A stretch of DNA of 64,000 nucleotides from a virus, in the IMG/VR virus record IMGVR_UViG_3300010938_000035, positions 1 to 64,000 of that record. One strand, given 5' to 3'. Within the stretch, counting starts at the first letter, position 1, and each line of letters opens with the position of its first letter. Both the position numbers and the translations under genes were made by a program. Under the pieces are notes generated by a model that saw nothing but the letters and a program-made list of their open reading frames with translations, searched no databases and had not been told where the DNA came from. Of the stretch, positions 1 through 64,000 are shown in pieces.

Positions 1-365
1 TTTGTAAGCCAATATTTTCTATAACAAAATGGTGGGAATTTTATACAGTAGATACACTAAATCGGCTTAAAGAATTTGATAAGTTGAGAACAAATACTTT
101 TCAGGTCTGTTTAACAGGGGATAGCAGAATAATAGATATTTATGAAGAGATTAAAAAGAAAAACGCAGTCTTTGCAGAAATGTTATTAATGCAGAAGATA
201 GGAGGGATATTTTCAAGTCCACCTTATGTTGGACTTATTGATTATCACGAACAACATGCGTATGCATATGAGATATTTGGATTTGAACGAAATGATGAGT
301 TAGAAATAGGACCACTATCTAATGGACAGGGCGAAGAGCAAAGAAAATCTTACATTAAATTATAA
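1..365 (+). CDS. DNA methyltransferase, partial (cut by window edge, short at 3' end)
   Basis: The reading frame is open from the left edge of the window and stops at 363-365, so the true start lies upstream. The motif SPPYVGLIDYHEQHAYAY is the catalytic S/DPPY region of site-specific DNA methyltransferases that modify adenine or cytosine amino groups. In that family the S/DPPY motif is normally followed by a sizeable further part of the protein, but here only about 45 residues follow. The stop lies 20 bases from a perfect 253 bp inverted repeat, so the gene appears truncated by a rearrangement or a chimeric join. It is one of only two plus-strand genes in the window. The family call is fairly sure; activity is doubtful. 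Confidence 0.7.
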   Translation, partial: CKPIFSITKWWEFYTVDTLNRLKEFDKLRTNTFQVCLTGDSRIIDIYEEIKKKNAVFAEMLLMQKIGGIFSSPPYVGLIDYHEQHAYAYEIFGFERNDELEIGPLSNGQGEEQRKSYIKL

Positions 366-384
366 TTTGAAGATATTATTATAG

Positions 385-637
385 TTAATAATAAACTTAT
401 AATAGATTATTTATTAACTATAATAATTTTACCTTTCCCACCAAAATATTGTTGATGTAATAGGAATATTTTATACTGGAATGCTGTTTGGTGGGAGAGT
501 CAAAAAATACCCTCTAGGGGAATTTCCATAAACTTAGTTCAAAGTGGGAAAATACCCCCTGATTTTGATATAAAAGTGGGAAATTTTGAAAAATGACATT
601 TATCCTTATTAATTAAGTTATATATTAAAATATTATA
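385..637. repeat. Long inverted repeat, left copy (253 bp)
   Basis: This block is the exact reverse complement of 44810-45062; paired positions sum to 45447. I compared most of its length and found no mismatch. Identity ends at 384/45063 and at 638/44809. It contains the dyad TCCCACCAAA (436-445) / TTTGGTGGGA (487-496) and two further GTGGGA boxes (near 541-548 and 577-583). A separate 13-base stem, TTATAGTTAATAA (379-391) with its complement (411-423), is complete only in this left copy. There is no gene inside. Confidence 0.95.
449..477 (+). promoter_or_regulatory. Promoter-like site in left inverted-repeat copy
   Basis: TTGTTG (449-454), a 17-base spacer and TATACT (472-477) resemble a sigma-70 promoter. 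The pair is bracketed by the dyad arms TCCCACCAAA (436-445) and TTTGGTGGGA (487-496). In this copy it points rightward, antisense to the end of the late operon. The copy at 44970-44998 points into the late operon. This is inference from sequence only. Confidence 0.35.
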
Positions 638-643
638 GTATAA

Positions 644-901
644 CTAGAAATATAAATCTACACATTTCTTACAAGTATGTTTTTTAGAAGATGATAAATT
701 TTTATACTCCCTACCACATAAATCTGCTCCTCTTTTTTTAGCTTCAGACCATGTTAAAACTACTGAATCCTTTATGTGAATAACATTACACGATGGATTA
801 AGTTTATCCATTTGATGCCATTCCTTAGTACGTATATTTAAGTATCCTTTTGCATCATCTGCTGGGTATAGTGGATATTCTACAGTATTCACAACAATCA
901 C
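644..901 (-). CDS. Hypothetical protein, last gene of late operon
   Basis: This is an 85-residue protein that I do not recognise. It overlaps the next upstream gene by four bases and ends seven bases before the inverted repeat, so it is the promoter-distal gene of the late operon. The C-terminal third has several cysteines (LCGREY and HTCKKCVDLYF), which could bind a metal. There is no signal peptide or membrane segment. The position beside lysis genes suggests an accessory late role, but nothing in the sequence proves it. Confidence 0.6.
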   Translation of the reverse strand: MIVVNTVEYPLYPADDAKGYLNIRTKEWHQMDKLNPSCNVIHIKDSVVLTWSEAKKRGADLCGREYKNLSSSKKHTCKKCVDLYF

Positions 902-1113
902 CTCCTATTTTTTGATTTAGACCATATTAATATAAAAAAAGACCATAAAGTAATTAGTCCTGTTACTATTAGTCCTATTAAATCTATTATTAGGTTTTTT
1001 GGTTTAGTTTTAGTAACCGCAACCAGTATAAAACATAATAAACAGAACAAAAATATTAATACTCCAGATATATTATCCCACAATATAGACAACACTTCAT
1101 GTAAACTAGGCAA
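898..1113 (-). CDS. Small two-span membrane protein, holin candidate
   Basis: This 71-residue protein has two hydrophobic segments, about residues 16-33 and 41-64, and a short positively charged tail (KSKNRR). Two spans, small size and position two genes after an endolysin in the late operon fit a class II holin, which permeabilises the inner membrane at lysis. Holins share little sequence, so the call rests on topology and neighbours. The gene directly abuts 1114-1452 and overlaps 644-901 by four bases. The membrane protein 2141-2635 is an alternative holin or anchor. Confidence 0.55.
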   Translation of the reverse strand: MPSLHEVLSILWDNISGVLIFLFCLLCFILVAVTKTKPKNLIIDLIGLIVTGLITLWSFFILIWSKSKNRR

Positions 1114-1452
1114 CTATACCACCACAAATCTACAATAACTACAACCACAAACATCATGATAAAACATTTTCATGACAATTCTAATTGGTAAATTAATAAA
1201 TAATAACTTAATATTAGATTTTAAAATTAACTGTAATTCCTTAGCATCTTTATTACACTTTTCACAGGTAACATTGACTACCTTATAATCTATACTATTA
1301 TCTTTAATAGCACTTAATAGAGCATTAATTATCATGCTAATGTATTTAGTTATATTGTCTTTTATTTTTTCTGTCTTTCTTTCTTGATCTAGTATCCAAA
1401 TATCACTTGCAGTTTTTAAAAGCTCCGGGCTTATTTTAGTCTGTATTTCCAT
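1114..1452 (-). CDS. Hypothetical protein with Cys pairs
   Basis: This 112-residue protein is unrecognised. A CEKCNKD motif near residue 63 and a CGCSYC motif near the C terminus could together form a metal site, although the sequence between them (LLFINLPIRIVMKMFY) is hydrophobic. A good ribosome binding site (AAGGAGG) precedes the ATG. It lies in the lysis cluster between the amidase and the two-span membrane protein. Confidence 0.55.
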   Translation of the reverse strand: MEIQTKISPELLKTASDIWILDQERKTEKIKDNITKYISMIINALLSAIKDNSIDYKVVNVTCEKCNKDAKELQLILKSNIKLLFINLPIRIVMKMFYHDVCGCSYCRFVVV

Positions 1453-1466
1453 TTAAAGATTCCTCC

Positions 1467-1997
1467 TTACTTATTTTCATAATGAAATGATCTTACGTAT
1501 TTCTTCTTTTCTATATTATTAAGATACCACATAACTTTACCCCTTAACAAGTCAGCAGTTTCTTTTGCTTTTTTTATTAAATCAACCTGTTCTCCTGGTT
1601 TAAGAGGATACAAAATTGCTAAATCCCATCTCTCACCAAAATAACCATCCTCAATTGCATATTCTGCATGTGTCTTGACTTGATAAGGATCAATATTTTT
1701 CAAATAACAAATTTCAGCCGAAACCTTACACAATTCTTCAATTTGATTCTTCATTAGAGGCCAATTACCAAAATTATGTTCATTTATATTCTCGCCACCA
1801 AGGCAACAAGCACAAATACCAATATTACCCGTATTTCTATGCCATGTGTGAGGAAGCCTATCAGTATAGTTACTCATCTTTTTTGGATTTGCTTTTCTAT
1901 CTTTGGGATTGTATTGTATTAATACATGATAATATCCAGAATCAGAGAAATACCAATCAGTGGCCGACCAATGTAAAGTTATTTTATCAACCAACAC
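1467..1997 (-). CDS. N-acetylmuramoyl-L-alanine amidase (endolysin)
   Basis: This 176-residue protein looks like an amidase_2 / PGRP-fold enzyme, which cleaves the bond between N-acetylmuramate and L-alanine in peptidoglycan. Visible features are ITLHWSAT at the N terminus (first zinc-ligand His), HTWHRNTGNIGICACCLGG (the core strand), and KTHAEYA with GERWD (second His and the tail-side catalytic region). No separate cell-wall binding domain or signal peptide is present, so export through a holin is expected. The start appears to be GTG. It overlaps the next gene upstream by 11 bases and sits at the end of the late operon, as expected for a lysis enzyme. Confidence 0.85.
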   Translation of the reverse strand: MLVDKITLHWSATDWYFSDSGYYHVLIQYNPKDRKANPKKMSNYTDRLPHTWHRNTGNIGICACCLGGENINEHNFGNWPLMKNQIEELCKVSAEICYLKNIDPYQVKTHAEYAIEDGYFGERWDLAILYPLKPGEQVDLIKKAKETADLLRGKVMWYLNNIEKKKYVRSFHYENK

Positions 1998-2157
1998 GGT
2001 TGTTGATCACCGCCTTACTGATCAATTTTAGTCCACCACGCTTTTTTATTGTATTAATAACCTCTTTAACTTCCTTAGAAGCCCGATCAATATTTTCTGT
2101 AGTCGTGATTAGTTCATTAATATCTCTTATGAATTCTTCATTATTTATTTTCTCCAT
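1987..2157 (-). CDS. Small helical protein in lysis cluster
   Basis: This 56-residue charged helical protein begins at the ATG at 2157; in-frame TTG codons up to 2169 are alternative starts. It overlaps the amidase gene by 11 bases and the membrane-protein gene upstream by 17, so translational coupling is likely. There is no membrane span. It could be a lysis regulator or a cytoplasmic partner of the 2141-2635 protein, but this is only context. Confidence 0.5.
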   Translation of the reverse strand: MEKINNEEFIRDINELITTTENIDRASKEVKEVINTIKKRGGLKLISKAVINNRVG

Positions 2158-2635
2158 CTTCAATATCAACTCCCTTTAACAGTGATTTAATGTCAGAAAC
2201 TATTTCCTGGACTTTACTATTTGTGAATTTGATCTGCTGTATATGAATCTTTAGTGACTCCCTCATATCAGTGGAATTTGTTGCAAGGGTATTAATATCA
2301 TTACGCATAAGCTGTAAAAAATTACATATTTCAGCTAACTTTTTTAGTATTTCATCTGATTTATCCCTATTACTATTTTTTATACTATCAAATACATCAT
2401 GTTTAGTATTATCCTTAATTATACTAATATCAGATTTAATAGTTAATAATGTATTGTCTAGTATATCTGATTTCTTCTCTCGAAGCACTTTAAATAAAAG
2501 AGCAAAGAAAGCAATAACTAGAACAATGAGTGCATATGACATAACTGTAATAGCAATACCCTGTTCGTTGTTAATTTTTGCTAGTTGGTTTGTTGCTTCT
2601 ATTAAAGACTTTATACTACTTGGATCTGAGTTCAA
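2141..2635 (-). CDS. Single-span membrane protein with long coiled coil
   Basis: This 164-residue protein has one strong transmembrane segment at about residues 29-50 (IAITVMSYALIVLVIAFFALL), then a charged helical region rich in Ile, Lys and Asp that runs to the C terminus. There is no signal peptidase site. The arrangement suggests a membrane-anchored lysis protein such as a holin-like pinholin, a spanin-like protein or a lysis regulator. It is the first gene of the lysis cluster, right after the secreted fibre-like protein gene. Confidence 0.55.
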   Translation of the reverse strand: MNSDPSSIKSLIEATNQLAKINNEQGIAITVMSYALIVLVIAFFALLFKVLREKKSDILDNTLLTIKSDISIIKDNTKHDVFDSIKNSNRDKSDEILKKLAEICNFLQLMRNDINTLATNSTDMRESLKIHIQQIKFTNSKVQEIVSDIKSLLKGVDIEDGENK

Positions 2636-2677
2636 CTCTTTACTCCTTTCTTACATAATAATTTTATCTACTAACTA

Positions 2678-4783
2678 CTATTGCAAAAATAGTGGAGATG
2701 GTTGAAATAGAACTCCTGGATTCCAACGGTTCCAAATATTCGAGCACCTAATAACGTTTCCCCATCTAATAAATACTCCAGTTGATGATCCTATTTTAGA
2801 GAGATCATAAGCATCACCACCATTGAGGTCTATTACAAGTATACCTCCAGTTTTAGATAATGTAGTTGAAATTCCACTAGTAGTTGAACGTACCGTCTTT
2901 TTACCTGTTCCTCGTGCTATAATACCCTCTCCTGTAAATGTAGTTGTCTTACCACTCCTCATTTGTAGTGTTTGATTGGAATTGCTGTCTAGAATAATAG
3001 AATTATATGTATTATCATAATCCAAGGTAAGAGTGCCATTACCGGTATATTTGATAATATTGTATATTTTTGGTGTATAAGTTCCTACTGTTACAGTTCC
3101 ATTATTTGTTAGAATAACTGTTGATGTTCCCGCATTAAAGTTACCACTGTCTCTAATATTAAAAGCAGTACCCGAACCACCTAACAAAATATTACTTGAA
3201 CCTAAATTAACAGTATAAAAGTTACCTTGTACATAAAAAGATCCAGATGGTGCTGTTATTTGATAATTGTTTGTATTAAAAGTACCATAATAACAGTACA
3301 CAGCACCACCACTAATACTACTGACTATATTATCTTTAAGATTAAAAATACAATCTCTTGTATCAACAGAAATACCACAATTTATCATAGAAGGTGGATA
3401 AAAATTACACTCCCCTTGATGACATCGAAATGACAATGCAGTTGAATTTGAGATACTTGTAATCTTAGAAAAATTGTATAAGTTACCAAACAGATAAGTA
3501 AAAGGTGTGTCAGAAAAAACCCAATTTGATGTTCCGGTAACACTACTAGTATCTATTGATGGTAAACTACTCATATATGTTATAGTGATATTTCCAATAC
3601 CTCCAGAAAAAATTGCAGTATCTTGGGGTAATGGTAATTTATTATCAGTCCAATTACTCGGATTATTAAATTCATTACTAGATGCACCTGTCCAAGTTAC
3701 AGTTACAGGTGGATCAAATATCGTATTTGGTTCTGATAATTCATTACCATTTAATCTACAACCTGTTAAATTACCACCACCTACTCTTGTTGATGTTATA
3801 TTAGATTCAGAAAACCCATTTCCAGAAAAATTTATCCATTCAAAATTGGTATCAGTGATAGACACTGTTCCATTACAAGTTATAGTAGCTCTATTAGAAT
3901 ATAAGGGAGCATATATAGACAATCTTCTTGTTTCAGAATTTCCTGTAATTGTTAATGAGTTATTAACTGTAAATGTATAATTACCACTAATAAAAAAATA
4001 TGATGAATTATAGGAGTCGGCTGGTGATATTGTTAGATTATTACAAGTAAAATTACCATATTCCGAAAAGCTACTATTAGGTTTTAGAATTACATTATAT
4101 AAGTTGCTAGGACTAGATAAGCTAGCAGATCCAACAATTTCAATTGTACTTGTATTTGGGTTTATCGTAAGTGGTGGACTATTTGTACTAAAGCCATAAA
4201 AAGTAAGATGACTACCATTAGGATCCAGTATTCTAGTACCAGAACCCGGAGCAGAAAAGGAACCCGCTGTTACACTGTAATTATTTGTAGAAGTACTAAA
4301 AGTCCCATTTTGTAGCCTAAATACTTTAGATATTGTTTGTGTTAAATTACTTCCTAGTGTCACAGTTCCACCAACAACATTAATAGTAATATCACAATTT
4401 AAAGATGACGCTTCTTGAGTTAGAGTACCAGTTCCTGTTAGTGTTACAGTCCCAGTGTGTGTCCATGTTCCTGCTTGTGTCCAAGAACCTGCTATAGTGA
4501 GTGGTTGTGATCCTCCAACGGTTCCGGTATATCCGGTCATTGTAAGAGACTTACACTCTGCTGACACATTTATTGTGCAAGTCCCACCCCCAGAAAGCAA
4601 ATTAAAATATACATCATCATTTATGGTAGGAACACTTGCCCCACCGGAACCACCAGATATAATTGACCAGTGACTAGTATCTGACCAATTACCAGTCCCG
4701 TTAACCCAATAACGATCAGCACAATATCCCGATCCAGTTAAAAGTATAAACATAATAAATAATAAAATAAACCGTAGTTTCAT
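2678..4783 (-). CDS. Secreted beta-repeat protein, fibre or surface protein
   Basis: This 701-residue protein starts with a clear signal peptide: basic start MKLRFI, hydrophobic core, and a cut site near GSGYCA. The mature part is Ser/Thr/Gly/Asn-rich with short repeated strands typical of beta-solenoids. The module beginning RYWVNGTGNWSDTSHWS recurs mid-protein as WTGASSNEFNNPSNWTD, which suggests two sandwiched repeats. Similar modules occur in phage tail and bacterial surface proteins. A Sec signal is unusual for a virion protein, so it may instead be exported to the host surface. It lies between tail-fibre genes and the lysis cluster. Confidence 0.65.
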   Translation of the reverse strand: MKLRFILLFIMFILLTGSGYCADRYWVNGTGNWSDTSHWSIISGGSGGASVPTINDDVYFNLLSGGGTCTINVSAECKSLTMTGYTGTVGGSQPLTIAGSWTQAGTWTHTGTVTLTGTGTLTQEASSLNCDITINVVGGTVTLGSNLTQTISKVFRLQNGTFSTSTNNYSVTAGSFSAPGSGTRILDPNGSHLTFYGFSTNSPPLTINPNTSTIEIVGSASLSSPSNLYNVILKPNSSFSEYGNFTCNNLTISPADSYNSSYFFISGNYTFTVNNSLTITGNSETRRLSIYAPLYSNRATITCNGTVSITDTNFEWINFSGNGFSESNITSTRVGGGNLTGCRLNGNELSEPNTIFDPPVTVTWTGASSNEFNNPSNWTDNKLPLPQDTAIFSGGIGNITITYMSSLPSIDTSSVTGTSNWVFSDTPFTYLFGNLYNFSKITSISNSTALSFRCHQGECNFYPPSMINCGISVDTRDCIFNLKDNIVSSISGGAVYCYYGTFNTNNYQITAPSGSFYVQGNFYTVNLGSSNILLGGSGTAFNIRDSGNFNAGTSTVILTNNGTVTVGTYTPKIYNIIKYTGNGTLTLDYDNTYNSIILDSNSNQTLQMRSGKTTTFTGEGIIARGTGKKTVRSTTSGISTTLSKTGGILVIDLNGGDAYDLSKIGSSTGVFIRWGNVIRCSNIWNRWNPGVLFQPSPLFLQ

Positions 4784-4802
4784 ATTATTAACCTCCAGTC
4801 AA

Positions 4803-5570
4803 TTATATAAATGGTATTCTTGCTGATATACCCCACAATAATCCTCTAGCAGTTGCACCATTATCTAATTGTACTACTGATGGGTATATATAATCACCAG
4901 TCTGAAGATCATCATAATTTGTATCTATTATACATGGTAATGAAGCAAACGCAGAGTCTTTATCACCAGGATCTATTGTAAGTTCCCTTGTCAACATATT
5001 AACTGTAGTACCAGATCTTTCACGTTTTATCTGTACTGTAAAATAATCAGTTCCCGTTGGAGCAGTATCACACCGTATCCAAAATCCTGTTGCTATCATT
5101 CCACTAGCCTCTTCAGGAATTCGTATACCACTATCAACATAATCCATTACCTGTGGTTGTGATGTTGCATATACCGCACGAGCAGATTGACAATAAGTTC
5201 CAGGTTCTGCTATATCCCATCCTATGCTTGTTGGATGTGATCCATCACCCCTACACATAAGATAATGCTTTATAGGTTTAAAATTAGCAGGGATCACATC
5301 CCAACCGCCAGAAGCATCTCCACGTAGCAAATCAAACTCAGCCGGTTCGGGTACTACTTCTTGCCAGGTTGGAGCATATGGTGTTGCTCCATCACCTACA
5401 GACATAAGAAATTTCTTCACGTCTTCAGAGTTACCATGGAGCACTTGCCAATTACCAGAATCATCAGCATATAGTATATCTCCTGGATCTGGTTCTGGCA
5501 ATGATGTTCCGCCGCCTCCACCCCCACTACCACCAGGATACAATACCCACGATGTTCTCTCATCAATCAT
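4803..5570 (-). CDS. Tail fibre-like protein with two repeats
   Basis: This 255-residue protein has a Gly-rich N-terminal linker and then two related blocks of about 45 residues: GDILYADDSGNWQVL ... FLMSVGDGATPYAPTW and FDLLRGDASGGWDVI ... YLMCRGDGSHPTSIGW. Such blocks are common in phage tail-fibre and head-fibre proteins. The C-terminal 130 residues look like a beta-sandwich and end in SARIPFI. There is no signal peptide. It is part of the distal tail cluster. Confidence 0.65.
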   Translation of the reverse strand: MIDERTSWVLYPGGSGGGGGGTSLPEPDPGDILYADDSGNWQVLHGNSEDVKKFLMSVGDGATPYAPTWQEVVPEPAEFDLLRGDASGGWDVIPANFKPIKHYLMCRGDGSHPTSIGWDIAEPGTYCQSARAVYATSQPQVMDYVDSGIRIPEEASGMIATGFWIRCDTAPTGTDYFTVQIKRERSGTTVNMLTRELTIDPGDKDSAFASLPCIIDTNYDDLQTGDYIYPSVVQLDNGATARGLLWGISARIPFI

Positions 5571-5581
5571 ACTACAGCCTC

Positions 5582-5866
5582 CTAGCCTTCATAATCATAG
5601 GAAAACCAATCACCATTAGTTCCACCAGAACAATATACTTTATTTATGTTATTTGTTCTTACATAAGCAGTAGATCCCGGTTTTAATCTCCTACCTTTAT
5701 TATCTGTGTAAGAAACATTTGGTGAAAGTGATACATATATGTCACTGACATTAGTATCACTAACAGTAATAACAAGACCAATACCACCAATGCTTCCAGT
5801 AAACAATTGTTCCACATTAGGAGCATCTGATACAATAAATTTACCTGGTGTAGATTTAGTAATCAT
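5582..5866 (-). CDS. Small virion-associated protein, hypothetical
   Basis: This 94-residue, mostly beta-predicted protein is unrecognised. It lies between two structural genes with gaps of 2 and 11 bases, and so is probably a tail-tip or fibre accessory protein. The segment GRRLKPGSTAYVRTN resembles short beta-proteins found in phage fibre clusters, but I cannot assign a family. Confidence 0.6.
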   Translation of the reverse strand: MITKSTPGKFIVSDAPNVEQLFTGSIGGIGLVITVSDTNVSDIYVSLSPNVSYTDNKGRRLKPGSTAYVRTNNINKVYCSGGTNGDWFSYDYEG

Positions 5867-5868
5867 AA

Positions 5869-6297
5869 TTATCCAACTCCTCTTCTAAAAGTTCTATTAT
5901 TTTGATTTGTTATTCTTATGTACTCTTGTATTTGCCCTTGTAGCAGCTGAACTTCGGATGCTGGAACTAGTTCTAGTGTAGTTGGAATATCAGGATTAGA
6001 TTCTACCATATTCTTTATACTGTTTACTTTATCAACCAATTTTGGATTTGTGACTATCTCTGTTTGTGGTAAATTATTGGGATTACGTGAATGAGTAGGA
6101 GGAAATACAGTCTTTAGGGGTTGTGGTATATCTAGTCTCAAATCATTAATATTATAACCTAATAAATATACATTTAATTTATTATTATCTTCCTGTATTA
6201 TAATACTTATAAACTCAAAAACGTTAGAACCTCTAATACCAAATCCACTAATATTAATAATATTAAACATAGTAAACCTATCACCATCCATAATCAA
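5869..6297 (-). CDS. Hypothetical protein in fibre cluster
   Basis: This 142-residue protein is unrecognised. The N-terminal half is beta-rich (FNIINISGFGIRGSNVFEFI). The C-terminal half is Pro/Asn-rich and then forms a helix (LVPASEVQLLQGQIQEYI), a layout seen in trimerising fibre or chaperone proteins. The first codons MIMDGDRF offer two possible ATG starts six bases apart. It is co-directional with its neighbours. Confidence 0.55.
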   Translation of the reverse strand: MIMDGDRFTMFNIINISGFGIRGSNVFEFISIIIQEDNNKLNVYLLGYNINDLRLDIPQPLKTVFPPTHSRNPNNLPQTEIVTNPKLVDKVNSIKNMVESNPDIPTTLELVPASEVQLLQGQIQEYIRITNQNNRTFRRGVG

Positions 6298-6391
6298 TAT
6301 TTGTAATGTATATAATAATTAATCGAAATTTCCTCGTCTATTATATTATTATAACATTTCCAACAAAACCAAAACAAGTGAATGTATATTT

Positions 6392-9355
6392 TTAATCAAA
6401 ATAACGTATTTCTTGCCCATTTATTGTATCCGAATCTCTGTAATAAATTACTTTATTGGTCGTTATCATTGATTCATTTGTATAAAAAGGAAAAGATGGT
6501 ATATCATCCTGAAAGCTTAATGTTTCACCATTAGATAGGGATAATCGTTCAATCTTATCTTGATAAGTCCCCCAGTCTTTAGTAACTAAATAAAAATTTC
6601 CTGAAATGCCAGTTGCAATAATACTAATATTATCTGAATTCCCCACATCTTTTGACCAAACTTCCGTCCAATCACTGGTTCTATAACATTTTAATTTAGT
6701 TACCCAGTTGTCTCCTATATATTCCTCTTGAAATATATATAAAGAAGAGCTGTCAGCACAATAATTATAAGGTAACAATCTTATATTTGGAGGTTGTCTT
6801 TTAAGATAAAACCCATCTACAAAAACCCATACTCTATATATATACGTAAGATCATAATACTCACTATAGGAAGGTTGTTCAAAGCTATAATAAAAATAAG
6901 AATAAGTAATATTATCCATAACATATGTAACTTCTGTAAATTCAGTACCTGAAGCAAATATTTCATCATCTGCTAAACCAAATAAATCCTCAAAGTTTAT
7001 ATTAGGCGGGTCGGATCCTGCTGGTACATTTACATACCTCACTCGATACTCAGCACCGGTATAATATGGACCATAACTGTCTTCCTCTGGAAAAAATTGC
7101 TCAAATGTTTTTTCTGTTATAATATCACCAGTATTGATATTAAGAGATTGCAATGAATAATACCACTTACGTAAATAGTTATATGATAAATATTCTAATT
7201 GGTTACCACTATAGGCAGCAGAAAGCTCACTTTCAACTTCCTCTCTGGTCTTAGTTTTCCATACAACATCTTCTACTTTCTTTAGGGATATATAATATAA
7301 GTAAAAATCAGTAATATCCGATCCAATATGAATATGGTTATATTGAACCACTATATTAATTCTATTGGGTGGTAGCTCTGGAAAATAAGGGTCGGGTGGT
7401 ATGGGCCTAGCAATATATTTATGTTCAGTCCTAGTTCCACTGCTATGATTATAAAAAGTTTCAGTATATATAGGACCATTCCCTAGTAATACATAAAATT
7501 GTAGATAAGCATTTTCATATTCAGACTCAAGGTTCCAATAATAAGAAAGTTCAAGCTTATATGTATTATATAATTCGAAGGGAACCGTTTGTTGTAATCC
7601 ATATTTAAAATTAGCATATTCAACTACCCAACGCATTTGACCTCCCGCCCATTCCCAAGAATCATCATATTCCCATTCCGAAGGAAACCATTCGAACGAA
7701 TAATTTTCTACTATTTCGTCGCCTAAAGCACCACCACGTTCAAATGCACCAACAAACCCCACACTAATTTTATTGGTTGATGTTGGTTCAATATATAGCC
7801 ATATATTAGATGGAGATGGATCAATGTTTTTGAGAAAATATTCAAATTCAAAAGAATAAGCTCCAGGTACATCACCCATAGGATAACAATATTCTGTAAA
7901 CTGATCCTGTAATCCAAATTTAACAGCCGCATTTGAAGAATCTCGCCACCATATATTTATTTGAAATTTATATGTTTTTTCATTGTAGACAGATATTTGT
8001 TGTTTTAATTGTGATATACCACTTTGATGTGTCATCCAATGTTGACCACCTACTTCTTCCCACACCCAACCAGAACCAAATGTCCACTCAACAGGCTCTG
8101 TTTCAAATCTAGGATTTTTTACCAAATTGTCACCATAGGTTGGGTAAAAAAGAGGATCAAGAATCTCCATATTACAATCAAAAGGACCATCATAATTTCC
8201 CATTCCTAATGGTGACAATCCACCATAATTAAATGATTCAAACAAGTATTTTACAAAACCAACAATAAGTTGTTGGTTTTGTATACAAAAAGGGACAAAT
8301 CCACCGGATTCTACTATTGTTTCTGGTGAACTACCTACAAGTGCATTCTTCTTCCACAAAAGACTACCATTGTTACTAAGATCCATTGCAATTAATTGTT
8401 CACTACCGGGAATATATTCCGCCATTATTAAATCTGATACCGGTATAAAAATATTCCCCGATTGTAAACATTTTACAATTGAACTTGGACTCCAACCAAT
8501 GTATGTGAAAAGAGGATAAGAGAAATTTGGCGGTAGATCATAGGGACATTGAATTGGTTGTGATACTTCAGCAGTATTTAAATTAATCTTCCAAATCCAA
8601 TTATTAATTTCAGTGTCTCCTGAGGATCTGTACTGATTTCCAACAATATATCCAATATCATTATAAATAAAAAAATCTACCCATGATGAACTAGCATTAG
8701 ATGGAGGTTCTGTTGATAACCATATGAAACTAAGATCAGCAGTTCTATATTTTACTATCGTATTATTAGGATGATTAAATATCAAATAACCAAATTCACC
8801 ATTTGAATCTAAATAATGAGCATCAATATCATAAATATTCAAATACCACGTAGAATAAGTAATACCAGACATATTTTCTAAGTTCAACTTAAATACATAT
8901 ATTTTCTTAAAATCAAGTTGACAAACTCCATAAATAAAGGAACCATATTGTCTAAGTAAAAGGTCGATTGAATAATCCGTTTCTATTGATCCGGCCACTT
9001 GTGGTTGTCCTAATAAATTAGAACATTTGTTACGTAAAGAATTTCTCCAACGTAATGGATTATGGAGAAATGTAAACCATGTAGGATTAACCTCTCCCCC
9101 TCCTCCATAGGGAAAACTATAAAATCTATTACCAATTACCTGAGGTAAGTTTTTATTTCCATCCGTAAAAACAATAGGAACCTTTTCTCCTAATGATACT
9201 TTTGTATTAGATACAACAGGCACACCTTTGAGTACAGCACCAGATCCTACGACTCTTACATCTACAGTACCATCATCATTAACAGATTTTACATAGCACT
9301 CATCTGTACCTCTTTTGTGGTAAATTATTCCACTAAACTTAGTAATGTTTTTCAT
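6392..9355 (-). CDS. Large tail protein: OB-like N-domain plus carbohydrate-binding-like modules
   Basis: This is a 987-residue protein. Residues 1-75 (SGIIYHKRGTDECYVKSV ... NDDGTVDVRVVGSG) resemble the OB-type domain of baseplate or tail-spike proteins and match the stand-alone 75-residue protein encoded next door. The middle carries two similar aromatic-rich modules (NPRFETEPVEWTFGSGW and NYSFEWFPSEWEYDDSW) that look like carbohydrate-binding beta-sandwiches. The rest is beta-rich with many Tyr and Trp and resembles a propeller or repeat fold. A host-receptor binding tail protein is the likeliest role. No hydrolase motif is obvious. Confidence 0.6.
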   Translation of the reverse strand: MKNITKFSGIIYHKRGTDECYVKSVNDDGTVDVRVVGSGAVLKGVPVVSNTKVSLGEKVPIVFTDGNKNLPQVIGNRFYSFPYGGGGEVNPTWFTFLHNPLRWRNSLRNKCSNLLGQPQVAGSIETDYSIDLLLRQYGSFIYGVCQLDFKKIYVFKLNLENMSGITYSTWYLNIYDIDAHYLDSNGEFGYLIFNHPNNTIVKYRTADLSFIWLSTEPPSNASSSWVDFFIYNDIGYIVGNQYRSSGDTEINNWIWKINLNTAEVSQPIQCPYDLPPNFSYPLFTYIGWSPSSIVKCLQSGNIFIPVSDLIMAEYIPGSEQLIAMDLSNNGSLLWKKNALVGSSPETIVESGGFVPFCIQNQQLIVGFVKYLFESFNYGGLSPLGMGNYDGPFDCNMEILDPLFYPTYGDNLVKNPRFETEPVEWTFGSGWVWEEVGGQHWMTHQSGISQLKQQISVYNEKTYKFQINIWWRDSSNAAVKFGLQDQFTEYCYPMGDVPGAYSFEFEYFLKNIDPSPSNIWLYIEPTSTNKISVGFVGAFERGGALGDEIVENYSFEWFPSEWEYDDSWEWAGGQMRWVVEYANFKYGLQQTVPFELYNTYKLELSYYWNLESEYENAYLQFYVLLGNGPIYTETFYNHSSGTRTEHKYIARPIPPDPYFPELPPNRINIVVQYNHIHIGSDITDFYLYYISLKKVEDVVWKTKTREEVESELSAAYSGNQLEYLSYNYLRKWYYSLQSLNINTGDIITEKTFEQFFPEEDSYGPYYTGAEYRVRYVNVPAGSDPPNINFEDLFGLADDEIFASGTEFTEVTYVMDNITYSYFYYSFEQPSYSEYYDLTYIYRVWVFVDGFYLKRQPPNIRLLPYNYCADSSSLYIFQEEYIGDNWVTKLKCYRTSDWTEVWSKDVGNSDNISIIATGISGNFYLVTKDWGTYQDKIERLSLSNGETLSFQDDIPSFPFYTNESMITTNKVIYYRDSDTINGQEIRYFD

Positions 9356-9377
9356 ATAAATAACCTACCAATCTTAT

Positions 9378-9421
9378 AAATAACTAATATAATATTATTA
9401 AATAACTAATATAATATTATT
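9378..9421. repeat. Tandem 22 bp AT repeat between tail genes
   Basis: Two copies of AAATAACTAATATAATATTA plus two bases stand head to tail at 378-399 and 400-421 of this kilobase. They fill the spacer between the large tail protein and the OB-like protein and run into the latter's last codons. No function is evident. Confidence 0.8.
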
Positions 9422-9644
9422 TATAACCAGAATAACTAAATATTGATACTCCATTTCTACCACTTAATTTACTAACAAGCACTACATCACCTTCACTATA
9501 ATGAAGATTTTCAATGGATGTAAGTTTAGTCAATCTACAACCAGTACCCTTTATTACAACATCATAGGTCCCATCATCATTAACAGCTACAACCCTACCA
9601 TGATGAAATGGAGTATTATACTGTATTAATGAATGCAGTGACAT
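9417..9644 (-). CDS. Small OB-fold-like tail protein
   Basis: This 75-residue protein consists almost entirely of one domain: HHGRVVAVNDDGTYDVVIKG, then GDVVLVSKLSGRNG. It matches the N-terminal domain of the 987-residue protein encoded just downstream (VKSVNDDGTVDVRVVGSG). Such domains occur at the N terminus of phage baseplate or hub proteins and bind the tail tip. The pair looks like a duplication in which one copy was fused to a receptor-binding protein. Confidence 0.6.
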   Translation of the reverse strand: MSLHSLIQYNTPFHHGRVVAVNDDGTYDVVIKGTGCRLTKLTSIENLHYSEGDVVLVSKLSGRNGVSIFSYSGYK

Positions 9645-9660
9645 AGGATAAATTCACTCC

Positions 9661-11112
9661 CTACTCTGGTGGCCATGGTTCCACTTTACTCATACTATAA
9701 TTATTAAAAATTTGTGCTGTAATAGTTGTAGTTCCCTGTGCTAAAGAATGTGTAACGTCCTTTACATAAAAATTGGAATTTTCAAGTCCAATAGTATCCG
9801 CATAAACAATTATTTGATCACTGGGTTTAATTGCGGGAAATAACCCTGTTGTAAGAGTAATTGTTTCTGAAGACATAGCAGATTCTAACAAAAACCTCTG
9901 TGCAAATTCTTCAAGAGTACTCTTATCGGGAATTAGATCATTAACAATCTGATCTCTTGCTGGTTGCTCTCTAGGGGGACTGCCAAGTAATTGTTCTAGT
10001 GTTGTATTTCTGTACTTAACCTCATAATTAGATGGATCGTATGGATCCTCATTATTCTCAATTGGTCGCCTTGCTTTAACTATAATATGATACCACCATG
10101 TCTCAGCACCTAGTGTTGGTTGAAAGAAAAAAGTCATACTCCTTGTACAAGGAAATGGTTCTGGAGGATATTTTACCCAACCACCAGAACCTTGAGGATC
10201 GGGACTAAAATAAAGCTCCTTTATTTGTCCGTTTACCTCTGATTTTATTACATGTAATCCTATACCACCATCTGGGAACTTCTGTGGATCCGCAATAAGC
10301 ACATGAGACTGAGTATTATTACCCTCTTCCTCAAAAAGAATACAATTTGCTTCATCGGCACGCTTTACTATTACAGAAGTAGCTACATCATCATAGGACT
10401 TTCTGTAACTCAGGTTATATATACATTCAATATCCCTCAGATCATAACTTGTAGGACTTCCGCCGGGATTATATCTATAAGTTTTAAAAACATTACCATC
10501 AACTCTCCAATGTCCAAACTTTGGTAATAGTAATTTTTTTATAACATCTAATGGTATTTCATTGTAAAAATGTAACCATTTAACATTATAATCCAAACCA
10601 CCATCAAGATTACTTGAAAACCCATATTCCCTCAATATATCACTAATAATACCATTAGAAGTTTGTATATTACCTTTAACACTTCTAATAGTATCCTTAC
10701 TCTGGTTATAAACTAAAAGCTTATATGAAGCATCTATCCCACTTACTGTTATTGTAGAATCAGTAGCACCCAAATTTGCAGAAGCTGCAGTGGCATGAAG
10801 ATCAGTCCATGTATGATTATTAGAGACTGAATGAGTATAATGTTGACCATCAATATAATCTCCATTTGCAATTAAACCAATTACCCATGTAGATCTGCTC
10901 ATATATTGTCCTAACCAAGGTGTCTGTGTTACTTTATATGTACCGCTACTGTTATCTATAACAACAGACCACTGGGTAGGTTCGTCCTCTGAAAGTCGTA
11001 TATTTATATCAACAACATCCTGTGTAATATCAACACTATGTCCTGGATAATATACAACTACACTACCACTAGCATATTGATGGGGGCATTGTATTGGTAA
11101 AGTTATAGGCAT
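9661..11112 (-). CDS. Tail hub / baseplate-like protein
   Basis: This 483-residue protein starts with beta-strands (SVDITQDVVDINIRLSEDE, then WSVVIDNSSG). A middle region (SNGIISDILREYGFS ... IPLDVIKKLLLPKFGHWRVDG) matches the usual layout of tail hub proteins of the gpD/gp27-like type, with a helix pair next to a short strand motif. A terminal beta region (YVKDVTHSLAQGTTTITAQI) is typical of the same proteins. It lies just after the tape measure and one small gene, the usual place of distal-tail and hub genes. Confidence 0.6.
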   Translation of the reverse strand: MPITLPIQCPHQYASGSVVVYYPGHSVDITQDVVDINIRLSEDEPTQWSVVIDNSSGTYKVTQTPWLGQYMSRSTWVIGLIANGDYIDGQHYTHSVSNNHTWTDLHATAASANLGATDSTITVSGIDASYKLLVYNQSKDTIRSVKGNIQTSNGIISDILREYGFSSNLDGGLDYNVKWLHFYNEIPLDVIKKLLLPKFGHWRVDGNVFKTYRYNPGGSPTSYDLRDIECIYNLSYRKSYDDVATSVIVKRADEANCILFEEEGNNTQSHVLIADPQKFPDGGIGLHVIKSEVNGQIKELYFSPDPQGSGGWVKYPPEPFPCTRSMTFFFQPTLGAETWWYHIIVKARRPIENNEDPYDPSNYEVKYRNTTLEQLLGSPPREQPARDQIVNDLIPDKSTLEEFAQRFLLESAMSSETITLTTGLFPAIKPSDQIIVYADTIGLENSNFYVKDVTHSLAQGTTTITAQIFNNYSMSKVEPWPPE

Positions 11113-11131
11113 GCACTGTCTCCCAATAAAA

Positions 11132-11569
11132 TTACTCTATATCAAGAACCCTCATGTGAAAAACAACGCCACACCCAGATTTACATCCAGGTATTGGTCT
11201 CTTTTCTATAGGATTACTAGTATCCCATACACAATGCCATATGGTAACACTATCAGAAAATTTAAACGGTGCAATCGAATTAGTATAAAAAATATCATTT
11301 TCTATTTGAGCTAGTTTGGTAAAACTTATCCAGAAAAACTCAACATTCAATACTTTAGCTCCAACACCACAACCACCATCAAATACATGTGTAGCACCGG
11401 GACTTAGGTAAGATCCTGCCGATACAGTTGGTATACATCTTCTAACTCCAATAGCTCTTTCAGTAATTACAACAACCTTTACAACAGGACTAAGTTCAGG
11501 GAATATTCGCTCACTGGGACTACCACCAGGTCGGAGAAAATAGTATTTAGTTTGTTGATACTCAGTCAT
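11132..11569 (-). CDS. Hypothetical distal tail protein
   Basis: This 145-residue protein is unrecognised. It is beta-rich, and a Gly/Cys-rich patch (GGCGVGAKVLNVEFFWISF) and CKSGCGVVFHMRV stand near the middle and the end. It lies between the tape measure gene and the hub gene, where siphoviruses usually encode the distal tail protein. Start is ATG with a GGAGG-like site (GGAGGTAG) upstream. Confidence 0.5.
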   Translation of the reverse strand: MTEYQQTKYYFLRPGGSPSERIFPELSPVVKVVVITERAIGVRRCIPTVSAGSYLSPGATHVFDGGCGVGAKVLNVEFFWISFTKLAQIENDIFYTNSIAPFKFSDSVTIWHCVWDTSNPIEKRPIPGCKSGCGVVFHMRVLDIE

Positions 11570-11584
11570 TGAATACTACCTCCG

Positions 11585-14500
11585 TTAAATAGGTGATGTA
11601 TCAATATTAGAAGGAGTATTGAAAAAGTCACCAGGCGATGCTCCAACTTTTACAGTCTGACGGTTTTCATTTTTGGTTTCCTTCAAAACTTCAAATATCT
11701 TCTTGAGGAACTCATTACCCTCTTTTTCTATATCCCTTAGTTCAACCAATGGATCTTTGGCAGGACCTGGAGTCTGTGGGGTAGGTTCAAACCCAAATCC
11801 AGCTTTGGTTGGAGTAAACCCCCAACCACGACTCCTTTGTCTTGCAATTCCCCATCCTTCTGCCACTGTAGCTGTGCCCTCTCCCAATGGAACAGGAGCA
11901 AAAGTCTCAGGCATGGCAGTTGTTAAACGGAAAAAGTCATTAATTGTCTTCATGTCAGATATAAATTTTATATTCTCTGGTAGTACTGATCCAGCACGCT
12001 CCATCAACTTGTCTGTTTGCTTTAATTCAGTATTAAGACTTGATACACTATCCTTTAGAGAGTTCATATTATCAACGGCTTTTTCTTCCTCTGTAGCCGT
12101 GTCTTTCATAATCCTCTGAATTTCTAAGTAAGCAGCTTTTCTAATCTTAGCATCCTTGTCAGCTAGATCTCCTAATTCACGTTCCCATTTTACTATTTTT
12201 TCCATTAATTCTTTCAATTGTATTTCTCTTTCTGTATGGGTAGCTCTAAATATAATGCTTTCTATTTCCTCTAAAGCACTTTTCTGTAACTCTAACTTCT
12301 TCATTGTTCTTTCCATTTCCAATCTATCATATTGACGCTTTAAATCATCAGTTTGTTTCATTTGAGCTCTTATAGCATTCATACCATCCTGATAAACTTT
12401 AACATAATCCCCCATATGTGCTTTCATTACATTAGCCTTATACTGTTCCCTGCGCAATTCCTCTTCAAGCCTTTCTTTATTCTTTTTCTCAAGATCAGTA
12501 AGGTTCTTCTTTTGATAGGCTGTAAGCTCTTCACTTAACTTCCTCTGTCTTTCTACCAATGCTTCATATTCTGCCGTTTCCTGTCGATAAACTTGTTGTC
12601 TTTCCGCTAAAGCTTGTTTCAAATGCAAAGTCTTGGTTTCGGACTCCTCTATTTCAAGTTTCATTCGCTCCTTACCCTGTTTCATCTCCAAATCAAATAA
12701 TTCCTGATCATACTTCCATCGGAGCGCCATTGTAGCCTTTAATATAGTTTCATCTGCTTGTGCAATACCCTTCATACTCACAGTATAGGAATTTACTCTA
12801 GCCTGATCAAGTTTTATCATTTCCTTGGTTATATCTATCCTTTTCTGTAATTCTTTATCAGCAAAATAATCTGTTTTCTTATAACTTTCTTCTAGCAACT
12901 GAGCGTATCTATTAAAATACGCATCTATATTAAAATATTTTATTTGTTGGGCTTTTGTAATAACATTAATACCATTTAATTCAATCTTCACTGCTTTATT
13001 AGTATAATCTTGAACCTGAAGTAAACGTCTATCCAAATGATGTAACTGAGCAGCTTCAAGATACCGATTCAATGCTACTTCAAATTTCTTTGTTCGTTCT
13101 TCCCTTTCAGATAAAGCTCTCTGTTCTCGTTCTCTCCATATTCTATCCCGCTCATCAATATTACCTTTGAAATGTTTTAAACGTTCCTCATCAATAACAT
13201 TCATCCGTTTATTATATTCCTGTAACGATATTCGATTCATTGTAAGCTCATGATTAAGAAACTCTCTCCTTCTCTCAAGTGTCTTAAGGGCTTCTTCCCT
13301 AACTAACTCTTCCCTCTTCCTGGTTACTTCCATTATCTGCTGCTCTGAATATAATGTACTTTTCAACAGTTCATCTCTCTGAAATTTTAATTCATTTACT
13401 GCTTTTTGATTATTATCAATTGTATCTTTTAAATATTTTTTATCTTCATATCTGAGTTTATCCAAATGTACTTTTTTATTCTCTAATTCTTGATTTAAAG
13501 CTATTTTTCTTTTTTCATCTTTACCTTTCTCAGCTTCCTCTAATTCCTTTGTAATATTTGCAATCTCAGCTTCAACTTTCATGATTTCTTTAGTATTGTC
13601 TTTTGCACTACTTAATTTACTTGATAAAGTTTTAATATAAGTATCTAATTGATTAATCTGCTTATCATAATAGTCATGTACAATCTTTTCATTCTCTTTC
13701 CTAAACTGTTCTTCAGCACGTTGCATTTTCTCCAATCTATCCTCATACAATTTAAGCATAGCATCACTACTTTTTCTACCCATAGCAATCTCATGTGCAA
13801 CTGCCGATTCCTCTGCCTTTATCCTCTCTTCCACAACCATTTTAGCTGCTTCTGCTTTCTTGAATTGAGTTTCAATAAATGCTTCTGCTTCAATCTTATT
13901 ATTTGTGAAAAGCTTACCTGCCTGATCGGCAAGATCTTTATATGCCTGATATACCCGTTCTACTGAAACTCTACCAAACTCATATGCCTTACCAACAAGA
14001 GTGATCTGCTTACCTAACTTCTCATATTGTTGAGATGCCTGTTCCATCTCATTTATCATATTCTTAAGCTGTGTAACCTCTTTAGTAAGATTGGTTATCC
14101 ACTTTTCTTGTATAGATACTTGTTTTTTGTAAATATCAATGCTATCTATACCTAATCTATTTAGTTCTTTTTGTAATGCAGCAGAAGTACGAACTAACTC
14201 CAGTCTTTTAGAACTGACAGCTTTGCTTTCCGTATCTATTACTCCCTCTGCTGCTATTTTTGCACGTTCATATTCCTCAATAAGTTTAGGCATTCTAGAT
14301 ATTAATTCATTATATCTGTTAGTTAAGTCAACCAATCTAACAGAAAGTACATTATAACTGGATTTTAAGTCATCAGTAGATAAACCAAGTGATCTTACGT
14401 ACCTTATTTGTTTATCTAATGTTTTTGTGCTATCCTCACCTAATTTTCCAATTTCAATAAGTTGGTTAAGATAATCTTTCCTTATCTTATTTACTTCTTT

Positions 14501-15994
14501 CATTACAGCGCCTTCACGCTGTAATGTTTTAGTATACTTGATACTTTGATCCTCTACTTTTTTAGCCCAATACCAAACACCCCCAGCAGCCGCTACAACC
14601 AACCCAGCCCAAGACACAAGTGTCCCAAGAGTACCAACAAGTCCCACAAGAGCCCTTCCCACAAGCGTAATCACAGATAAACCTGTTCTAAGAGAGCTTA
14701 TAAAAAACTTCCAAGTACCGGCTAGTGTTGTCATTATTCCCTTCTGTATAAGAGCCTGGGCATTGTATTTCTCCATCGCTTTACCTACAAGTATCTGTGC
14801 GGCAGCATTTACATTCAAAGCACCAGTATCTGTATTTATAGCAGCAGTCAACTCAGTAAAAGTTACACCAAGTGTCCTAATTGTAGTAATCAACTGTTTT
14901 GCAGCAACACTATCCACTAAAGCACTTTCAGCCCATGCAACTAATGAAGAGATACCTCGTGCAATTAAAGGTAAAAATATTGTGAAAACACCAATAGCAG
15001 AATCAATAGCTAAGCCAATACCGGCAATAGATGCCGCTACTTTTAAACCAATACCCACTACGTTTAACCCGACGCCACCCCATGCAACCGTTTTACCAAT
15101 TAATTCTTTAGTACTTTCGCTTTGCTTATCTAAAGCATTCATTACTTTATATATAATATCAACATATAAAGAATATGCTGATATAGCTTGCTTACCAATT
15201 ACATTATTCAACTCTTCCTGAAGACGTGCGAGTGATGTTACTTTCTTACCAACATCTTCCATAGCAGCTTCGTAGTTACCAGCTGCTTTTTTACCTTCTT
15301 CAAGTATATAATTTATAATTGCTGTTCTGGTTTCAACAACACTAAGAGATGTGGCAGTTTTACCTAATTTTTTAGCATACTCCTCTTGTATAGAATTCAA
15401 TGTTTTGGTTAATCCGAATTGACGGAGAAGCATTGGGTTAAATGTACTAATTGCATCAATCAATGTTGCATAAGCTTCTGAGGAATTCTGCCCTGAAATA
15501 ACAGCTAAATCCTGAGCAACACGTGCAAGTTGTATACCCTTTGATAGATCTATTTCAGATTGTGCTAACCGAATTACTGCAGTCGAAGCTTCCTGAGTTG
15601 TAATACCAAGTGCAGAGATTGCCTGTTGGGCACTTCTCACTTGTCCAGTTGTATATCCAGCATTTTTACCAACGGTATTGAGAATTGTTCCCAAGACTTG
15701 CGTACGTTGATATACTTGAATAGAAGCCAAAGTTATTGAATTTAGAGTATTACCCAAAACAATAAGAGCAGAACCAAATAACTTAGTACCCTGAATTACA
15801 ACTGGCAATCCAACATTGTATTGAATTGCCACTGTAACAAGACTCTTCAAAGCACCAGCAACCCCCTGCAGAGACTTGGTAACTTTGGTTATACTATCAA
15901 TAGCATCTTTGTGATCAACACCAAATTTTACCAAAAAATCGACTATGGTTTTTGTTACTCCTCCAGTACTACCTGGAGTTATGATATCGGGCAT
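11585..15994 (-). CDS. Tail tape measure protein
   Basis: At 1469 residues this is the longest protein in the window. Residues 1-500 contain several Gly/Ala-rich hydrophobic stretches, including likely membrane-active helices (VGIGLKVAASIAGIGLAI and LVSWAGLVVAAAGGVWYW). From about 500 to 1300 it is a long, very charged coiled coil (Glu, Lys, Arg, Gln). It directly follows the frameshifted tail chaperone pair, as in lambda-like tails. Tape measure length sets tail length; at about 0.15 nm per residue this would suggest a tail near 200 nm. There is no lytic domain that I can recognise. Confidence 0.9.
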   Translation of the reverse strand: MPDIITPGSTGGVTKTIVDFLVKFGVDHKDAIDSITKVTKSLQGVAGALKSLVTVAIQYNVGLPVVIQGTKLFGSALIVLGNTLNSITLASIQVYQRTQVLGTILNTVGKNAGYTTGQVRSAQQAISALGITTQEASTAVIRLAQSEIDLSKGIQLARVAQDLAVISGQNSSEAYATLIDAISTFNPMLLRQFGLTKTLNSIQEEYAKKLGKTATSLSVVETRTAIINYILEEGKKAAGNYEAAMEDVGKKVTSLARLQEELNNVIGKQAISAYSLYVDIIYKVMNALDKQSESTKELIGKTVAWGGVGLNVVGIGLKVAASIAGIGLAIDSAIGVFTIFLPLIARGISSLVAWAESALVDSVAAKQLITTIRTLGVTFTELTAAINTDTGALNVNAAAQILVGKAMEKYNAQALIQKGIMTTLAGTWKFFISSLRTGLSVITLVGRALVGLVGTLGTLVSWAGLVVAAAGGVWYWAKKVEDQSIKYTKTLQREGAVMKEVNKIRKDYLNQLIEIGKLGEDSTKTLDKQIRYVRSLGLSTDDLKSSYNVLSVRLVDLTNRYNELISRMPKLIEEYERAKIAAEGVIDTESKAVSSKRLELVRTSAALQKELNRLGIDSIDIYKKQVSIQEKWITNLTKEVTQLKNMINEMEQASQQYEKLGKQITLVGKAYEFGRVSVERVYQAYKDLADQAGKLFTNNKIEAEAFIETQFKKAEAAKMVVEERIKAEESAVAHEIAMGRKSSDAMLKLYEDRLEKMQRAEEQFRKENEKIVHDYYDKQINQLDTYIKTLSSKLSSAKDNTKEIMKVEAEIANITKELEEAEKGKDEKRKIALNQELENKKVHLDKLRYEDKKYLKDTIDNNQKAVNELKFQRDELLKSTLYSEQQIMEVTRKREELVREEALKTLERRREFLNHELTMNRISLQEYNKRMNVIDEERLKHFKGNIDERDRIWREREQRALSEREERTKKFEVALNRYLEAAQLHHLDRRLLQVQDYTNKAVKIELNGINVITKAQQIKYFNIDAYFNRYAQLLEESYKKTDYFADKELQKRIDITKEMIKLDQARVNSYTVSMKGIAQADETILKATMALRWKYDQELFDLEMKQGKERMKLEIEESETKTLHLKQALAERQQVYRQETAEYEALVERQRKLSEELTAYQKKNLTDLEKKNKERLEEELRREQYKANVMKAHMGDYVKVYQDGMNAIRAQMKQTDDLKRQYDRLEMERTMKKLELQKSALEEIESIIFRATHTEREIQLKELMEKIVKWERELGDLADKDAKIRKAAYLEIQRIMKDTATEEEKAVDNMNSLKDSVSSLNTELKQTDKLMERAGSVLPENIKFISDMKTINDFFRLTTAMPETFAPVPLGEGTATVAEGWGIARQRSRGWGFTPTKAGFGFEPTPQTPGPAKDPLVELRDIEKEGNEFLKKIFEVLKETKNENRQTVKVGASPGDFFNTPSNIDTSPI

Positions 15995-15995
15995 A

Positions 15996-16283
15996 TTATA
16001 AGAACCCCCGATCTTTCATCATATCAAAGTCCCGCATAGCCTTTGTAATTAGTTCATCTTTCTTTGATCCTACTTCAGTTAACTTTCGATACCACAATAA
16101 TAAATTAAAAATGCCAATGATCTGTCTAAAGGACAGATTTTCATATACCCAGAAAATATCTTTATTAAGAGCATGAGCTACAATATAACACATCTTCTCC
16201 CTCAGACCAAGAGTATTCCCTACACTGTCTGTCTCTTCGTCAAATTCTGTTGGGATGTCGTCTGTGGAAGAAGATTCTCCAGG
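15996..16283 (-). CDS. Tail assembly chaperone, C-terminal part made by -1 frameshift
   Basis: This frame is open without a stop from the slippery site to 15996. It encodes about 95 residues, including LREKMCYIVAHALNKD and a helical end. An ATG at 16193 could start a 65-residue protein alone. However, the frame is continuous up to a canonical A AAA AAC heptamer in the upstream gene, so it is more likely the lambda gpT-like extension of a fusion protein of about 272 residues (15996-16813). Lambda-type chaperones use exactly this layout just before the tape measure gene. Confidence 0.75.
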   Translation of the reverse strand, partial: PGESSSTDDIPTEFDEETDSVGNTLGLREKMCYIVAHALNKDIFWVYENLSFRQIIGIFNLLLWYRKLTEVGSKKDELITKAMRDFDMMKDRGFL

Positions 16284-16813
16284 TTTTTTCTTATTTCACC
16301 CAGATTACACAACTCTTCCTCGCATTTAGTTATTATCTTTTCCCTGATACTAGGAGTAAGTTCATCTTCCCAAAAACTGTCTTCCAATTTGCCCAAAAAA
16401 AATTCAATCTGTGGTCTTGTATCAGGAGTGGGGAGTTTTTCAATTCTTTTTGTTTCTTTTTCTATTTCTTTACGGAAATTAATCCATTCCTCGTCAGTAT
16501 GAATGACTGAGGAAAAGTCCTCTATTTTTTTATTAAGTAGGAAAGCAGCAAGCTGTCTTTCAGCAAACTGCTTTCCTAATGAAGTTACAAGATCAATATA
16601 TTCATCCCTCTTCTTAGCCGAGGGTTCAATTACCTCAAAAACCTTCTTTTTGTCACCTTCACCAATCTCAAATACAAGTTTTTTTCTGGTTAAAACTGTA
16701 GTACCGGAACTACTTGTACCAGAAATCAAACCTAAATCAGGTAACATATAATTGCATTTAGAGCACATTAATACAGCATTACACTTAGGACACTTTGCAG
16801 GCATAACACACAC
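16220..16813 (-). CDS. Tail assembly chaperone (gpG-like), zero-frame product
   Basis: This 197-residue protein begins with a zinc-ribbon-like motif (CPKCNAVLMCSKCNYM, residues 8-23), then a beta region and a long helical, charged part. Position between the tail tube and tape measure genes, and a -1 frameshift site in the last tenth, identify it as the short form of a tail assembly chaperone pair that coats the tape measure during tail assembly. The N-terminal zinc ribbon is unusual for such proteins. The zero frame ends at a TAG at 16220-16222. Confidence 0.7.
   Translation of the reverse strand: MCVMPAKCPKCNAVLMCSKCNYMLPDLGLISGTSSSGTTVLTRKKLVFEIGEGDKKKVFEVIEPSAKKRDEYIDLVTSLGKQFAERQLAAFLLNKKIEDFSSVIHTDEEWINFRKEIEKETKRIEKLPTPDTRPQIEFFLGKLEDSFWEDELTPSIREKIITKCEEELCNLGEIRKNLENLLPQTTSQQNLTKRQTV
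16283..16289 (-). promoter_or_regulatory. -1 ribosomal frameshift site, A AAA AAC
   Basis: Read on the minus strand, the zero-frame codons AGA AAA AAC contain the heptamer A AAA AAC, the most efficient slippery sequence known in Escherichia coli. The -1 frame is then open for 95 codons to 15996, without any stop. Translation would join 177 zero-frame residues to that extension. I did not see a strong stem-loop just downstream. Confidence 0.8.
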
Positions 16814-16908
16814 TCCTTTTATTAATAATTAACAATAATATTGACTTATTAATTAACAACACAATTAATATTAAGTATATTATAATCATTATAATAAACA
16901 CAATAATA

Positions 16909-17793
16909 TTAAAATACTGGATCACTACCAGACATTACTTCTTCATGCCATCTCTGAATAAGTCTCTGACCTTCTGGTAAAGTCAAATCACCCACTGCAT
17001 CAAAGGCAAATTCCCGAATATTCCAAGCTCCTGCATTATATTGTTCTTGTGTTTCCGGAGAAGGATAAGCACGTGGAAACCTAGTAATCTGCCTGCCACC
17101 ACTCTTAGGATATCTTGTATCCCGTGTTTGTTCATAAGTAAACTCGGCAACAAAGAATTGTTTCAAATTGAGACCACCAGTATGAATTCCCAATGTGGAT
17201 GGTCTAACAGCAGAATAGGTTATATAAACACCGCCACCATAATCAACATTACCATTTGCAACTCTTCGAATTGCCCCCTTATAAATCACAAGATCAAGTG
17301 TACTTTCATCTTCATAAATATCACCAACTACCAAATCTAACGGAGTAGGATCCGCAGTATGAGCCGTTGGAGCAGGACTTTTGAGTATATATCTATAATT
17401 CAGGTGTGCCCACGAATCTGGGTCATATAAATATTTTAATTCTGTAACGTTATTTATTACCGTTTCATTAACATAACTATCATCAATACCATAATCAACA
17501 CCATATTCACCCGAATGCCCCTGAGTTGTAACATATCCCAACTGTCTAGCCATCTGTTCCAACGTCTTCTCTTTCAAAGTAAAAGTAGCACGTGCCATTT
17601 CCTTCAATACCTCTTCCTTAACCAGGATCTGAGGTTGACCATCAAAAGCTTGGAGCACTTCTCTAACAGTTACAACGGTAGCATTGCCTTCAAGAGCACC
17701 AACATCTTGAAGGCTAGTGAGTGATCCCCCTATTCTCAGGTAACCATTACCCTGACCCATTTTAGCAAATTGCTGTTTCTGTACAATACCCAT
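16909..17793 (-). CDS. Major tail tube protein
   Basis: This 294-residue, beta-rich protein has layout and position typical of a tail tube subunit. It is encoded after the head-tail completion genes and before the tail chaperones. The motif LKEKTLEQMARQLGYV near residue 80 and the final beta segment (REFAFDAVGDLTLPEGQRL) recall tail tube proteins of siphoviruses. There is a strong ribosome binding site (AAGGAG) and ATG. There is no sheath gene nearby, which favours a non-contractile tail. Confidence 0.7.
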   Translation of the reverse strand: MGIVQKQQFAKMGQGNGYLRIGGSLTSLQDVGALEGNATVVTVREVLQAFDGQPQILVKEEVLKEMARATFTLKEKTLEQMARQLGYVTTQGHSGEYGVDYGIDDSYVNETVINNVTELKYLYDPDSWAHLNYRYILKSPAPTAHTADPTPLDLVVGDIYEDESTLDLVIYKGAIRRVANGNVDYGGGVYITYSAVRPSTLGIHTGGLNLKQFFVAEFTYEQTRDTRYPKSGGRQITRFPRAYPSPETQEQYNAGAWNIREFAFDAVGDLTLPEGQRLIQRWHEEVMSGSDPVF

Positions 17794-17806
17794 AATATTA
17801 CTCCTT

Positions 17807-18295
17807 TCATTGTACTTTTATTATTGAATCTTGATCCATACCATAAACATCCAAGTTCATTTTAAAAGAAAGTTCAATAGCCTGTTCACCAGCAATATTA
17901 TTAAAATTATCACCACTTGAGAAAATACAACCACGAGCAGTTCCATATAAGAAAGGAAAATCACGAAAACATTCTTTAAGAGCTTCACGATACCTCATTG
18001 ACATATATTCAAGCAATTCAGGATCGTCGCCCTCCAAATAAACAGTTAAAACATATCTATATAAATCTATTATATCCTGATTAGCTGTATATATCAAGTC
18101 ATCTGAAACTTTATTCCAACCAACTGATACAATAGTTATGCCAGGATAACCATCAATTCTATCAGGTTGACCTACTATTACAGTATAAAAATTGTTTAAT
18201 ATTATAGGTGGTTCCCTTGAAGAAAATCTATTTAAATACTTTGGACACTCTTCTATTATTAATCTTTTAATTGATCTAGTGATTGCTTCTTCCAT
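17807..18295 (-). CDS. Tail terminator / completion-like protein
   Basis: This 162-residue protein has an alpha/beta layout: a helix first (AITRSIKRLIIEECPKYL), then strands (NNFYTVIVGQPDRIDGYPGITIVSVGW). It overlaps its upstream gene by one base. Position between a gpG/HK97 gp10-like protein and the tail tube gene is that of the tail terminator that caps the tail tube. The sequence itself gives no firm family match. Confidence 0.55.
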   Translation of the reverse strand: MEEAITRSIKRLIIEECPKYLNRFSSREPPIILNNFYTVIVGQPDRIDGYPGITIVSVGWNKVSDDLIYTANQDIIDLYRYVLTVYLEGDDPELLEYMSMRYREALKECFRDFPFLYGTARGCIFSSGDNFNNIAGEQAIELSFKMNLDVYGMDQDSIIKVQ

Positions 18296-18846
18296 TAAGA
18301 TATTCCTTTCATTATTTTCTCAAAATCATCCGTTACATGTTTTTTAAAGAAAGAAAACCATCTATTTAGTTCCACGCTAGTAATAGGGACAGGAATTACC
18401 CTTAGAGGTATGGAATCTCTAGTAGTAGTTTTACGTTTACCATAAGGTCCCTCCCATTGTTGTGAAATACCGTCATCACGGAACTCCATACCTTCTATTA
18501 ATTCACCACGAAGCTTTTTTTCCTTCAACACTGCAGTATATAACTTTCCATCATACCTCTTTACATTAGACCCTATAACTAGATTGGTATTATCCATCTT
18601 TACTATAGCATTGGTATCCCCTCTATTCGTAAAACTTTTCACAAATGCAAAATCACGTTCTGAAATACTGAGTGGTGGTTTATACTTTGATCTTTGATAT
18701 TCAAAATACCCATCTGTTATTTTCTTAAATACCGGAATAAAATTAGACATATGCTTTTTTAATTGATTAAGAACTTTATCCGTTCTTTGTAGTGGGTCGG
18801 GCGAAGATATCTTTTTATCTATAAACTTAAAATTAAGTTTAAACAT
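18295..18846 (-). CDS. Head-tail joining / virion morphogenesis-like protein
   Basis: This 183-residue basic protein has SPDPLQRTDKVLNQLKKHM near the N terminus and a C-terminal helix (FFKKHVTDDFEKIMKGI). The middle contains QQWEGPYGKRK and IPLRVIPVPITS. The pattern is that of Mu gpG-like or HK97 gp10-like virion morphogenesis proteins: a helix, a short linker about a folded core, and the ending FxKH...FE. It is translationally coupled to the terminator-like gene and acts in joining head and tail. Confidence 0.5.
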   Translation of the reverse strand: MFKLNFKFIDKKISSPDPLQRTDKVLNQLKKHMSNFIPVFKKITDGYFEYQRSKYKPPLSISERDFAFVKSFTNRGDTNAIVKMDNTNLVIGSNVKRYDGKLYTAVLKEKKLRGELIEGMEFRDDGISQQWEGPYGKRKTTTRDSIPLRVIPVPITSVELNRWFSFFKKHVTDDFEKIMKGIS

Positions 18847-18908
18847 GTTTAATATTAACTCCTATTAATTTAATATTAAGCATTATGTATTATAATAATA
18901 ACTTAACT

Positions 18909-19442
18909 TTAAAATTCTTTATTTAACCTAAATAAAATATCTTTAGAAATACCCCGATCAAATTTACTATCATCTGTTACGTCCACCATACTACTATACA
19001 TAGCACCTGCAAGAGTAGTTATGGGTCTTTTATCATTAGTAGTAGGATTACCATCATCACCAATTGGTGGTAAAGTCAATTCGGCTTTTAACATAAGGAG
19101 TAACCTATCAAATTCAGATCTTAATTTCTGTTCCTTAGTCGTAGTTTTTGGGGGAGCACCAGAATGAACAAAAACTTCTACATCAATAGCAGCTTGGAGG
19201 GCATTTAAAATTGAACAATAATTATAGACAATGCCAGGTGGTATTGGAATGTTGATACCATAACTAATAAAAAGAGGAACAAGTTTATCATAGGCTTGAT
19301 CAATAAAATCACAGACAGTTTGAATCGTAGGCTGTGTATCATTATGATATTTAAAATCATTATATTTTGTAGACACAGGTCTCAACAAAGCCTCAATCTG
19401 GGCTACTGTAGCTATACCCCTAACTGGAGTTGGATCTGCCAT
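18909..19442 (-). CDS. Head-tail connector-like protein
   Basis: This 177-residue, mostly helical protein matches the size and helix-rich layout of head-tail connector proteins (gp6/gp15-like). The ATG at 19442 is chosen because GGGAGG stands nine bases before it; an in-frame TTG at 19451 has no spacing. The gene overlaps the glycosyltransferase gene upstream by 23 bases, so the modification cassette is inserted directly ahead of it. The call is by position and fold impression only. Confidence 0.5.
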   Translation of the reverse strand: MADPTPVRGIATVAQIEALLRPVSTKYNDFKYHNDTQPTIQTVCDFIDQAYDKLVPLFISYGINIPIPPGIVYNYCSILNALQAAIDVEVFVHSGAPPKTTTKEQKLRSEFDRLLLMLKAELTLPPIGDDGNPTTNDKRPITTLAGAMYSSMVDVTDDSKFDRGISKDILFRLNKEF

Positions 19443-20313
19443 TTTTCTCAACCTCCCCCATCAATCTTGCTTCTTCTTTTGAACTTAAATGTGCTTCGTC
19501 TGTTAAAATCATATCTTCTGATTTCAGATCTAAATCTAAATTCAAACCATTAAGTTTGGTTTTCTTTTTATACTCTTCAAGACAATCCATATCCATTATA
19601 TGATATACAAAAGCTTTTGGATGTAACCAGCGTTCCACATTTAATCTTATGAGATCTCTAGTAGCACCCTCATCTTCTGTACAATTTTGCACAGATGCTT
19701 GATAGAATTTTACCCTACCCTTCTTAAATAGCCACGTTTTCATCAGAAAAATACCAGCCACAAGATCCATCTTAACAGGTGACTTAGAATTAAGAACTTC
19801 CTTATAATCAAATTCCCTGTCATACCGTCTCATATGTGCATTATATTTTAGGAAATTATATATACCGGATATCTTGGTAGAAGTCCTACACCATCCAGCT
19901 ATAACATCCTTATCAGCTTCTATTAATAATTTTAATGTATCCTTTTGAAGACAAATATCACTATCCATATATAACCAATAATTATCATACATGGATAGGG
20001 CATCTGTTATTGCATTCTTCAATCTACCCATAATCCAAATAGTTTTATCTCTGGTATTAACCTTTCTTTCATCTGGCCTAGTTCCAAAGTTCATCAATTC
20101 AACCACTATATACCTATATTGTTCACGATACAACTTTTTAAATTGTAAGAGCATTTTGAATGTGGCATCTTTACTATCATTTACAATAAAACGTAATCCA
20201 ATATATTTCTTTGGATAATCTAAGTTTACAATACTTTCTAATGTATAGGGTAATACCCATGCACGCTCTCTTACAGGGAAACCTATACACACATTATTAT
20301 TAATAGTAAACAT
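19420..20313 (-). CDS. GT-A family glycosyltransferase (Anp1/GT2-like)
   Basis: This protein of about 297 residues has the GT-A sugar-nucleotide transferase pattern: an N-terminal strand and loop (VCIGFPVRERAWVLPYTL), a strand with RFIVNDSKD, and the metal-binding DSD at residues 117-119 (WLYMDSDICL). WLHPKAFVYHIMD near the end is the usual C-terminal acidic/His strand. It would transfer a sugar to a protein, glycan or DNA acceptor. The ATG at 20313 has AAGGAG ten bases upstream; the GTG at 20322 does not. This is the last gene of a five-gene modification cassette inside the late operon, between capsid and connector genes. Confidence 0.75.
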   Translation of the reverse strand: MFTINNNVCIGFPVRERAWVLPYTLESIVNLDYPKKYIGLRFIVNDSKDATFKMLLQFKKLYREQYRYIVVELMNFGTRPDERKVNTRDKTIWIMGRLKNAITDALSMYDNYWLYMDSDICLQKDTLKLLIEADKDVIAGWCRTSTKISGIYNFLKYNAHMRRYDREFDYKEVLNSKSPVKMDLVAGIFLMKTWLFKKGRVKFYQASVQNCTEDEGATRDLIRLNVERWLHPKAFVYHIMDMDCLEEYKKKTKLNGLNLDLDLKSEDMILTDEAHLSSKEEARLMGEVEKNGRSNSS

Positions 20314-20333
20314 ATACAACACACTCCTTAATA

Positions 20334-21389
20334 TTAAACTAATAATAACTTATATGAATCATAATATTGCTCGGCAGTTTTTACAATATTATGGTTATTG
20401 TTTACATAATTAATTGCATTTTTATTTAAAGTTTCAAGTAATGTGTTACTATTAAGTAAATCAGATATATATTGTATGTATATACTATCCGTAGTACCAA
20501 ATCGCTTAGGAACAACTTTACCATATACAGAACCATTAACATTAATACATTCGACAATACCTCCCACACCCCCAACAACAGGAACACAACCACAAGCCAT
20601 GGCTTCCAATAAAGTAGCAGGTTGTCCTTCTGTAAAAGATGTGTGTAAATAGATCTTGGAAGCATTATATATATCACGTAATGTAGAGTGATCTGTAGAA
20701 CATAAAAATTTTAGATTCTTTCTACGTAAATTTTTGAACATAGTATAATATGGTTCCATTGGTTCATTAAATACTATACAGAATTTATAAGCATAGCATT
20801 TATCAACTATTGATTTAAGTATTTCTATACCTTTATGAACATCGGGTCTACCTACCCAACATATATCATAGAATCTATCAAGAATGTTAGATGTTGATCG
20901 CCAAAAAGTTAGATCAATACCATTCTTTATTACGCTGACAAAGGACGGACGTTTAGTTGGTGTTGTTAGAAAACAACGATTCTTATCAATCTCAGTAATA
21001 AATCCTCTATAATAGACAGGAGCCTCGTTTAACCATGCTATAGAAGGAGCATACACAGATTCAGTTATATCAGGAAAAACAGTATGAATAAATATAGTAA
21101 CATTATGTACTTTTGCGCAGTTTAATATAAAATCAAAAGAATCAAAAGCATGTATCATAGTATATTTATTCAAATTTAATAATTTAGATAAATTGGTTTT
21201 ACCATCCTCTACATAATAAACACGATCAAAACTCTGCTCATAGTATCTTTCTAATTTACCTTTTTGATATAAAACTATCAGATCTATTTTAATATCATTA
21301 AATATAGATTTAATAACTTTTGACAATCTCCATATAAAATTTTCAGCACCACCAATTTTAGCGCTACCTATTGTAAATAAGATATACAT
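20334..21389 (-). CDS. GT-B glycosyltransferase, GT4-like
   Basis: This 351-residue protein has the features of the GT4 family. The N terminus has the donor-domain motif GSAKIGGAENFIWRL. The C-terminal domain has LHTSFTEGQPATLLEAMACG, the E-x7-E nucleotide-sugar binding motif. IEILKSIVDKC and YNASKIYLHTS are also typical. It would be a retaining transferase that uses a nucleotide sugar. It overlaps the start of the methyltransferase gene by one base and so is coupled with it. Confidence 0.85.
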   Translation of the reverse strand: MYILFTIGSAKIGGAENFIWRLSKVIKSIFNDIKIDLIVLYQKGKLERYYEQSFDRVYYVEDGKTNLSKLLNLNKYTMIHAFDSFDFILNCAKVHNVTIFIHTVFPDITESVYAPSIAWLNEAPVYYRGFITEIDKNRCFLTTPTKRPSFVSVIKNGIDLTFWRSTSNILDRFYDICWVGRPDVHKGIEILKSIVDKCYAYKFCIVFNEPMEPYYTMFKNLRRKNLKFLCSTDHSTLRDIYNASKIYLHTSFTEGQPATLLEAMACGCVPVVGGVGGIVECINVNGSVYGKVVPKRFGTTDSIYIQYISDLLNSNTLLETLNKNAINYVNNNHNIVKTAEQYYDSYKLLLV

Positions 21390-22672
21390 TACACTCTCCT
21401 AAGTATGCATAACTGACGTTTACCCAAATCATATGTCTCAAAAATACTATAAGCCGTCTTACTCCTTATATATTCATGTATATTATTCCTAATACTGGGA
21501 TACATCCATTCAAAATATTCAATCTCAAATGGTTCCGGAACTTCATATATAAATCTGTGGGTTTTAGCACTTATTAAACCTAGCAATTCATCAAACTCTT
21601 CTATAGGATGGTAGCGCATAAAATGATGAAGAGATGAAAGAGCTAAAATCAAATCAACACAATATTCCTGTGATTGCATGAATTTAAGCATATCTGTACA
21701 TTGACATGATATATTCTGTTTCTTAAGAATTACACTGGCAATGTTATACCTAATTGGATCTAATTCTACAGCCCTACACCATGCATATTGACTATTTGAA
21801 TCTAAACCTTTTTTAATCCTACTTAAGGTAAACCCAAAACAACATCCTAAGTCATAAGCACTAATTAGCTTATGCTCTTTAACAAAATTTAACAAAAATT
21901 TTTCCTTTCTATCATCTCTATAGACCACCCAATTAGAAAAGTCAGGATGATCTATAGGTTGATATAATCCAATATTTTTGTAATGCTTTTTTACATTATT
22001 ATAAAAATCTTCCCATTCACTCTGCCTAAAAGTAACAACAAACTTTATTTCATCAATACGATCAAGATATATTAATATTGCAAATCTGTGTAACCCATCA
22101 AGAATTTCCAAAGAACCATCATTATGTATACCACAAATCAAATCACCATAAAAATGAGTATAATTTATATCAGGCCTGTATATTGAAATATAATTCCCTG
22201 TATTAACAAACCCATTATTTTTAATAGATCTATATAACTCTATAAATTCATTACATTGCTGTTTTACACCATCAATGTTTCTTAATAATTTACCCCAAAC
22301 AGTTCCATCATTAATATTTTCTATTAACATCTTATAATAAGAAGTCTCTTCTAATATAAAATTAGGAGACTCTAATTGTACTAATAAATCATAATGGGGA
22401 GTTTGTTTTATATAATTGATAAGATCAGTTGACCAAGGATCACTACCCAAATATTTATAACCACCAAAATCGTCAACTACATATGTTTTCTTGGAAGACA
22501 AATCAAATCCAAATTCAGACAAGGCAAGCTCACAATTATCATATATAATATCATTTGTATTAACATATGGTTTTATACACTCCAATGGTTTATCAGTATT
22601 ACACTTATTATGTTCATTTCGTTTAATGGTTTTGGTAGTCCTGACAACTGATTTTGAAGGTTTCTTAGCCAT
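21389..22672 (-). CDS. SAM-dependent methyltransferase with ParB-like N-terminal half
   Basis: This 427-residue protein has two parts. The N-terminal part has GSLEILDGLHRFAILIYL, which resembles the ParB/Srx-type DGxHR nucleotide-binding motif. The C-terminal part (about 250-427) is a class I methyltransferase: motif I is YDLGCCFGFTLSRIKKG, followed by AVELDPIRYNIA (the acidic ribose-binding residue) and VDLILALSSLHHFM. Such fusions occur in sugar and antibiotic tailoring clusters. It probably methylates a sugar or similar acceptor made by the neighbouring transferases. The gene is coupled with the GT4 gene by overlap. Confidence 0.75.
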   Translation of the reverse strand: MAKKPSKSVVRTTKTIKRNEHNKCNTDKPLECIKPYVNTNDIIYDNCELALSEFGFDLSSKKTYVVDDFGGYKYLGSDPWSTDLINYIKQTPHYDLLVQLESPNFILEETSYYKMLIENINDGTVWGKLLRNIDGVKQQCNEFIELYRSIKNNGFVNTGNYISIYRPDINYTHFYGDLICGIHNDGSLEILDGLHRFAILIYLDRIDEIKFVVTFRQSEWEDFYNNVKKHYKNIGLYQPIDHPDFSNWVVYRDDRKEKFLLNFVKEHKLISAYDLGCCFGFTLSRIKKGLDSNSQYAWCRAVELDPIRYNIASVILKKQNISCQCTDMLKFMQSQEYCVDLILALSSLHHFMRYHPIEEFDELLGLISAKTHRFIYEVPEPFEIEYFEWMYPSIRNNIHEYIRSKTAYSIFETYDLGKRQLCILRRV

Positions 22673-22688
22673 AATTTAATAATCCTCC

Positions 22689-24302
22689 TTACTGATAATT
22701 CCTAAAACAATATCTACATTCTTGTGGTATTTGTTCTTCTGAAAACTGCAATCTAAATTTCATAATATTATCACGCATCCAAATATTATCCTCATAGATA
22801 GAACCAAATAGTGGGCTTGGTGGATATATGGAATTACAAATACTCACAAATCCATTACCGTCAACGGCAATAGAATTATAAATGAATTCACATCGCCTTC
22901 TTTCTATATCAAGATCTATTAATATAGGATAACTCTTTATCAAACTGGAACAGGGGTGATTTTTTAGAAAAGATATTACCCAAAAATCTTCTGTAGTTAA
23001 TACATTATCTAAAAATTCGGTTTTATCTTGTTCTGTTTTCAATGTATGTGGTAAGAGGTTATTAAGATATACTCCAGAAACACCCAGGCTTTCGGCTAGT
23101 TTAAGAAACTGATCCAATTCTTTAACGCTAGTCTTGTTACAAACAAATGATAAGTACGTATTAATACCTCTATTAACAAGATATTTAATACCATCTATTA
23201 CTATATAAAACATACCATCAATACCAGTATTACTATAATGTAATCCCGGTGTTCCTGCATTTAAACTAACAGTAACCATAAAAGAACTGGGTGGATTAAC
23301 AAACCATTCCCACCTCTTTGTAATTAAAGATCCATTAGTAACAATATTAATAAACTTATTATTTGATTTGAGATATTCAATTATTTCAGGTAATTTATCA
23401 TATAATAAAGGTTCTCCTAACCCACACAAACAAAATCCACTAATTGTTGGGAACTTATTAACTGTATATTTAACTACATCCATATTAATAGAAATCAAGG
23501 AATTAATTATTGAAGGATCTTTTTGTCTAATACAAAACTTACATTTAAAATTACATTCTGATGTTATAAACAGAGTAGCATTCACAGGATGAGACTGTGA
23601 ACTTCTCAATTTTATAAAATTAGGATCTTTTATGATAAAACTTTTTTCCCTATTTCTAATAGCAGAAGTAACCTCAGACATTTCATACCCCCTTAAAGCA
23701 TAAAAATCTATAATATCATTAGTAACCTGATACCTTCTATATATTCTATCATATGCTTCAGGTATCCAGCTATATTTATATTTCTTATACTTATCTACCA
23801 AATCATAGTAACGATCAAACACAGTTTCATATGTCCAGTGAGGACTATGCTTACCTAATACAGTTTGTTCACATACTATGTTGTAACCATCGTTAAGTAA
23901 TCTATCTAATTGTTCTTTTTCACAAGAAAGAGTATTACAATTATAAGGATAATTTTTCATAATATCCATTTTATAGATCTTAACACCATACAAATTCATC
24001 TCAGTATGACAATCATACAACAAGAAACATGCCATACAAACATTATCAAGAGTTTTTACAATTGTATTATACATGATTTCTACTGCATTAGAATATAGTA
24101 TCATATCATCATCTACTTGTATATAATATTTTGTATTACATCGGAGAATCATTTCCTGAAATGCCTTACTCATAGGAGCAATACCATAGATTATATTTAT
24201 AGAAAAATCTACAGTTTGCTTTTTCAAACTCTCCATACACAGATCATAATTTGGGTTTTCACCAGTTGTTATAAGAAAAACGGTCAAATCTTTTAATATC
24301 AT
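22689..24302 (-). CDS. Fusion of GT-A glycosyltransferase and radical SAM enzyme with SPASM-like end
   Basis: This is a 537-residue protein. Residues 1-200 are a GT-A domain: strand VFLITTGENPNYDLCMESL and the DDD motif at 64-66 (YIQVDDDMIL). From about 245 a radical SAM domain begins: SECNFKCKFC gives CxxxCxxC at 250, 254 and 257 for the [4Fe-4S] cluster, then GFCLCGLGEPLLYDKLPEI (the SAM-binding GGEP-like site, here GLGEP) and INIVTNGSLI. The end has RRCEF, GFVSICNS and ECRYCF, a SPASM/twitch-like set of Cys for another cluster. It overlaps the next upstream gene by four bases. I do not recognise this architecture in phages. Confidence 0.85.
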   Translation of the reverse strand: MILKDLTVFLITTGENPNYDLCMESLKKQTVDFSINIIYGIAPMSKAFQEMILRCNTKYYIQVDDDMILYSNAVEIMYNTIVKTLDNVCMACFLLYDCHTEMNLYGVKIYKMDIMKNYPYNCNTLSCEKEQLDRLLNDGYNIVCEQTVLGKHSPHWTYETVFDRYYDLVDKYKKYKYSWIPEAYDRIYRRYQVTNDIIDFYALRGYEMSEVTSAIRNREKSFIIKDPNFIKLRSSQSHPVNATLFITSECNFKCKFCIRQKDPSIINSLISINMDVVKYTVNKFPTISGFCLCGLGEPLLYDKLPEIIEYLKSNNKFINIVTNGSLITKRWEWFVNPPSSFMVTVSLNAGTPGLHYSNTGIDGMFYIVIDGIKYLVNRGINTYLSFVCNKTSVKELDQFLKLAESLGVSGVYLNNLLPHTLKTEQDKTEFLDNVLTTEDFWVISFLKNHPCSSLIKSYPILIDLDIERRRCEFIYNSIAVDGNGFVSICNSIYPPSPLFGSIYEDNIWMRDNIMKFRLQFSEEQIPQECRYCFRNYQ

Positions 24303-25036
24303 TTTGCCCTCGTTCTATCTAAATTCTTTGGTTTATTCTTTTGTTTTATATCATTCAACTTCTTCCTAAACCACTCTTGACCAGGTCTGTATATGTCATC
24401 AAGACTGTTAGCACAGGTTTCATAATAATTAGTATACATTACTTCCTCCGGTAAATATAACACTTTCCACTTTCTTCTAGCAATATCATAACAAAAATTT
24501 ATCATATAAAAAGCATCTGATTCAGCATCAAACCCACCGACATCATCAAAAGCTTTCCTTCTTATTATAGCCAACTTTGAATCTATATAAGTATTATAAT
24601 CCTCTATTAATATATCATAAGATTCAGGAGAGTCCTGAAACCTCCTAAAAATTGGTTGGAATCCTAAAGGATTCTCAATACCAACATCAACTATTTCAAA
24701 GTTCCTACTTACTAACTTTAGACCAATTAAACCAATTTCTGGTTCTGTATTAAATCTGTCTATTATATCATTCAAAGGGGTTAAAAATAAAACCCCCACA
24801 TCTGCAACCATAATCAAAGGAGAAGATGTATTATTTATTGCCATATTAAGTGCATCTGGTATACTCTGTAAAAAATCGGGTTCTACCAAATTACAAGTAT
24901 AATCCCCCGGAACAAATTTCTCCAGGTTATTTAATGTATGTTGATATAACTCCTCCTGAGATAATCCAAATTCTAATCTAGGAACTTTCTTAACCAAAAA
25001 AACATCCATAATCATCTTTCGTAAAGTATTGAGCAT
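24299..25036 (-). CDS. GT-A glycosyltransferase-like protein
   Basis: This 245-residue protein has a GT2-like fold: LIMVADVGVLFLTPLNDII is the DxD-strand position (here ADVGV, lacking the second Asp), and RKAFDDVGGFDAESDAFY is the usual acceptor-side motif. The start is taken at the ATG at 25036, with AAAGGAG eight bases upstream; the in-frame TTG at 25054 would put that site inside the gene. The missing second Asp may mean another metal-binding mode or lost activity. It is the first gene of the cassette, after the capsid gene and a hairpin. Confidence 0.7.
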   Translation of the reverse strand: MLNTLRKMIMDVFLVKKVPRLEFGLSQEELYQHTLNNLEKFVPGDYTCNLVEPDFLQSIPDALNMAINNTSSPLIMVADVGVLFLTPLNDIIDRFNTEPEIGLIGLKLVSRNFEIVDVGIENPLGFQPIFRRFQDSPESYDILIEDYNTYIDSKLAIIRRKAFDDVGGFDAESDAFYMINFCYDIARRKWKVLYLPEEVMYTNYYETCANSLDDIYRPGQEWFRKKLNDIKQKNKPKNLDRTRAK

Positions 25037-25063
25037 AACAACAACTCCTTTCAAATAATATAA

Positions 25064-25097
25064 AGACGAAGTTAGATTAAAATATCTATCTCCGTCT
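25064..25097 (-). terminator. Terminator-like hairpin between capsid gene and glycan cassette
   Basis: Arms 25064-25077 and 25084-25097 pair at 12 of 14 positions with a six-base loop. On the minus strand the hairpin is followed by TTTATATTATTT. It lies in the 149-base gap after the major capsid gene, so it could partly reduce transcription into the modification genes. Confidence 0.45.
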
Positions 25098-25185
25098 ATA
25101 TAATTTATCTATATTTAATAATATATACATAATTAACATTAGTATAATAATAAATAACATTACAACACTAATAACATGTTAATAA

Positions 25186-26106
25186 TTAACCTAGTGTGTG
25201 GGCTATTATAGCTCCGCATTCTGGAACAATGATCTTCTCATCTGTATATTCCATAACCTCAATTACGGTAGCCCTCTCCCACTGTAATTCGATCTTTCTT
25301 ACCAATCTTGTCTGCCACTGAAAAATATATCCCAATGAAATTCTTCTCAATCCAGGGCTAGGGTTAACAAAAGCTAAATAAACACTGTCACCCCAGATAT
25401 AAGAAAGATCTACTTCCTGACCAAGATTAGCAGCATTATATCCAGCACCAGCTACCTTAACAGTCATACCATATAATTTGTTTGGTATAAGTAGCTCAGA
25501 ATCGATTGTTAACAAATTCTGAACATATTTTACCATGTCCTTTATAGTTGGGTCATAAGTAAGAACACAAGCTACCTCATAAGGTATTATTATAGTATTA
25601 GGTTGCTGGAAACATTTGCTGTGAATATATTTTATTCTGCCTAATATATCCTTATCAAATGTACTACCATTTGTTCCCCAAGCAGTACCGGCATTAACAA
25701 CAGCATCTCCAATTATATTACTATCAAGAAGTCCCTTTACTTTAACTTCCTTATAAAGACCAATAACATCAGTACAATTTTCCGTTGCTTCGATTTCAGG
25801 AGAAATAGGTGTATCAGCATTATCTTTAACTTCTTGTGGTATCACTTCGCTAATAGCATGACACTCACAGAAGTAAGATCCGGTATCATAGGTGTGGTAG
25901 ATTGTTCTGGATCTTGTTCCTGGGGCTCTTCTGGTGTTTACATATTTAAAATGTTCTTTACCCTGAATATAATATTTATCACTTTGCTTTTTTACTGATA
26001 CAGTTGGAAATAAAGTTTCAGCAACAAATGCAGCATTGTGATGTTTTATTGATATATCAGTTAATGGACCATCTATATGAACTTCTTGCGGACTTGGTCT
26101 GATCAT
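25186..26106 (-). CDS. Major capsid protein
   Basis: This 306-residue protein fits the HK97-fold major capsid protein of Mu-like or capsid-E-like phages. It follows the protease/scaffold and decoration genes, it has the expected size, and its N terminus (NAAFVAETLFPTVSVKKQ) and C-terminal part (YLAFVNPSPGLRRISLGY then FQWQTRLVRK) are typical of this group. The strong ribosome binding site (AAAGGAGGT) suits the most abundant virion protein. A terminator-like hairpin follows it. Confidence 0.85.
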   Translation of the reverse strand: MIRPSPQEVHIDGPLTDISIKHHNAAFVAETLFPTVSVKKQSDKYYIQGKEHFKYVNTRRAPGTRSRTIYHTYDTGSYFCECHAISEVIPQEVKDNADTPISPEIEATENCTDVIGLYKEVKVKGLLDSNIIGDAVVNAGTAWGTNGSTFDKDILGRIKYIHSKCFQQPNTIIIPYEVACVLTYDPTIKDMVKYVQNLLTIDSELLIPNKLYGMTVKVAGAGYNAANLGQEVDLSYIWGDSVYLAFVNPSPGLRRISLGYIFQWQTRLVRKIELQWERATVIEVMEYTDEKIIVPECGAIIAHTLG

Positions 26107-26124
26107 TTAACTTACCTCCTTTCC

Positions 26125-26550
26125 TTAACCATTATATACTTGTCTGGTATTCCCGTGAAGCCTCACAAGAACCTGATCACCATCTTGTGCAGCATTATCA
26201 AGAGCAACACCTATTGACCAATAATAATCTACAGGTGTTGATTCAAGTGGCACAGCAGCAATCTTACCAGCAGTCCCGTATAGATATACTTCATCACCAA
26301 TATTTATAGCACTAGCAGCAATACATTTCACATCCCCAAATATAGCTAAAGTAACTGGTTTACCGTTGTCAACCGATTTATCCTGAACAACCCCAGCAAA
26401 TAACCTAGCATTTGAAGCCGTAGGATATTTTACTTTATTTTCATCAGTGGTATCAATAACAACACATCGCCCAGCTACAACTCCACCTGTTTGATTAACA
26501 ATCTTATTACCATCTGTTATTATTATTTGTTCACCAAGCACTCTTGACAC
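26125..26550 (-). CDS. Capsid decoration protein, DUF2190-like
   Basis: This 141-residue protein shows the beta-rich pattern of DUF2190 / decoration-like proteins: GGVVAGRCVVIDTTDENKVK, LFAGVVQDKSVDNGKPVTLA and GDEVYLYGTAGKI. It lies directly between the protease/scaffold and the capsid gene, the usual place. Such proteins stabilise or decorate the capsid shell. Confidence 0.8.
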   Translation of the reverse strand: MSRVLGEQIIITDGNKIVNQTGGVVAGRCVVIDTTDENKVKYPTASNARLFAGVVQDKSVDNGKPVTLAIFGDVKCIAASAINIGDEVYLYGTAGKIAAVPLESTPVDYYWSIGVALDNAAQDGDQVLVRLHGNTRQVYNG

Positions 26551-26555
26551 CTCCT

Positions 26556-27281
26556 TTACGACTCATAGAGTTCCATATATGCTTGTTTTAGGGCATCACG
26601 GAATTGGAAATTCTTGTCAACTTTCTGTCCTTCAGCATATATCTGCCGTGCCCTCAACTGTAAATCAGTTGAAATCATATCATCTTGAACTGACATACCT
26701 CTCTCGGTATAGTCAAAACAACCAGGTAAAGATTCAACAAATCTCATAAACTTTGTAGCATCTTCCTCATCAAAAGACATCAACATATCAATAGCCAAAT
26801 CTTTTAACTGTGGAGGTATTTTACCAATACCTCTTTCATCAGCAATCCAATCATCAACGATACCCTCCACAGCTTCAAATTTCAAGGCCTCTTGTAATTG
26901 ATAATTTTGTTCTTGTAATTGTGCTACTTGTTCTGAAAGCTCCATAGCAACAGATCTTGCTTCTGGATCTACTGTCGAAGCTACAGGAACAACCGGAACT
27001 TCTGGTTCATCAAATTCATACTCTTCATCATACTCTGGTTCATCATATTCCGGTTCATCAAATTCCCAATTATCATAATCATCATCAAATTCCCAATCTT
27101 CGGAATAATCATCATTATAATCATCATCATCATCATCAAATTCCCAATCATCATCAACAGCATCATCGTAATATTCGGGTTCATCATACTCATAATCAAC
27201 AAACTCCTCTGGTTCTTGAACAAGCTCAGAGAAGGTTTCGTCATCAAGATCTAATCCGCTATCAACATCTGCATAAGACAT
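26556..27281 (-). CDS. Nested scaffold protein from internal start
   Basis: An ATG at 27281, in frame with the protease gene, has AGAAAGAAAGGAGG seven bases upstream, one of the best ribosome binding sites in the window. The product (241 residues, MSYADVDSGL) is the acidic scaffold and coiled-coil part alone. The same arrangement is known from lambda C/Nu3 and Mu I/Z. Nothing else explains so strong a site inside a gene. Confidence 0.8.
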   Translation of the reverse strand: MSYADVDSGLDLDDETFSELVQEPEEFVDYEYDEPEYYDDAVDDDWEFDDDDDDYNDDYSEDWEFDDDYDNWEFDEPEYDEPEYDEEYEFDEPEVPVVPVASTVDPEARSVAMELSEQVAQLQEQNYQLQEALKFEAVEGIVDDWIADERGIGKIPPQLKDLAIDMLMSFDEEDATKFMRFVESLPGCFDYTERGMSVQDDMISTDLQLRARQIYAEGQKVDKNFQFRDALKQAYMELYES

Positions 27282-28064
27282 TTGTATGCCTCCTTTCTTT
27301 CTTCTTAATTTTAACGACCTTATAAATTCTCTATTGCTTTCAGATACATCACCTTCCTCTACAGTAGGTTTTTTATTTCCAGTTCTTTTAAACCCTCTAT
27401 TGTTTTTATTAGAATAATCCGGTGAAACAAGATTATTAGAAACTTGTTGTGATTTCCACTCGGAAATTATTCTCTCTTTAAATCCAGGAAAAACTTCAGA
27501 CAACAAAATAGGAGCCATTCTTTTGATGAATGGTCTATTTGTAAGAGTAACAGCAATTAATACATTGGGAGTAATCTTTTTGGTTTCAGGATCTTCATAC
27601 TTTGGTGAAAACTCAGCCGATACATAACGATATACCTTATCCTTTATTAAACCAAGCCCCTTTTTAGTCCAATCAACTAATGCCCAAAGACCAGAAGGAC
27701 GTATTTCAAGTTTCTTTATCCATCCTACAGCACCCTTGTCTTCCTTGTGTTCGGTATCAATAGCAATATCAATACCTCGCACATTTTCCTCATGATGCTT
27801 CTTAAGATCCTCAAAAGTTTTTTCATTAATGTCAATTGGACCATATACAGGATGATTCCACCTACCAGGTCTAAGGATTTGAATCCATGAAAGTCTAAGA
27901 TTCCTCGCTCCCAATCTGGCAGGTTTTATATCTTCTAATGATATTGGATTTATGAGTTCACTAAAGACATGAATACTATTATTACTATCCATATCAATAG
28001 TATGCTCATAATCAACATTATCATCCAAAGTCTTATCCTGATAGTACAATCTACTACCCATCAT
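26556..28064 (-). CDS. Capsid maturation protease with C-terminal scaffold
   Basis: This is a 502-residue protein. Residues about 55-190 match Mu gpI-like serine proteases: HPVYGPIDINEKTFEDL, then NVRGIDIAIDTEHKEDKGA and GWIKKLEIRPSGL, then VLIAVTLTNRPF. They cut the scaffold and may process the capsid. Residues after 260 form a scaffold: very acidic (runs of Asp and repeated WEFDD and EPEYDE blocks), then a coiled coil (QVAQLQEQNYQLQEAL) and a helical end. An internal start makes the scaffold separately. The genes beside it are the decoration and capsid genes. Confidence 0.8.
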   Translation of the reverse strand: MMGSRLYYQDKTLDDNVDYEHTIDMDSNNSIHVFSELINPISLEDIKPARLGARNLRLSWIQILRPGRWNHPVYGPIDINEKTFEDLKKHHEENVRGIDIAIDTEHKEDKGAVGWIKKLEIRPSGLWALVDWTKKGLGLIKDKVYRYVSAEFSPKYEDPETKKITPNVLIAVTLTNRPFIKRMAPILLSEVFPGFKERIISEWKSQQVSNNLVSPDYSNKNNRGFKRTGNKKPTVEEGDVSESNREFIRSLKLRRKKGGIQMSYADVDSGLDLDDETFSELVQEPEEFVDYEYDEPEYYDDAVDDDWEFDDDDDDYNDDYSEDWEFDDDYDNWEFDEPEYDEPEYDEEYEFDEPEVPVVPVASTVDPEARSVAMELSEQVAQLQEQNYQLQEALKFEAVEGIVDDWIADERGIGKIPPQLKDLAIDMLMSFDEEDATKFMRFVESLPGCFDYTERGMSVQDDMISTDLQLRARQIYAEGQKVDKNFQFRDALKQAYMELYES

Positions 28065-28118
28065 AAGACCAAATCCTTTTAATTATTATTTATGCACATG
28101 TTTTTAATAACAATTTAT

Positions 28119-28856
28119 TTATTTTTTTGCAAAAACACCCTTTAGCTTCTCAATTCCCCTACCGGCTAATTTAGATGCTTTCCTAGCTACTTTACCACCA
28201 AAATAACCACCAGCACTTAATCCAGATCCTAGTGCAAGTCCCAGAGCGCCCGCTTGTGCTAATTTTTTCAAATATGAACGTCTTTGTGAAGGTGTCATTG
28301 GAATATTTTGTTCCTCTTCAATAGGTGCTTGAAACATGTAAGGATGATAGTAATAGTAGGGTTCAGAAGCAGCAATTGTTTTTCTACCCATACGTTTTCT
28401 AATTTTCTTAGCCCCTAAGTAACTTACACCACCGAGTCCCCCAACTGCTCCAGTTACTGCAGCTACCTTTTGCCAGGTAGGCATCTTTTTCCATATTTCT
28501 TTAGCTCTCTTAATTAATTTCGGATGAGGAACTGAGGCTACCCCCTCAACCGCTCCAACAGGTGCCTGAAACATGTAAGGATAATAATAGTAGGGTTCGG
28601 AAGCAGCAACTGTAACAGGTTCTCTTCTACGCCTACCAGCTAACCATCTATAACCACCATACAATACAGGAAGTCCTATTGCAGCACCTCCACCAACTCT
28701 ATAGAGGGCCCTAGTTCTCGGTTTAAGACCCCCCCACCAACTACCCACACCGGTTTTCATTCTACCAATCCCCGCCCTAACTTTTCCATATTCCGATTTG
28801 AGCCTTCCCAATAAACTCGGAGATTGGGTATAAGTTCTCTTAACTCGTCTTGGCAT
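28119..28856 (-). CDS. Basic Gly-rich protein with two EPYYYYPYMFQAP repeats
   Basis: This 245-residue, strongly basic protein is unrecognised. It contains two copies of a near-identical block, AASEPYYYYPYMFQAP and AASEPYYYYHPYMFQAP (about residues 84-99 and 162-178). Each follows a Gly-rich hydrophobic helix that could insert in a membrane (GGGAAIGLPVLYGGY and GAVGGLGGVSYLGA); a third such helix stands near the end. It lies in the head module between the protease and the ATP-grasp gene. A membrane-active internal head protein is possible, but this is a guess. Confidence 0.6.
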   Translation of the reverse strand: MPRRVKRTYTQSPSLLGRLKSEYGKVRAGIGRMKTGVGSWWGGLKPRTRALYRVGGGAAIGLPVLYGGYRWLAGRRRREPVTVAASEPYYYYPYMFQAPVGAVEGVASVPHPKLIKRAKEIWKKMPTWQKVAAVTGAVGGLGGVSYLGAKKIRKRMGRKTIAASEPYYYYHPYMFQAPIEEEQNIPMTPSQRRSYLKKLAQAGALGLALGSGLSAGGYFGGKVARKASKLAGRGIEKLKGVFAKK

Positions 28857-28952
28857 TTTATCATTACCTCCTTATTAATTAATATTTTATATTATATATT
28901 AATTTATCAATTTATCACATTAACTATATATTATTATTTAATAACCACAACC

Positions 28953-29366
28953 TTATACTTTGCCTAGCCTTTTTCTAGAAAACCTTATAAGTTTACCTTT
29001 CAGCGGTTGTGGTATATGAACCTGATCAGGAGTCAGCATCATAAATTTATACGATTCAAACTTGTCCATATTAATATTATTAGATCTCTCCCAAGTACTA
29101 TTAAATCTTTTATTACCTGCTATTAAATAATTAAAATAACTTTTTTCAAGTGGAGTCAATTCCCAAAATTCACTAAAACTGGGTAATACCCAATATTCCT
29201 CTCCCATAGATTGTGCATTGTCACTTTTTCCCTTAGATCTTCTCATATACTTTCTTTGGTTTTGATAGGCTATTGCAACAGCCTGTTTGGGAGGATAACC
29301 AGATCTAATCAATTCTTTTATATTAGCATTTCTAGCTTCTTTGGAACCTGACTTTATCAATGGCAT
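28953..29366 (-). CDS. Small head-module protein
   Basis: This 137-residue basic protein begins MPLIKSGSKEARNANIKELI and then GYPPKQAVAIAYQNQRK. This N-terminal pattern (a basic stretch followed by PKQAVAIA) is common in small uncharacterised phage proteins encoded near head genes. The C-terminal half is unrecognised. It is co-directional with the ATP-grasp gene. Confidence 0.6.
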   Translation of the reverse strand: MPLIKSGSKEARNANIKELIRSGYPPKQAVAIAYQNQRKYMRRSKGKSDNAQSMGEEYWVLPSFSEFWELTPLEKSYFNYLIAGNKRFNSTWERSNNINMDKFESYKFMMLTPDQVHIPQPLKGKLIRFSRKRLGKV

Positions 29367-29373
29367 AAATTAA

Positions 29374-32001
29374 TTACCTTTTTAATTTGAATTTTCTGAA
29401 TACTATATTTCTATAATAACTACGTTCCGCTTGATCTAATAATTCGGACAAGTATCTACTATTACTTTTATCTAAAAATAAGGGGTCAGCATAATCCAAT
29501 TGAGGCAAATAACGACATAAAGAAGAATCATTATAATTATAATAACTTAGTCTATTATTTTTGTCAATAAATTCACTATTAAATTTTAAATATTTATTAG
29601 TAAACCACTTTTTAGCACGCTCACCTATGTCAATTCTATATTGTTTCTCTGGTAAACGTATTTTATCAAGTCTACTATAAACCAATTTCTGTGCATCATC
29701 TATAGTTTTACCCGTAGCACAAATAGCACCAACTAATCCCGAAGTAGTAGTTACAAGTCTATCATGTTCATCTAGTCTAACATCAAACCAATAACATGAA
29801 TCAACAAAATCCTCAAACCCAGTTATTACCATATCTGAAGATCTCTTTGCAAGTTGCTTAGCAACAGATCTTCTCCTTTTACCAGATAAACCAGATGGGA
29901 GATCAACCATTGGATAGGGTGGAACAGATAAAGTAACTCCAATAGAAAAATCAGGAGGAAATTCGACATGATCTATATTACCAGTAGCTACAGCATAGAG
30001 TAATTCACAGAAAGACCCATCCCACAATTCCATTATATTCTCTATAGCCACATAACCACAATTACCACTCCATACAATTTTACCGTTTCTTCTAGTCAAT
30101 ATTATATGGTTAGGTGAAACATTGACACAATAAACTTTACCTTTATAATATTCTTTACTTATATTATTTATAGTTAAATATAAATCATCCTTTAATTTAT
30201 ATTGTTTAATACAATATAAATCCTGATCACAAAAACTATTACCTTTACAACGACATACCTTAATACGATCTTTTATGCTGTTATTATTTATTCTATATAA
30301 TCCCGTGTTAATTTTATTAATAACAGAACGCCCACATACCTTTAATATTAATTCTTGTAAGTCATCGGCTATTTGTTTAGTAGGTGCAAAATATAATATA
30401 TGATCATTTTCCGTGAGACAGTCACAACCAAGATGATACCCATTCAAAAAGCACTTTACACGATCCGATGCCAGTCCTTTAATAAAATTGGGTATATGTC
30501 TATTGCAACACTCGTGTAAATTAATAGTATTAATAATATCACTAGCAACTTGAATATTGTTTAACAATATACTACACTTAACTTTACCACTTCTATTAAT
30601 TGTTTCCAATACAAACATACTTTCTAATAAATCAAGATCGGCTAAAACAATTAATAGTTTACCTAATATATTGTTTGGTATTTCTGGAATTAAAATACCA
30701 AAATGATCGTCCTGATTGTGTAGTTTATGTGGTCTACCTATAGCAGTACACACTCCCAATAAAAATAGCCATGAATCCATCGATACTTGTTTTTCGGAAA
30801 ATGATTCATAAGATGGTAAAATATAGAAATTTTGATCATCACCACTCCAGACAGATAGACTAGACATCCAAAATTTATTAGATCCTAAGCTATTAATTAA
30901 CTCATCAGCTTGCATTAGTTTATAATGATTGTTATCTTGAGTAATAGCATATAACATATGATCGGGTGTTATTTTCATATTTATTAAATCATTATTAATT
31001 AATAACATCTCTCCATCATAATCTTTAACCACTTTATTATTAATTTTACAATACTCTAATTCCATGTTAGTGGGATTTAAAGTAGCAACTATTTCATCGT
31101 CTGAAATATCCTTAAAAAACTTGAATCCATCCTTAGTCAATATTTCAGTTTGATCATCATGACACCTAGGTGTAAACTCTAATGCATATATCTTATCATC
31201 ATCACCTACAATTGTATTAAGATCAATCGGACCCGAATATTTTTGTTTTTCAAGAAGGGGTAACAGTTTTTTAACATTGTGTGTTAAAATAGTTTCATGA
31301 GGAGAAAACCAAACAACTGATCCAGCAGATCCTATAGTCGGACCTAAATTACCGACTAGAAACTTCTTCTCTTCTATTGTATAATTATCAAATCCGGGTA
31401 TATACCTTCCATTAGCCAACCATATTTCAGTTGATATTTCAAATCCTTCAATAAACTTCTGAAGGATCAAGCCTTCAGTAACATCTATAAGCCTCTCATC
31501 TTTAAAATGTTCCAGCATATCTAACATATCATCTGGAGCTTTACTCGTATATGATGTAAAGGAACTTGCATTCTCTCCCATAATCTTAACAACATAACGA
31601 TCCGGGTTTTGCTTTACAAAGCTCATAGCAGCATCTATCGTTTTGAATTTATAAGTATCAGGTATCAATATACCATAATCTTGCATTATCTTGAGACCAT
31701 AGGACCTATCAAATTCTAGTTTGTCATTAAATACACCCCCAGAAAAAACAGGATAACCACGTTTCCTTAGGGAATCTGCTGTCCTACCCATACCAGTAGA
31801 ATCAAAAACAATAAAATCAAAATCATATTTCTCTAATGCAGTAACATAATCATCGGTCTTCTCTAACAATCCATCAAAAGTTTTACTATCAATACTACCG
31901 CCACCAGGATCATAATAAGCTATAACATCATGACCCTCTCTAAGTAAACGCTGACCTATACAAAACCCAGACCCAGTATGAGTCATTAGAAGAATTAACA
32001 T
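29374..32001 (-). CDS. PurD-like ATP-grasp ligase interrupted by an intein
   Basis: This is an 875-residue precursor. The ATG at 32001 is chosen because GGGAG lies eight bases before it. Residues 1-279 and 648-875 together (507 residues) match ATP-grasp ligases related to phosphoribosylamine-glycine ligase: the N-domain with GSGFCIGQRLLREGHDVIAYY, the ATP-grasp core with RYVVKIMGENASSF and EGLILQKFIEGFEISTEIW, and a C-terminal part with TTSGLVGAICATGKTIDDA and YRIDIGERA, which parallels the PurD end. Such enzymes ligate an acid to an amine at the cost of ATP. Here it lies in the head module, far from any purine gene. An intein breaks the metal-binding EFTPR/CGY motif. Confidence 0.8.
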   Translation of the reverse strand: MLILLMTHTGSGFCIGQRLLREGHDVIAYYDPGGGSIDSKTFDGLLEKTDDYVTALEKYDFDFIVFDSTGMGRTADSLRKRGYPVFSGGVFNDKLEFDRSYGLKIMQDYGILIPDTYKFKTIDAAMSFVKQNPDRYVVKIMGENASSFTSYTSKAPDDMLDMLEHFKDERLIDVTEGLILQKFIEGFEISTEIWLANGRYIPGFDNYTIEEKKFLVGNLGPTIGSAGSVVWFSPHETILTHNVKKLLPLLEKQKYSGPIDLNTIVGDDDKIYALEFTPRCHDDQTEILTKDGFKFFKDISDDEIVATLNPTNMELEYCKINNKVVKDYDGEMLLINNDLINMKITPDHMLYAITQDNNHYKLMQADELINSLGSNKFWMSSLSVWSGDDQNFYILPSYESFSEKQVSMDSWLFLLGVCTAIGRPHKLHNQDDHFGILIPEIPNNILGKLLIVLADLDLLESMFVLETINRSGKVKCSILLNNIQVASDIINTINLHECCNRHIPNFIKGLASDRVKCFLNGYHLGCDCLTENDHILYFAPTKQIADDLQELILKVCGRSVINKINTGLYRINNNSIKDRIKVCRCKGNSFCDQDLYCIKQYKLKDDLYLTINNISKEYYKGKVYCVNVSPNHIILTRRNGKIVWSGNCGYVAIENIMELWDGSFCELLYAVATGNIDHVEFPPDFSIGVTLSVPPYPMVDLPSGLSGKRRRSVAKQLAKRSSDMVITGFEDFVDSCYWFDVRLDEHDRLVTTTSGLVGAICATGKTIDDAQKLVYSRLDKIRLPEKQYRIDIGERAKKWFTNKYLKFNSEFIDKNNRLSYYNYNDSSLCRYLPQLDYADPLFLDKSNSRYLSELLDQAERSYYRNIVFRKFKLKR
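30061..31164 (-). other. Intein (368 residues) with decayed LAGLIDADG domain
   Basis: It runs from Cys1 (CHDDQTEILTKDGF, block A) to the terminal Asn before +1 Cys (VWSGN/CGY). Block B is NMKITPDHMLYA, block F is YCVNVSPNHIILT and block G is RNGKIVWSGN. The penultimate residue is Gly, not His. The middle shows two degenerate LAGLIDADG motifs, WLFLLGVCTAIGRP and CFLNGYHLGCDCL, both without the catalytic Asp in the expected place. So splicing residues look intact but the homing endonuclease looks dead. Its site, inside the ATP-grasp active-site motif, is typical of inteins. Confidence 0.9.
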
Positions 32002-32006
32002 ATAGG

Positions 32007-32225
32007 TCACTCCCAATCAAAGAATAATATCTGTTCGGAGCAAGCTATTGCTGATCCAACTATAGCCTTTGTCAAATCTTTCATATACTCAGTTTTAATA
32101 ATCTGAGCAGTCTCAGGATCAAAATTAGCATCAATCTCCGAAAACAATTGAGCCGTGATCTCATCAAGAGATTCACAAACTTCATTGAGTACCATATCAG
32201 TAATATCAGATATGCTTTTACTCAT
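32007..32225 (-). CDS. Small helical protein, paralogue of 34882-35181
   Basis: This 72-residue protein aligns over most of its length with the one at 34882-35181: MSKSISDITDMVLNEVCESL against MNKNIDEIVNMVINEIKEPL, and LTKAIVGSAIACSEQI against LAKAMIGSAISCGDDI. It is predicted to be helical, with one Cys conserved between the copies. The two copies flank the 847-residue protein of the head module. Function is unknown; a small structural or regulatory subunit is possible. Confidence 0.65.
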   Translation of the reverse strand: MSKSISDITDMVLNEVCESLDEITAQLFSEIDANFDPETAQIIKTEYMKDLTKAIVGSAIACSEQILFFDWE

Positions 32226-32250
32226 GATAACACCTCCGTTTATTATTAAC

Positions 32251-34794
32251 TTATTTTCTTATATAATTTGTAATATTAAAGAATCTGTTAACATATAATT
32301 CGTCTAATTCTTGAACTGATTCTTCTGGTATAATAAACCATATTGGTTTTATATTACCGTTAGGTAATATAAATTCAGTAACAGGAATTCTAGATTCATC
32401 CATTTGTTGGTTCCTAAGATTTGTTGTTTCTGAAATTCTTTTTATTTCCGAACGTATTTTAGCCTTTGATTTTTGTAACTTTTTAACCTTTGACTCCAAT
32501 TTTGTCTTTTTATTAATTCTATCTATGTCTGGTTCTTCACCCCTACTTGCTTGCGCCTCTAACTCAGCATCAATCTCTGCTATCTGATCTTCATGATCGA
32601 CTATTTCATTGTCTATATCTTTTATTTTCTTTTTTAAAAGATCCAAATTTTCCTCTGTTGTTAATTCGGTAGGAAGTTTTTTAATACTCTGACTGGATGA
32701 TTTAGGTAACTTAGCAGTGGGAGGTTTAATAATTGATTCAGTTGGTTTTGGTAATCCAGTACCACTAGGTTTAGGTGGTTTGGACATTGTGATTTTAAGA
32801 TTTCTAGCAGCAAGATATTTCGTAACATTAGGATCAGTAATAGTTTCCGGAATATCTACGGAACCAGAAAGTAGACTATAACCCCTCTCATTTTCAGATC
32901 TCACTACTCTTGGAGGTTTTAATTCAATTCCACCATAATATACTTTTTTTTCTCTAAATATCTTATCTAAAGTTCTCAACAACCTATTTCGAAGCCCGGG
33001 ATTAATTTGTGTATTCGCAGCAACATAATACATTCTATTCAATCTATCTTGATCTATTGGTTTAAGATCACTATTAATCAATTCACCACTCTTACTAGTC
33101 AAATACAAATCAACAAGATCCTCAGGATCATCATATTCAGCCCTAGGGACAAGAGATAGTCCAAAAAAAGGATCTGTAATTAACACAGCCTGATCACGAA
33201 CAGATCCCTTACGTACAAAGATTATAGGAGGTCTTTGTGATTCAATTAGCAAATCCCGACTTTCAGATGCCACTTCCGGTAGTTTAGCACCCAAATCCTT
33301 AACACTAACACTAGTAACAGCATTTACGGATTCTTTTAATTTGCGAAATTCTGAAGTAACATGATCAGTAAGTAAACCAATAAATTGCTTCCTTCTCTGT
33401 TCTATATTAGATATCTCTCCGACTTTCTTTTCTATTTCATTAATGACTTCTGGAGATCCTATTATAACATTTTTTACACTTTCCAGTTTAATAAAATCCT
33501 TAATATCCTTATAATCAGTTTCTCTTTTAGCATTAAGACTATAAAGTATCTTTTTTGAAATATCATCCAATTCATTCTGAGCCATACGAGGATAATACAT
33601 ACTCCGAATTTGCTTGTAAAATGGAATACCTACATGTATATGCCATATATTTCTTAATATGTCTCGCAACTTCTTAGGATTACTCTTTAAAACACTACTA
33701 AAATCCTTAATATACTGCTCGTGAATTTTCCCTGAATAATTGTACATTTCATTAATAAATCTATTAATAACAGAACTAGGTGTTTTATAACTATTCTCCA
33801 AGCTTTTAAAATAATTTTTTATATGCAAACCATCCATTCCAGACATATAATGATCTGCATAAGTATTTAGATAATCTCTAAACTTATTTAACCTATCATA
33901 TGCAGTCTTAGCATCCTCGTATCTATCAATTCTAATACTTCTTGCTACCTGAACTAAATGATCAAGATCCCTAACTCGTTTAGGCCTAGCCAAATCTAAA
34001 AGAAATCTTGTTAGTTCCTTCCTAGTTAAATAACCAACAACTCCCAATCCACTAAGAATAATACCCACACCCATGAGAAGATCATAAACTTTCCTTTTCC
34101 GTTCCTTTATCTTCATACTCTCAATACGCGATTTTATAAACTGTTCCTTTGTTACTACACCATCTGTAACAGGTACATCAGGAAGATCAACCCACTGTCC
34201 TCCAACTTTCTTGCCACCAATTTCAACACCTTTAGCATACTTTAACCTACCCGATTTTGTCTCTATTGTAGGAAAAGGAATATAAGGTTTCACATCATCT
34301 TTGGATTCTTGCTCAAATAAATAAGAGTGTAGGTATTCCATTAATTTGGATGCCTTTGATCTTTTCGATTTTTTACGTTTAAATCTTTTCTTAGGTAACG
34401 TTGTCTTAAACATTGGTGCCGATTGTTGGACATGAACAACGGGTTCCTCATCTGACACAGCCTGCTTGGAGTGTTTAGACTGTGTTGATAACTCCTTCTT
34501 ATGTGGATCTGACACAGGTTTTGGGATAGATCTAGTTACAGGAATAGGGGGTCGATATATATGTGTTATCACACGATATTTAGTTTTATTGTCAACAGAA
34601 TAGGGTAATATTTTATCAATAATAGATTCTGAAATAGGATCTATTATTGCTTTTACTATGTTCCTTTTTACCCTACTAGCAGTCCTCCTCATAGCACGTC
34701 TAGCAGAAACATCAATAATATCTGTAGCAGTACCTAGAGGATCAAACTTTCTCCGTTTCTTTCTTCTTATCCTATATATCATGAATATTAACAC
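32251..34794 (-). CDS. Large head-module protein with a motif shared with the portal
   Basis: This 847-residue protein is unrecognised. It has a very basic N terminus, a hydrophobic helix near 260 (LLMGVGIILSGLGVVGYL), a long helical middle, and a Pro/Lys/Ser-rich linker followed by a coiled coil. The block RLKYAKGVEIGGKKVGGQW (about residue 180) recurs in the portal protein as RRKYAKGAVVGGKHVGGQW, in both cases followed by a hydrophobic stretch. It takes the place where Mu-like phages encode the MuF-type minor head protein. GTG at 34794 and ATG at 34782 are alternative starts. Confidence 0.6.
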   Translation of the reverse strand: MLIFMIYRIRRKKRRKFDPLGTATDIIDVSARRAMRRTASRVKRNIVKAIIDPISESIIDKILPYSVDNKTKYRVITHIYRPPIPVTRSIPKPVSDPHKKELSTQSKHSKQAVSDEEPVVHVQQSAPMFKTTLPKKRFKRKKSKRSKASKLMEYLHSYLFEQESKDDVKPYIPFPTIETKSGRLKYAKGVEIGGKKVGGQWVDLPDVPVTDGVVTKEQFIKSRIESMKIKERKRKVYDLLMGVGIILSGLGVVGYLTRKELTRFLLDLARPKRVRDLDHLVQVARSIRIDRYEDAKTAYDRLNKFRDYLNTYADHYMSGMDGLHIKNYFKSLENSYKTPSSVINRFINEMYNYSGKIHEQYIKDFSSVLKSNPKKLRDILRNIWHIHVGIPFYKQIRSMYYPRMAQNELDDISKKILYSLNAKRETDYKDIKDFIKLESVKNVIIGSPEVINEIEKKVGEISNIEQRRKQFIGLLTDHVTSEFRKLKESVNAVTSVSVKDLGAKLPEVASESRDLLIESQRPPIIFVRKGSVRDQAVLITDPFFGLSLVPRAEYDDPEDLVDLYLTSKSGELINSDLKPIDQDRLNRMYYVAANTQINPGLRNRLLRTLDKIFREKKVYYGGIELKPPRVVRSENERGYSLLSGSVDIPETITDPNVTKYLAARNLKITMSKPPKPSGTGLPKPTESIIKPPTAKLPKSSSQSIKKLPTELTTEENLDLLKKKIKDIDNEIVDHEDQIAEIDAELEAQASRGEEPDIDRINKKTKLESKVKKLQKSKAKIRSEIKRISETTNLRNQQMDESRIPVTEFILPNGNIKPIWFIIPEESVQELDELYVNRFFNITNYIRK

Positions 34795-34881
34795 CCTGTT
34801 ATCAGTATTATATATAATAATATTATATAATAAGTTATAAATAACTACAATAAATTATTTATAAACTAATCGAGTTATATA

Positions 34882-35181
34882 TTAATATACATCATACATA
34901 TCTTCTATGTCTTCTTCATCATACATTCCCAAATCATCTTCCTCTGGGTACTCATCCGAATAAGAAGAAATCTGCTCCATAATATCATCACCACATGATA
35001 TAGCCGAACCTATCATAGCCTTAGCAAGCCTCTTCAAATATAATATCTTCATATCATTAGTTAATTCATCCTCATCCATGGACTCATTAATCATCGTAAA
35101 TAACTTGTGAATAATCTCTGATAGTGGTTCTTTGATTTCATTAATAACCATATTCACTATCTCATCTATATTCTTATTCAT
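34882..35181 (-). CDS. Small helical protein, paralogue of 32007-32225
   Basis: This 99-residue protein is the sister of the 72-residue protein 2.7 kb away, with a longer acidic C-terminal tail (DEYPEEDDLGMYDEEDIE). It lies directly after the portal gene. The acidic tail may bind basic head proteins. It is otherwise unrecognised. Confidence 0.65.
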   Translation of the reverse strand: MNKNIDEIVNMVINEIKEPLSEIIHKLFTMINESMDEDELTNDMKILYLKRLAKAMIGSAISCGDDIMEQISSYSDEYPEEDDLGMYDEEDIEDMYDVY

Positions 35182-35201
35182 AATATCTTATCACCTCACA
35201 T

Positions 35202-38200
35202 CTAAGATATAATACCACGTTCCCTTTGCCAAGCTTCTATATACTCCTTAATTTTACGTTTTCTTTCTTCCTCCTCAGCTGTCTCAGAAGCAGATGGTCT
35301 ACCTGGTTTACGTTTAAGATGAGAAGGTAATTCTGGTTTCAATCGTGGTCTACCAACACGACCACCCGTAGGTGATTTCATCCTTTCCCATTCTTCTATA
35401 GCAGCATTATATCTACGTATTTCTTCTGGTGTTGTTAAATCCGCAGATACAGTTGAACCAACATGTCTAATAAAGGCTATAACTCTATTAAACAATTTAT
35501 TAAAAGTACTACTAAATAATACCATACTAATACCTGTTATAATACTCATGGCACCGACCTTGTCTATTCCTCCAGGTTGTACTCTCCAAATACGTACAGG
35601 GCGATTGGAAAGATTTTTACTTGCAGTTTTTTCACTTTGGACAAATGCAACTTGGGTCTGTATATCACGAAGCAAGTCTTTAGGATTGATTTCGTGTTCT
35701 TTTAGTATTTCTAATATTGTCTTATACTCAGCAGAACTAGGTTGTAGATCAGCACGGAATAACTTAAAGAGTTGTTTATTGTTCTCTGCTGCCCTTAATT
35801 GATTATCTAAAAACTCATGAAATGGAACACCTCTAATTGTTCCATCTGGCTTTTTAACATGTCTATCTAAAGTTTTTTCTGTATCTACATTCAGTACCTT
35901 CCATAATATATGAGTCATATCCATCTTTTCTCCCATTGGGCGTCCAGTCCGCATATCTTCTTGTCTAAACATCATATAAAATCTTATCCTTAATTCCCTA
36001 TTCCATTCATCTGGATCTCTTTCAAGACCAACCTCTGATAATCTTCTACCCAAATTCCTACCATTATACATAGCAGTTGGAGCTTCAAGATCAAATATAT
36101 TATTAATAGGAGCATAATCACTAGTTCCCAATCTACCTTCCTGATCAAAACTATAAGGTTCACCAACAAACCTCCAAAGAAAAAGTTTCCTTAGTGTTGG
36201 ACTACTTCTTATTAAATCATCAAAAAATCTACGCATCTTACCATGTATTTCGCCTTTCAATTCTCTACCAAGTGCTCTCCTGAAATTTGTTAAGGCAATA
36301 GATGCAACCCCGCCTAAGGTTGCTCCAACACCAAGAATATCAAGCATTTTCTCAAATCTCGTAGGCGCCCATTGTCCACCAACATGCTTACCACCTACCA
36401 CAGCTCCTTTAGCATATTTTCTCCTCTTTGTTTTAGGATCTATTATAGTTGGTGCACCTCCCACAAACCCACTAATCGGAACATCAGATTCATACATATC
36501 ATCATGATCACTAGTAATATTGTCTATATCTTCTCTATGTTCACCATCAGGATCATAGTTATAGTTATCATAAAACTTTTGAACTGTATTATTATGTACA
36601 TAACTATTTATAAAACTAGTAATACCATTTAATCCACCACAAGCAAACCCTACCATAAGATAACGAAGCCTCTGTATCAAATTATCTATTTCTTTATTCA
36701 ATACAGGTAATACTACATAATGCATTGCATCGTCAATACGTTTAGAAGTAACACCTCTTACCCTTAATAAATCAGATTTTAATGATTTAAAAGCTTTGAA
36801 CATTGCTTCATCCGCAATACGTCTTAAACTAGTAGTGCTTGTTACATCTTCTCCACGTGATATGTCACGAGATAATTCCCTCATTTCCCTATCAATAACA
36901 GAATCCGCTTCTTCGGATATATAATCAGAATTAGCTAATTCCTCTAAAGTAGGTAATTTATCTAGATCATTATCTAAATCACTAGTATCCTCATCTAATT
37001 TATAAGTAGTATAACCACGTGATGATTTTACCGGTTGCTCTACAGACTTATTATGTTTTAATAAATAATTTTTATAATTGTTTAGAAGTGAACTCAATTT
37101 CCTTGAGCCTGGTGTTCGTGACTCACGTAGAGTGGTACCATCAGCTGCACTACCTTCTTCTATAACACCACGAGAAGCAGTATCCAAATCAGAACTGCTA
37201 CCCACTATACTCCCAGCCGATCTTACAGAAAGAGGTTTAGGAGCATAAGCTTTACCATTACCTTGAGAAGATTCTATTGAAACACCTTCTTGTGGTTCCT
37301 CAACTCCCTCAAGTTCCTCAGGCCTATAACCATATTTATTTAAAAACTCAGATAAGGACATTTCACCACGGGGTAAATCCCATCTGTTGTAAGCCCAATT
37401 CACCAATTCCTCAGATTTCTCTATTAGACCGAGCCTCATCAATATAGATAAGGACTGGAGAACTTCTGTATTTGACATCTTACTTATATTCTCACAAACA
37501 AGCTGAGGGTAAGTTTTCCTTTTACCAAAATTCCTATCTACCCATGGTTTTATTACATATCTATTCATTGTATCAGATATTGTTTTTGTTATAGAATTGA
37601 GGGACATTAGGAATAAATCCGACTGGTCTCTAGATAAAGCCCAAGAACCAACACCATGACTACCTAAGGAAAGGAAACTAGCAAGAACTGATCGCAATAT
37701 TGCCCTATCATGTTCTTCTATAGCGGCCTGTATTGGACCTTCTTTATATCTACCTTCTATATGATCTACCCTAGCTGTATCGGGGAGCACCATACCTGCT
37801 CCTTCAAGTGATCTCCATGATCGAACAATATGTTTAGCGTATTCTTTATCTTCTGGTGTTGCTCCTTTAGGTAAATAAATTACAGGAACTCCTAGTGCAA
37901 ATCTTTCCAATCCTATAGCCTGTATAAGATACAATTTATCTTTTATGAACCAATGCTTATAAGCAGATCTGAGAATACTGTCACCTTCAAAATTAGATCC
38001 TTCTTGTCTGTGTGTAAAGAGTACTAATTTATCAACTCCAATTCTAACTGTCTTATAATTAGTAGTATTACCTTTTACAAAATAAGCTTGTTGCTCAATA
38101 CCGGCAAGTCCGCCTGTTTCATCTATAATCCACTTCTTTATTGTCTTTTGTAACCTAGGAGCTAATTTCCTAATCTTTGCTACATTATTTTCCTTATCTA

Positions 38201-38684
38201 ATTCATAGACAACCTCAAACAGGGAAAACCCATAAGCTACAAAAGACAATACCTGTCTAATAAAACTTTGCCAGGTAATAGTCATATCATCAAATAACAT
38301 TTTCTCACAATAATCTTTTATAAACTTATCTTTATCATCCATATCACCATCAAATTTTATTGTCCACTTAGCTGATTCAATAGGAAGTGTGACTACAAGA
38401 TAAACTGCTCTAACAGTTGCATCAGACTTAAGCATTCTTGTAATCAATTTACAACGCTTATTAAGATCCTTCCATTCAGTTAAATATTCCTCGTTTATTA
38501 TACCAGAGAAAATTTCAGTACCAGTTACACCCGATTCCTCAAATAGATTTATCTGAATAGAATCATTATCTTTCCACTTTTTAAGAGATACATTATTAGA
38601 AGTATTTTGTGATTGGTCTAATTTTATTGGCTTTAAATAATGATTTAATACATCATCCAATAACATAGTATTAATACCACCCAT
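35202..38684 (-). CDS. Portal protein (DUF935/Mu gp29-like) with large C-terminal extension
   Basis: This 1160-residue protein is over twice the usual portal size. Residues 1-450 match the DUF935 / Mu gp29 portal family: LKSDATVRAVYLVVTLPIES, then FVAYGFSLFEVVYEL, then FTHRQEGSNFEGDSILRSAY and LFLMSLNSITKTISDTMNRY. The portal is the DNA-entry ring at the head vertex. The C-terminal 700 residues are a further basic and coiled region; the block RRKYAKGAVVGGKHVGGQW (about 760) and the hydrophobic stretch after it repeat in the 847-residue neighbour. No MuF domain is clear. The ATG at 38666 is an alternative start. Confidence 0.85.
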   Translation of the reverse strand: MGGINTMLLDDVLNHYLKPIKLDQSQNTSNNVSLKKWKDNDSIQINLFEESGVTGTEIFSGIINEEYLTEWKDLNKRCKLITRMLKSDATVRAVYLVVTLPIESAKWTIKFDGDMDDKDKFIKDYCEKMLFDDMTITWQSFIRQVLSFVAYGFSLFEVVYELDKENNVAKIRKLAPRLQKTIKKWIIDETGGLAGIEQQAYFVKGNTTNYKTVRIGVDKLVLFTHRQEGSNFEGDSILRSAYKHWFIKDKLYLIQAIGLERFALGVPVIYLPKGATPEDKEYAKHIVRSWRSLEGAGMVLPDTARVDHIEGRYKEGPIQAAIEEHDRAILRSVLASFLSLGSHGVGSWALSRDQSDLFLMSLNSITKTISDTMNRYVIKPWVDRNFGKRKTYPQLVCENISKMSNTEVLQSLSILMRLGLIEKSEELVNWAYNRWDLPRGEMSLSEFLNKYGYRPEELEGVEEPQEGVSIESSQGNGKAYAPKPLSVRSAGSIVGSSSDLDTASRGVIEEGSAADGTTLRESRTPGSRKLSSLLNNYKNYLLKHNKSVEQPVKSSRGYTTYKLDEDTSDLDNDLDKLPTLEELANSDYISEEADSVIDREMRELSRDISRGEDVTSTTSLRRIADEAMFKAFKSLKSDLLRVRGVTSKRIDDAMHYVVLPVLNKEIDNLIQRLRYLMVGFACGGLNGITSFINSYVHNNTVQKFYDNYNYDPDGEHREDIDNITSDHDDMYESDVPISGFVGGAPTIIDPKTKRRKYAKGAVVGGKHVGGQWAPTRFEKMLDILGVGATLGGVASIALTNFRRALGRELKGEIHGKMRRFFDDLIRSSPTLRKLFLWRFVGEPYSFDQEGRLGTSDYAPINNIFDLEAPTAMYNGRNLGRRLSEVGLERDPDEWNRELRIRFYMMFRQEDMRTGRPMGEKMDMTHILWKVLNVDTEKTLDRHVKKPDGTIRGVPFHEFLDNQLRAAENNKQLFKLFRADLQPSSAEYKTILEILKEHEINPKDLLRDIQTQVAFVQSEKTASKNLSNRPVRIWRVQPGGIDKVGAMSIITGISMVLFSSTFNKLFNRVIAFIRHVGSTVSADLTTPEEIRRYNAAIEEWERMKSPTGGRVGRPRLKPELPSHLKRKPGRPSASETAEEEERKRKIKEYIEAWQRERGIIS

Positions 38685-38703
38685 TAACTATAGTTAATAT
38701 TAA

Positions 38704-39591
38704 TTATACATTTATAGTCCTTTTCTCCTTACGCTTTCTTTCTGGCAACGCTGATCCTATAAAAGCATCCGATACTGCCTTAGCCCCTTCCCATGTATTG
38801 GAAACAGGTAGTCTTTTTTTCCCTTTTAATTTACTAACCATTGCTCCATAATATTTTCCCGGAGCTGTAAAAGGATCAGCAAAAGATTGGTGTAACTTAT
38901 ACTGTCTCAGATATATATCGCCAAGAGCAACATAATAATCAATCCCACTATCAAACCCACTATCAAATCTACTGAACTCTTCACTAAGTGCAGGAGCTAA
39001 GAATAGTCTTTTGAGAAATGAACCAGCACGTTTACCAATACCCTTTCGTGGTGGTTCCATTTTTATAGGACTACTAGGTGGCACTCCCCAAAGTCTTTCT
39101 CCTTTTCTTCGTGTTATCTGGAGTGGATATTTTTTAGATAGACGCTGAACACCAAGAACATCCTTTGATCCACCTTTCAGTGCTTTTGTCATAGATATCA
39201 ATTCACGGCCATAAGGAGTAGTAGGTGGAAGAAATCTTGTAAAATGTTCTTCAATTGGAGAGGGTTTATAAAACGGAGACAAGGTCTTAGATGCAACAGA
39301 TCTTATATGTTCATATCTAGGAGAAACAAACTCATAATTATTTATGTAACTGTCACCAAGTGATATTAAATAATCCAGATCACCATTATATAACATATTA
39401 CCGACTCCTTTCTCTATATCCTCTAAAGTCTTATTTTTATCTTGTTTTTTCTGTTTTTTATAAACATAATAAGCCATACCAACACCAGTAGCCGATACAC
39501 CAGGTTTAACTATCCAATCACTTACAGCTTTACCTTCTGGACTGGAAGCCCAAGTAACAAACTTCTTCCAAACACTAGGTTTTTTTGGCAA
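38704..39591 (-). CDS. Head-module protein with two LGDxY repeats
   Basis: This protein of about 295 residues is unrecognised. Two similar segments, DYLISLGDSYINNYEF and DYYVALGDIYLRQYKL, lie about 140 residues apart. A hydrophobic stretch (VSATGVGMAYYVYKK) is near the N terminus and the C terminus is basic. The start is uncertain: TTG at 39591 has a GGAAGG site nine bases upstream, GTG at 39600 and TTG at 39627 would overlap the neighbour. It lies between terminase and portal genes. Confidence 0.55.
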   Translation of the reverse strand: MPKKPSVWKKFVTWASSPEGKAVSDWIVKPGVSATGVGMAYYVYKKQKKQDKNKTLEDIEKGVGNMLYNGDLDYLISLGDSYINNYEFVSPRYEHIRSVASKTLSPFYKPSPIEEHFTRFLPPTTPYGRELISMTKALKGGSKDVLGVQRLSKKYPLQITRRKGERLWGVPPSSPIKMEPPRKGIGKRAGSFLKRLFLAPALSEEFSRFDSGFDSGIDYYVALGDIYLRQYKLHQSFADPFTAPGKYYGAMVSKLKGKKRLPVSNTWEGAKAVSDAFIGSALPERKRKEKRTINV

Positions 39592-39592
39592 A

Positions 39593-40414
39593 TTACTCAC
39601 CCTTCCGTTCTCTGTATTTAGCTTCAACTGTATTCCAATATGCTCTACCAGCTACAGCTTCAGGATCATCATAACCAGCCTCTCTAGCCTTCTGGACAAT
39701 CTTCTGAAAAGTAGATGGTTTCATTATAGCGCCACGTTTCTGTTTACGTCTCCACTTTTTTATCTTTTCCGGTTCTTCGGCATAAGTAATAAGCCCAGTA
39801 ATAGGATCTCTAAATGGTAAGTTACCAGAACCTGAATTTTGAACATTACTACTTTTAATATATCTATACATAGCTAATATAGGTACAAGTCTATTTATTG
39901 GGGGTTCGGTTATAGTTTTATAAGCAATATACGCACTACCAAGTATAGGTAACAATGATTTTATTTTCTCTCCTGAAGTTATAGGCGGGATATTAACACC
40001 AGGTGGTAAATATATTGTATCAGGCATACCTGGTTGTCTAGGAATCTCAACAATCTCACCATTGGATTTATATATCTTTGTAGTTTTATCTGGTTCATAA
40101 AGAGACAATGTATGTCTTTTATATCTCATACCCTTTCCCAGCCTCTCATGAATAATATTATACTTTGGACTTCTTAACATAGTCCTCAGCCTATTATAAT
40201 CTTTACCTCTTTCTGGAACATATATATCAAACTTGGTTCCTTTACGTCCATATTTTTTTATTATTTGTTTATTATGTTCCAAATCTTTCTTGCGGGATAT
40301 TATATCTATATCATGTGGAGTGTCATGTTTCCTATAAACTCCAGCAACAGTTTCAGCACGAAGTCCCTGTTTCTTAAGTTGATCTACTTGTTGTTGTGCT
40401 TCTTTATGTGTCAT
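39593..40414 (-). CDS. DNA polymerase beta-like nucleotidyltransferase fused to head-module domain
   Basis: The first 110 residues match the polX-type nucleotidyltransferase core: ETVAGVYRKHDTPHDIDIIS has the G...DxD motif, and GTKFDIYVPE has the third carboxylate, so the active site looks complete. The segment after it (RLRTMLRSPKYNIIHERL ... RHTLSLYEPD) resembles the thumb. Then come a hydrophobic part and an end (AGYDDPEAVAGRAYW) typical of phage small proteins. The ATG at 40414 is the first residue of the likely domain; the frame is open to a TTG at 40480. A polymerase-like enzyme in the head module is unexpected. Confidence 0.65.
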   Translation of the reverse strand: MTHKEAQQQVDQLKKQGLRAETVAGVYRKHDTPHDIDIISRKKDLEHNKQIIKKYGRKGTKFDIYVPERGKDYNRLRTMLRSPKYNIIHERLGKGMRYKRHTLSLYEPDKTTKIYKSNGEIVEIPRQPGMPDTIYLPPGVNIPPITSGEKIKSLLPILGSAYIAYKTITEPPINRLVPILAMYRYIKSSNVQNSGSGNLPFRDPITGLITYAEEPEKIKKWRRKQKRGAIMKPSTFQKIVQKAREAGYDDPEAVAGRAYWNTVEAKYRERKGE

Positions 40415-40566
40415 GTCATAATAAATAAAATATTTGTGGTAAATAAGAACAGCAAATTTCTGAGGGGAAAATTTCAACAAATAAATTTCAAATATACTAT
40501 AACATAATTAAAAGAAAAAGAAAAGATCCCATTTAATATAAACCAATAATATAAACCAACCAAATC

Positions 40567-40782
40567 TTATTTGTCAGTTTTAGCAAATATCCGCATATTA
40601 TTTAATCTAGTAATATTATATTTGAATACAGCTTTACAATTATTACATGACTCTGGTATTTCCATTAAAGCAAGTAATTTATCTCTTCCATCTTTAGTAT
40701 ATAAACTATCAGCCCTCGTTATCATAATATTACTATTATGTTCTTTATTACATCTTGGACAAATAATAATTATAACAATCAC
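40567..40782 (-). CDS. Small zinc-ribbon protein
   Basis: This 71-residue protein has two Cys pairs, CPRCNKEH near the N terminus and CNNCKAVF near residue 46, forming a zinc ribbon. GTG is the likely start, but the ribosome binding site (AAAGGGG) abuts it, so the true start is unclear. Position between terminase and head genes suggests a role in packaging or regulation. Confidence 0.6.
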   Translation of the reverse strand: MIVIIIICPRCNKEHNSNIMITRADSLYTKDGRDKLLALMEIPESCNNCKAVFKYNITRLNNMRIFAKTDK

Positions 40783-40809
40783 CCCTTTATTTATTAAGTC
40801 AATAGTTGA

Positions 40810-42540
40810 TTACCAATTAAACCCACTAAAAAATCCACTATCAGTATAATAAGATGATCCGTCAGGCTGTATAAAAGGTTTTGATGATTTATCAAAAAAA
40901 CTATCATAAAAATGATACAAAGAATCTGTATTCATAGATGATATACTAGGCAAATTTTTTAGATCTTCATAATCCTTTTTATCCATTACAATATTACCCA
41001 ATCCACAGTACTTTCTTGCACCTTCACGGGCAAACCATGCTGCCATAACTACATCGGTTGTAGGTGAAAAAGGATAAGATTTAAACTCACCTACAAATCT
41101 ACACCAAACACAGTCACAAAGAGTATCATGATCCTTTCTATGTTTATTAGGTATTAACCACATCTGATTTTTAAACTCTACTTCAATCCCAGGCAACCCT
41201 ATTACAGGATCCGATTTTTGTCTCCCTGTCATAAATCCTTCTAAAGGCATGGTTGGTAATCTATTACTTTTGATTTCATATCTCAACCATTCAAGAACCA
41301 TCTCCTGCAGTGCTACATTCTCCACCATTATTATTACAGGTCTGAATTGTTTAAATACATCTGCCAATACTCCAGCAAATTCAGGTGAAGTCCATTTACC
41401 TATCCTTATATCAACTGGAACCATTCTTTGTTCATCACTAAGAATACCTAGTGTAAATATTACATGACCGGGACGTTTGGATGAGGAAATATCAACACCA
41501 GTAACAAAAGCTACACTCGGTTTGTTCTTGTCATTATTATCCACTGTTTTTTTCCTTACTAGGTCTAACCAGTCTTCAGGTGCTAGATCATCATCTAGAC
41601 ACTTTATAAAAGACGGGAAGGTCAGATCCTTGAAAGAGAAGGGTCTGCAATAATAGGCACGGGCAAAGTCTGCTTCAGTCATTGTATCCCGTCTTGCAAG
41701 CAAAGCAGTTGTATTCCACATCTCTTCCCAAAGATCTATTGTAAAAGTTCCAGTTCCATCTTTAGTATATTGATAGCATGGGTGTGTCTTATCTATATTA
41801 GTAAAACTGACTTCTATACAAGTCAAATCCTGTGACACTCTCATTATACAAAAAGACCACTGAGGTGATGACAATACTATCTGAGTATTATCATTATCTG
41901 TCCAGGGTGTAGCTACATATATACAAAATCCAGTTGGTGAAAGAATAGGCATCCAAACTCCAGAAAAAGACTCCTTGACCAGGTTCTGAAGGGCGGGCAT
42001 TTCAACTGTGTTTCTGAGATCTACTATATCATCAAAGAATAAAATATCAGCCCTACCACCAACAGGTGCAGCTAATATACCAGAGGACTCTACAGAAGCA
42101 TCTTTAGATTTTGATGTTCTTTCTATATTAAACATATGTTTCTGCCAGTCATCTTTCTGGGTAGAATAAACCAAAGTTCTTCGCTTCCTATCAAATTGAA
42201 TTGGTCTAAAGGCAGGTCTGACTCTGGGGGCTAGACGTTTATAATCGGTATCACTCTCTATGTATCTTTTAATAGAGCTGACTCTGGCTTTAGCATTAGA
42301 ATCAGAATTAGAAACAATTTTGATACGGTAATTTTGATCCTCATGTAAATAATATAAAGTAAGACCAATAACTATACTTTCTGTTTTACTGAATCCTCTT
42401 GGAGCTATTATACCAGCATATTTACCCACATTACGTGACCAGGCAATGTGTTCATGCCAGATATAATGTATCATATGATTTTTTACTGGTCTACCTTTGT
42501 CATCTTTTAAAAACCGTTCCACAAAATAAGCTGTTTCCAA
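40810..42540 (-). CDS. terL: Large terminase subunit
   Basis: This 576-residue protein has the full terminase layout. The Walker A motif is APRGFSKT at residues 46-53, the Walker B motif is LFFDD at 167-171, and the coupling region is IYVATPWTDND at about 207. The RNase H-fold nuclease begins FVTGVDISSSKRPGH with the catalytic Asp350. It cuts and pumps DNA into the prohead. TTG start with AAGGAG eight bases upstream. The gene is followed by head genes and preceded by small zinc proteins. Confidence 0.95.
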   Translation of the reverse strand: METAYFVERFLKDDKGRPVKNHMIHYIWHEHIAWSRNVGKYAGIIAPRGFSKTESIVIGLTLYYLHEDQNYRIKIVSNSDSNAKARVSSIKRYIESDTDYKRLAPRVRPAFRPIQFDRKRRTLVYSTQKDDWQKHMFNIERTSKSKDASVESSGILAAPVGGRADILFFDDIVDLRNTVEMPALQNLVKESFSGVWMPILSPTGFCIYVATPWTDNDNTQIVLSSPQWSFCIMRVSQDLTCIEVSFTNIDKTHPCYQYTKDGTGTFTIDLWEEMWNTTALLARRDTMTEADFARAYYCRPFSFKDLTFPSFIKCLDDDLAPEDWLDLVRKKTVDNNDKNKPSVAFVTGVDISSSKRPGHVIFTLGILSDEQRMVPVDIRIGKWTSPEFAGVLADVFKQFRPVIIMVENVALQEMVLEWLRYEIKSNRLPTMPLEGFMTGRQKSDPVIGLPGIEVEFKNQMWLIPNKHRKDHDTLCDCVWCRFVGEFKSYPFSPTTDVVMAAWFAREGARKYCGLGNIVMDKKDYEDLKNLPSISSMNTDSLYHFYDSFFDKSSKPFIQPDGSSYYTDSGFFSGFNW

Positions 42541-42590
42541 ATCAAGTACTCCTTATATACAATATAATGTAATATATATACATTATATTA

Positions 42591-42968
42591 TTATAGTATA
42601 TCTAAACTAACTCTCTTGTTAAATATATCATCCCACAATTCCTTAAACTTCTCAGTGAATAACTTGTTATTCTTTTTCTTTTGTTTACGGGATACTTTAG
42701 CTTTATAAGCATGTAAATATCGGCACTCTGGGCTACAAAATACACGTCTAATATTCTTGATATAAAATCCTTTACCACATACAATACAGGTTCTGTAAAG
42801 AGATTGTTTTATTTTGTCTACATCATCTTGAGTAAGAAATAGAGTGTTTGTAATCTTTTTACCTCGTATTCCAAGCTGAACTAATTTAGAATAAAGGGTA
42901 GGTTCCGATATATCAAGCATATCCAACACCTGTTTAAAAGTATATTCTTTACAAGTAGCACTACTCAA
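42591..42968 (-). CDS. HTH plus zinc-finger DNA-binding protein
   Basis: This 125-residue protein has a MerR-like helix-turn-helix (YTFKQVLDMLDISEPTLYSK, residues 8-27) and a zinc-binding part (CIVCGKGF ... VFCSPECRYLH, near residues 63-88). A basic stretch (KQKKKNNK) follows. It lies directly upstream of the large terminase gene and could be a late-gene regulator or a terminase-associated DNA binder. Confidence 0.65.
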   Translation of the reverse strand: MSSATCKEYTFKQVLDMLDISEPTLYSKLVQLGIRGKKITNTLFLTQDDVDKIKQSLYRTCIVCGKGFYIKNIRRVFCSPECRYLHAYKAKVSRKQKKKNNKLFTEKFKELWDDIFNKRVSLDIL

Positions 42969-42971
42969 AGA

Positions 42972-43355
42972 TCACAGACCTCCTCCCTGATTATTGTATA
43001 TAAGTGTTATTGCTTTTATTTTTATCAATTTCTTTCTATATTCATCTGAAAGATTGTTAATTATTTCGTCTGTTACTACCGTAGATATAAGACAGGCGGT
43101 TTTATGAAGAACAGTATGTATATAATTATATATGGGAGTAGAGATTTCTGGAGGAAGTTCTTTATAAGATGATAAAATAATTTCACTGGACTTTTCCATA
43201 ACCTCATAATTGTCTATCATCATACCTACCCTACAGACACACATTAAGAGATCATCCGATTCTCTAGACATATGATAAAAATGGTTTGTTATCATCATAA
43301 TAGGTATTACCATACTATTAATATCAATTTCATTACTTTTATCCATATTATCCAT
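42972..43355 (-). CDS. Hypothetical helical protein
   Basis: This 127-residue protein is unrecognised and mostly helical, with a few Cys and no clear motif. A strong GAGGAGG site precedes the ATG. It lies in the run of small genes between the small- and large-terminase candidates. Confidence 0.5.
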   Translation of the reverse strand: MDNMDKSNEIDINSMVIPIMMITNHFYHMSRESDDLLMCVCRVGMMIDNYEVMEKSSEIILSSYKELPPEISTPIYNYIHTVLHKTACLISTVVTDEIINNLSDEYRKKLIKIKAITLIYNNQGGGL

Positions 43356-43369
43356 TATAATTTACCTCC

Positions 43370-43567
43370 TCAATTATTATTGTTATTAATCAAATTTTCT
43401 TTTAATACAACAAGCCATACATTATGAGCATCATTGGATTGTTCATAAGTTATGACAAATTCACTCATACATGCTACATTCTTACACTTTAATAAACCAA
43501 GTTCAGATGAATCAACTAATAGTGGTTTATTACAAACAGGACACTTCATAAATGTTATACTAAGCAT
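43370..43567 (-). CDS. Small zinc-ribbon protein
   Basis: This protein of about 65 residues has KCPVCNKPLLVDSSE and then LKCKNVACMSEF, a four-Cys zinc ribbon. The ATG at 43567 with GGAGG six bases upstream is the likely start. Its function is unknown; it belongs to the packaging-related small genes. Confidence 0.6.
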   Translation of the reverse strand: MLSITFMKCPVCNKPLLVDSSELGLLKCKNVACMSEFVITYEQSNDAHNVWLVVLKENLINNNNN

Positions 43568-43595
43568 CACACACCTCCACTAGTATACCTTTTTG

Positions 43596-43829
43596 CTAAT
43601 CACGTTTTCTTGGTTTAGGATCAATTAAACTACATGGCCACTTTTTTATATATGCACCATATACATCAGTCATATCACATGGGTTACGATCTTTCAATGA
43701 ACTTGTTTTACCATTATTCCCTGACTTCTTAGAATACTTACCTTTTGACTTCTTCACACCAAATATCTTTTCTATATTCTTTCTGTACTCCTCAGATGCT
43801 CCCATATCATAGTACTGTTTGCCAGACAT
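43596..43829 (-). CDS. Hypothetical basic protein
   Basis: This 77-residue protein is basic and low in order (GVKKSKGKYSKKSGNNGK) and ends in a WPCSLIDPKPRKRD tail. It lies one base after the small-terminase candidate. No family is recognised. Confidence 0.5.
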   Translation of the reverse strand: MSGKQYYDMGASEEYRKNIEKIFGVKKSKGKYSKKSGNNGKTSSLKDRNPCDMTDVYGAYIKKWPCSLIDPKPRKRD

Positions 43830-43830
43830 A

Positions 43831-44787
43831 TTAAGTACCTCCTGTTCCTTCTTTTTCTGGGAAAGTATGAATCCTGTGTTCCCTTACCTCAATGTGTTGT
43901 TTTAGTCTCTCCCTAAAGTTTACTATATTATCTCTTACTCTAGCAACATCTTTATCAAACTTTATTTCTTCGTTTTTATTACCTATGACAGGTGATAACC
44001 CCATGTCCTTTTCTATTACTAATATATCCAACATCTTTTTGACCAATCCAGCTATAGTCTCCGCTGAAGACAGAGGGATAGTTCCCATCCTAACTCTATT
44101 AACTGTTTCCGACATAACTCGTAAAAGATCTCTAGGGGTAGCACATCCCCACTCATGTAAATTAATCCAATCTTTAGGATCAGGAGATCTCAATGCTCTT
44201 TTAGCTATTTCGTTTAATTTCCATATTGATTTGGAGTGCTTAGCAACCTGTCTCCCAGCTCTTCTGACTTTAGCTAAATTATCAATTATTGCAGGGTCAT
44301 GAAACTTACAAACAGTATCATTGAGCATCCTAATTCTTGTACATCGAATTCCTCTTCTTAAACTTTTAGCAGTACACATCCAAGGTATATCATAGTCAGT
44401 TAAATCCACTCTAGTATGAGTCAAACAAAAATAATCAGTGAGTATAGCATATCTACTACATCCCAGTTCCTGACATACCATTGTATCACTAGGTCTAAGT
44501 TCAGGATATTTCTGATAGGTCTCTTCTAGCATTGCCCTAGTCAAGAATATTGATTTCCTGGACTTCTTCTCCTGAAAAATAGCTTCTTCTTCTGGAGTAG
44601 GATCACTTTCAATTCCAATAAAAAAAGAGTCTGAGTTATCTTGAGTAACTTGTTTACCAGGATCGTCATCTATATCAGCAGATACAACAGAATCACCCCA
44701 TTCCTCTTTCTTCTCTTCAATCACAACATTTTCTTTACTCTCCTTTTCCTGTTTCTTCTTTTGGGATTTCTTCTTTTTCTTTGTCAT
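43831..44787 (-). CDS. Small-terminase candidate with zinc motif
   Basis: This 318-residue protein has a lysine-rich N terminus, then two Cys/His clusters: CQELGCSRYAILTDYFCLTH and CTRIRMLNDTVCKFHD. Each gives a CxxxxC...CxxH pattern of four possible zinc ligands. A helical C-terminal part follows (SETVNRVRMGTIPLSSAET). It is the first gene of the late operon, 22 bases from the inverted repeat, with GGAGG before its ATG. DNA binding plus position fit a small terminase subunit, but I do not see an established family. Confidence 0.5.
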   Translation of the reverse strand: MTKKKKKSQKKKQEKESKENVVIEEKKEEWGDSVVSADIDDDPGKQVTQDNSDSFFIGIESDPTPEEEAIFQEKKSRKSIFLTRAMLEETYQKYPELRPSDTMVCQELGCSRYAILTDYFCLTHTRVDLTDYDIPWMCTAKSLRRGIRCTRIRMLNDTVCKFHDPAIIDNLAKVRRAGRQVAKHSKSIWKLNEIAKRALRSPDPKDWINLHEWGCATPRDLLRVMSETVNRVRMGTIPLSSAETIAGLVKKMLDILVIEKDMGLSPVIGNKNEEIKFDKDVARVRDNIVNFRERLKQHIEVREHRIHTFPEKEGTGGT

Positions 44788-44809
44788 AATATAACACCTC
44801 CTATATAAT

Positions 44810-45062
44810 TATAATATTTTAATATATAACTTAATTAATAAGGATAAATGTCATTTTTCAAAATTTCCCACTTTTATATCAAAATCAGGGGGTATTTTCC
44901 CACTTTGAACTAAGTTTATGGAAATTCCCCTAGAGGGTATTTTTTGACTCTCCCACCAAACAGCATTCCAGTATAAAATATTCCTATTACATCAACAATA
45001 TTTTGGTGGGAAAGGTAAAATTATTATAGTTAATAAATAATCTATTATAAGTTTATTATTAA
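44810..45062. repeat. Long inverted repeat, right copy (253 bp)
   Basis: This block is the exact reverse complement of 385-637. It lies between the first late gene (43831-44787) and the first early-side gene (45059-45346), whose stop it overlaps by four bases. So the pair brackets the whole late operon. In this copy the promoter-like site inside points into the late operon. Confidence 0.95.
44970..44998 (-). promoter_or_regulatory. Candidate late promoter in right repeat copy
   Basis: On the minus strand TTGTTG (44993-44998), a 17-base spacer and TATACT (44970-44975) point to the first late gene at 44787. The arms TCCCACCAAA and TTTGGTGGGA bracket the site. Two further GTGGGA boxes lie in the 175-base leader. 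The dyad suggests a repressor or activator site. No experiment or family match supports it. Confidence 0.4.
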
Positions 45063-45346
45063 TCCACTTCCAATTCATCATTTTCTGTAATACCATGGTT
45101 TAATAAACCAAACAATTTCTGTTTTACTTCCTGAACAGACATACCTTGTTCATTTCTACATGATTTGCATACCCTATCACGAATCAACACACCCTCTTTC
45201 AAACCCCGCTCAGCCATGAAAGTATAAAACTGTGTAGACGGTAAGGATAAGTTACACCACATACATGTCCTCATATATGGAGCAGGTCTGGGTAATTTAG
45301 CTTCAGGAATAAAATGATACCGTATACTCACACCAAACACCCCCAA
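45059..45346 (-). CDS. Small Cys-rich zinc-finger protein
   Basis: This 95-residue protein has MRTCMWCNLSLPSTQFYTF and then RVCKSCRNEQG, a split CxxC...CxxC zinc site. TTG is the nominal start; GTG codons at 45340 and 45331 are alternatives. The stop overlaps the right repeat copy. It is the last gene of the early-side operon before the repeat. Confidence 0.6.
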   Translation of the reverse strand: MGVFGVSIRYHFIPEAKLPRPAPYMRTCMWCNLSLPSTQFYTFMAERGLKEGVLIRDRVCKSCRNEQGMSVQEVKQKLFGLLNHGITENDELEVD

Positions 45347-45571
45347 TCAATATTCTACAGTCCTATTCCTACACAATAAGACGGATAAAATTTCATCACA
45401 CACTTCATCTGAACATGTCAATCTACATAATATATTACAATACCGCACATTACCATCTAAATTAAGGTTACCAGGTATCCAATGCTCACAATTACTACAT
45501 GTCTTGATACCTATACAAAATCCCTGATCCTGGTCAATTTTATTTTCCTCTTCTTTCATAGTCAATATCAT
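45347..45571 (-). CDS. Small Cys-rich protein
   Basis: This 74-residue protein has nine Cys among its residues (CSNCEHW, YCNILCRLTCSDEVC). It may bind zinc or an iron-sulphur cluster. There is a G-rich ribosome binding site (AGGGGGG) upstream. Not recognised. Confidence 0.55.
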   Translation of the reverse strand: MILTMKEEENKIDQDQGFCIGIKTCSNCEHWIPGNLNLDGNVRYCNILCRLTCSDEVCDEILSVLLCRNRTVEY

Positions 45572-45626
45572 ATTACCCCCCTTATTATAACTATGAATAA
45601 GTATAAACCAAATCTACAGTTCAATT

Positions 45627-45694
45627 TCTTCCCTATATACTATATATAATATATATTATATATATATTATATATAGTATAATGGGCAGGTTACC
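45627..45694. repeat. 68 bp dyad repeat, copy 1
   Basis: The block starts TCTTCCCTATATAC and ends ATGGGCAGGTTACC. Its centre is a palindrome with two perfect 20-base arms (45636-45655 and 45661-45680). The second copy lies exactly 120 bases further, with one changed base in the loop. A shorter inverted version is at 56974-57016. Confidence 0.85.
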
Positions 45695-45746
45695 TAATTT
45701 CCTGTATCCCTGATGATCATAAATTGTAACTCCTCTCAATCTAAAT

Positions 45747-45814
45747 TTTTCAACACTCTTCCCTATATACTATATATAATATATATTGTATATATATTAT
45801 ATATAGTATAATGG
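45747..45814. repeat. 68 bp dyad repeat, copy 2
   Basis: It has the same sequence as copy 1 apart from one base (G at 45778 for A at 45658). Palindromic arms are 45756-45775 and 45781-45800. Both copies lie in the 264-base gap between two early genes (45571 and 45836), which holds no other feature that I can see. Confidence 0.85.
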
Positions 45815-45835
45815 GCAGGTTACCCATCATCCCCA

Positions 45836-46513
45836 TCAAATGATAAATAATACTACACCACAAACAGGACAAAATATGTGAAGCTTGCCATCTTTATCAA
45901 ACAACCTAAAAAATAAATTACCACAGTCTTCGTGATATAAAGGAGTAGCATCAGAAAGATCAATCAATCTAGAACTATCATCTGACTTATTCTGTTCCTG
46001 TGATTCATCTGATACCGATTCTTCTACAACATCATTGTCTGTATTTTGACTCTTAGGTTTTCTTTTACCTAACCTTTGATTAACAGGATTAACAGGTTGC
46101 TTAGACTCATCTCCTAAATTTATATTATTAGAATTTGTATTATTATCCCCTTCTGAAATACCTCGTTTCCTCATCAGCAATCTCCTTATCCTTTCTTTTT
46201 TCTTAAGGGAAGAAGCTCTTCGTTCCCTCTCAACAAGAATTTTACACTCAGGACATAACCACTCCTCAAATTCCCGATCATTCCTAAATCGTATTGGCCT
46301 CTGACAAATATTACAATACCCCTTCATAAGATCAGCAGGTGGTTCCGGTATAAAACCTTCACCAACATCCCTATATCTACCAAAGAAAGTTTCCAATTCT
46401 GGCATACCACGCATTCTTCTTTTTGCTCTTCCCCCTCCAGTAAACAAATCATCATCATGAGAATCCTGATCCATAAAAAAATCACCTATGCCAGAAGTAT
46501 TAAAAAACTTCAT
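45836..46513 (-). CDS. Two-zinc-ribbon protein
   Basis: This 225-residue protein contains two zinc ribbons: GYCNICQRPIRF with WLCPECKILVER near residue 68-95, and a C-terminal ribbon (YHEDCGNLFFRLFDKDG ... FCPVCGVVLFII). A charged, Ser/Asn-rich linker joins them. It is the first gene after the dyad repeats. Function unknown; nucleic-acid binding is plausible. Confidence 0.6.
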   Translation of the reverse strand: MKFFNTSGIGDFFMDQDSHDDDLFTGGGRAKRRMRGMPELETFFGRYRDVGEGFIPEPPADLMKGYCNICQRPIRFRNDREFEEWLCPECKILVERERRASSLKKKERIRRLLMRKRGISEGDNNTNSNNINLGDESKQPVNPVNQRLGKRKPKSQNTDNDVVEESVSDESQEQNKSDDSSRLIDLSDATPLYHEDCGNLFFRLFDKDGKLHIFCPVCGVVLFII

Positions 46514-46526
46514 ACAACACCTCCTA

Positions 46527-47078
46527 TTATTTAATACTAAACCCTAATACTCCTAATAACTCTTCACCAAAACAATAAGCCATAGCTATAGCCTCAGCTT
46601 CGTGTTCAGTATTGTGTGATATTTCAAGCTGATTTAACTTGTCTGTTACATCTTCTTTTGTTGCATTGCCCTTGCCCAAAAAAATAGATCTCCAAGTTGT
46701 AGCGGGTGGACTAATAAATACTATATCAGGAAACCTTTGATATATGGTATTTCTCAACACACCATGAACCTCTGATAGCTTGGATACAGTGTCAATGTTC
46801 TTATGAAAAACAACACGCTCTATAATTACCCAACTTAAAAAAGAAAATTTAGAATCGGTAAGTAGAAAATTAAGAAATTGACGCATATACTCTATACGAG
46901 TATCCATAGACCATGATGATTTAGCTGTAACAGTACCTGACAAGAGGATTTGATTCTTAGGAGACTCTAAAATACTACAATCACGTAAACAATAACCAAA
47001 ATTCTGAGTAGATACATCTAAGGCTAAACCTTTAGAATATATAAGATCAAGATCAGACACTAGTTTCACATCCCCCAC
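46527..47078 (-). CDS. RuvC-like Holliday junction resolvase
   Basis: This 183-residue protein has the RuvC/RNase H-fold acidic residues: LALDVSTQNFGYCLRD (Asp21), SWVIIERVVFHKN (Glu) and NTEHEAEAIAMAY at the end (a His/Glu pair where RuvC has HxxD). It would resolve four-way junctions or trim replicated DNA before packaging. GTG start with a GGGAG site. It overlaps the Rad50-like gene by 13 bases. Confidence 0.75.
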   Translation of the reverse strand: MGDVKLVSDLDLIYSKGLALDVSTQNFGYCLRDCSILESPKNQILLSGTVTAKSSWSMDTRIEYMRQFLNFLLTDSKFSFLSWVIIERVVFHKNIDTVSKLSEVHGVLRNTIYQRFPDIVFISPPATTWRSIFLGKGNATKEDVTDKLNQLEISHNTEHEAEAIAMAYCFGEELLGVLGFSIK

Positions 47079-48907
47079 ACAACACTGCTCCCTATCTCAC
47101 CCTTTTGAACCGTTATTACATTGTTAAAATAACTCTTTAACTCAGAATGACTTATAATAATTACCGTATTCGTTAAAGCTAACTCCTTGAGATAATATAC
47201 TACTGCCTGAACACCCTCAGTATCTAACCAGTCAGTTACCTCGTCCATACAAACTATATTAAGAGGATATCTCCTACCTACAGATGTGGCAATTGCTAAA
47301 TCCCTTAAAGCTAACATTATAGCTATATCAATTCTCCTAGCCTCACCACCAGAGCACTCCTCATAACTCTGACTCCTATTCTTCATTAATACAGTTATAT
47401 TTACTTTATCCTTTAACTTTTCTTTCTTAGTCAGAGTAGTGGTTGTTACCCTTAACTTTATCACACCATTTGTTAGCCTGTCAAGATACATGTTTATACG
47501 ATCATTAAATACCGGAAATACCTCATCAAAAATCATATTCTTTATACCACGATCAGAAAACGCTTCCACCCAAAAAGAATAAGCCTCTATAAAAGAATCA
47601 TAACGCAAAATCTTTGACTTTATACTTTCCAACTTAGACCTAACTTCAACTATTTTATTGTCTATATAATCCACTGCACCAGACTCCCTAGTCTGTGACA
47701 ACTTCTTCTCTAAAGAATTAATACGTGCTACAGTCTCTTGCAAAGCTGTATCCAAAAACTCAACCCTCTGTTTCAATGACTCATATAATCTTTGATGGTT
47801 GGAAAGTGACACCTCCGTCTCCTTTATAATACTATTTATACGATCACTATTATCCTTTAAACTGAGAAGCTCTGATCGTATTTCCTTTAGCTCTTCCTCA
47901 CAAGACAAAATACTCTTATTTACATGATCAATAAATCCACTTAGTGAACTCTCATCTATTATCCTATAACAAGATGGACAAACTTGACCAATAGAAATAA
48001 CTGAATTAGGAGAAGTTAAATACTCCTTATACTGTCTTATATCATTAAGTAACCTATCTTCCCTGCGCTTTAACTCAAGACAACAAGACTGGATTAATAA
48101 TAACTCTGACCTATTTTTACTTAAAACCTTCTCAAGAGAAACACCTTCAGAAATCATCAAATCTAATTTCTCCCTGACTGAATTCAATTCACCCTCTATA
48201 TCTAATCTCTTACTAGATAAAACATTAATCTCTTGCTTAAGATCAGCCTCTATATTAGAAATAGCTACCTTCTTCATCTCAATCATCTTATCTAATACGT
48301 CATTATAAGATATTTCCATAGCTAAAGCTTTATCCTTATTAGAAAAATACTTATCCCGCTCTTCTTGTGCCCGCTTTTGATATACCTTGAAATCCTCCAT
48401 CCCTATTACACACTCCAAAATCTTCTTTCGCTCTTCCTCCTTCACAATCCTGGAATTGGCAAAGAATCTATTTAAACCTTGACCAAACATAACAGTATTC
48501 AAAAATAACCTGTAATCCCCAAATAGCTTATCCAATTCTGCCTGCGCATCAGTAACCTTGTTAAAAGAATAAACCTTATCATTAATCGAATACTGAACAA
48601 AATTATTCCCAAACTTCGAATGATTCCTGGCACGAATTATAGATATAGATATATTGGTAACAGCATCCACTAGATCCACCTGAACTAAACAATCCTTACT
48701 ATCCGTATACTTGGAAAGAACAGAATCAATATCACTCGACCTGATAACATCTCCGTATAAACACCAGTATAAAGCCTCAATAATACTTGATTTCCCAGAA
48801 CCATTATCCCCTATAATCAAATAGGGATCATGAGTATTATGATCAAATACCAGTTCCGTGTTGATGTGACTCATGAAATTATTTATTCTTATTCTTTGTA
48901 ACAGCAT
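47066..48907 (-). CDS. Rad50/SbcC-like ATPase (T4 gp46-like)
   Basis: This 613-residue protein has a Walker A motif (GDNGSGKSS, residues 33-41), a long coiled coil, a zinc hook (CPSC at 310-313), an ABC signature (CSGGEARRIDIAI) and a Walker B (CMDEVTDWL). It pairs with the Mre11-like nuclease encoded after the next small gene to process DNA ends and drive recombination-dependent replication. Confidence 0.9.
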   Translation of the reverse strand: MLLQRIRINNFMSHINTELVFDHNTHDPYLIIGDNGSGKSSIIEALYWCLYGDVIRSSDIDSVLSKYTDSKDCLVQVDLVDAVTNISISIIRARNHSKFGNNFVQYSINDKVYSFNKVTDAQAELDKLFGDYRLFLNTVMFGQGLNRFFANSRIVKEEERKKILECVIGMEDFKVYQKRAQEERDKYFSNKDKALAMEISYNDVLDKMIEMKKVAISNIEADLKQEINVLSSKRLDIEGELNSVREKLDLMISEGVSLEKVLSKNRSELLLIQSCCLELKRREDRLLNDIRQYKEYLTSPNSVISIGQVCPSCYRIIDESSLSGFIDHVNKSILSCEEELKEIRSELLSLKDNSDRINSIIKETEVSLSNHQRLYESLKQRVEFLDTALQETVARINSLEKKLSQTRESGAVDYIDNKIVEVRSKLESIKSKILRYDSFIEAYSFWVEAFSDRGIKNMIFDEVFPVFNDRINMYLDRLTNGVIKLRVTTTTLTKKEKLKDKVNITVLMKNRSQSYEECSGGEARRIDIAIMLALRDLAIATSVGRRYPLNIVCMDEVTDWLDTEGVQAVVYYLKELALTNTVIIISHSELKSYFNNVITVQKGEIGSSVVWGM

Positions 48908-49118
48908 CTATGATATACCTCCCATCCACATCCATATGTATAGTAGCTACCAAATTTCCTTTATCCAGCAACCCTACTATTTCCCCACAACCCAGGCGAA
49001 TTTCAGCTTCCTCACAAGAATAAGTATCAAATTCCACTACTCTATTAATATTATCATCCTCCTCAGCTGATACACCTGATATATAATTCAAAAAGGCTTG
49101 CTTATCCACTTTAAACAT
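48879..49118 (-). CDS. Small hypothetical protein between recombination genes
   Basis: This 79-residue protein is unrecognised. It has an alternating beta layout (EIRLGCGEIVGLLDKGNLVA). Its end overlaps the Rad50-like gene by 29 bases, so the two are coupled. It stands between the Mre11-like and Rad50-like genes, like small accessory genes between gp46 and gp47 in T4-like phages. Confidence 0.55.
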   Translation of the reverse strand: MFKVDKQAFLNYISGVSAEEDDNINRVVEFDTYSCEEAEIRLGCGEIVGLLDKGNLVATIHMDVDGRYIIDAVTKNKNK

Positions 49119-49121
49119 GTA

Positions 49122-50165
49122 TTATTCACCTCCAATTAACTTGTGACCTAGTTTTATTATACCAGATCTGCTTAAATTACCCTTATAACGCTTTTCTACG
49201 TATTTTCTGATCAAAGTGTCGTATTCGAAAATTTGTTCGAATTTGTCTGTATCCCTCCTTTCGGGGTTTATTGTTAGGAAATTTGGAACAGATTCAAAAT
49301 TCGTAGTTACCATAGACAAATCACTTTGATACCTTACCCTTACAAATTTATCACTATACATGCCTTTTTTATAATTGACTAGAAAATTTTCAAATTCTTC
49401 TTTTGTTCTTGCATCTATTGTACAGAATCTTTTAGTGTGAATATTTTCTACAAATTCCAGTTTATAGGAAGGGGTAGAAAAATCTAATAATAATTTATAA
49501 TAACCAGGTGTTGACCTTTCATCCCTAAAATCATGTTGAAACAAGGAACCCATATATTCTATATTTTGTGTGGGGAAAGACCTGATGTGTATATGACCTA
49601 ATATTATTCTAGTAAATTCGGAAGAGTGTATATCATCTGGAGTTAGATCACCAAATCCTGAACCTAATAAACCAAAGTGACCTAATAAAAAACAATTTGA
49701 AGTTTGATGCGAAACCTCCTTATTTATAAAATCTACTATTTTACTACTATCTTTGTTATAAGGTATTAATAAAAACTTGTGTTTATTTATTAACAAAGAA
49801 ACAGGTTTATATAATACTTTAGTAGTAGTTAGACCTAATGAACTATTAGCTACTGGAGTATCAATTACAGTTATTGCATTTTTCTCTAAATTTGAGGAAT
49901 CGGAGAACTTTATATCATGATTACCCGCTAATATAATAGTAGGTAATTTGTATAAAAATTCAAAAGACTTTATTAGTCTCACTACACTGGTAAATATATA
50001 AGAACTTATTCTATCGGATCTGTCAAATAGATCACCTAAATGTATTACTAAATTAAATTTAGAGGAACTTGCTTCTTCATATATTGAACGAAAATAATTA
50101 AAGTTATCCTCAAAGGATGTACCCTCAGTAAAATGAGTATCAGTTAATAAAATTATTTTATACAA
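49122..50165 (-). CDS. Mre11/SbcD-like nuclease (T4 gp47-like)
   Basis: This 347-residue protein has calcineurin-like motifs in order: LLTDTHFTEG, VIHLGDLFDRSD, LAGNHDIKF, LLGHFGLLGSG and ILGHIHIRS. These bind two metals for DNA cleavage. TTG at 50165 is chosen because GGAGG stands eight bases before it; the frame continues to 50180. It overlaps the primase gene by eight bases. Confidence 0.9.
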   Translation of the reverse strand: MYKIILLTDTHFTEGTSFEDNFNYFRSIYEEASSSKFNLVIHLGDLFDRSDRISSYIFTSVVRLIKSFEFLYKLPTIILAGNHDIKFSDSSNLEKNAITVIDTPVANSSLGLTTTKVLYKPVSLLINKHKFLLIPYNKDSSKIVDFINKEVSHQTSNCFLLGHFGLLGSGFGDLTPDDIHSSEFTRIILGHIHIRSFPTQNIEYMGSLFQHDFRDERSTPGYYKLLLDFSTPSYKLEFVENIHTKRFCTIDARTKEEFENFLVNYKKGMYSDKFVRVRYQSDLSMVTTNFESVPNFLTINPERRDTDKFEQIFEYDTLIRKYVEKRYKGNLSRSGIIKLGHKLIGGE

Positions 50166-51060
50166 ATTCAACACCTCCAAATTGCGAAATTTTATAATTT
50201 ATCCAAGTTTTACTTGTATATTTAATAACACTATTAGCTAGTTCAAAGGATGGATTAGGACAAGTACCCGGATCATCACCAAACCTCTGTATTAATAAAT
50301 AAACTTCTGGGATTTCATATAATAGGTCATAACACAACTTGTGAGACTTGGGTAAAGTATCAGGATCCTTGATTGGGTTGTCTAACCAAACTATTACCTT
50401 ATTAAATCTAGAAATAATTAAAGACCTTTGTGTAGAACTTAAAGTTTTACCAAATATTGCCACTGAATTTGGTATATGAGAACAAAGGACATCAAATACA
50501 CCCTCTACCAATACTACTGATTTCTCTGAAATAGGAATATACTCTAAATTGAATAAAACCTCGCTCTTTGGTGAACCGGGAGGATAATAATATCTTAACC
50601 TACAATTAGGATCTATTGATCTGCCACCTACAAATACTGGTAGTCCTAATTCGTCTAAACAATAAAATATTACCCTATTTGCCCAAATACCCGCTTTGCC
50701 CAAACCCAGATTATATAAACGTATTTGCTGTTCTGTAACACCACGAGACAACAAATAATTTAGAGCAGGTTTAAATTCTGGATCGTCTATTGTAAATACT
50801 TCCGGTAAAGTAGTTATTGGAACAAGCTTCTTTTTGAGTAGTTTGGATTTTATATTATTAGACGAACTTTCACTACTAAGTTTATAGTTTCTTAGTCTAT
50901 AACCACACCTGAAACAAATAGAATATAAACCCCAAGGATTGTCGTAAATTACAAAATGCTTCTCCTTATTACAAGAAGGGCAAATTGTTACTAAAGAATT
51001 ACCCCGTATTTCTCCACCAAACTGATCCCTCAATTGTATTAAATTATTATTTAAATTCAT
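50158..51060 (-). CDS. DNA primase, zinc ribbon plus TOPRIM
   Basis: This protein of about 300 residues has an N-terminal zinc ribbon (CPSCNKEKHF and CFRCGYRL) and a TOPRIM domain: VVLVEGVFDVLCSH (catalytic Glu) and KVIVWLDNP (the DxD region). It is short for DnaG but fits phage primases. It lies beside the DnaB-like helicase, with which it should form a primosome. Confidence 0.85.
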   Translation of the reverse strand: MNLNNNLIQLRDQFGGEIRGNSLVTICPSCNKEKHFVIYDNPWGLYSICFRCGYRLRNYKLSSESSSNNIKSKLLKKKLVPITTLPEVFTIDDPEFKPALNYLLSRGVTEQQIRLYNLGLGKAGIWANRVIFYCLDELGLPVFVGGRSIDPNCRLRYYYPPGSPKSEVLFNLEYIPISEKSVVLVEGVFDVLCSHIPNSVAIFGKTLSSTQRSLIISRFNKVIVWLDNPIKDPDTLPKSHKLCYDLLYEIPEVYLLIQRFGDDPGTCPNPSFELANSVIKYTSKTWINYKISQFGGVEFV

Positions 51061-51124
51061 CAATTTATTATTAACCTCCCAAGCTTAAACCCTAAAATTA
51101 TTTATAAACCTAGTAGCTTTATTA

Positions 51125-52645
51125 TTAAATATTTATACTACCCTCCCTTCTTATTATTAAACCATCACCAATTTCTCCTGACAAATAACTATATTTACCG
51201 TAGTGAGTATTAAAAACACTCTTTTGATCAGGTTTTGTATAACTTGCACCTGACTCAGAAGACAAAATTTTAGAAGATGGTGGAGGCTTACTTTCATGTC
51301 CACATCTTTTCCTCTCCCATTCATATTTACTAGCAATACCTAGTTTTATTTTATCAGTTTCCCAATTTTCATTATACTCTACAAGGGTCTTGTCGTATTC
51401 TATTTTCATCGGAATATATACCTCAGATCTTCCCCAGGTATTTTTAGCTATATTAAACCTAAATAAAGAAGGTGAATTATTTTTTTCCTCCTCCACCTGA
51501 CACATTACAAGGATTAATTGTGCCATGTAGGCCTTTGCACGTGACTCAGAAATACTTTTCAAATTTACCCTATATTGATAAAGTGAATCACTATTACTCA
51601 TCGTTGCAGTTAATATTACTAAATTGTATTTACGTGCTAAAGCCTTTATACCATGAAAAACTGATGCAAATTCATGCCTCTTTTCAGAATATCTCTGCTT
51701 GGGAACAATACAATCCCCCCAATCAATTACTACCATCTTAAGATTAGGAATCTCCTCTAAATCCCTTTTCAATTGCTCCTCTATTACATCTAAGGTTACA
51801 CGATGAGGAAGAAAGGTGGTTATACTACAAGCCTTAGGATCTATTTTGTATTTCTTAAAACTATTTTTTAACTCATCTTTTATTTGATCTGAAAAGGAAA
51901 GCCTGATCTCTTCTCGTGGTCTACCCGTAAAATAAGAGTCAAGCATCTCACAAACATGTATTAGAGAATTTTCAAGTGAAAATATTTTCACACCGTATCC
52001 CTGAGTTAGAGTAAATCCAGCTATATAAGACAAAATTGTACTCTTCCCCATCCCAGTAAATCCAACCAACACGATCTCATCACCTAACCCAAACCCACCA
52101 CGAATATATTGATTTAACTCTTTCCACGGAGACGCTATTCTCTGCCTGATAAGATCACTTTCATATAAAACTGATCTCCGATCAACTTCCTCTACAAAAA
52201 AAGAATCCTCCCTCTCGACAAATTCATCAACCCCTATTTCCTTTATTTCCTTTATTTTATATTCTAAATCCTCTAGACTTGGACTTTCTAATTCTATACT
52301 CTCAATCATATTACGCAATAACTGCTTTTTTACGTAATCAATTATTAGATCACCGGTATACTCAATATCAACATCTTTATTGTAAATCCTGTCAATTAAA
52401 TTAAAATATTCAGCTGAATTAAGAGAATCAGACTTACTATTAGCTAAAAAATCCTTTACAATATTAATAAGAGACCTCTTACTAGGAGGTTTCTTATACT
52501 TTTTAAGAAAATTCATTACAGAATAATAAATAACTTGACAGGATCTCTTTCTGAAAGGATTCCCAACTTTATTGAGAAGTAAAAAATGAAGATTCTTATT
52601 GTTTAATATACAAACTAAAACATCTTCCTCTGGAATATTAGACAT
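51125..52645 (-). CDS. Replicative DNA helicase, DnaB-like
   Basis: This 506-residue protein has an N-terminal helical domain, then a RecA-fold motor: Walker A (GFTGMGKST, residues 195-203), Walker B (VVIDWGD) and SESRAKAYMAQLILVMCQ, the sensor region. It lies between primase and RecA genes. Residues after 430 are a loose, charged tail. The 93-base spacer upstream holds no clear signal. Confidence 0.9.
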   Translation of the reverse strand: MSNIPEEDVLVCILNNKNLHFLLLNKVGNPFRKRSCQVIYYSVMNFLKKYKKPPSKRSLINIVKDFLANSKSDSLNSAEYFNLIDRIYNKDVDIEYTGDLIIDYVKKQLLRNMIESIELESPSLEDLEYKIKEIKEIGVDEFVEREDSFFVEEVDRRSVLYESDLIRQRIASPWKELNQYIRGGFGLGDEIVLVGFTGMGKSTILSYIAGFTLTQGYGVKIFSLENSLIHVCEMLDSYFTGRPREEIRLSFSDQIKDELKNSFKKYKIDPKACSITTFLPHRVTLDVIEEQLKRDLEEIPNLKMVVIDWGDCIVPKQRYSEKRHEFASVFHGIKALARKYNLVILTATMSNSDSLYQYRVNLKSISESRAKAYMAQLILVMCQVEEEKNNSPSLFRFNIAKNTWGRSEVYIPMKIEYDKTLVEYNENWETDKIKLGIASKYEWERKRCGHESKPPPSSKILSSESGASYTKPDQKSVFNTHYGKYSYLSGEIGDGLIIRREGSINI

Positions 52646-52738
52646 GCTTATTTGTTCCTACTCTACAATTAATTAGTGTTATTATTAATTTGAACACTTA
52701 ATAATAAATTAATTCAGGTTAATAATAAACTTATACAA

Positions 52739-53812
52739 TTAACAAATAAATAATTGTTTAGCTAGTTCAACAGCACGCTGAAATTGGTTACGATCGGTTC
52801 TAAACAATTCTGCTAATTGTGTCCTTCTATAATTTGAACCATCCCAACTTACCCATCCAGTAGGACCGGTAATTACGCCTTTACCCTCTAAGAAAAAAAC
52901 AAGTGAAAGTTCATCGTCTATTCCATATCTGTGATCAAAACAGATATAGGCTTTCTTGAAAGGCATAAAAACCTTGTTTTTGAGTATATCAGCTTCAATT
53001 ATTATTCCAATCTTTTCATTGTCTTGATTGTATAAAGTATCCTTTTGATCTATTTTCATCCTGATCGAAGCTTGATATTTTATTCCCCGACCACCATAAG
53101 AAACAAGACCTTTAGTAGGAGACTCTTTTAATTGATTTATGAAAATTAAAACTATTCTGCCTTTCTTACAAAGATCCCTCACTAAACCAGATCGAAATTC
53201 CCTACCTAGTTTTCTAGCTGCAGTAGCCATGGGAGGAACATTATACTCCTTACCATCTTTAAAAAAGTATTCATCTTCCTCAATTGTCATGGCATTTGCT
53301 ATAGAATCAACCACAATTACAGCTAAAGGATCATCTACCAATTCCACTAAATTTGATCTGACTATCCTAATAAACTCTGTACACTCCTCTACAGAATCGA
53401 GTAGCTGATACACAAAATTACCACTTATATTAACCCCCAATTTTGATGCAAAATTGGGATCAAAAGTTCCCTCAGTATCAATATAATAACCATGACCACC
53501 TAGCTTTTGACACTGGGCTATTGCAGCCAACCCCAATGAAGTTTTTCCCCTCCGATCCTCACCCATTATTTCAATTAACCTGCCTGCTGGATATCCTCCA
53601 CCCAAAGCTAAATCCAAAACAGTACTACCAGAGGGTAGCCAGAATCTTACCTCCGACTCTATGCTACCCTCTCCAAATACCAGTGCAGGTTTGTTCAGTT
53701 TGGCCAGACCTTGTGCTATTATTCTTAATAGCTGAGGATCGTCCATTGAAAATTTTTTGTTTGACTCCGATCTTTCACTCCTAACAACCTTCTTTTTAGA
53801 CTTCCTGGCCAC
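52739..53812 (-). CDS. recA: RecA-like recombinase
   Basis: This 357-residue protein has RecA features: LPSGSTVLDLALGGGYPAG, Walker A GEDRRGKT (residues 84-91; GPESSGKT in bacterial RecA), Walker B AVIVVDS, and the L2 region around INQLKESPTKGLVSYGGRG. GTG at 53812 is chosen for the GGGAGG eight bases before it. Strand exchange would drive recombination-dependent replication with the Mre11/Rad50 pair. Confidence 0.9.
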   Translation of the reverse strand: MARKSKKKVVRSERSESNKKFSMDDPQLLRIIAQGLAKLNKPALVFGEGSIESEVRFWLPSGSTVLDLALGGGYPAGRLIEIMGEDRRGKTSLGLAAIAQCQKLGGHGYYIDTEGTFDPNFASKLGVNISGNFVYQLLDSVEECTEFIRIVRSNLVELVDDPLAVIVVDSIANAMTIEEDEYFFKDGKEYNVPPMATAARKLGREFRSGLVRDLCKKGRIVLIFINQLKESPTKGLVSYGGRGIKYQASIRMKIDQKDTLYNQDNEKIGIIIEADILKNKVFMPFKKAYICFDHRYGIDDELSLVFFLEGKGVITGPTGWVSWDGSNYRRTQLAELFRTDRNQFQRAVELAKQLFIC

Positions 53813-53831
53813 CCAAACCACCTCCCTGAAT

Positions 53832-54710
53832 TTATTGTATATAATCCATATAATCTTTCATTTTCTTTAATCTGGTTTCCATCTCCTTGGGTGGATATTG
53901 AGAAACCTTTGACGCTACCTCAACAATATTAGGATACAATTCATCAAGAATTTTGTTCATCGTATTCTTATCAGGATGTATAGGAGCTCCTCCTCTTATT
54001 GGATAAAAATCAATTGCTGAGTACCGTTTAGGCCCTCGCTCTCCAGTTATATCAAAACTCAAGAATTTTCCTTTTTCAGGATCAGTAAGATATTCATTAG
54101 AACGAAATACTGCAAGAACCTTTTCTCTTAAATAATAATTGGTAACATTCCAACAGACCAAATTAGGACCATCAACTTCCTGACTAACCCAATTAGGATT
54201 ATCAAGCTCCCTGATCGTTGACACCGGTGGTAAATAGGCAGGAATATAAAGAGTAGGAACATCACGAAGACCAAGAGACAAAATAGCAAGATTCTTACTA
54301 TTTTTCCCTAAGTTCTTTAAATGGGCCGACAATTTACAAGCCCAACAAGGTTGATCTGGAAACTTAAAAGATCCACCCTCTGACAAGTAAGAATCAATAT
54401 GAAAATCGGTTACCCTGTCAGGGTCTGTTATTGATTTATATTTTATACTTGCAAGATACTCTTTCTTCAATTTCTTGGTATAAAAAATATTACAAAGTGC
54501 TGGTGTTTTTTTGTCACTCTGACTATCCCACTTCCCCCAGTGGACTACCTGAAAGATCACTCCCTTTGGACACTTTTCAGGATGTGGTGGTAGGGGTCTA
54601 ACTACATAACTCCCCTTTTCATAAGGATTCCAATTAAAGGTTGTTGGTTTTACAAAGCTACCTCTGAACTCTTCGGACTCTTGTAAGGTTTGTAAATATT
54701 CAATATCCAT
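53832..54710 (-). CDS. Single-strand DNA-binding protein candidate (gp32-like)
   Basis: This 292-residue protein is beta-rich with an N-terminal motif (ESEEFRGSFVKPTTFNWNPYEKGSY). It has a CWACKLSAHL motif, one of several Cys/His possible zinc ligands, and an acidic-basic C-terminal helix. T4 gp32 is similar in size and has zinc. It lies directly upstream of RecA. I do not see a full family match. Confidence 0.55.
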   Translation of the reverse strand: MDIEYLQTLQESEEFRGSFVKPTTFNWNPYEKGSYVVRPLPPHPEKCPKGVIFQVVHWGKWDSQSDKKTPALCNIFYTKKLKKEYLASIKYKSITDPDRVTDFHIDSYLSEGGSFKFPDQPCWACKLSAHLKNLGKNSKNLAILSLGLRDVPTLYIPAYLPPVSTIRELDNPNWVSQEVDGPNLVCWNVTNYYLREKVLAVFRSNEYLTDPEKGKFLSFDITGERGPKRYSAIDFYPIRGGAPIHPDKNTMNKILDELYPNIVEVASKVSQYPPKEMETRLKKMKDYMDYIQ

Positions 54711-54829
54711 CTTACTTCCTTCCTTCCTTTATTAGTTTTTCAAACTTCACCTTTAACTTTTAACTGAATTAAAAATTTAGCTCTAAATCTATAGACAACC
54801 CCCCTTTCTAGGATAGTGGTTTTTGTGGC

Positions 54830-54922
54830 TTATTTGCCCCGTGGTACAATTTTACAAGGGTAGGTAATAGATTTATATACCCCCCAACAAAATTGACCAA
54901 AATTTGGGCAATTTTGGATCAT
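54830..54922 (-). CDS. Short ORF of 30 codons with strong ribosome binding site
   Basis: In the 233-base gap between the SSB candidate and the 138-residue protein, an ATG at 54922 is preceded by GGAGGT with a six-base spacer. It opens a frame of 30 codons to a TAA at 54830 (MIQNCPNFGQFC ... IVPRGK) with three Cys. It may be a small protein or a leader peptide that regulates the genes below. Nothing else supports it. Confidence 0.45.
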   Translation of the reverse strand: MIQNCPNFGQFCWGVYKSITYPCKIVPRGK

Positions 54923-54943
54923 GTTTTTACCTCCAAATACAGA

Positions 54944-55360
54944 TTACATTGAATTATAAAGCTTCTTATCAGATATTTCCAATTTAATTATTGTGTCAAT
55001 TGCAAAGTCCTTCTTGTTTAAGGCTTCCATATAATCTTCAATCAACTGTCTTTCTGCAACAACTTTATTATACTTGAAAAGGAGTGTAGTATAATCAGGA
55101 GAAGTGATAGCTAATTTTTCGGAGTCCTTTACATTATAGGATTTTCTAAATTCTAGATAATTTTTAGTTTCTAATATCTTTAAATCTTGTTTAAGCTTCT
55201 GCTCAGTAATAAAGAGGGATTTTTTTATTCTGGCAAGATGAGCATATATGCCAGAAACCTTTGATCTTTCTACCTTTGCCTCCCTCTCTGTAAGAGGAAC
55301 AAAAAAGAGAGAATTTATTTTGCTATTAAAAGAAAAGTCCGGCAACTCATTTTTAGTCAT
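54944..55360 (-). CDS. Helical coiled-coil protein
   Basis: This 138-residue protein is mostly helix (REAKVERSKVSGIYAHLAR ... EQKLKQDLKILETKNYLEF). GGAG before the ATG. It lies seven bases after the Rep candidate gene. It could be a replication accessory protein such as a helicase loader, but there is no AAA motif. Confidence 0.5.
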   Translation of the reverse strand: MTKNELPDFSFNSKINSLFFVPLTEREAKVERSKVSGIYAHLARIKKSLFITEQKLKQDLKILETKNYLEFRKSYNVKDSEKLAITSPDYTTLLFKYNKVVAERQLIEDYMEALNKKDFAIDTIIKLEISDKKLYNSM

Positions 55361-55366
55361 ATATAA

Positions 55367-56170
55367 TTACTCCAATAGATTTATTACCTTGTCACTTTTT
55401 ATAAGTTTATTGTTTAATAGATCGTTAGGAAAAGACCATCCAATTATAAGTTTCTCTTTTCTAATCTCTGCAATTCGTATTATATTAATATTGGCTAGTT
55501 TCTTTATCTTAGTTTTTAATAATAGTATAAAATCACTCGATATAAGATTTTTTGTTTCTATAAAGGAATTTTGAAATTCTGATAAAGAAACAGAACGCTC
55601 ATATGATATACCATCTTTTCTATTTAACTTTGTAGAATTAATACACATCCACATTACTAATTTTACGATAAATGGAGATTTCGTTTTTATATTATCAATC
55701 AGAGGGAAAGGAACCTTATAAAATGTATCATTAGGTTTGTCATTCAAAGAAAATAACCCATAATAGACCTTCGAAGTAGGCCCATTAGAATATTTAATTA
55801 TATCTATGTATCCTGATTGTGAAACGAATCTAATTATTTCACTAAAAATTTTCTTATTTTTTTTGCTATATTGTCTATTTATATTCAACCTCAAACACAG
55901 TTTCATGAGATTTTTTTCTGAAATAAGGGTTCTGGTCTCTGGTAAATTATTTATGGAACATGCGGCTAGACAACCATGCAATATTCTAATAGTAATGTAA
56001 TTTAACCTATTCAGAAGGATCTTTCTCATTATAAACCTGGGGTATTTGACGTAATCAATCATTAAATTATTTTTTATGCTATTACATTCTGCAATAGCAT
56101 ATTGTTTTTTATCGTATACAACCCTTATTCCATCTATCTGTATTTCATTTTCCATACATATCTGCGACAT
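55367..56170 (-). CDS. Replication initiator candidate (Rep, winged-helix type)
   Basis: This 267-residue, very basic protein has two stretches that look like winged-helix domains: MRKILLNRLNYITIRILHGC, with RTLISEKNLMKLCLRLNI, and FYKVPFPLIDNIKTKSPFIV, then LVMWMCINSTKLNRKDG. Iteron plasmid initiators (Rep_3-like) have two such domains. The iteron array at 56649-56810 lies upstream of this gene, as in iteron plasmids. Alternatively it is an unrelated DNA-binding regulator. Confidence 0.55.
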   Translation of the reverse strand: MSQICMENEIQIDGIRVVYDKKQYAIAECNSIKNNLMIDYVKYPRFIMRKILLNRLNYITIRILHGCLAACSINNLPETRTLISEKNLMKLCLRLNINRQYSKKNKKIFSEIIRFVSQSGYIDIIKYSNGPTSKVYYGLFSLNDKPNDTFYKVPFPLIDNIKTKSPFIVKLVMWMCINSTKLNRKDGISYERSVSLSEFQNSFIETKNLISSDFILLLKTKIKKLANINIIRIAEIRKEKLIIGWSFPNDLLNNKLIKSDKVINLLE

Positions 56171-56212
56171 TTATAACCTGCCTGAGTTTATAAGATTCAA
56201 GGTCTATAAAAT

Positions 56213-56333
56213 TTAAGAGCCCGGCTTTAGGTTGTTTCCTCACTGGTAAGTGTAGAGCCAGGCTCTTAAGGAAAAGATATTTTTATTATTATTGCTATAT
56301 AAAATAACAACCCAGTGATCTACAACTTACCAG
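56213..56333. other. Structured region with alternative pairings
   Basis: Arms 56213-56226 and 56256-56269 pair over 13 of 14 bases (TTAAGAGCCCGGCT with AGCCAGGCTCTTAA). Competing pairs are CTGGTAAGTGTAG (56243-56255) with CTACAACTTACCAG (56320-56333), and GGTTGTT (56230-56236) with AACAACC (56306-56312). It lies just before the start of the Rep candidate. It could be an attenuator or leader of that gene. Confidence 0.5.
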
Positions 56334-56466
56334 CGAACTAATTATAGAATAGAGAAATAGATTTGTCAATAGTTTTTGGAAAATTGAAAGCTTTTCATGG
56401 AAGTCTTGAAAGGGTATGGATCAATTTTTTAGGGGTCAGGGGGGACTTTTGTTTGTTACCGTATCC

Positions 56467-56571
56467 TGAGAGGCGAACAAGCGTAAGCGTAAAGTGAGCC
56501 TCTCACAGAAAATTTTTTCTTAAAAATTTTCTGAACTTGTTATAAAATTTATTATTTATAAATTTTATAAC
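56467..56571. other. Three hairpins in the origin region
   Basis: Three stems stand in a row: TGAGAGGC (56467-56474) with GCCTCTCA (56498-56505); CAGAAAATTTTT (56506-56517) with its complement (56522-56533), a four-base loop; and GTTATAAAATTTAT (56539-56552) with 56558-56571. The latter two are perfect. AT-rich stems beside iterons suit a DNA-unwinding region. Confidence 0.7.
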
Positions 56572-56648
56572 ACATGTAAAAAATATAAAGAAACGTGATA
56601 GTAAAGCCATTTCTTATACTATAGAAATTATAGCAATTTCCTTACGAA

Positions 56649-56810
56649 GTTATTAAAAAGTGGTACACAAGTTATTAAAAAGTGGTACAGAAAGTTACAC
56701 TAAGTTATTAAAAAGTGGTACAGAAAGTAGTATTTTTTTAAGAAGAAGTTATTAAAAAGTGGTACAGAAATTATCAAAAATGGTTAAGAAGTTATTAAAA
56801 AATGGTTACG
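56649..56810. repeat. Iteron array, candidate replication origin
   Basis: The direct repeat GTTATTAAAAAGTGGTACA starts at 56649, 56671, 56704 and 56748, with degenerate copies at 56770 and 56791. Start-to-start distances are 22, 33, 44, 22 and 21 bases, close to whole turns of the helix. Iterons on the same DNA face are the binding pattern of plasmid Rep initiators. The rest of the 1.26 kb gap 56171-57435 shows no gene that I trust. Confidence 0.75.
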
Positions 56811-56973
56811 TTAGTACACTATATAATAAGGATTATATAATTTAATAAATAACTCAGAACATTTATATAGTTTATTAATAATTCTATTAATAAATCATAT
56901 TATGTTATATAATAAGAACATGTTGAAAATTTTTCACATTACGCATTCCTAACAAAATCAAAGAAACGGATAT

Positions 56974-57016
56974 CCTGCCCATTATATTATATATAATATA
57001 TAGGGGAAAAATTGAA
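56974..57016. repeat. Third, inverted copy of the dyad motif
   Basis: It starts CCTGCCCATTATA and ends TAGGGGAAAAATTGAA, so it is the reverse complement form of the ends of the 45.6-45.8 kb repeats with a shorter AT dyad in between. Together the copies enclose the 11 kb replication/recombination module. Confidence 0.7.
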
Positions 57017-57252
57017 TTGGAACAGATTGTTTTATGAGACAAATTTTGAAGAGTAATAAAGGGTAAGATAGCATAATTTCATCAATTTATTTATTAATTG
57101 TAATAACTTACTAATAAACTATACAAGATTATTTATAAATTATAATAGAACACTATAATTTATAAATAAAATATCAGTTTCTCAAAGTAATACTAATCTC
57201 ATGGCCTATAAATTATATATAAGAATGTGGGTAATGATCTTTCAAAAAAGAA

Positions 57253-57273
57253 TAGGGGATTAATCATCCCCTA
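57253..57273 (-). terminator. Rho-independent terminator for leftward transcripts
   Basis: TAGGGGAT (57253-57260) pairs with ATCCCCTA (57266-57273). On the minus strand the stem is followed by TTCTTTTTTG. It would stop leftward transcripts that cross the plus-strand gene from the polymerase region, before the origin. Confidence 0.6.
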
Positions 57274-57350
57274 AAGTAGAAAGATTTTATGAGGAAATAA
57301 CAATATTATTATATAATTAGTTATTCACTGTGTCAACATAAAACTACCTC

Positions 57351-57380
57351 AAAAAGACTATTGTATTTGGAAGTCTTTTT
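57351..57380. terminator. Hairpin upstream of the plus-strand gene
   Basis: AAAAAGACT (57351-57359) pairs with AGTCTTTTT (57372-57380), a 12-base loop. It has a T run on either strand and could terminate in both directions. It also shields the start region of the secreted-protein gene. Confidence 0.4.
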
Positions 57381-57435
57381 TGATAAAATTAAGAGGATGA
57401 AAGTAGTATGAAATTATGGGAAAGGAGGTGAGGCT

Positions 57436-57987
57436 GTGGCTAGGAATCTCATTATGGTATCTATATTTATAATCATAGTTGCACTTTGCAATGAAACTAT
57501 ATATGCAGGAACTACGACACAAAACATAAATGTCAACATTCTTGCGTTTTCTAAACTGGGAGTGTCTTCAGATGTTACTTTTACTATAGATAGTAGTAGT
57601 GTTTCACAACCTGGAGGAACTATTACAGCACAATCAGATCAAACGTCCTATCTTAGATATACAGTAGTCCGTAGTAATTCCTCAGGATCTATAAATGCTT
57701 CACTGGATAGTAATTTACCTACTGGATGGTCATTGTCCCTGACTGCTGATAGTGTTACCACTGGTAAGGGTAGTAATAAAGGAGTTTCGGCCGGTCAAGT
57801 TATTTTGAGTAATATTCCACAGGCAATATTAAATAGTATTGGGAGTTGTAGAACAGGGACAGGAGTTAATGATGGATCAAAGCTCAACTATATACTACAG
57901 ATGGATGATAGTGATAATGCATGGGATGCTGTCAAACCAGGAATCACTTTTACCAGAATAGTCACTTTTACTATAAATGATATTTAA
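57436..57987 (+). CDS. Secreted beta-rich protein, plus-strand cargo gene
   Basis: This 183-residue protein starts with a signal peptide (MARNLIMVSIFIIIVALCNE, likely cut near IYAG). The mature part is Ser/Thr/Gly-rich and beta-predicted. GTG start with AAAGGAGG five to eight bases upstream. It is the only complete plus-strand gene of the window, bounded by its own hairpins and downstream terminator, so it looks like a moron gene: an independent unit that may change the host surface, for example by superinfection exclusion. No family is recognised. Confidence 0.75.
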   Translation: MARNLIMVSIFIIIVALCNETIYAGTTTQNINVNILAFSKLGVSSDVTFTIDSSSVSQPGGTITAQSDQTSYLRYTVVRSNSSGSINASLDSNLPTGWSLSLTADSVTTGKGSNKGVSAGQVILSNIPQAILNSIGSCRTGTGVNDGSKLNYILQMDDSDNAWDAVKPGITFTRIVTFTINDI

Positions 57988-58071
57988 AATAACGTTTAAC
58001 AAAGGAAGGAATTTTAATTATAAGATAGAATTACAATAATAGGTATCAGTGATATGCTCCTATCTACCAAG

Positions 58072-58104
58072 ACTGGAGAAACCCCCCTTCTCCAGTTATT
58101 TTTT
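58072..58104 (+). terminator. Rho-independent terminator of the secreted-protein gene
   Basis: ACTGGAGAA (58072-58080) pairs with TTCTCCAGT (58088-58096), with an ACCCCCC loop, and TATTTTTTT follows. It ends plus-strand transcripts. The stem abuts the stop of the polymerase gene on the other strand. Confidence 0.75.
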
Positions 58105-60537
58105 TAGCATGTCTCCCCAACTCTTAGCATACTTTATACCAGCAATAATGGGAACTTTTAGTTTAAACCCAAATGGTAATTCTATGTGTTCTGCTATATT
58201 GACTAGTTCTTTACAAATGTCCTCTAGCTGATCTTCTCTACAAGAAGAAACTAACTCATCATGAATTATGGCATGAGGTATAATAAATAACCTGTCCTTA
58301 GGATAAATTTCTCTTCCAAATTTGTCAAAGGATCGTCTATATCCTAATTTATTCCATGCTTCCTCAAAAATACATAACATTATATCCGATGCTGTGGATT
58401 GTATTGGATAATTGATGGCTTGCCTATATACCAAATCAAAGTTATTCTCTGTCCAGTGGAAAGTTCTAACTCTACCAAAAGGTGTGCTAATTGGTATAAA
58501 ATTGAGTAGCATATATTTTATATTATTAAGATATGTATTTATGCCCGGAAATTTGCTAAATAGTTTTTTAATAAAATCTTCTGCTTCTTTATTGCTTATA
58601 TTCAACCTTCTGGCTAAACCATGAGCAGATTCACCGTAAACAATACCAAAGTTTACATTCTTTGCTATTTTTCTGTCTATACCCAACGCATCCGCTGTTT
58701 CTTGGTGGATGTCTTTACCTTCAATAAAGGCATTTATGAGATTAGGATCTTCTGTAAATTCGGCTAATATTCTTAGTTCGATCTGACTCAAGTCAAGTGA
58801 CACAAGAATAAATCCATCATCCGCTTTAAACATATTTCTCATTGCTACTGTGTGAGGTATTACCTGTATAGAAAAATTAGAAGAACTTAGTCTTCCAGTC
58901 CTAGCTCCAGCTATATTGAATAAGGGATGTCCTCTACCATCTTCACATATGAATGTATTGAGAGGGCCAATGTATTTACTAATTAGATCTTTTAGTCTTT
59001 TACACACTAATATTGATTTTACAATTGGTATTGTTGAATATATGTTTAATATTTCTTTATCAACTACCGGTTCTTTCGTTTTCTTGCTCTTTTTTAATAT
59101 CTCTAGACCCAATACATTGAATAAAAGTTTTTTACAATGTTGGGGTGATCTAACATTAAATTCATTACATCCTAAACTTTTGTAAGTATATTGTACCGAT
59201 GGGTGCTTATTTATCAACGTCTCCAATAATTTTATCTTATTTGATAACCACTGTTTGTTTTTGTTATAAACTGTATAATCAAATATAATACCATTGTGTG
59301 TAGTATTACACAATAACGGTATCTTTCTCTTTAACCATAAATAGGTATTATAAAGATTTCTTCTCTTCAGTTCATCAATTTGCCTTTCTGTTATAATTCT
59401 AGCAACTAGGGCATCATGTGCACAATATCTAGCTAAAATGTTTAAAGGTATTTCACCATAGTCCTTGTTACTTCTCCCTAATTTTTCATATAATAACTCC
59501 AGATCTTTTTCGTAACCACCAAAATCAGTAAATTTTAATGCTAGTGTTTTTAAATCTCTACCTCCTAGATCATCAGGATTGATTAAATAAGTAGCTAGAA
59601 AGGAATCTTCAAATTCAACACGAGAAGGATCTACATTATCAAACCTAGACAAGCATAGTAATTCCGCAGAAATATTGTGTGATGTTATATGTTTACCCTT
59701 GATAGCTTTTGCTATTGGAAAGTTTCTACCAATAAAAGGAGAGTCCTTGTGGTCTTCTGGTATACAATATCCTGTTTCATTGTCAATAGCTATCCCTACA
59801 CATAACCTCTTAACAGCTTGTTTATATAATGATTTCTTATCATCATTATATTTACTAACATCATACTCAAAATCAATACTTATTAACTTGTCTGTGTGAG
59901 AAAGCTCATGTAAAAAGTTCAAAACATCCTTCTCATATTCAAATATAACAATATTAGCTTTTGTGGGTTTATACGTTCCATTAACTATGGATTCTGCTAG
60001 CATAAGAGTAGGTATATAGCATTTGTTAGCTTGAACTATAGCTTCACTACCCATTCTTACAAAGAAAGATGGGTGATAATCACACAAAACAGGCAGTTTA
60101 CCTTCCCAAAATACTTTTTCTCTGATAGCTCCTATGTGTATTTTACCCCTTATGCGTGGATCATTTTCTAGGAAAGTTTTGATTGTCGGTTCACCTAGCA
60201 GAAGAACAACTTTTGGTTTTGCTTTTATAACATCATTCAAAAATCTATTACTACAAAATCTTATTTCGTTCTTTTCAGGATTTCTATTTTTACCATCGGA
60301 ATCGGTAGGTCTGCAGGCTACTATATTTGTCATAGCAAATGACAGCTTACTTGAAAATAAATAAGGTCTGAGTAGCTTACCCGACTTACCTACAAATACT
60401 TTACCTTGTTCTTCTTCATCACTCCCAGGTGCAATACCAATAACTAATAAATCTACTGGAGGATCCGTTGAAAAATACGGTTCACATATTGTTTTCCCAA
60501 ATAAAGGGCATCTGGTTTGATTACAACTATTAAGCAT
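58096..60537 (-). CDS. Family A DNA polymerase fused to uracil-DNA glycosylase-like domain
   Basis: This is an 813-residue fusion. Residues 1-190 look like an iron-sulphur UDG (family 4 type): GIAPGSDEEEQGKVFVG at 34-50, HPSFF at 155-159, and Cys5/10/18, Cys75 and Cys95 as cluster ligands. Residues 200-380 are a DnaQ-like 3'-5' exonuclease (SIDFEYDVSKY, with YCAHDAL late). The rest is a PolA-type polymerase: VSLDLSQIELRILAEF (motif A), KNVNFGIVYGES (motif B) and HAIIHDELVSS (motif C). Similar UDG-like N-domains are reported for SPO1-group phage polymerases. It makes phage DNA and may handle uracil. Confidence 0.9.
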   Translation of the reverse strand: MLNSCNQTRCPLFGKTICEPYFSTDPPVDLLVIGIAPGSDEEEQGKVFVGKSGKLLRPYLFSSKLSFAMTNIVACRPTDSDGKNRNPEKNEIRFCSNRFLNDVIKAKPKVVLLLGEPTIKTFLENDPRIRGKIHIGAIREKVFWEGKLPVLCDYHPSFFVRMGSEAIVQANKCYIPTLMLAESIVNGTYKPTKANIVIFEYEKDVLNFLHELSHTDKLISIDFEYDVSKYNDDKKSLYKQAVKRLCVGIAIDNETGYCIPEDHKDSPFIGRNFPIAKAIKGKHITSHNISAELLCLSRFDNVDPSRVEFEDSFLATYLINPDDLGGRDLKTLALKFTDFGGYEKDLELLYEKLGRSNKDYGEIPLNILARYCAHDALVARIITERQIDELKRRNLYNTYLWLKRKIPLLCNTTHNGIIFDYTVYNKNKQWLSNKIKLLETLINKHPSVQYTYKSLGCNEFNVRSPQHCKKLLFNVLGLEILKKSKKTKEPVVDKEILNIYSTIPIVKSILVCKRLKDLISKYIGPLNTFICEDGRGHPLFNIAGARTGRLSSSNFSIQVIPHTVAMRNMFKADDGFILVSLDLSQIELRILAEFTEDPNLINAFIEGKDIHQETADALGIDRKIAKNVNFGIVYGESAHGLARRLNISNKEAEDFIKKLFSKFPGINTYLNNIKYMLLNFIPISTPFGRVRTFHWTENNFDLVYRQAINYPIQSTASDIMLCIFEEAWNKLGYRRSFDKFGREIYPKDRLFIIPHAIIHDELVSSCREDQLEDICKELVNIAEHIELPFGFKLKVPIIAGIKYAKSWGDMLKK

Positions 60538-60558
60538 TTTACCACTCCTTAATAAAAC

Positions 60559-60581
60559 AGGGGAGGAATAGATCCTCCCCT
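60559..60581 (-). terminator. Hairpin between helicase and polymerase genes
   Basis: AGGGGAGGA (60559-60567) pairs with TCCTCCCCT (60573-60581). On the minus strand GTTTTATTAAGGAG follows, so the stem also lies just before the polymerase's ribosome binding site. It may be an attenuator or processing site. Confidence 0.5.
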
Positions 60582-60595
60582 ACATATTGGATTAA

Positions 60596-62911
60596 TTACA
60601 ATTTACTCAATTCATTTAATATCAAATTTAGCTCATCATTTTCTATTCTAATATTCTTCTGTTCCATGTACATATCTATTATATTCAGTATTTCTTTGTT
60701 TGTGATATTCCATGGTGGTTGATAGCCATTTTTCTTTAAAACTTTGTCTAGTGTAATAGCTAGTTCCTTATACTTGTTTGGTGGAAATTTCTTAATTGAT
60801 TTGTTCTTCTTATTTTCTGCTTTTAATTCGGTTCCAGTTTTAATATCCTGCTCCTTTAATTCATTTATCTGGTTTATTGTATTGGGTACAATATTGGTAT
60901 TGTTAATGCTGGGGTATGAATAATCAGAATCCACTTCAAAGAAAATACCAATCATTTTAGGTCTTATTCCACCAAACCCTTCTTGGATCTTATTAATAAA
61001 ACTACTAATAAAATTATTAGTTGTTACAGATGACCTGGATTCTTGTAATTCAGTAACCGGTGGTGAATTCATAATGAGACAATTAGATGATTTCTTTGGT
61101 AACTCTTCTGTTTGGTAACCTGTTTTTGTCTTTTGATTATTTGTAGTCATCTTTGCTGGTTTAGGTTTTTTTATTGGGAGTTCTTCTTCTGGTTCTCCCA
61201 ATAAAACTTTGAATAATTCGGTTTCTTCTGTTTCTTCAGTTTCGTCTTTGGATGTAACCCCCATGTCTATTAACCCGCCTTCTATACCACCCAGATCTTC
61301 AGAAGAAATATTCTCAAGTATTTCTTCGTTGAGTTTGGTCAGTGTTTCATCAATATTCAAGCTTATCTTTTTTATGTTATTGTCTGTTTCATCATCCCCG
61401 AACTTAAATTTTAATTCTTGCAAATCCATATTATTACTCCTTTCATCATCTAATAATATTTTCTGTAAAATTTCTTGGAAAGTTTTTCTTTCCGTTTCTG
61501 AAACTATAGTCTTTGACATCACCTCCTTCCAATGAATAATTGTATCAACATGCTCTTCTATTGTATTTTCACAAACAAGGTTAATTATATGACAATTCCT
61601 AGTTTGTGAAATCCTGTTTATTCTACCTATTGCTTGTAAATACTGGGCTAAGGAAAATCCCCTATCATAGAATATTATTATATTACTAGCTGTAAGTGTT
61701 TGACCAATTCCTCCTACTTCGGGATGTATTACTAGAAGTTCAACATTCCCCTCCTGAAATTCCTCAATAGCCCGACTTATCTGTTTTTCACTCATACCAC
61801 CCATTAAAGATTTGGGATTATACTTCTGATATCTATCAACTATGTATTTATTAGTATCTCTAAATATAGTTGATACTATTACCTTCTCTCTATTCTGCCC
61901 TATGTGTTCTTCTAACAATTCATCAAGGATCAATATTTTAGCTGGAGTCTGGTTTGAATAATCACCTATAAGAATAGGATTTGAACATATTTGCAGTAGT
62001 CTAGTTATTTGTGAAAGTATATTAACAGCTTCTTTTGTAATTATATTATTATCTACTGTTTTAACATATGCTAATAACTCGTTTTTCATATCTTTATACA
62101 ATTTTAATTGCCTGCCAGTTAATTCGGTATAAACGTTATTATAAAATACTAAAGGAAGGTTTAATATATCCTTTGTAAATCTTATAGAATACTTCTTAAA
62201 TTTGTCTGCCAGTTTATCTAAGTTTCTATAACCTACTATAAAATTAAATCTTTTAATACAATAAGTATTAATAAACTTGTAATAGGAAAATATATTATTA
62301 GTACCACCAACTTCATGCTTATTTAATATGTATAGTATACTCCAGGCATTCTCAGGTCTGTTTTGTATGGGTGTACCTGTAAGTAAGAAAGTTCTGGCAG
62401 AAGGCTCAAATAGTTTCAGAATAGCCTTAGTTTGGTGGGTTTTAACTCTACCAATTTTCTGGCACTCATCTAATATTAAAATTGAGTTGTTCATTATAGA
62501 TTTTAGTTTATTTATTAAATTCTCAGAACTTTTCTTCTTGGTCTTTTTGTCTAACCTACCACCAAGAAGATTGTAATTTAGTATATAACCATCAACATCA
62601 GGATCAAAAGAATCTTTAGTGCTGGATAATACTTGAAAGTTGAAAGGAGTTTTTAAATGTTTGTAATTTTCCTTTATCCATACTCTTTTAATAGACTTAG
62701 GACATACTATTATAATTTTATCAATAGATGTGGTGTCCTTAATATACCTAATTGCATGTAGAGTAATCATTGTCTTCCCAGTCCCCATATCAGAAAAATT
62801 AGCAACATTCTTAGGACCTGTTATAAAATATTCAATTGCTTTCAATTGAAAATCAAGAGGCTCTATTTTTGCCTGTGATCGAATTCTATCTAACAAAATA
62901 TCACCATCCAA
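60596..62911 (-). CDS. SNF2-like superfamily 2 helicase
   Basis: This 771-residue protein has helicase motifs in order: FSDMGTGKTMIT (motif I, residues 39-50), ILDECQKIG (motif II), LLTGTPIQNRPENAW (motif III) and AIGRINRISQTRN (motif VI). The last 250 residues are charged, Glu/Thr/Lys-rich and may be a loosely folded tail. Phages use such enzymes for DNA remodelling, for example in replication initiation. TTG start with a weak ribosome binding site. Confidence 0.85.
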   Translation of the reverse strand: MDGDILLDRIRSQAKIEPLDFQLKAIEYFITGPKNVANFSDMGTGKTMITLHAIRYIKDTTSIDKIIIVCPKSIKRVWIKENYKHLKTPFNFQVLSSTKDSFDPDVDGYILNYNLLGGRLDKKTKKKSSENLINKLKSIMNNSILILDECQKIGRVKTHQTKAILKLFEPSARTFLLTGTPIQNRPENAWSILYILNKHEVGGTNNIFSYYKFINTYCIKRFNFIVGYRNLDKLADKFKKYSIRFTKDILNLPLVFYNNVYTELTGRQLKLYKDMKNELLAYVKTVDNNIITKEAVNILSQITRLLQICSNPILIGDYSNQTPAKILILDELLEEHIGQNREKVIVSTIFRDTNKYIVDRYQKYNPKSLMGGMSEKQISRAIEEFQEGNVELLVIHPEVGGIGQTLTASNIIIFYDRGFSLAQYLQAIGRINRISQTRNCHIINLVCENTIEEHVDTIIHWKEVMSKTIVSETERKTFQEILQKILLDDERSNNMDLQELKFKFGDDETDNNIKKISLNIDETLTKLNEEILENISSEDLGGIEGGLIDMGVTSKDETEETEETELFKVLLGEPEEELPIKKPKPAKMTTNNQKTKTGYQTEELPKKSSNCLIMNSPPVTELQESRSSVTTNNFISSFINKIQEGFGGIRPKMIGIFFEVDSDYSYPSINNTNIVPNTINQINELKEQDIKTGTELKAENKKNKSIKKFPPNKYKELAITLDKVLKKNGYQPPWNITNKEILNIIDMYMEQKNIRIENDELNLILNELSKL

Positions 62912-62955
62912 AAATCACTAAAATTTAGTAAACTTTGTAATTTGGACAAAATTTT

Positions 62956-63147
62956 TTAGGAGTTTTTGGAAAATTCGATAAGTGCAATACCAAAAGGATC
63001 GCTTGCTTTTTTCCTTCTTTTTTTCTTGTGTGGAGTTCCCTCAGAACAGGGTATACATATTTCTTGTTTTTCCAGTTTTAATATTTTCTTTATATCTGTA
63101 TCTAAACATTGTGTCCAACCACAATATTTGCAAATATATTGTACCAT
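62956..63147 (-). CDS. Small zinc-ribbon protein
   Basis: This 63-residue protein has CKYCGW and then CIPCSEG, a four-Cys zinc ribbon, and a basic tail (KKKRRKKA). GGAG stands 13 bases before the ATG. It lies between the Lys/Gln-rich gene and the helicase. DNA or RNA binding is plausible. Confidence 0.65.
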   Translation of the reverse strand: MVQYICKYCGWTQCLDTDIKKILKLEKQEICIPCSEGTPHKKKRRKKASDPFGIALIEFSKNS

Positions 63148-63180
63148 GATTTGTGATCTGCTCCTTTCATTATTTGTTGT

Positions 63181-63204
63181 GCTGGGTTTTAAAGGAAACC
63201 CAGC
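63181..63204. other. Hairpin in the leader of the zinc-ribbon gene
   Basis: GCTGGGTTT (63181-63189) pairs perfectly with AAACCCAGC (63196-63204), a six-base loop. No T run follows on the minus strand, so it is not a plain terminator. It may be an RNA-processing or stability element between two genes. Confidence 0.55.
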
Positions 63205-63217
63205 AAACCTTTATTTA

Positions 63218-64000
63218 TTAATCAACAATAAAAGGTTTAGCAGAGAAATAGGGAATTCTAGGTATTCTTTCAATAATTTTACCCTTTTCATTAAGTGGAA
63301 AATTGTTGGCATCCAGCGGAACACCATCCTTGTCTGTCTTTTTTCCAATCCAATGATACTGGGCAAAGTAAGTTGATCCTTTGCTGGTGAAATCTTTCCA
63401 GCATTGGTCAAAATCATCTAATCCGTTCTTTTGAAAGAACTGTTGCGCTAAGTTTTTTATTTCTACTAGCTGTTTCGGTTCACCAACGAACGCTTCTAAA
63501 ATTAATCTATGTTTAATGGGTATCTCCGGTCCATTAGATGATTTCTTTTTCTCACTTGAAGTAACAGAAGATACCTTATTTTTCTTCGTTATTACTTCCT
63601 TTATTTTTTCTTTTATTTCCTCCTTTTTTACGTGATCTTGCTTAGAAGCCTTTTCTTGTTTCACAGGTTCCTGCTTTACAGCTTCCTGTTTAATAGGATC
63701 CTGTTTCAAGAGTTCTTGTTTCACGGGCTCTTGTTTTGATTGTGTGGAGATTTCTTCTTTTTTTGCAAGTTCTTTTGCTTGCTCTTTTTCCTTTTGCTTC
63801 ATCTCCCATATTTCTTTGAGCCGACGTCTCCGGGCTTCCCTTACTTCGGGAGATAAATTTCTTTTTGGTTTTACTGATTTTTTTTCTTTAGTTTTAGAGA
63901 CTGTTGTGTTTATAGATTCCCCTTCCAGTTTCTCTAAAACCATTTGATGTAATGATCCTATTCCAACCTTAAGAACCTCAAAAATAATATTTATGATCTC
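63218..64000 (-). CDS. Lys/Gln-rich repeat protein, partial at the right edge
   Basis: An ATG at 63943 would give 241 residues, but the frame is open without a stop to the right edge (19 more codons, EIINIIFEVLKVGIGSLHQ), so the gene probably starts outside. The middle has a charged helix and a repeat of units like KQEPV, KQDPI, KQEAV. The last 100 residues are a folded domain (PKQLVEIKNLAQQFF, then GSTYFAQYHWIG) that I do not recognise. Confidence 0.6.
   Translation of the reverse strand, partial: EIINIIFEVLKVGIGSLHQMVLEKLEGESINTTVSKTKEKKSVKPKRNLSPEVREARRRRLKEIWEMKQKEKEQAKELAKKEEISTQSKQEPVKQELLKQDPIKQEAVKQEPVKQEKASKQDHVKKEEIKEKIKEVITKKNKVSSVTSSEKKKSSNGPEIPIKHRLILEAFVGEPKQLVEIKNLAQQFFQKNGLDDFDQCWKDFTSKGSTYFAQYHWIGKKTDKDGVPLDANNFPLNEKGKIIERIPRIPYFSAKPFIVD

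Follow-up and report, generated by a model that had tools for sequence, protein, structure and literature searches.

A glycosyltransferase fused to a Twitch-like radical SAM domain recurs in uncultivated viruses and may tailor a phage-encoded glycan

The window analysed here is a stretch of 64,000 nucleotides (positions 1 to 64,000) from the 64,907-base virus record IMGVR_UViG_3300010938_000035. Its minus strand carries a cassette (19420-25054) with gaps of -4 to 16 nt between the genes, which lies on the late-gene strand, 131 nt after the major capsid gene. Within this cassette, one gene encodes a GT-A glycosyltransferase (GT) and a radical SAM (rSAM) enzyme in a single chain. The genes, and the features of the fusion protein, are as follows.

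19420-20322 (-), Anp1-like GT-A glycosyltransferase (PF03452, E 9.7e-14)
20334-21389 (-), GT4-type glycosyltransferase (PF00534, E 9.9e-13)
21389-22672 (-), partner gene, DGxHR region and SAM methyltransferase (homologues near the pair; Methyltransf_11 in 6 of 7 members)
22689-24302 (-), GT-A / radical SAM-Twitch fusion gene, 537 aa (Pfam, homologues and model)
22707-22892 (-), Twitch-like auxiliary region, C471-x12-G-x4-C489 ... C529-x2-C532 (four Cys invariant, 12/12)
22932-23597 (-), radical SAM partial-barrel domain, residues 236-457 (PF04055, E 3.8e-11; Z 22.6 to BlsE)
23046-23060 (-), N415-x-L-P-H419, family-specific candidate active-site residues, role inferred (N, L and P 12/12; H 11/12)
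23532-23555 (-), cluster motif C250-x3-C254-x2-C257 (three Cys invariant, 12/12)
23598-24302 (-), GT-A glycosyltransferase module, residues 1-235 (33-47% identity to viral-contig modules; VIA-align fold matches)
23847-23855 (-), G150-x-H152, possible third metal ligand of the GT-A site, role inferred (H152 in 18/19 modules)
24105-24113 (-), DxD motif D64-D65-D66, predicted metal and nucleotide-sugar binding (D64 and D66 invariant, 19/19 modules)
24299-25054 (-), upstream GT-A-like gene, end overlapping the fusion ATG by 4 nt (PF13712, E 0.0015, under cut-off; 36% identity to L002)
25186-26106 (-), gene of the major capsid protein, lying just upstream of the cassette (phrog_1005 major head protein, E 5.3e-53)

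The fusion ORF reads from ATG to stop without a break. A sequence-only reading of this DNA had proposed a GT-A domain joined to a radical SAM domain, with DDD at residues 64-66 and CxxxCxxC at 250-257. Both motifs lie at these positions, the second reading CNFKCKFC, and the presence of the two domains in one chain was borne out by a Radical_SAM match above the Pfam cut-off (PF04055, residues 246-402), by homologues of the GT module, and by fused homologues over the whole length (E 5.6e-126 for L084, 8e-124 for L083 and 3.7e-74 for L087). A frameshift or misassembly at the joint could be rejected, since independent contigs carry the same uninterrupted GT-rSAM joint. The AlphaFold model built with relatives (24 aligned sequences) had a pLDDT of 92.9 and a pTM of 0.81; the prediction from the single sequence (pLDDT 37) was useless.

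On the GT half, the Pfam model PF00535 (Glycos_transf_2) gave E 0.067 and 13.6 bits, below its gathering cut-off of 23.3, and the GT module of another locus (L062) also remained under this cut-off with 20.0 bits. Searches with the single protein yielded no relative among viral contigs and genome contigs, and only one distant rSAM protein in phages. The apparent orphan status of the protein was rejected as an artefact of exact-pattern searching: relatives were found with a degenerate DNA pattern for the DxD region, and then with profiles. The pattern, written for [FY][IFLY]QVD[DE]DM, led to long multidomain glycosyltransferases in viral contigs, the modules of which can be aligned over the full span of residues 1-235, with 36-45% identity. 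With the profile scan, the module was located in 13 viral-contig loci and in one locus of a Burkholderiales MAG, the only one of 398 sampled cellular genomes to contain it; the identity is 33-47% and extends over the greater part or the whole of these residues. The first 154 residues of the model superpose on GT-A enzymes with Z scores of 16-17.5, the highest (VIA-align) being for 6p61 (Z 17.5, 2.3 A over 151 residues), with WrtF, SpsA and B4GALNT1 at about 16. Many viral contigs carry the GT-A module in the absence of any rSAM, and the module can therefore act alone.

In the radical SAM half, none of the 12 family members has lost a cysteine of the CX3CX2C motif, a loss that would have counted against the sequence-only reading. 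The barrel contains a GxGEP-type SAM motif, in which G294 and G296-E297-P298 are invariant, and C291 is retained in all 12 members, as are N415 and P418 (H419 in 11). In L086/L090 (5259-8921), an otherwise well conserved member, an insert of 4 residues shifts the third cysteine to give CX3CX6C.

Twitch regions have four cysteines in the spacing CX9-15GX4C ... CX2C. The tail of the fusion protein appears to conform to it, with C471-x12-G484-x4-C489 followed by C529-x2-C532. Auxiliary clusters number two in SPASM proteins and one in Twitch proteins (PMC10470005). The Pfam SPASM model (PF13186) spans residues 471-532 with E 7.5e-4, just under its cut-off, and the conserved auxiliary cysteines are limited to the four at 471, 489, 529 and 532, versus seven for SPASM. 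The end of the protein, previously described as Cys-rich and SPASM-like, is thus indeed Cys-rich, but it is Twitch-like and not SPASM because it has four auxiliary cysteines.

The best structural match of the rSAM half was BlsE (PDB 7vob), over 275 residues, tied with the peptide maturases SuiB (Z 22.4) and SkfB (Z 22.1); DesII, MoaA and BtrN followed with 20.4, 20.2 and 16.9, respectively. With Z scores equal or nearly so for BlsE and DesII, which act on sugars, and for the peptide maturases SuiB and SkfB, the fold alone gives no verdict on the substrate. BlsE is a cytosylglucuronate decarboxylase, which decarboxylates a nucleoside-linked sugar (PMC3715490). It resembles the rSAM half of the window protein in having both a SAM cluster and auxiliary cysteines, and it acts on a sugar ring (PMC3715490), but it is only 16% identical, stands alone and uses a small nucleoside substrate, whereas the window domain belongs to a phage and follows a GT-A domain in the same chain. 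BtrN and DesII, from aminoglycoside and deoxysugar pathways, share the fold and have sugar-type substrates, and BtrN has one auxiliary cluster and two clusters in all (PMC3715490); however, these enzymes lack a glycosyltransferase fusion and are 14-18% identical. The best plasmid matches (E 4e-10) were rSAM proteins from the plasmid rfb cluster of Brachyspira hyodysenteriae, the genes of which adjoin rfbF/rfbC, a glycosyltransferase and an epimerase (PMC4267127). Unlike the window protein, these are bacterial, stand-alone proteins of putative function, several in tandem and about 25-31% alike.

The pairing of GT-A and rSAM is neither an artefact nor a singleton: it was found in at least nine further sequences of uncultivated viruses. 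Besides the window, the two domains are fused in L078(=L094), L079(=L093), L083, L084, L086(=L090), L087 and L091, always in the order GT then rSAM; the L078 protein is a compact version with 592 aa. In L076(=L085) and L077(=L060=L092) they are encoded by two overlapping genes, in L082 by genes separated by 1.3 kb, and in L088/L089 the family rSAM occurs alone, the GT module being absent from the locus. The family was found by searching the ORFs of GT-module loci with the C-terminal half, followed by an rSAM profile scan. Five members were seeds of the rSAM profile and had been found through the GT; they were therefore left out of the co-occurrence test, in which the GT module was present in 6 of 7 family loci versus 0 of 16 distant-rSAM loci of the same scan (Fisher p 7e-5). 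The two halves have also diverged in a correlated manner, the distances in the GT and rSAM trees giving a Mantel r of 0.52 (p 3e-4), or 0.40 (p 0.008) once the near copy L084 is left out. On the trees the fused and split forms are intermixed, requiring about 4 changes, with 9 of 12 inner branches poorly supported; there has thus been repeated fusion or fission, or else the tree lacks the power to decide.

The sequence-only reading had considered such a chain new for phages. This holds in part: the window phage is not alone, seven other distinct viral sequences having the fusion, while the isolate phages searched were without it. In a collection of 50,697 phage records, tblastn queries with the window protein, with its N-terminal half and with two fused relatives found neither the fusion nor the GT module. 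Among 27 records sharing the capsid region no relative of the fusion protein was found, the five rSAM matches there being short, separate proteins. The sole phage match, MT837634, was discarded as an unfused maturase-like protein. phrog_21308 (735 aa, rSAM at 420-533) was not counted as a case of the same architecture, the match covering the rSAM part only. A search of journal papers with open full text found no description of the fusion.

Two further architectures were observed. In L083 (7275-10586) and L084 (7257-10604), GT-A, radical SAM, GT4 (by Pfam) and a further GT-A-like part with DCDA (by eye) follow one another in a chain of about 1,100 aa, a possible glycan assembly line. Three other viral contigs (L095, L096 and L102) contain two to five tandem radical SAM ORFs, unlinked to a GT module.

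The genes around the relatives are largely those of glycan synthesis: GT2, GT4, GT9, GT10, a PIG-L deacetylase, WbqC, TylF-type and other methyltransferases, NDP-sugar epimerases and a cytidylyltransferase. Homologues of the partner gene at 21389-22672 lie near the pair in L083, L084, L076/L085, L077/L092 and L086/L090, and one follows the GT module in L075/L080. The DGxHR region of this gene we take to be ParB/Srx-like by eye, a label that rests on the DGxHR motif, Pfam giving no match. Across 398 sampled genomes, the nearest cellular relative found of the rSAM half is a stand-alone protein of one Pseudomonadota genome (E ~1e-45 to 4.6e-47). Named from their translations, the genes around it look like a polysaccharide cluster and include GT4, GT2, galE-like, flippase-like and methyltransferase genes. 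Taken together, these surroundings speak for sugar or glycan chemistry more than for alteration of the residue that bears the sugar. In addition, what by eye resembles the P-loop start of a sulfotransferase, though not matched by Pfam, was seen downstream of the GT-rSAM gene in L094 (10571-11437) and L093 (9604-10554).

Capsid genes lie near the pair in 3 of about a dozen loci, many of the contigs being fragments. Apart from the window these are L094, where a homologous capsid gene (E 2.4e-32) is found ~4 kb before the fusion gene, and L092, in which a major head protein immediately precedes the GT/rSAM pair. The closest sister contig (L002), with a capsid protein 62% identical to that of the window, has the first glycosyltransferase of the cassette in the same place beside the capsid gene, after which the contig ends. 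A terminase search found nothing, and promoter and terminator scans remained at chance level.

We lean towards a phage-made bifunctional enzyme that adds a sugar and, by radical chemistry, alters that or a neighbouring sugar on a phage-encoded glycan, most likely on a virion protein. The GT-A domain would use a nucleotide-sugar donor to transfer a sugar onto the glycan, with a metal bound at D64/D66. In the radical SAM domain, a [4Fe-4S] cluster held by C250, C254 and C257 would cleave SAM to the 5'-deoxyadenosyl radical, and this radical may abstract a hydrogen from a sugar carbon. A single auxiliary cluster (C471/489/529/532) could serve in substrate binding or electron removal, and the just-added or acceptor sugar would become epimerised, oxidised, deoxygenated or otherwise rearranged. 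The glycan may be extended and capped by the methyltransferase partner together with the three other glycosyltransferases. A virion protein is the most likely acceptor, since the genes of the cassette are closely spaced on a single strand and come immediately after the major capsid gene. The earlier proposal that one chain both adds and alters a sugar remains the best reading, whereas its variant, in which the residue carrying the sugar is altered, is disfavoured by the gene context. A precedent comes from mycobacteriophages, whose capsid and tail tube are glycosylated by glycosyltransferases of the phages' own; those of Che8, Corndog and Myrna are required for capsid glycosylation (PMC12363180). 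A Che8 glycosyltransferase was among the viral fold matches of the window protein. However, the mycobacteriophage virion glycosyltransferases have no reported radical SAM partner.

The main rival is that the same chemistry is directed at a glycan of the host surface (O-antigen or capsule), altered by the phage to exclude other phages. This is how glycosyltransferase clusters of pelagimyophages have been interpreted (PMC7029224). The GT4, GT9, GT10 and NDP-sugar genes in the neighbourhood are of kinds typically seen with surface polysaccharide, and among cellular rSAM relatives the nearest one found sits in a polysaccharide cluster. We nevertheless regard a host-surface target as rather unlikely, though a serious contender: the cassette of the window stands within the late structural genes, shares their strand and comes directly after the capsid gene, the pairs of L094 and L092 are likewise near head genes, and neither a flippase nor a polymerase was noticed among the genes of the window cassette. 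Closeness to a capsid gene in these three loci, the arrangement in L002 and the mycobacteriophage precedent make a virion glycan the first choice.

Less probable still is a scheme in which the rSAM half modifies a peptide residue, by epimerisation or cross-linking of a structural protein that the GT half then glycosylates. SuiB, SkfB, PqqE, ChlB and anSME all lie within about 2.5 Z of the best match, and many NCBIfam peptide-maturase models match, weakly and all far under cut-off; but sugar genes surround nearly all relatives and the nearest cellular relative, the part before the barrel is a glycosyltransferase and not a leader-peptide binding domain, and the one-cluster auxiliary pattern occurs in sugar enzymes too. 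Hypermodification of DNA, with the enzyme acting on a modified base in phage DNA, seems very improbable. Phage rSAM enzymes in base hypermodification do exist. Phages are also known to glycosylate modified DNA bases (PMC7653180). Against this, a thymidylate synthase-type gene is absent from the record (search controls positive), the replication proteins scanned included no base-modifying gene, and the cassette adjoins capsid genes instead of replication genes. We give hardly any credence to a viperin-like nucleotide enzyme joined to an unrelated glycosyltransferase: viperins do appear among the sequence and fold matches (Z up to 18.8), but the NCBIfam model NF038283 scores 40.4 bits, far below its cut-off of 180, the auxiliary four-Cys region is present, and the glycan context is consistent.

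Radical SAM enzymes acting on sugars and phage glycosyltransferases are each already known; what is new is their stable joining in viruses. To our knowledge, the sugar-modifying radical SAM enzymes belong to antibiotic and deoxysugar pathways and are separate proteins. Somewhat tentatively, the proteins described here may form a new viral enzyme family in which one chain couples glycosyl transfer to radical C-H chemistry, giving unusual sugars on particles and a radical-tailored virion glycan, with L083/L084 as a GT-A/rSAM/GT4/GT-A-like assembly line. If so, phages would offer glycan chemistry of a new class, through a conserved fusion recurring in uncultivated viruses and lying, in the window, beside the capsid gene, and the radical step would be tied to one glycosylation step. 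The partner glycosyltransferase and the neighbouring capsid protein provide leads to the substrate.

Elsewhere in the window, a family A DNA polymerase carries a fused uracil-DNA glycosylase domain (58096-60537). An ATP-grasp (GARS-like) gene with an intein is present both in the window (29374-32016) and in L002 (4162-6621). The two inteins are related to each other and apparently occupy different extein positions, after about residue 287 in the window and about residue 203 in L002.
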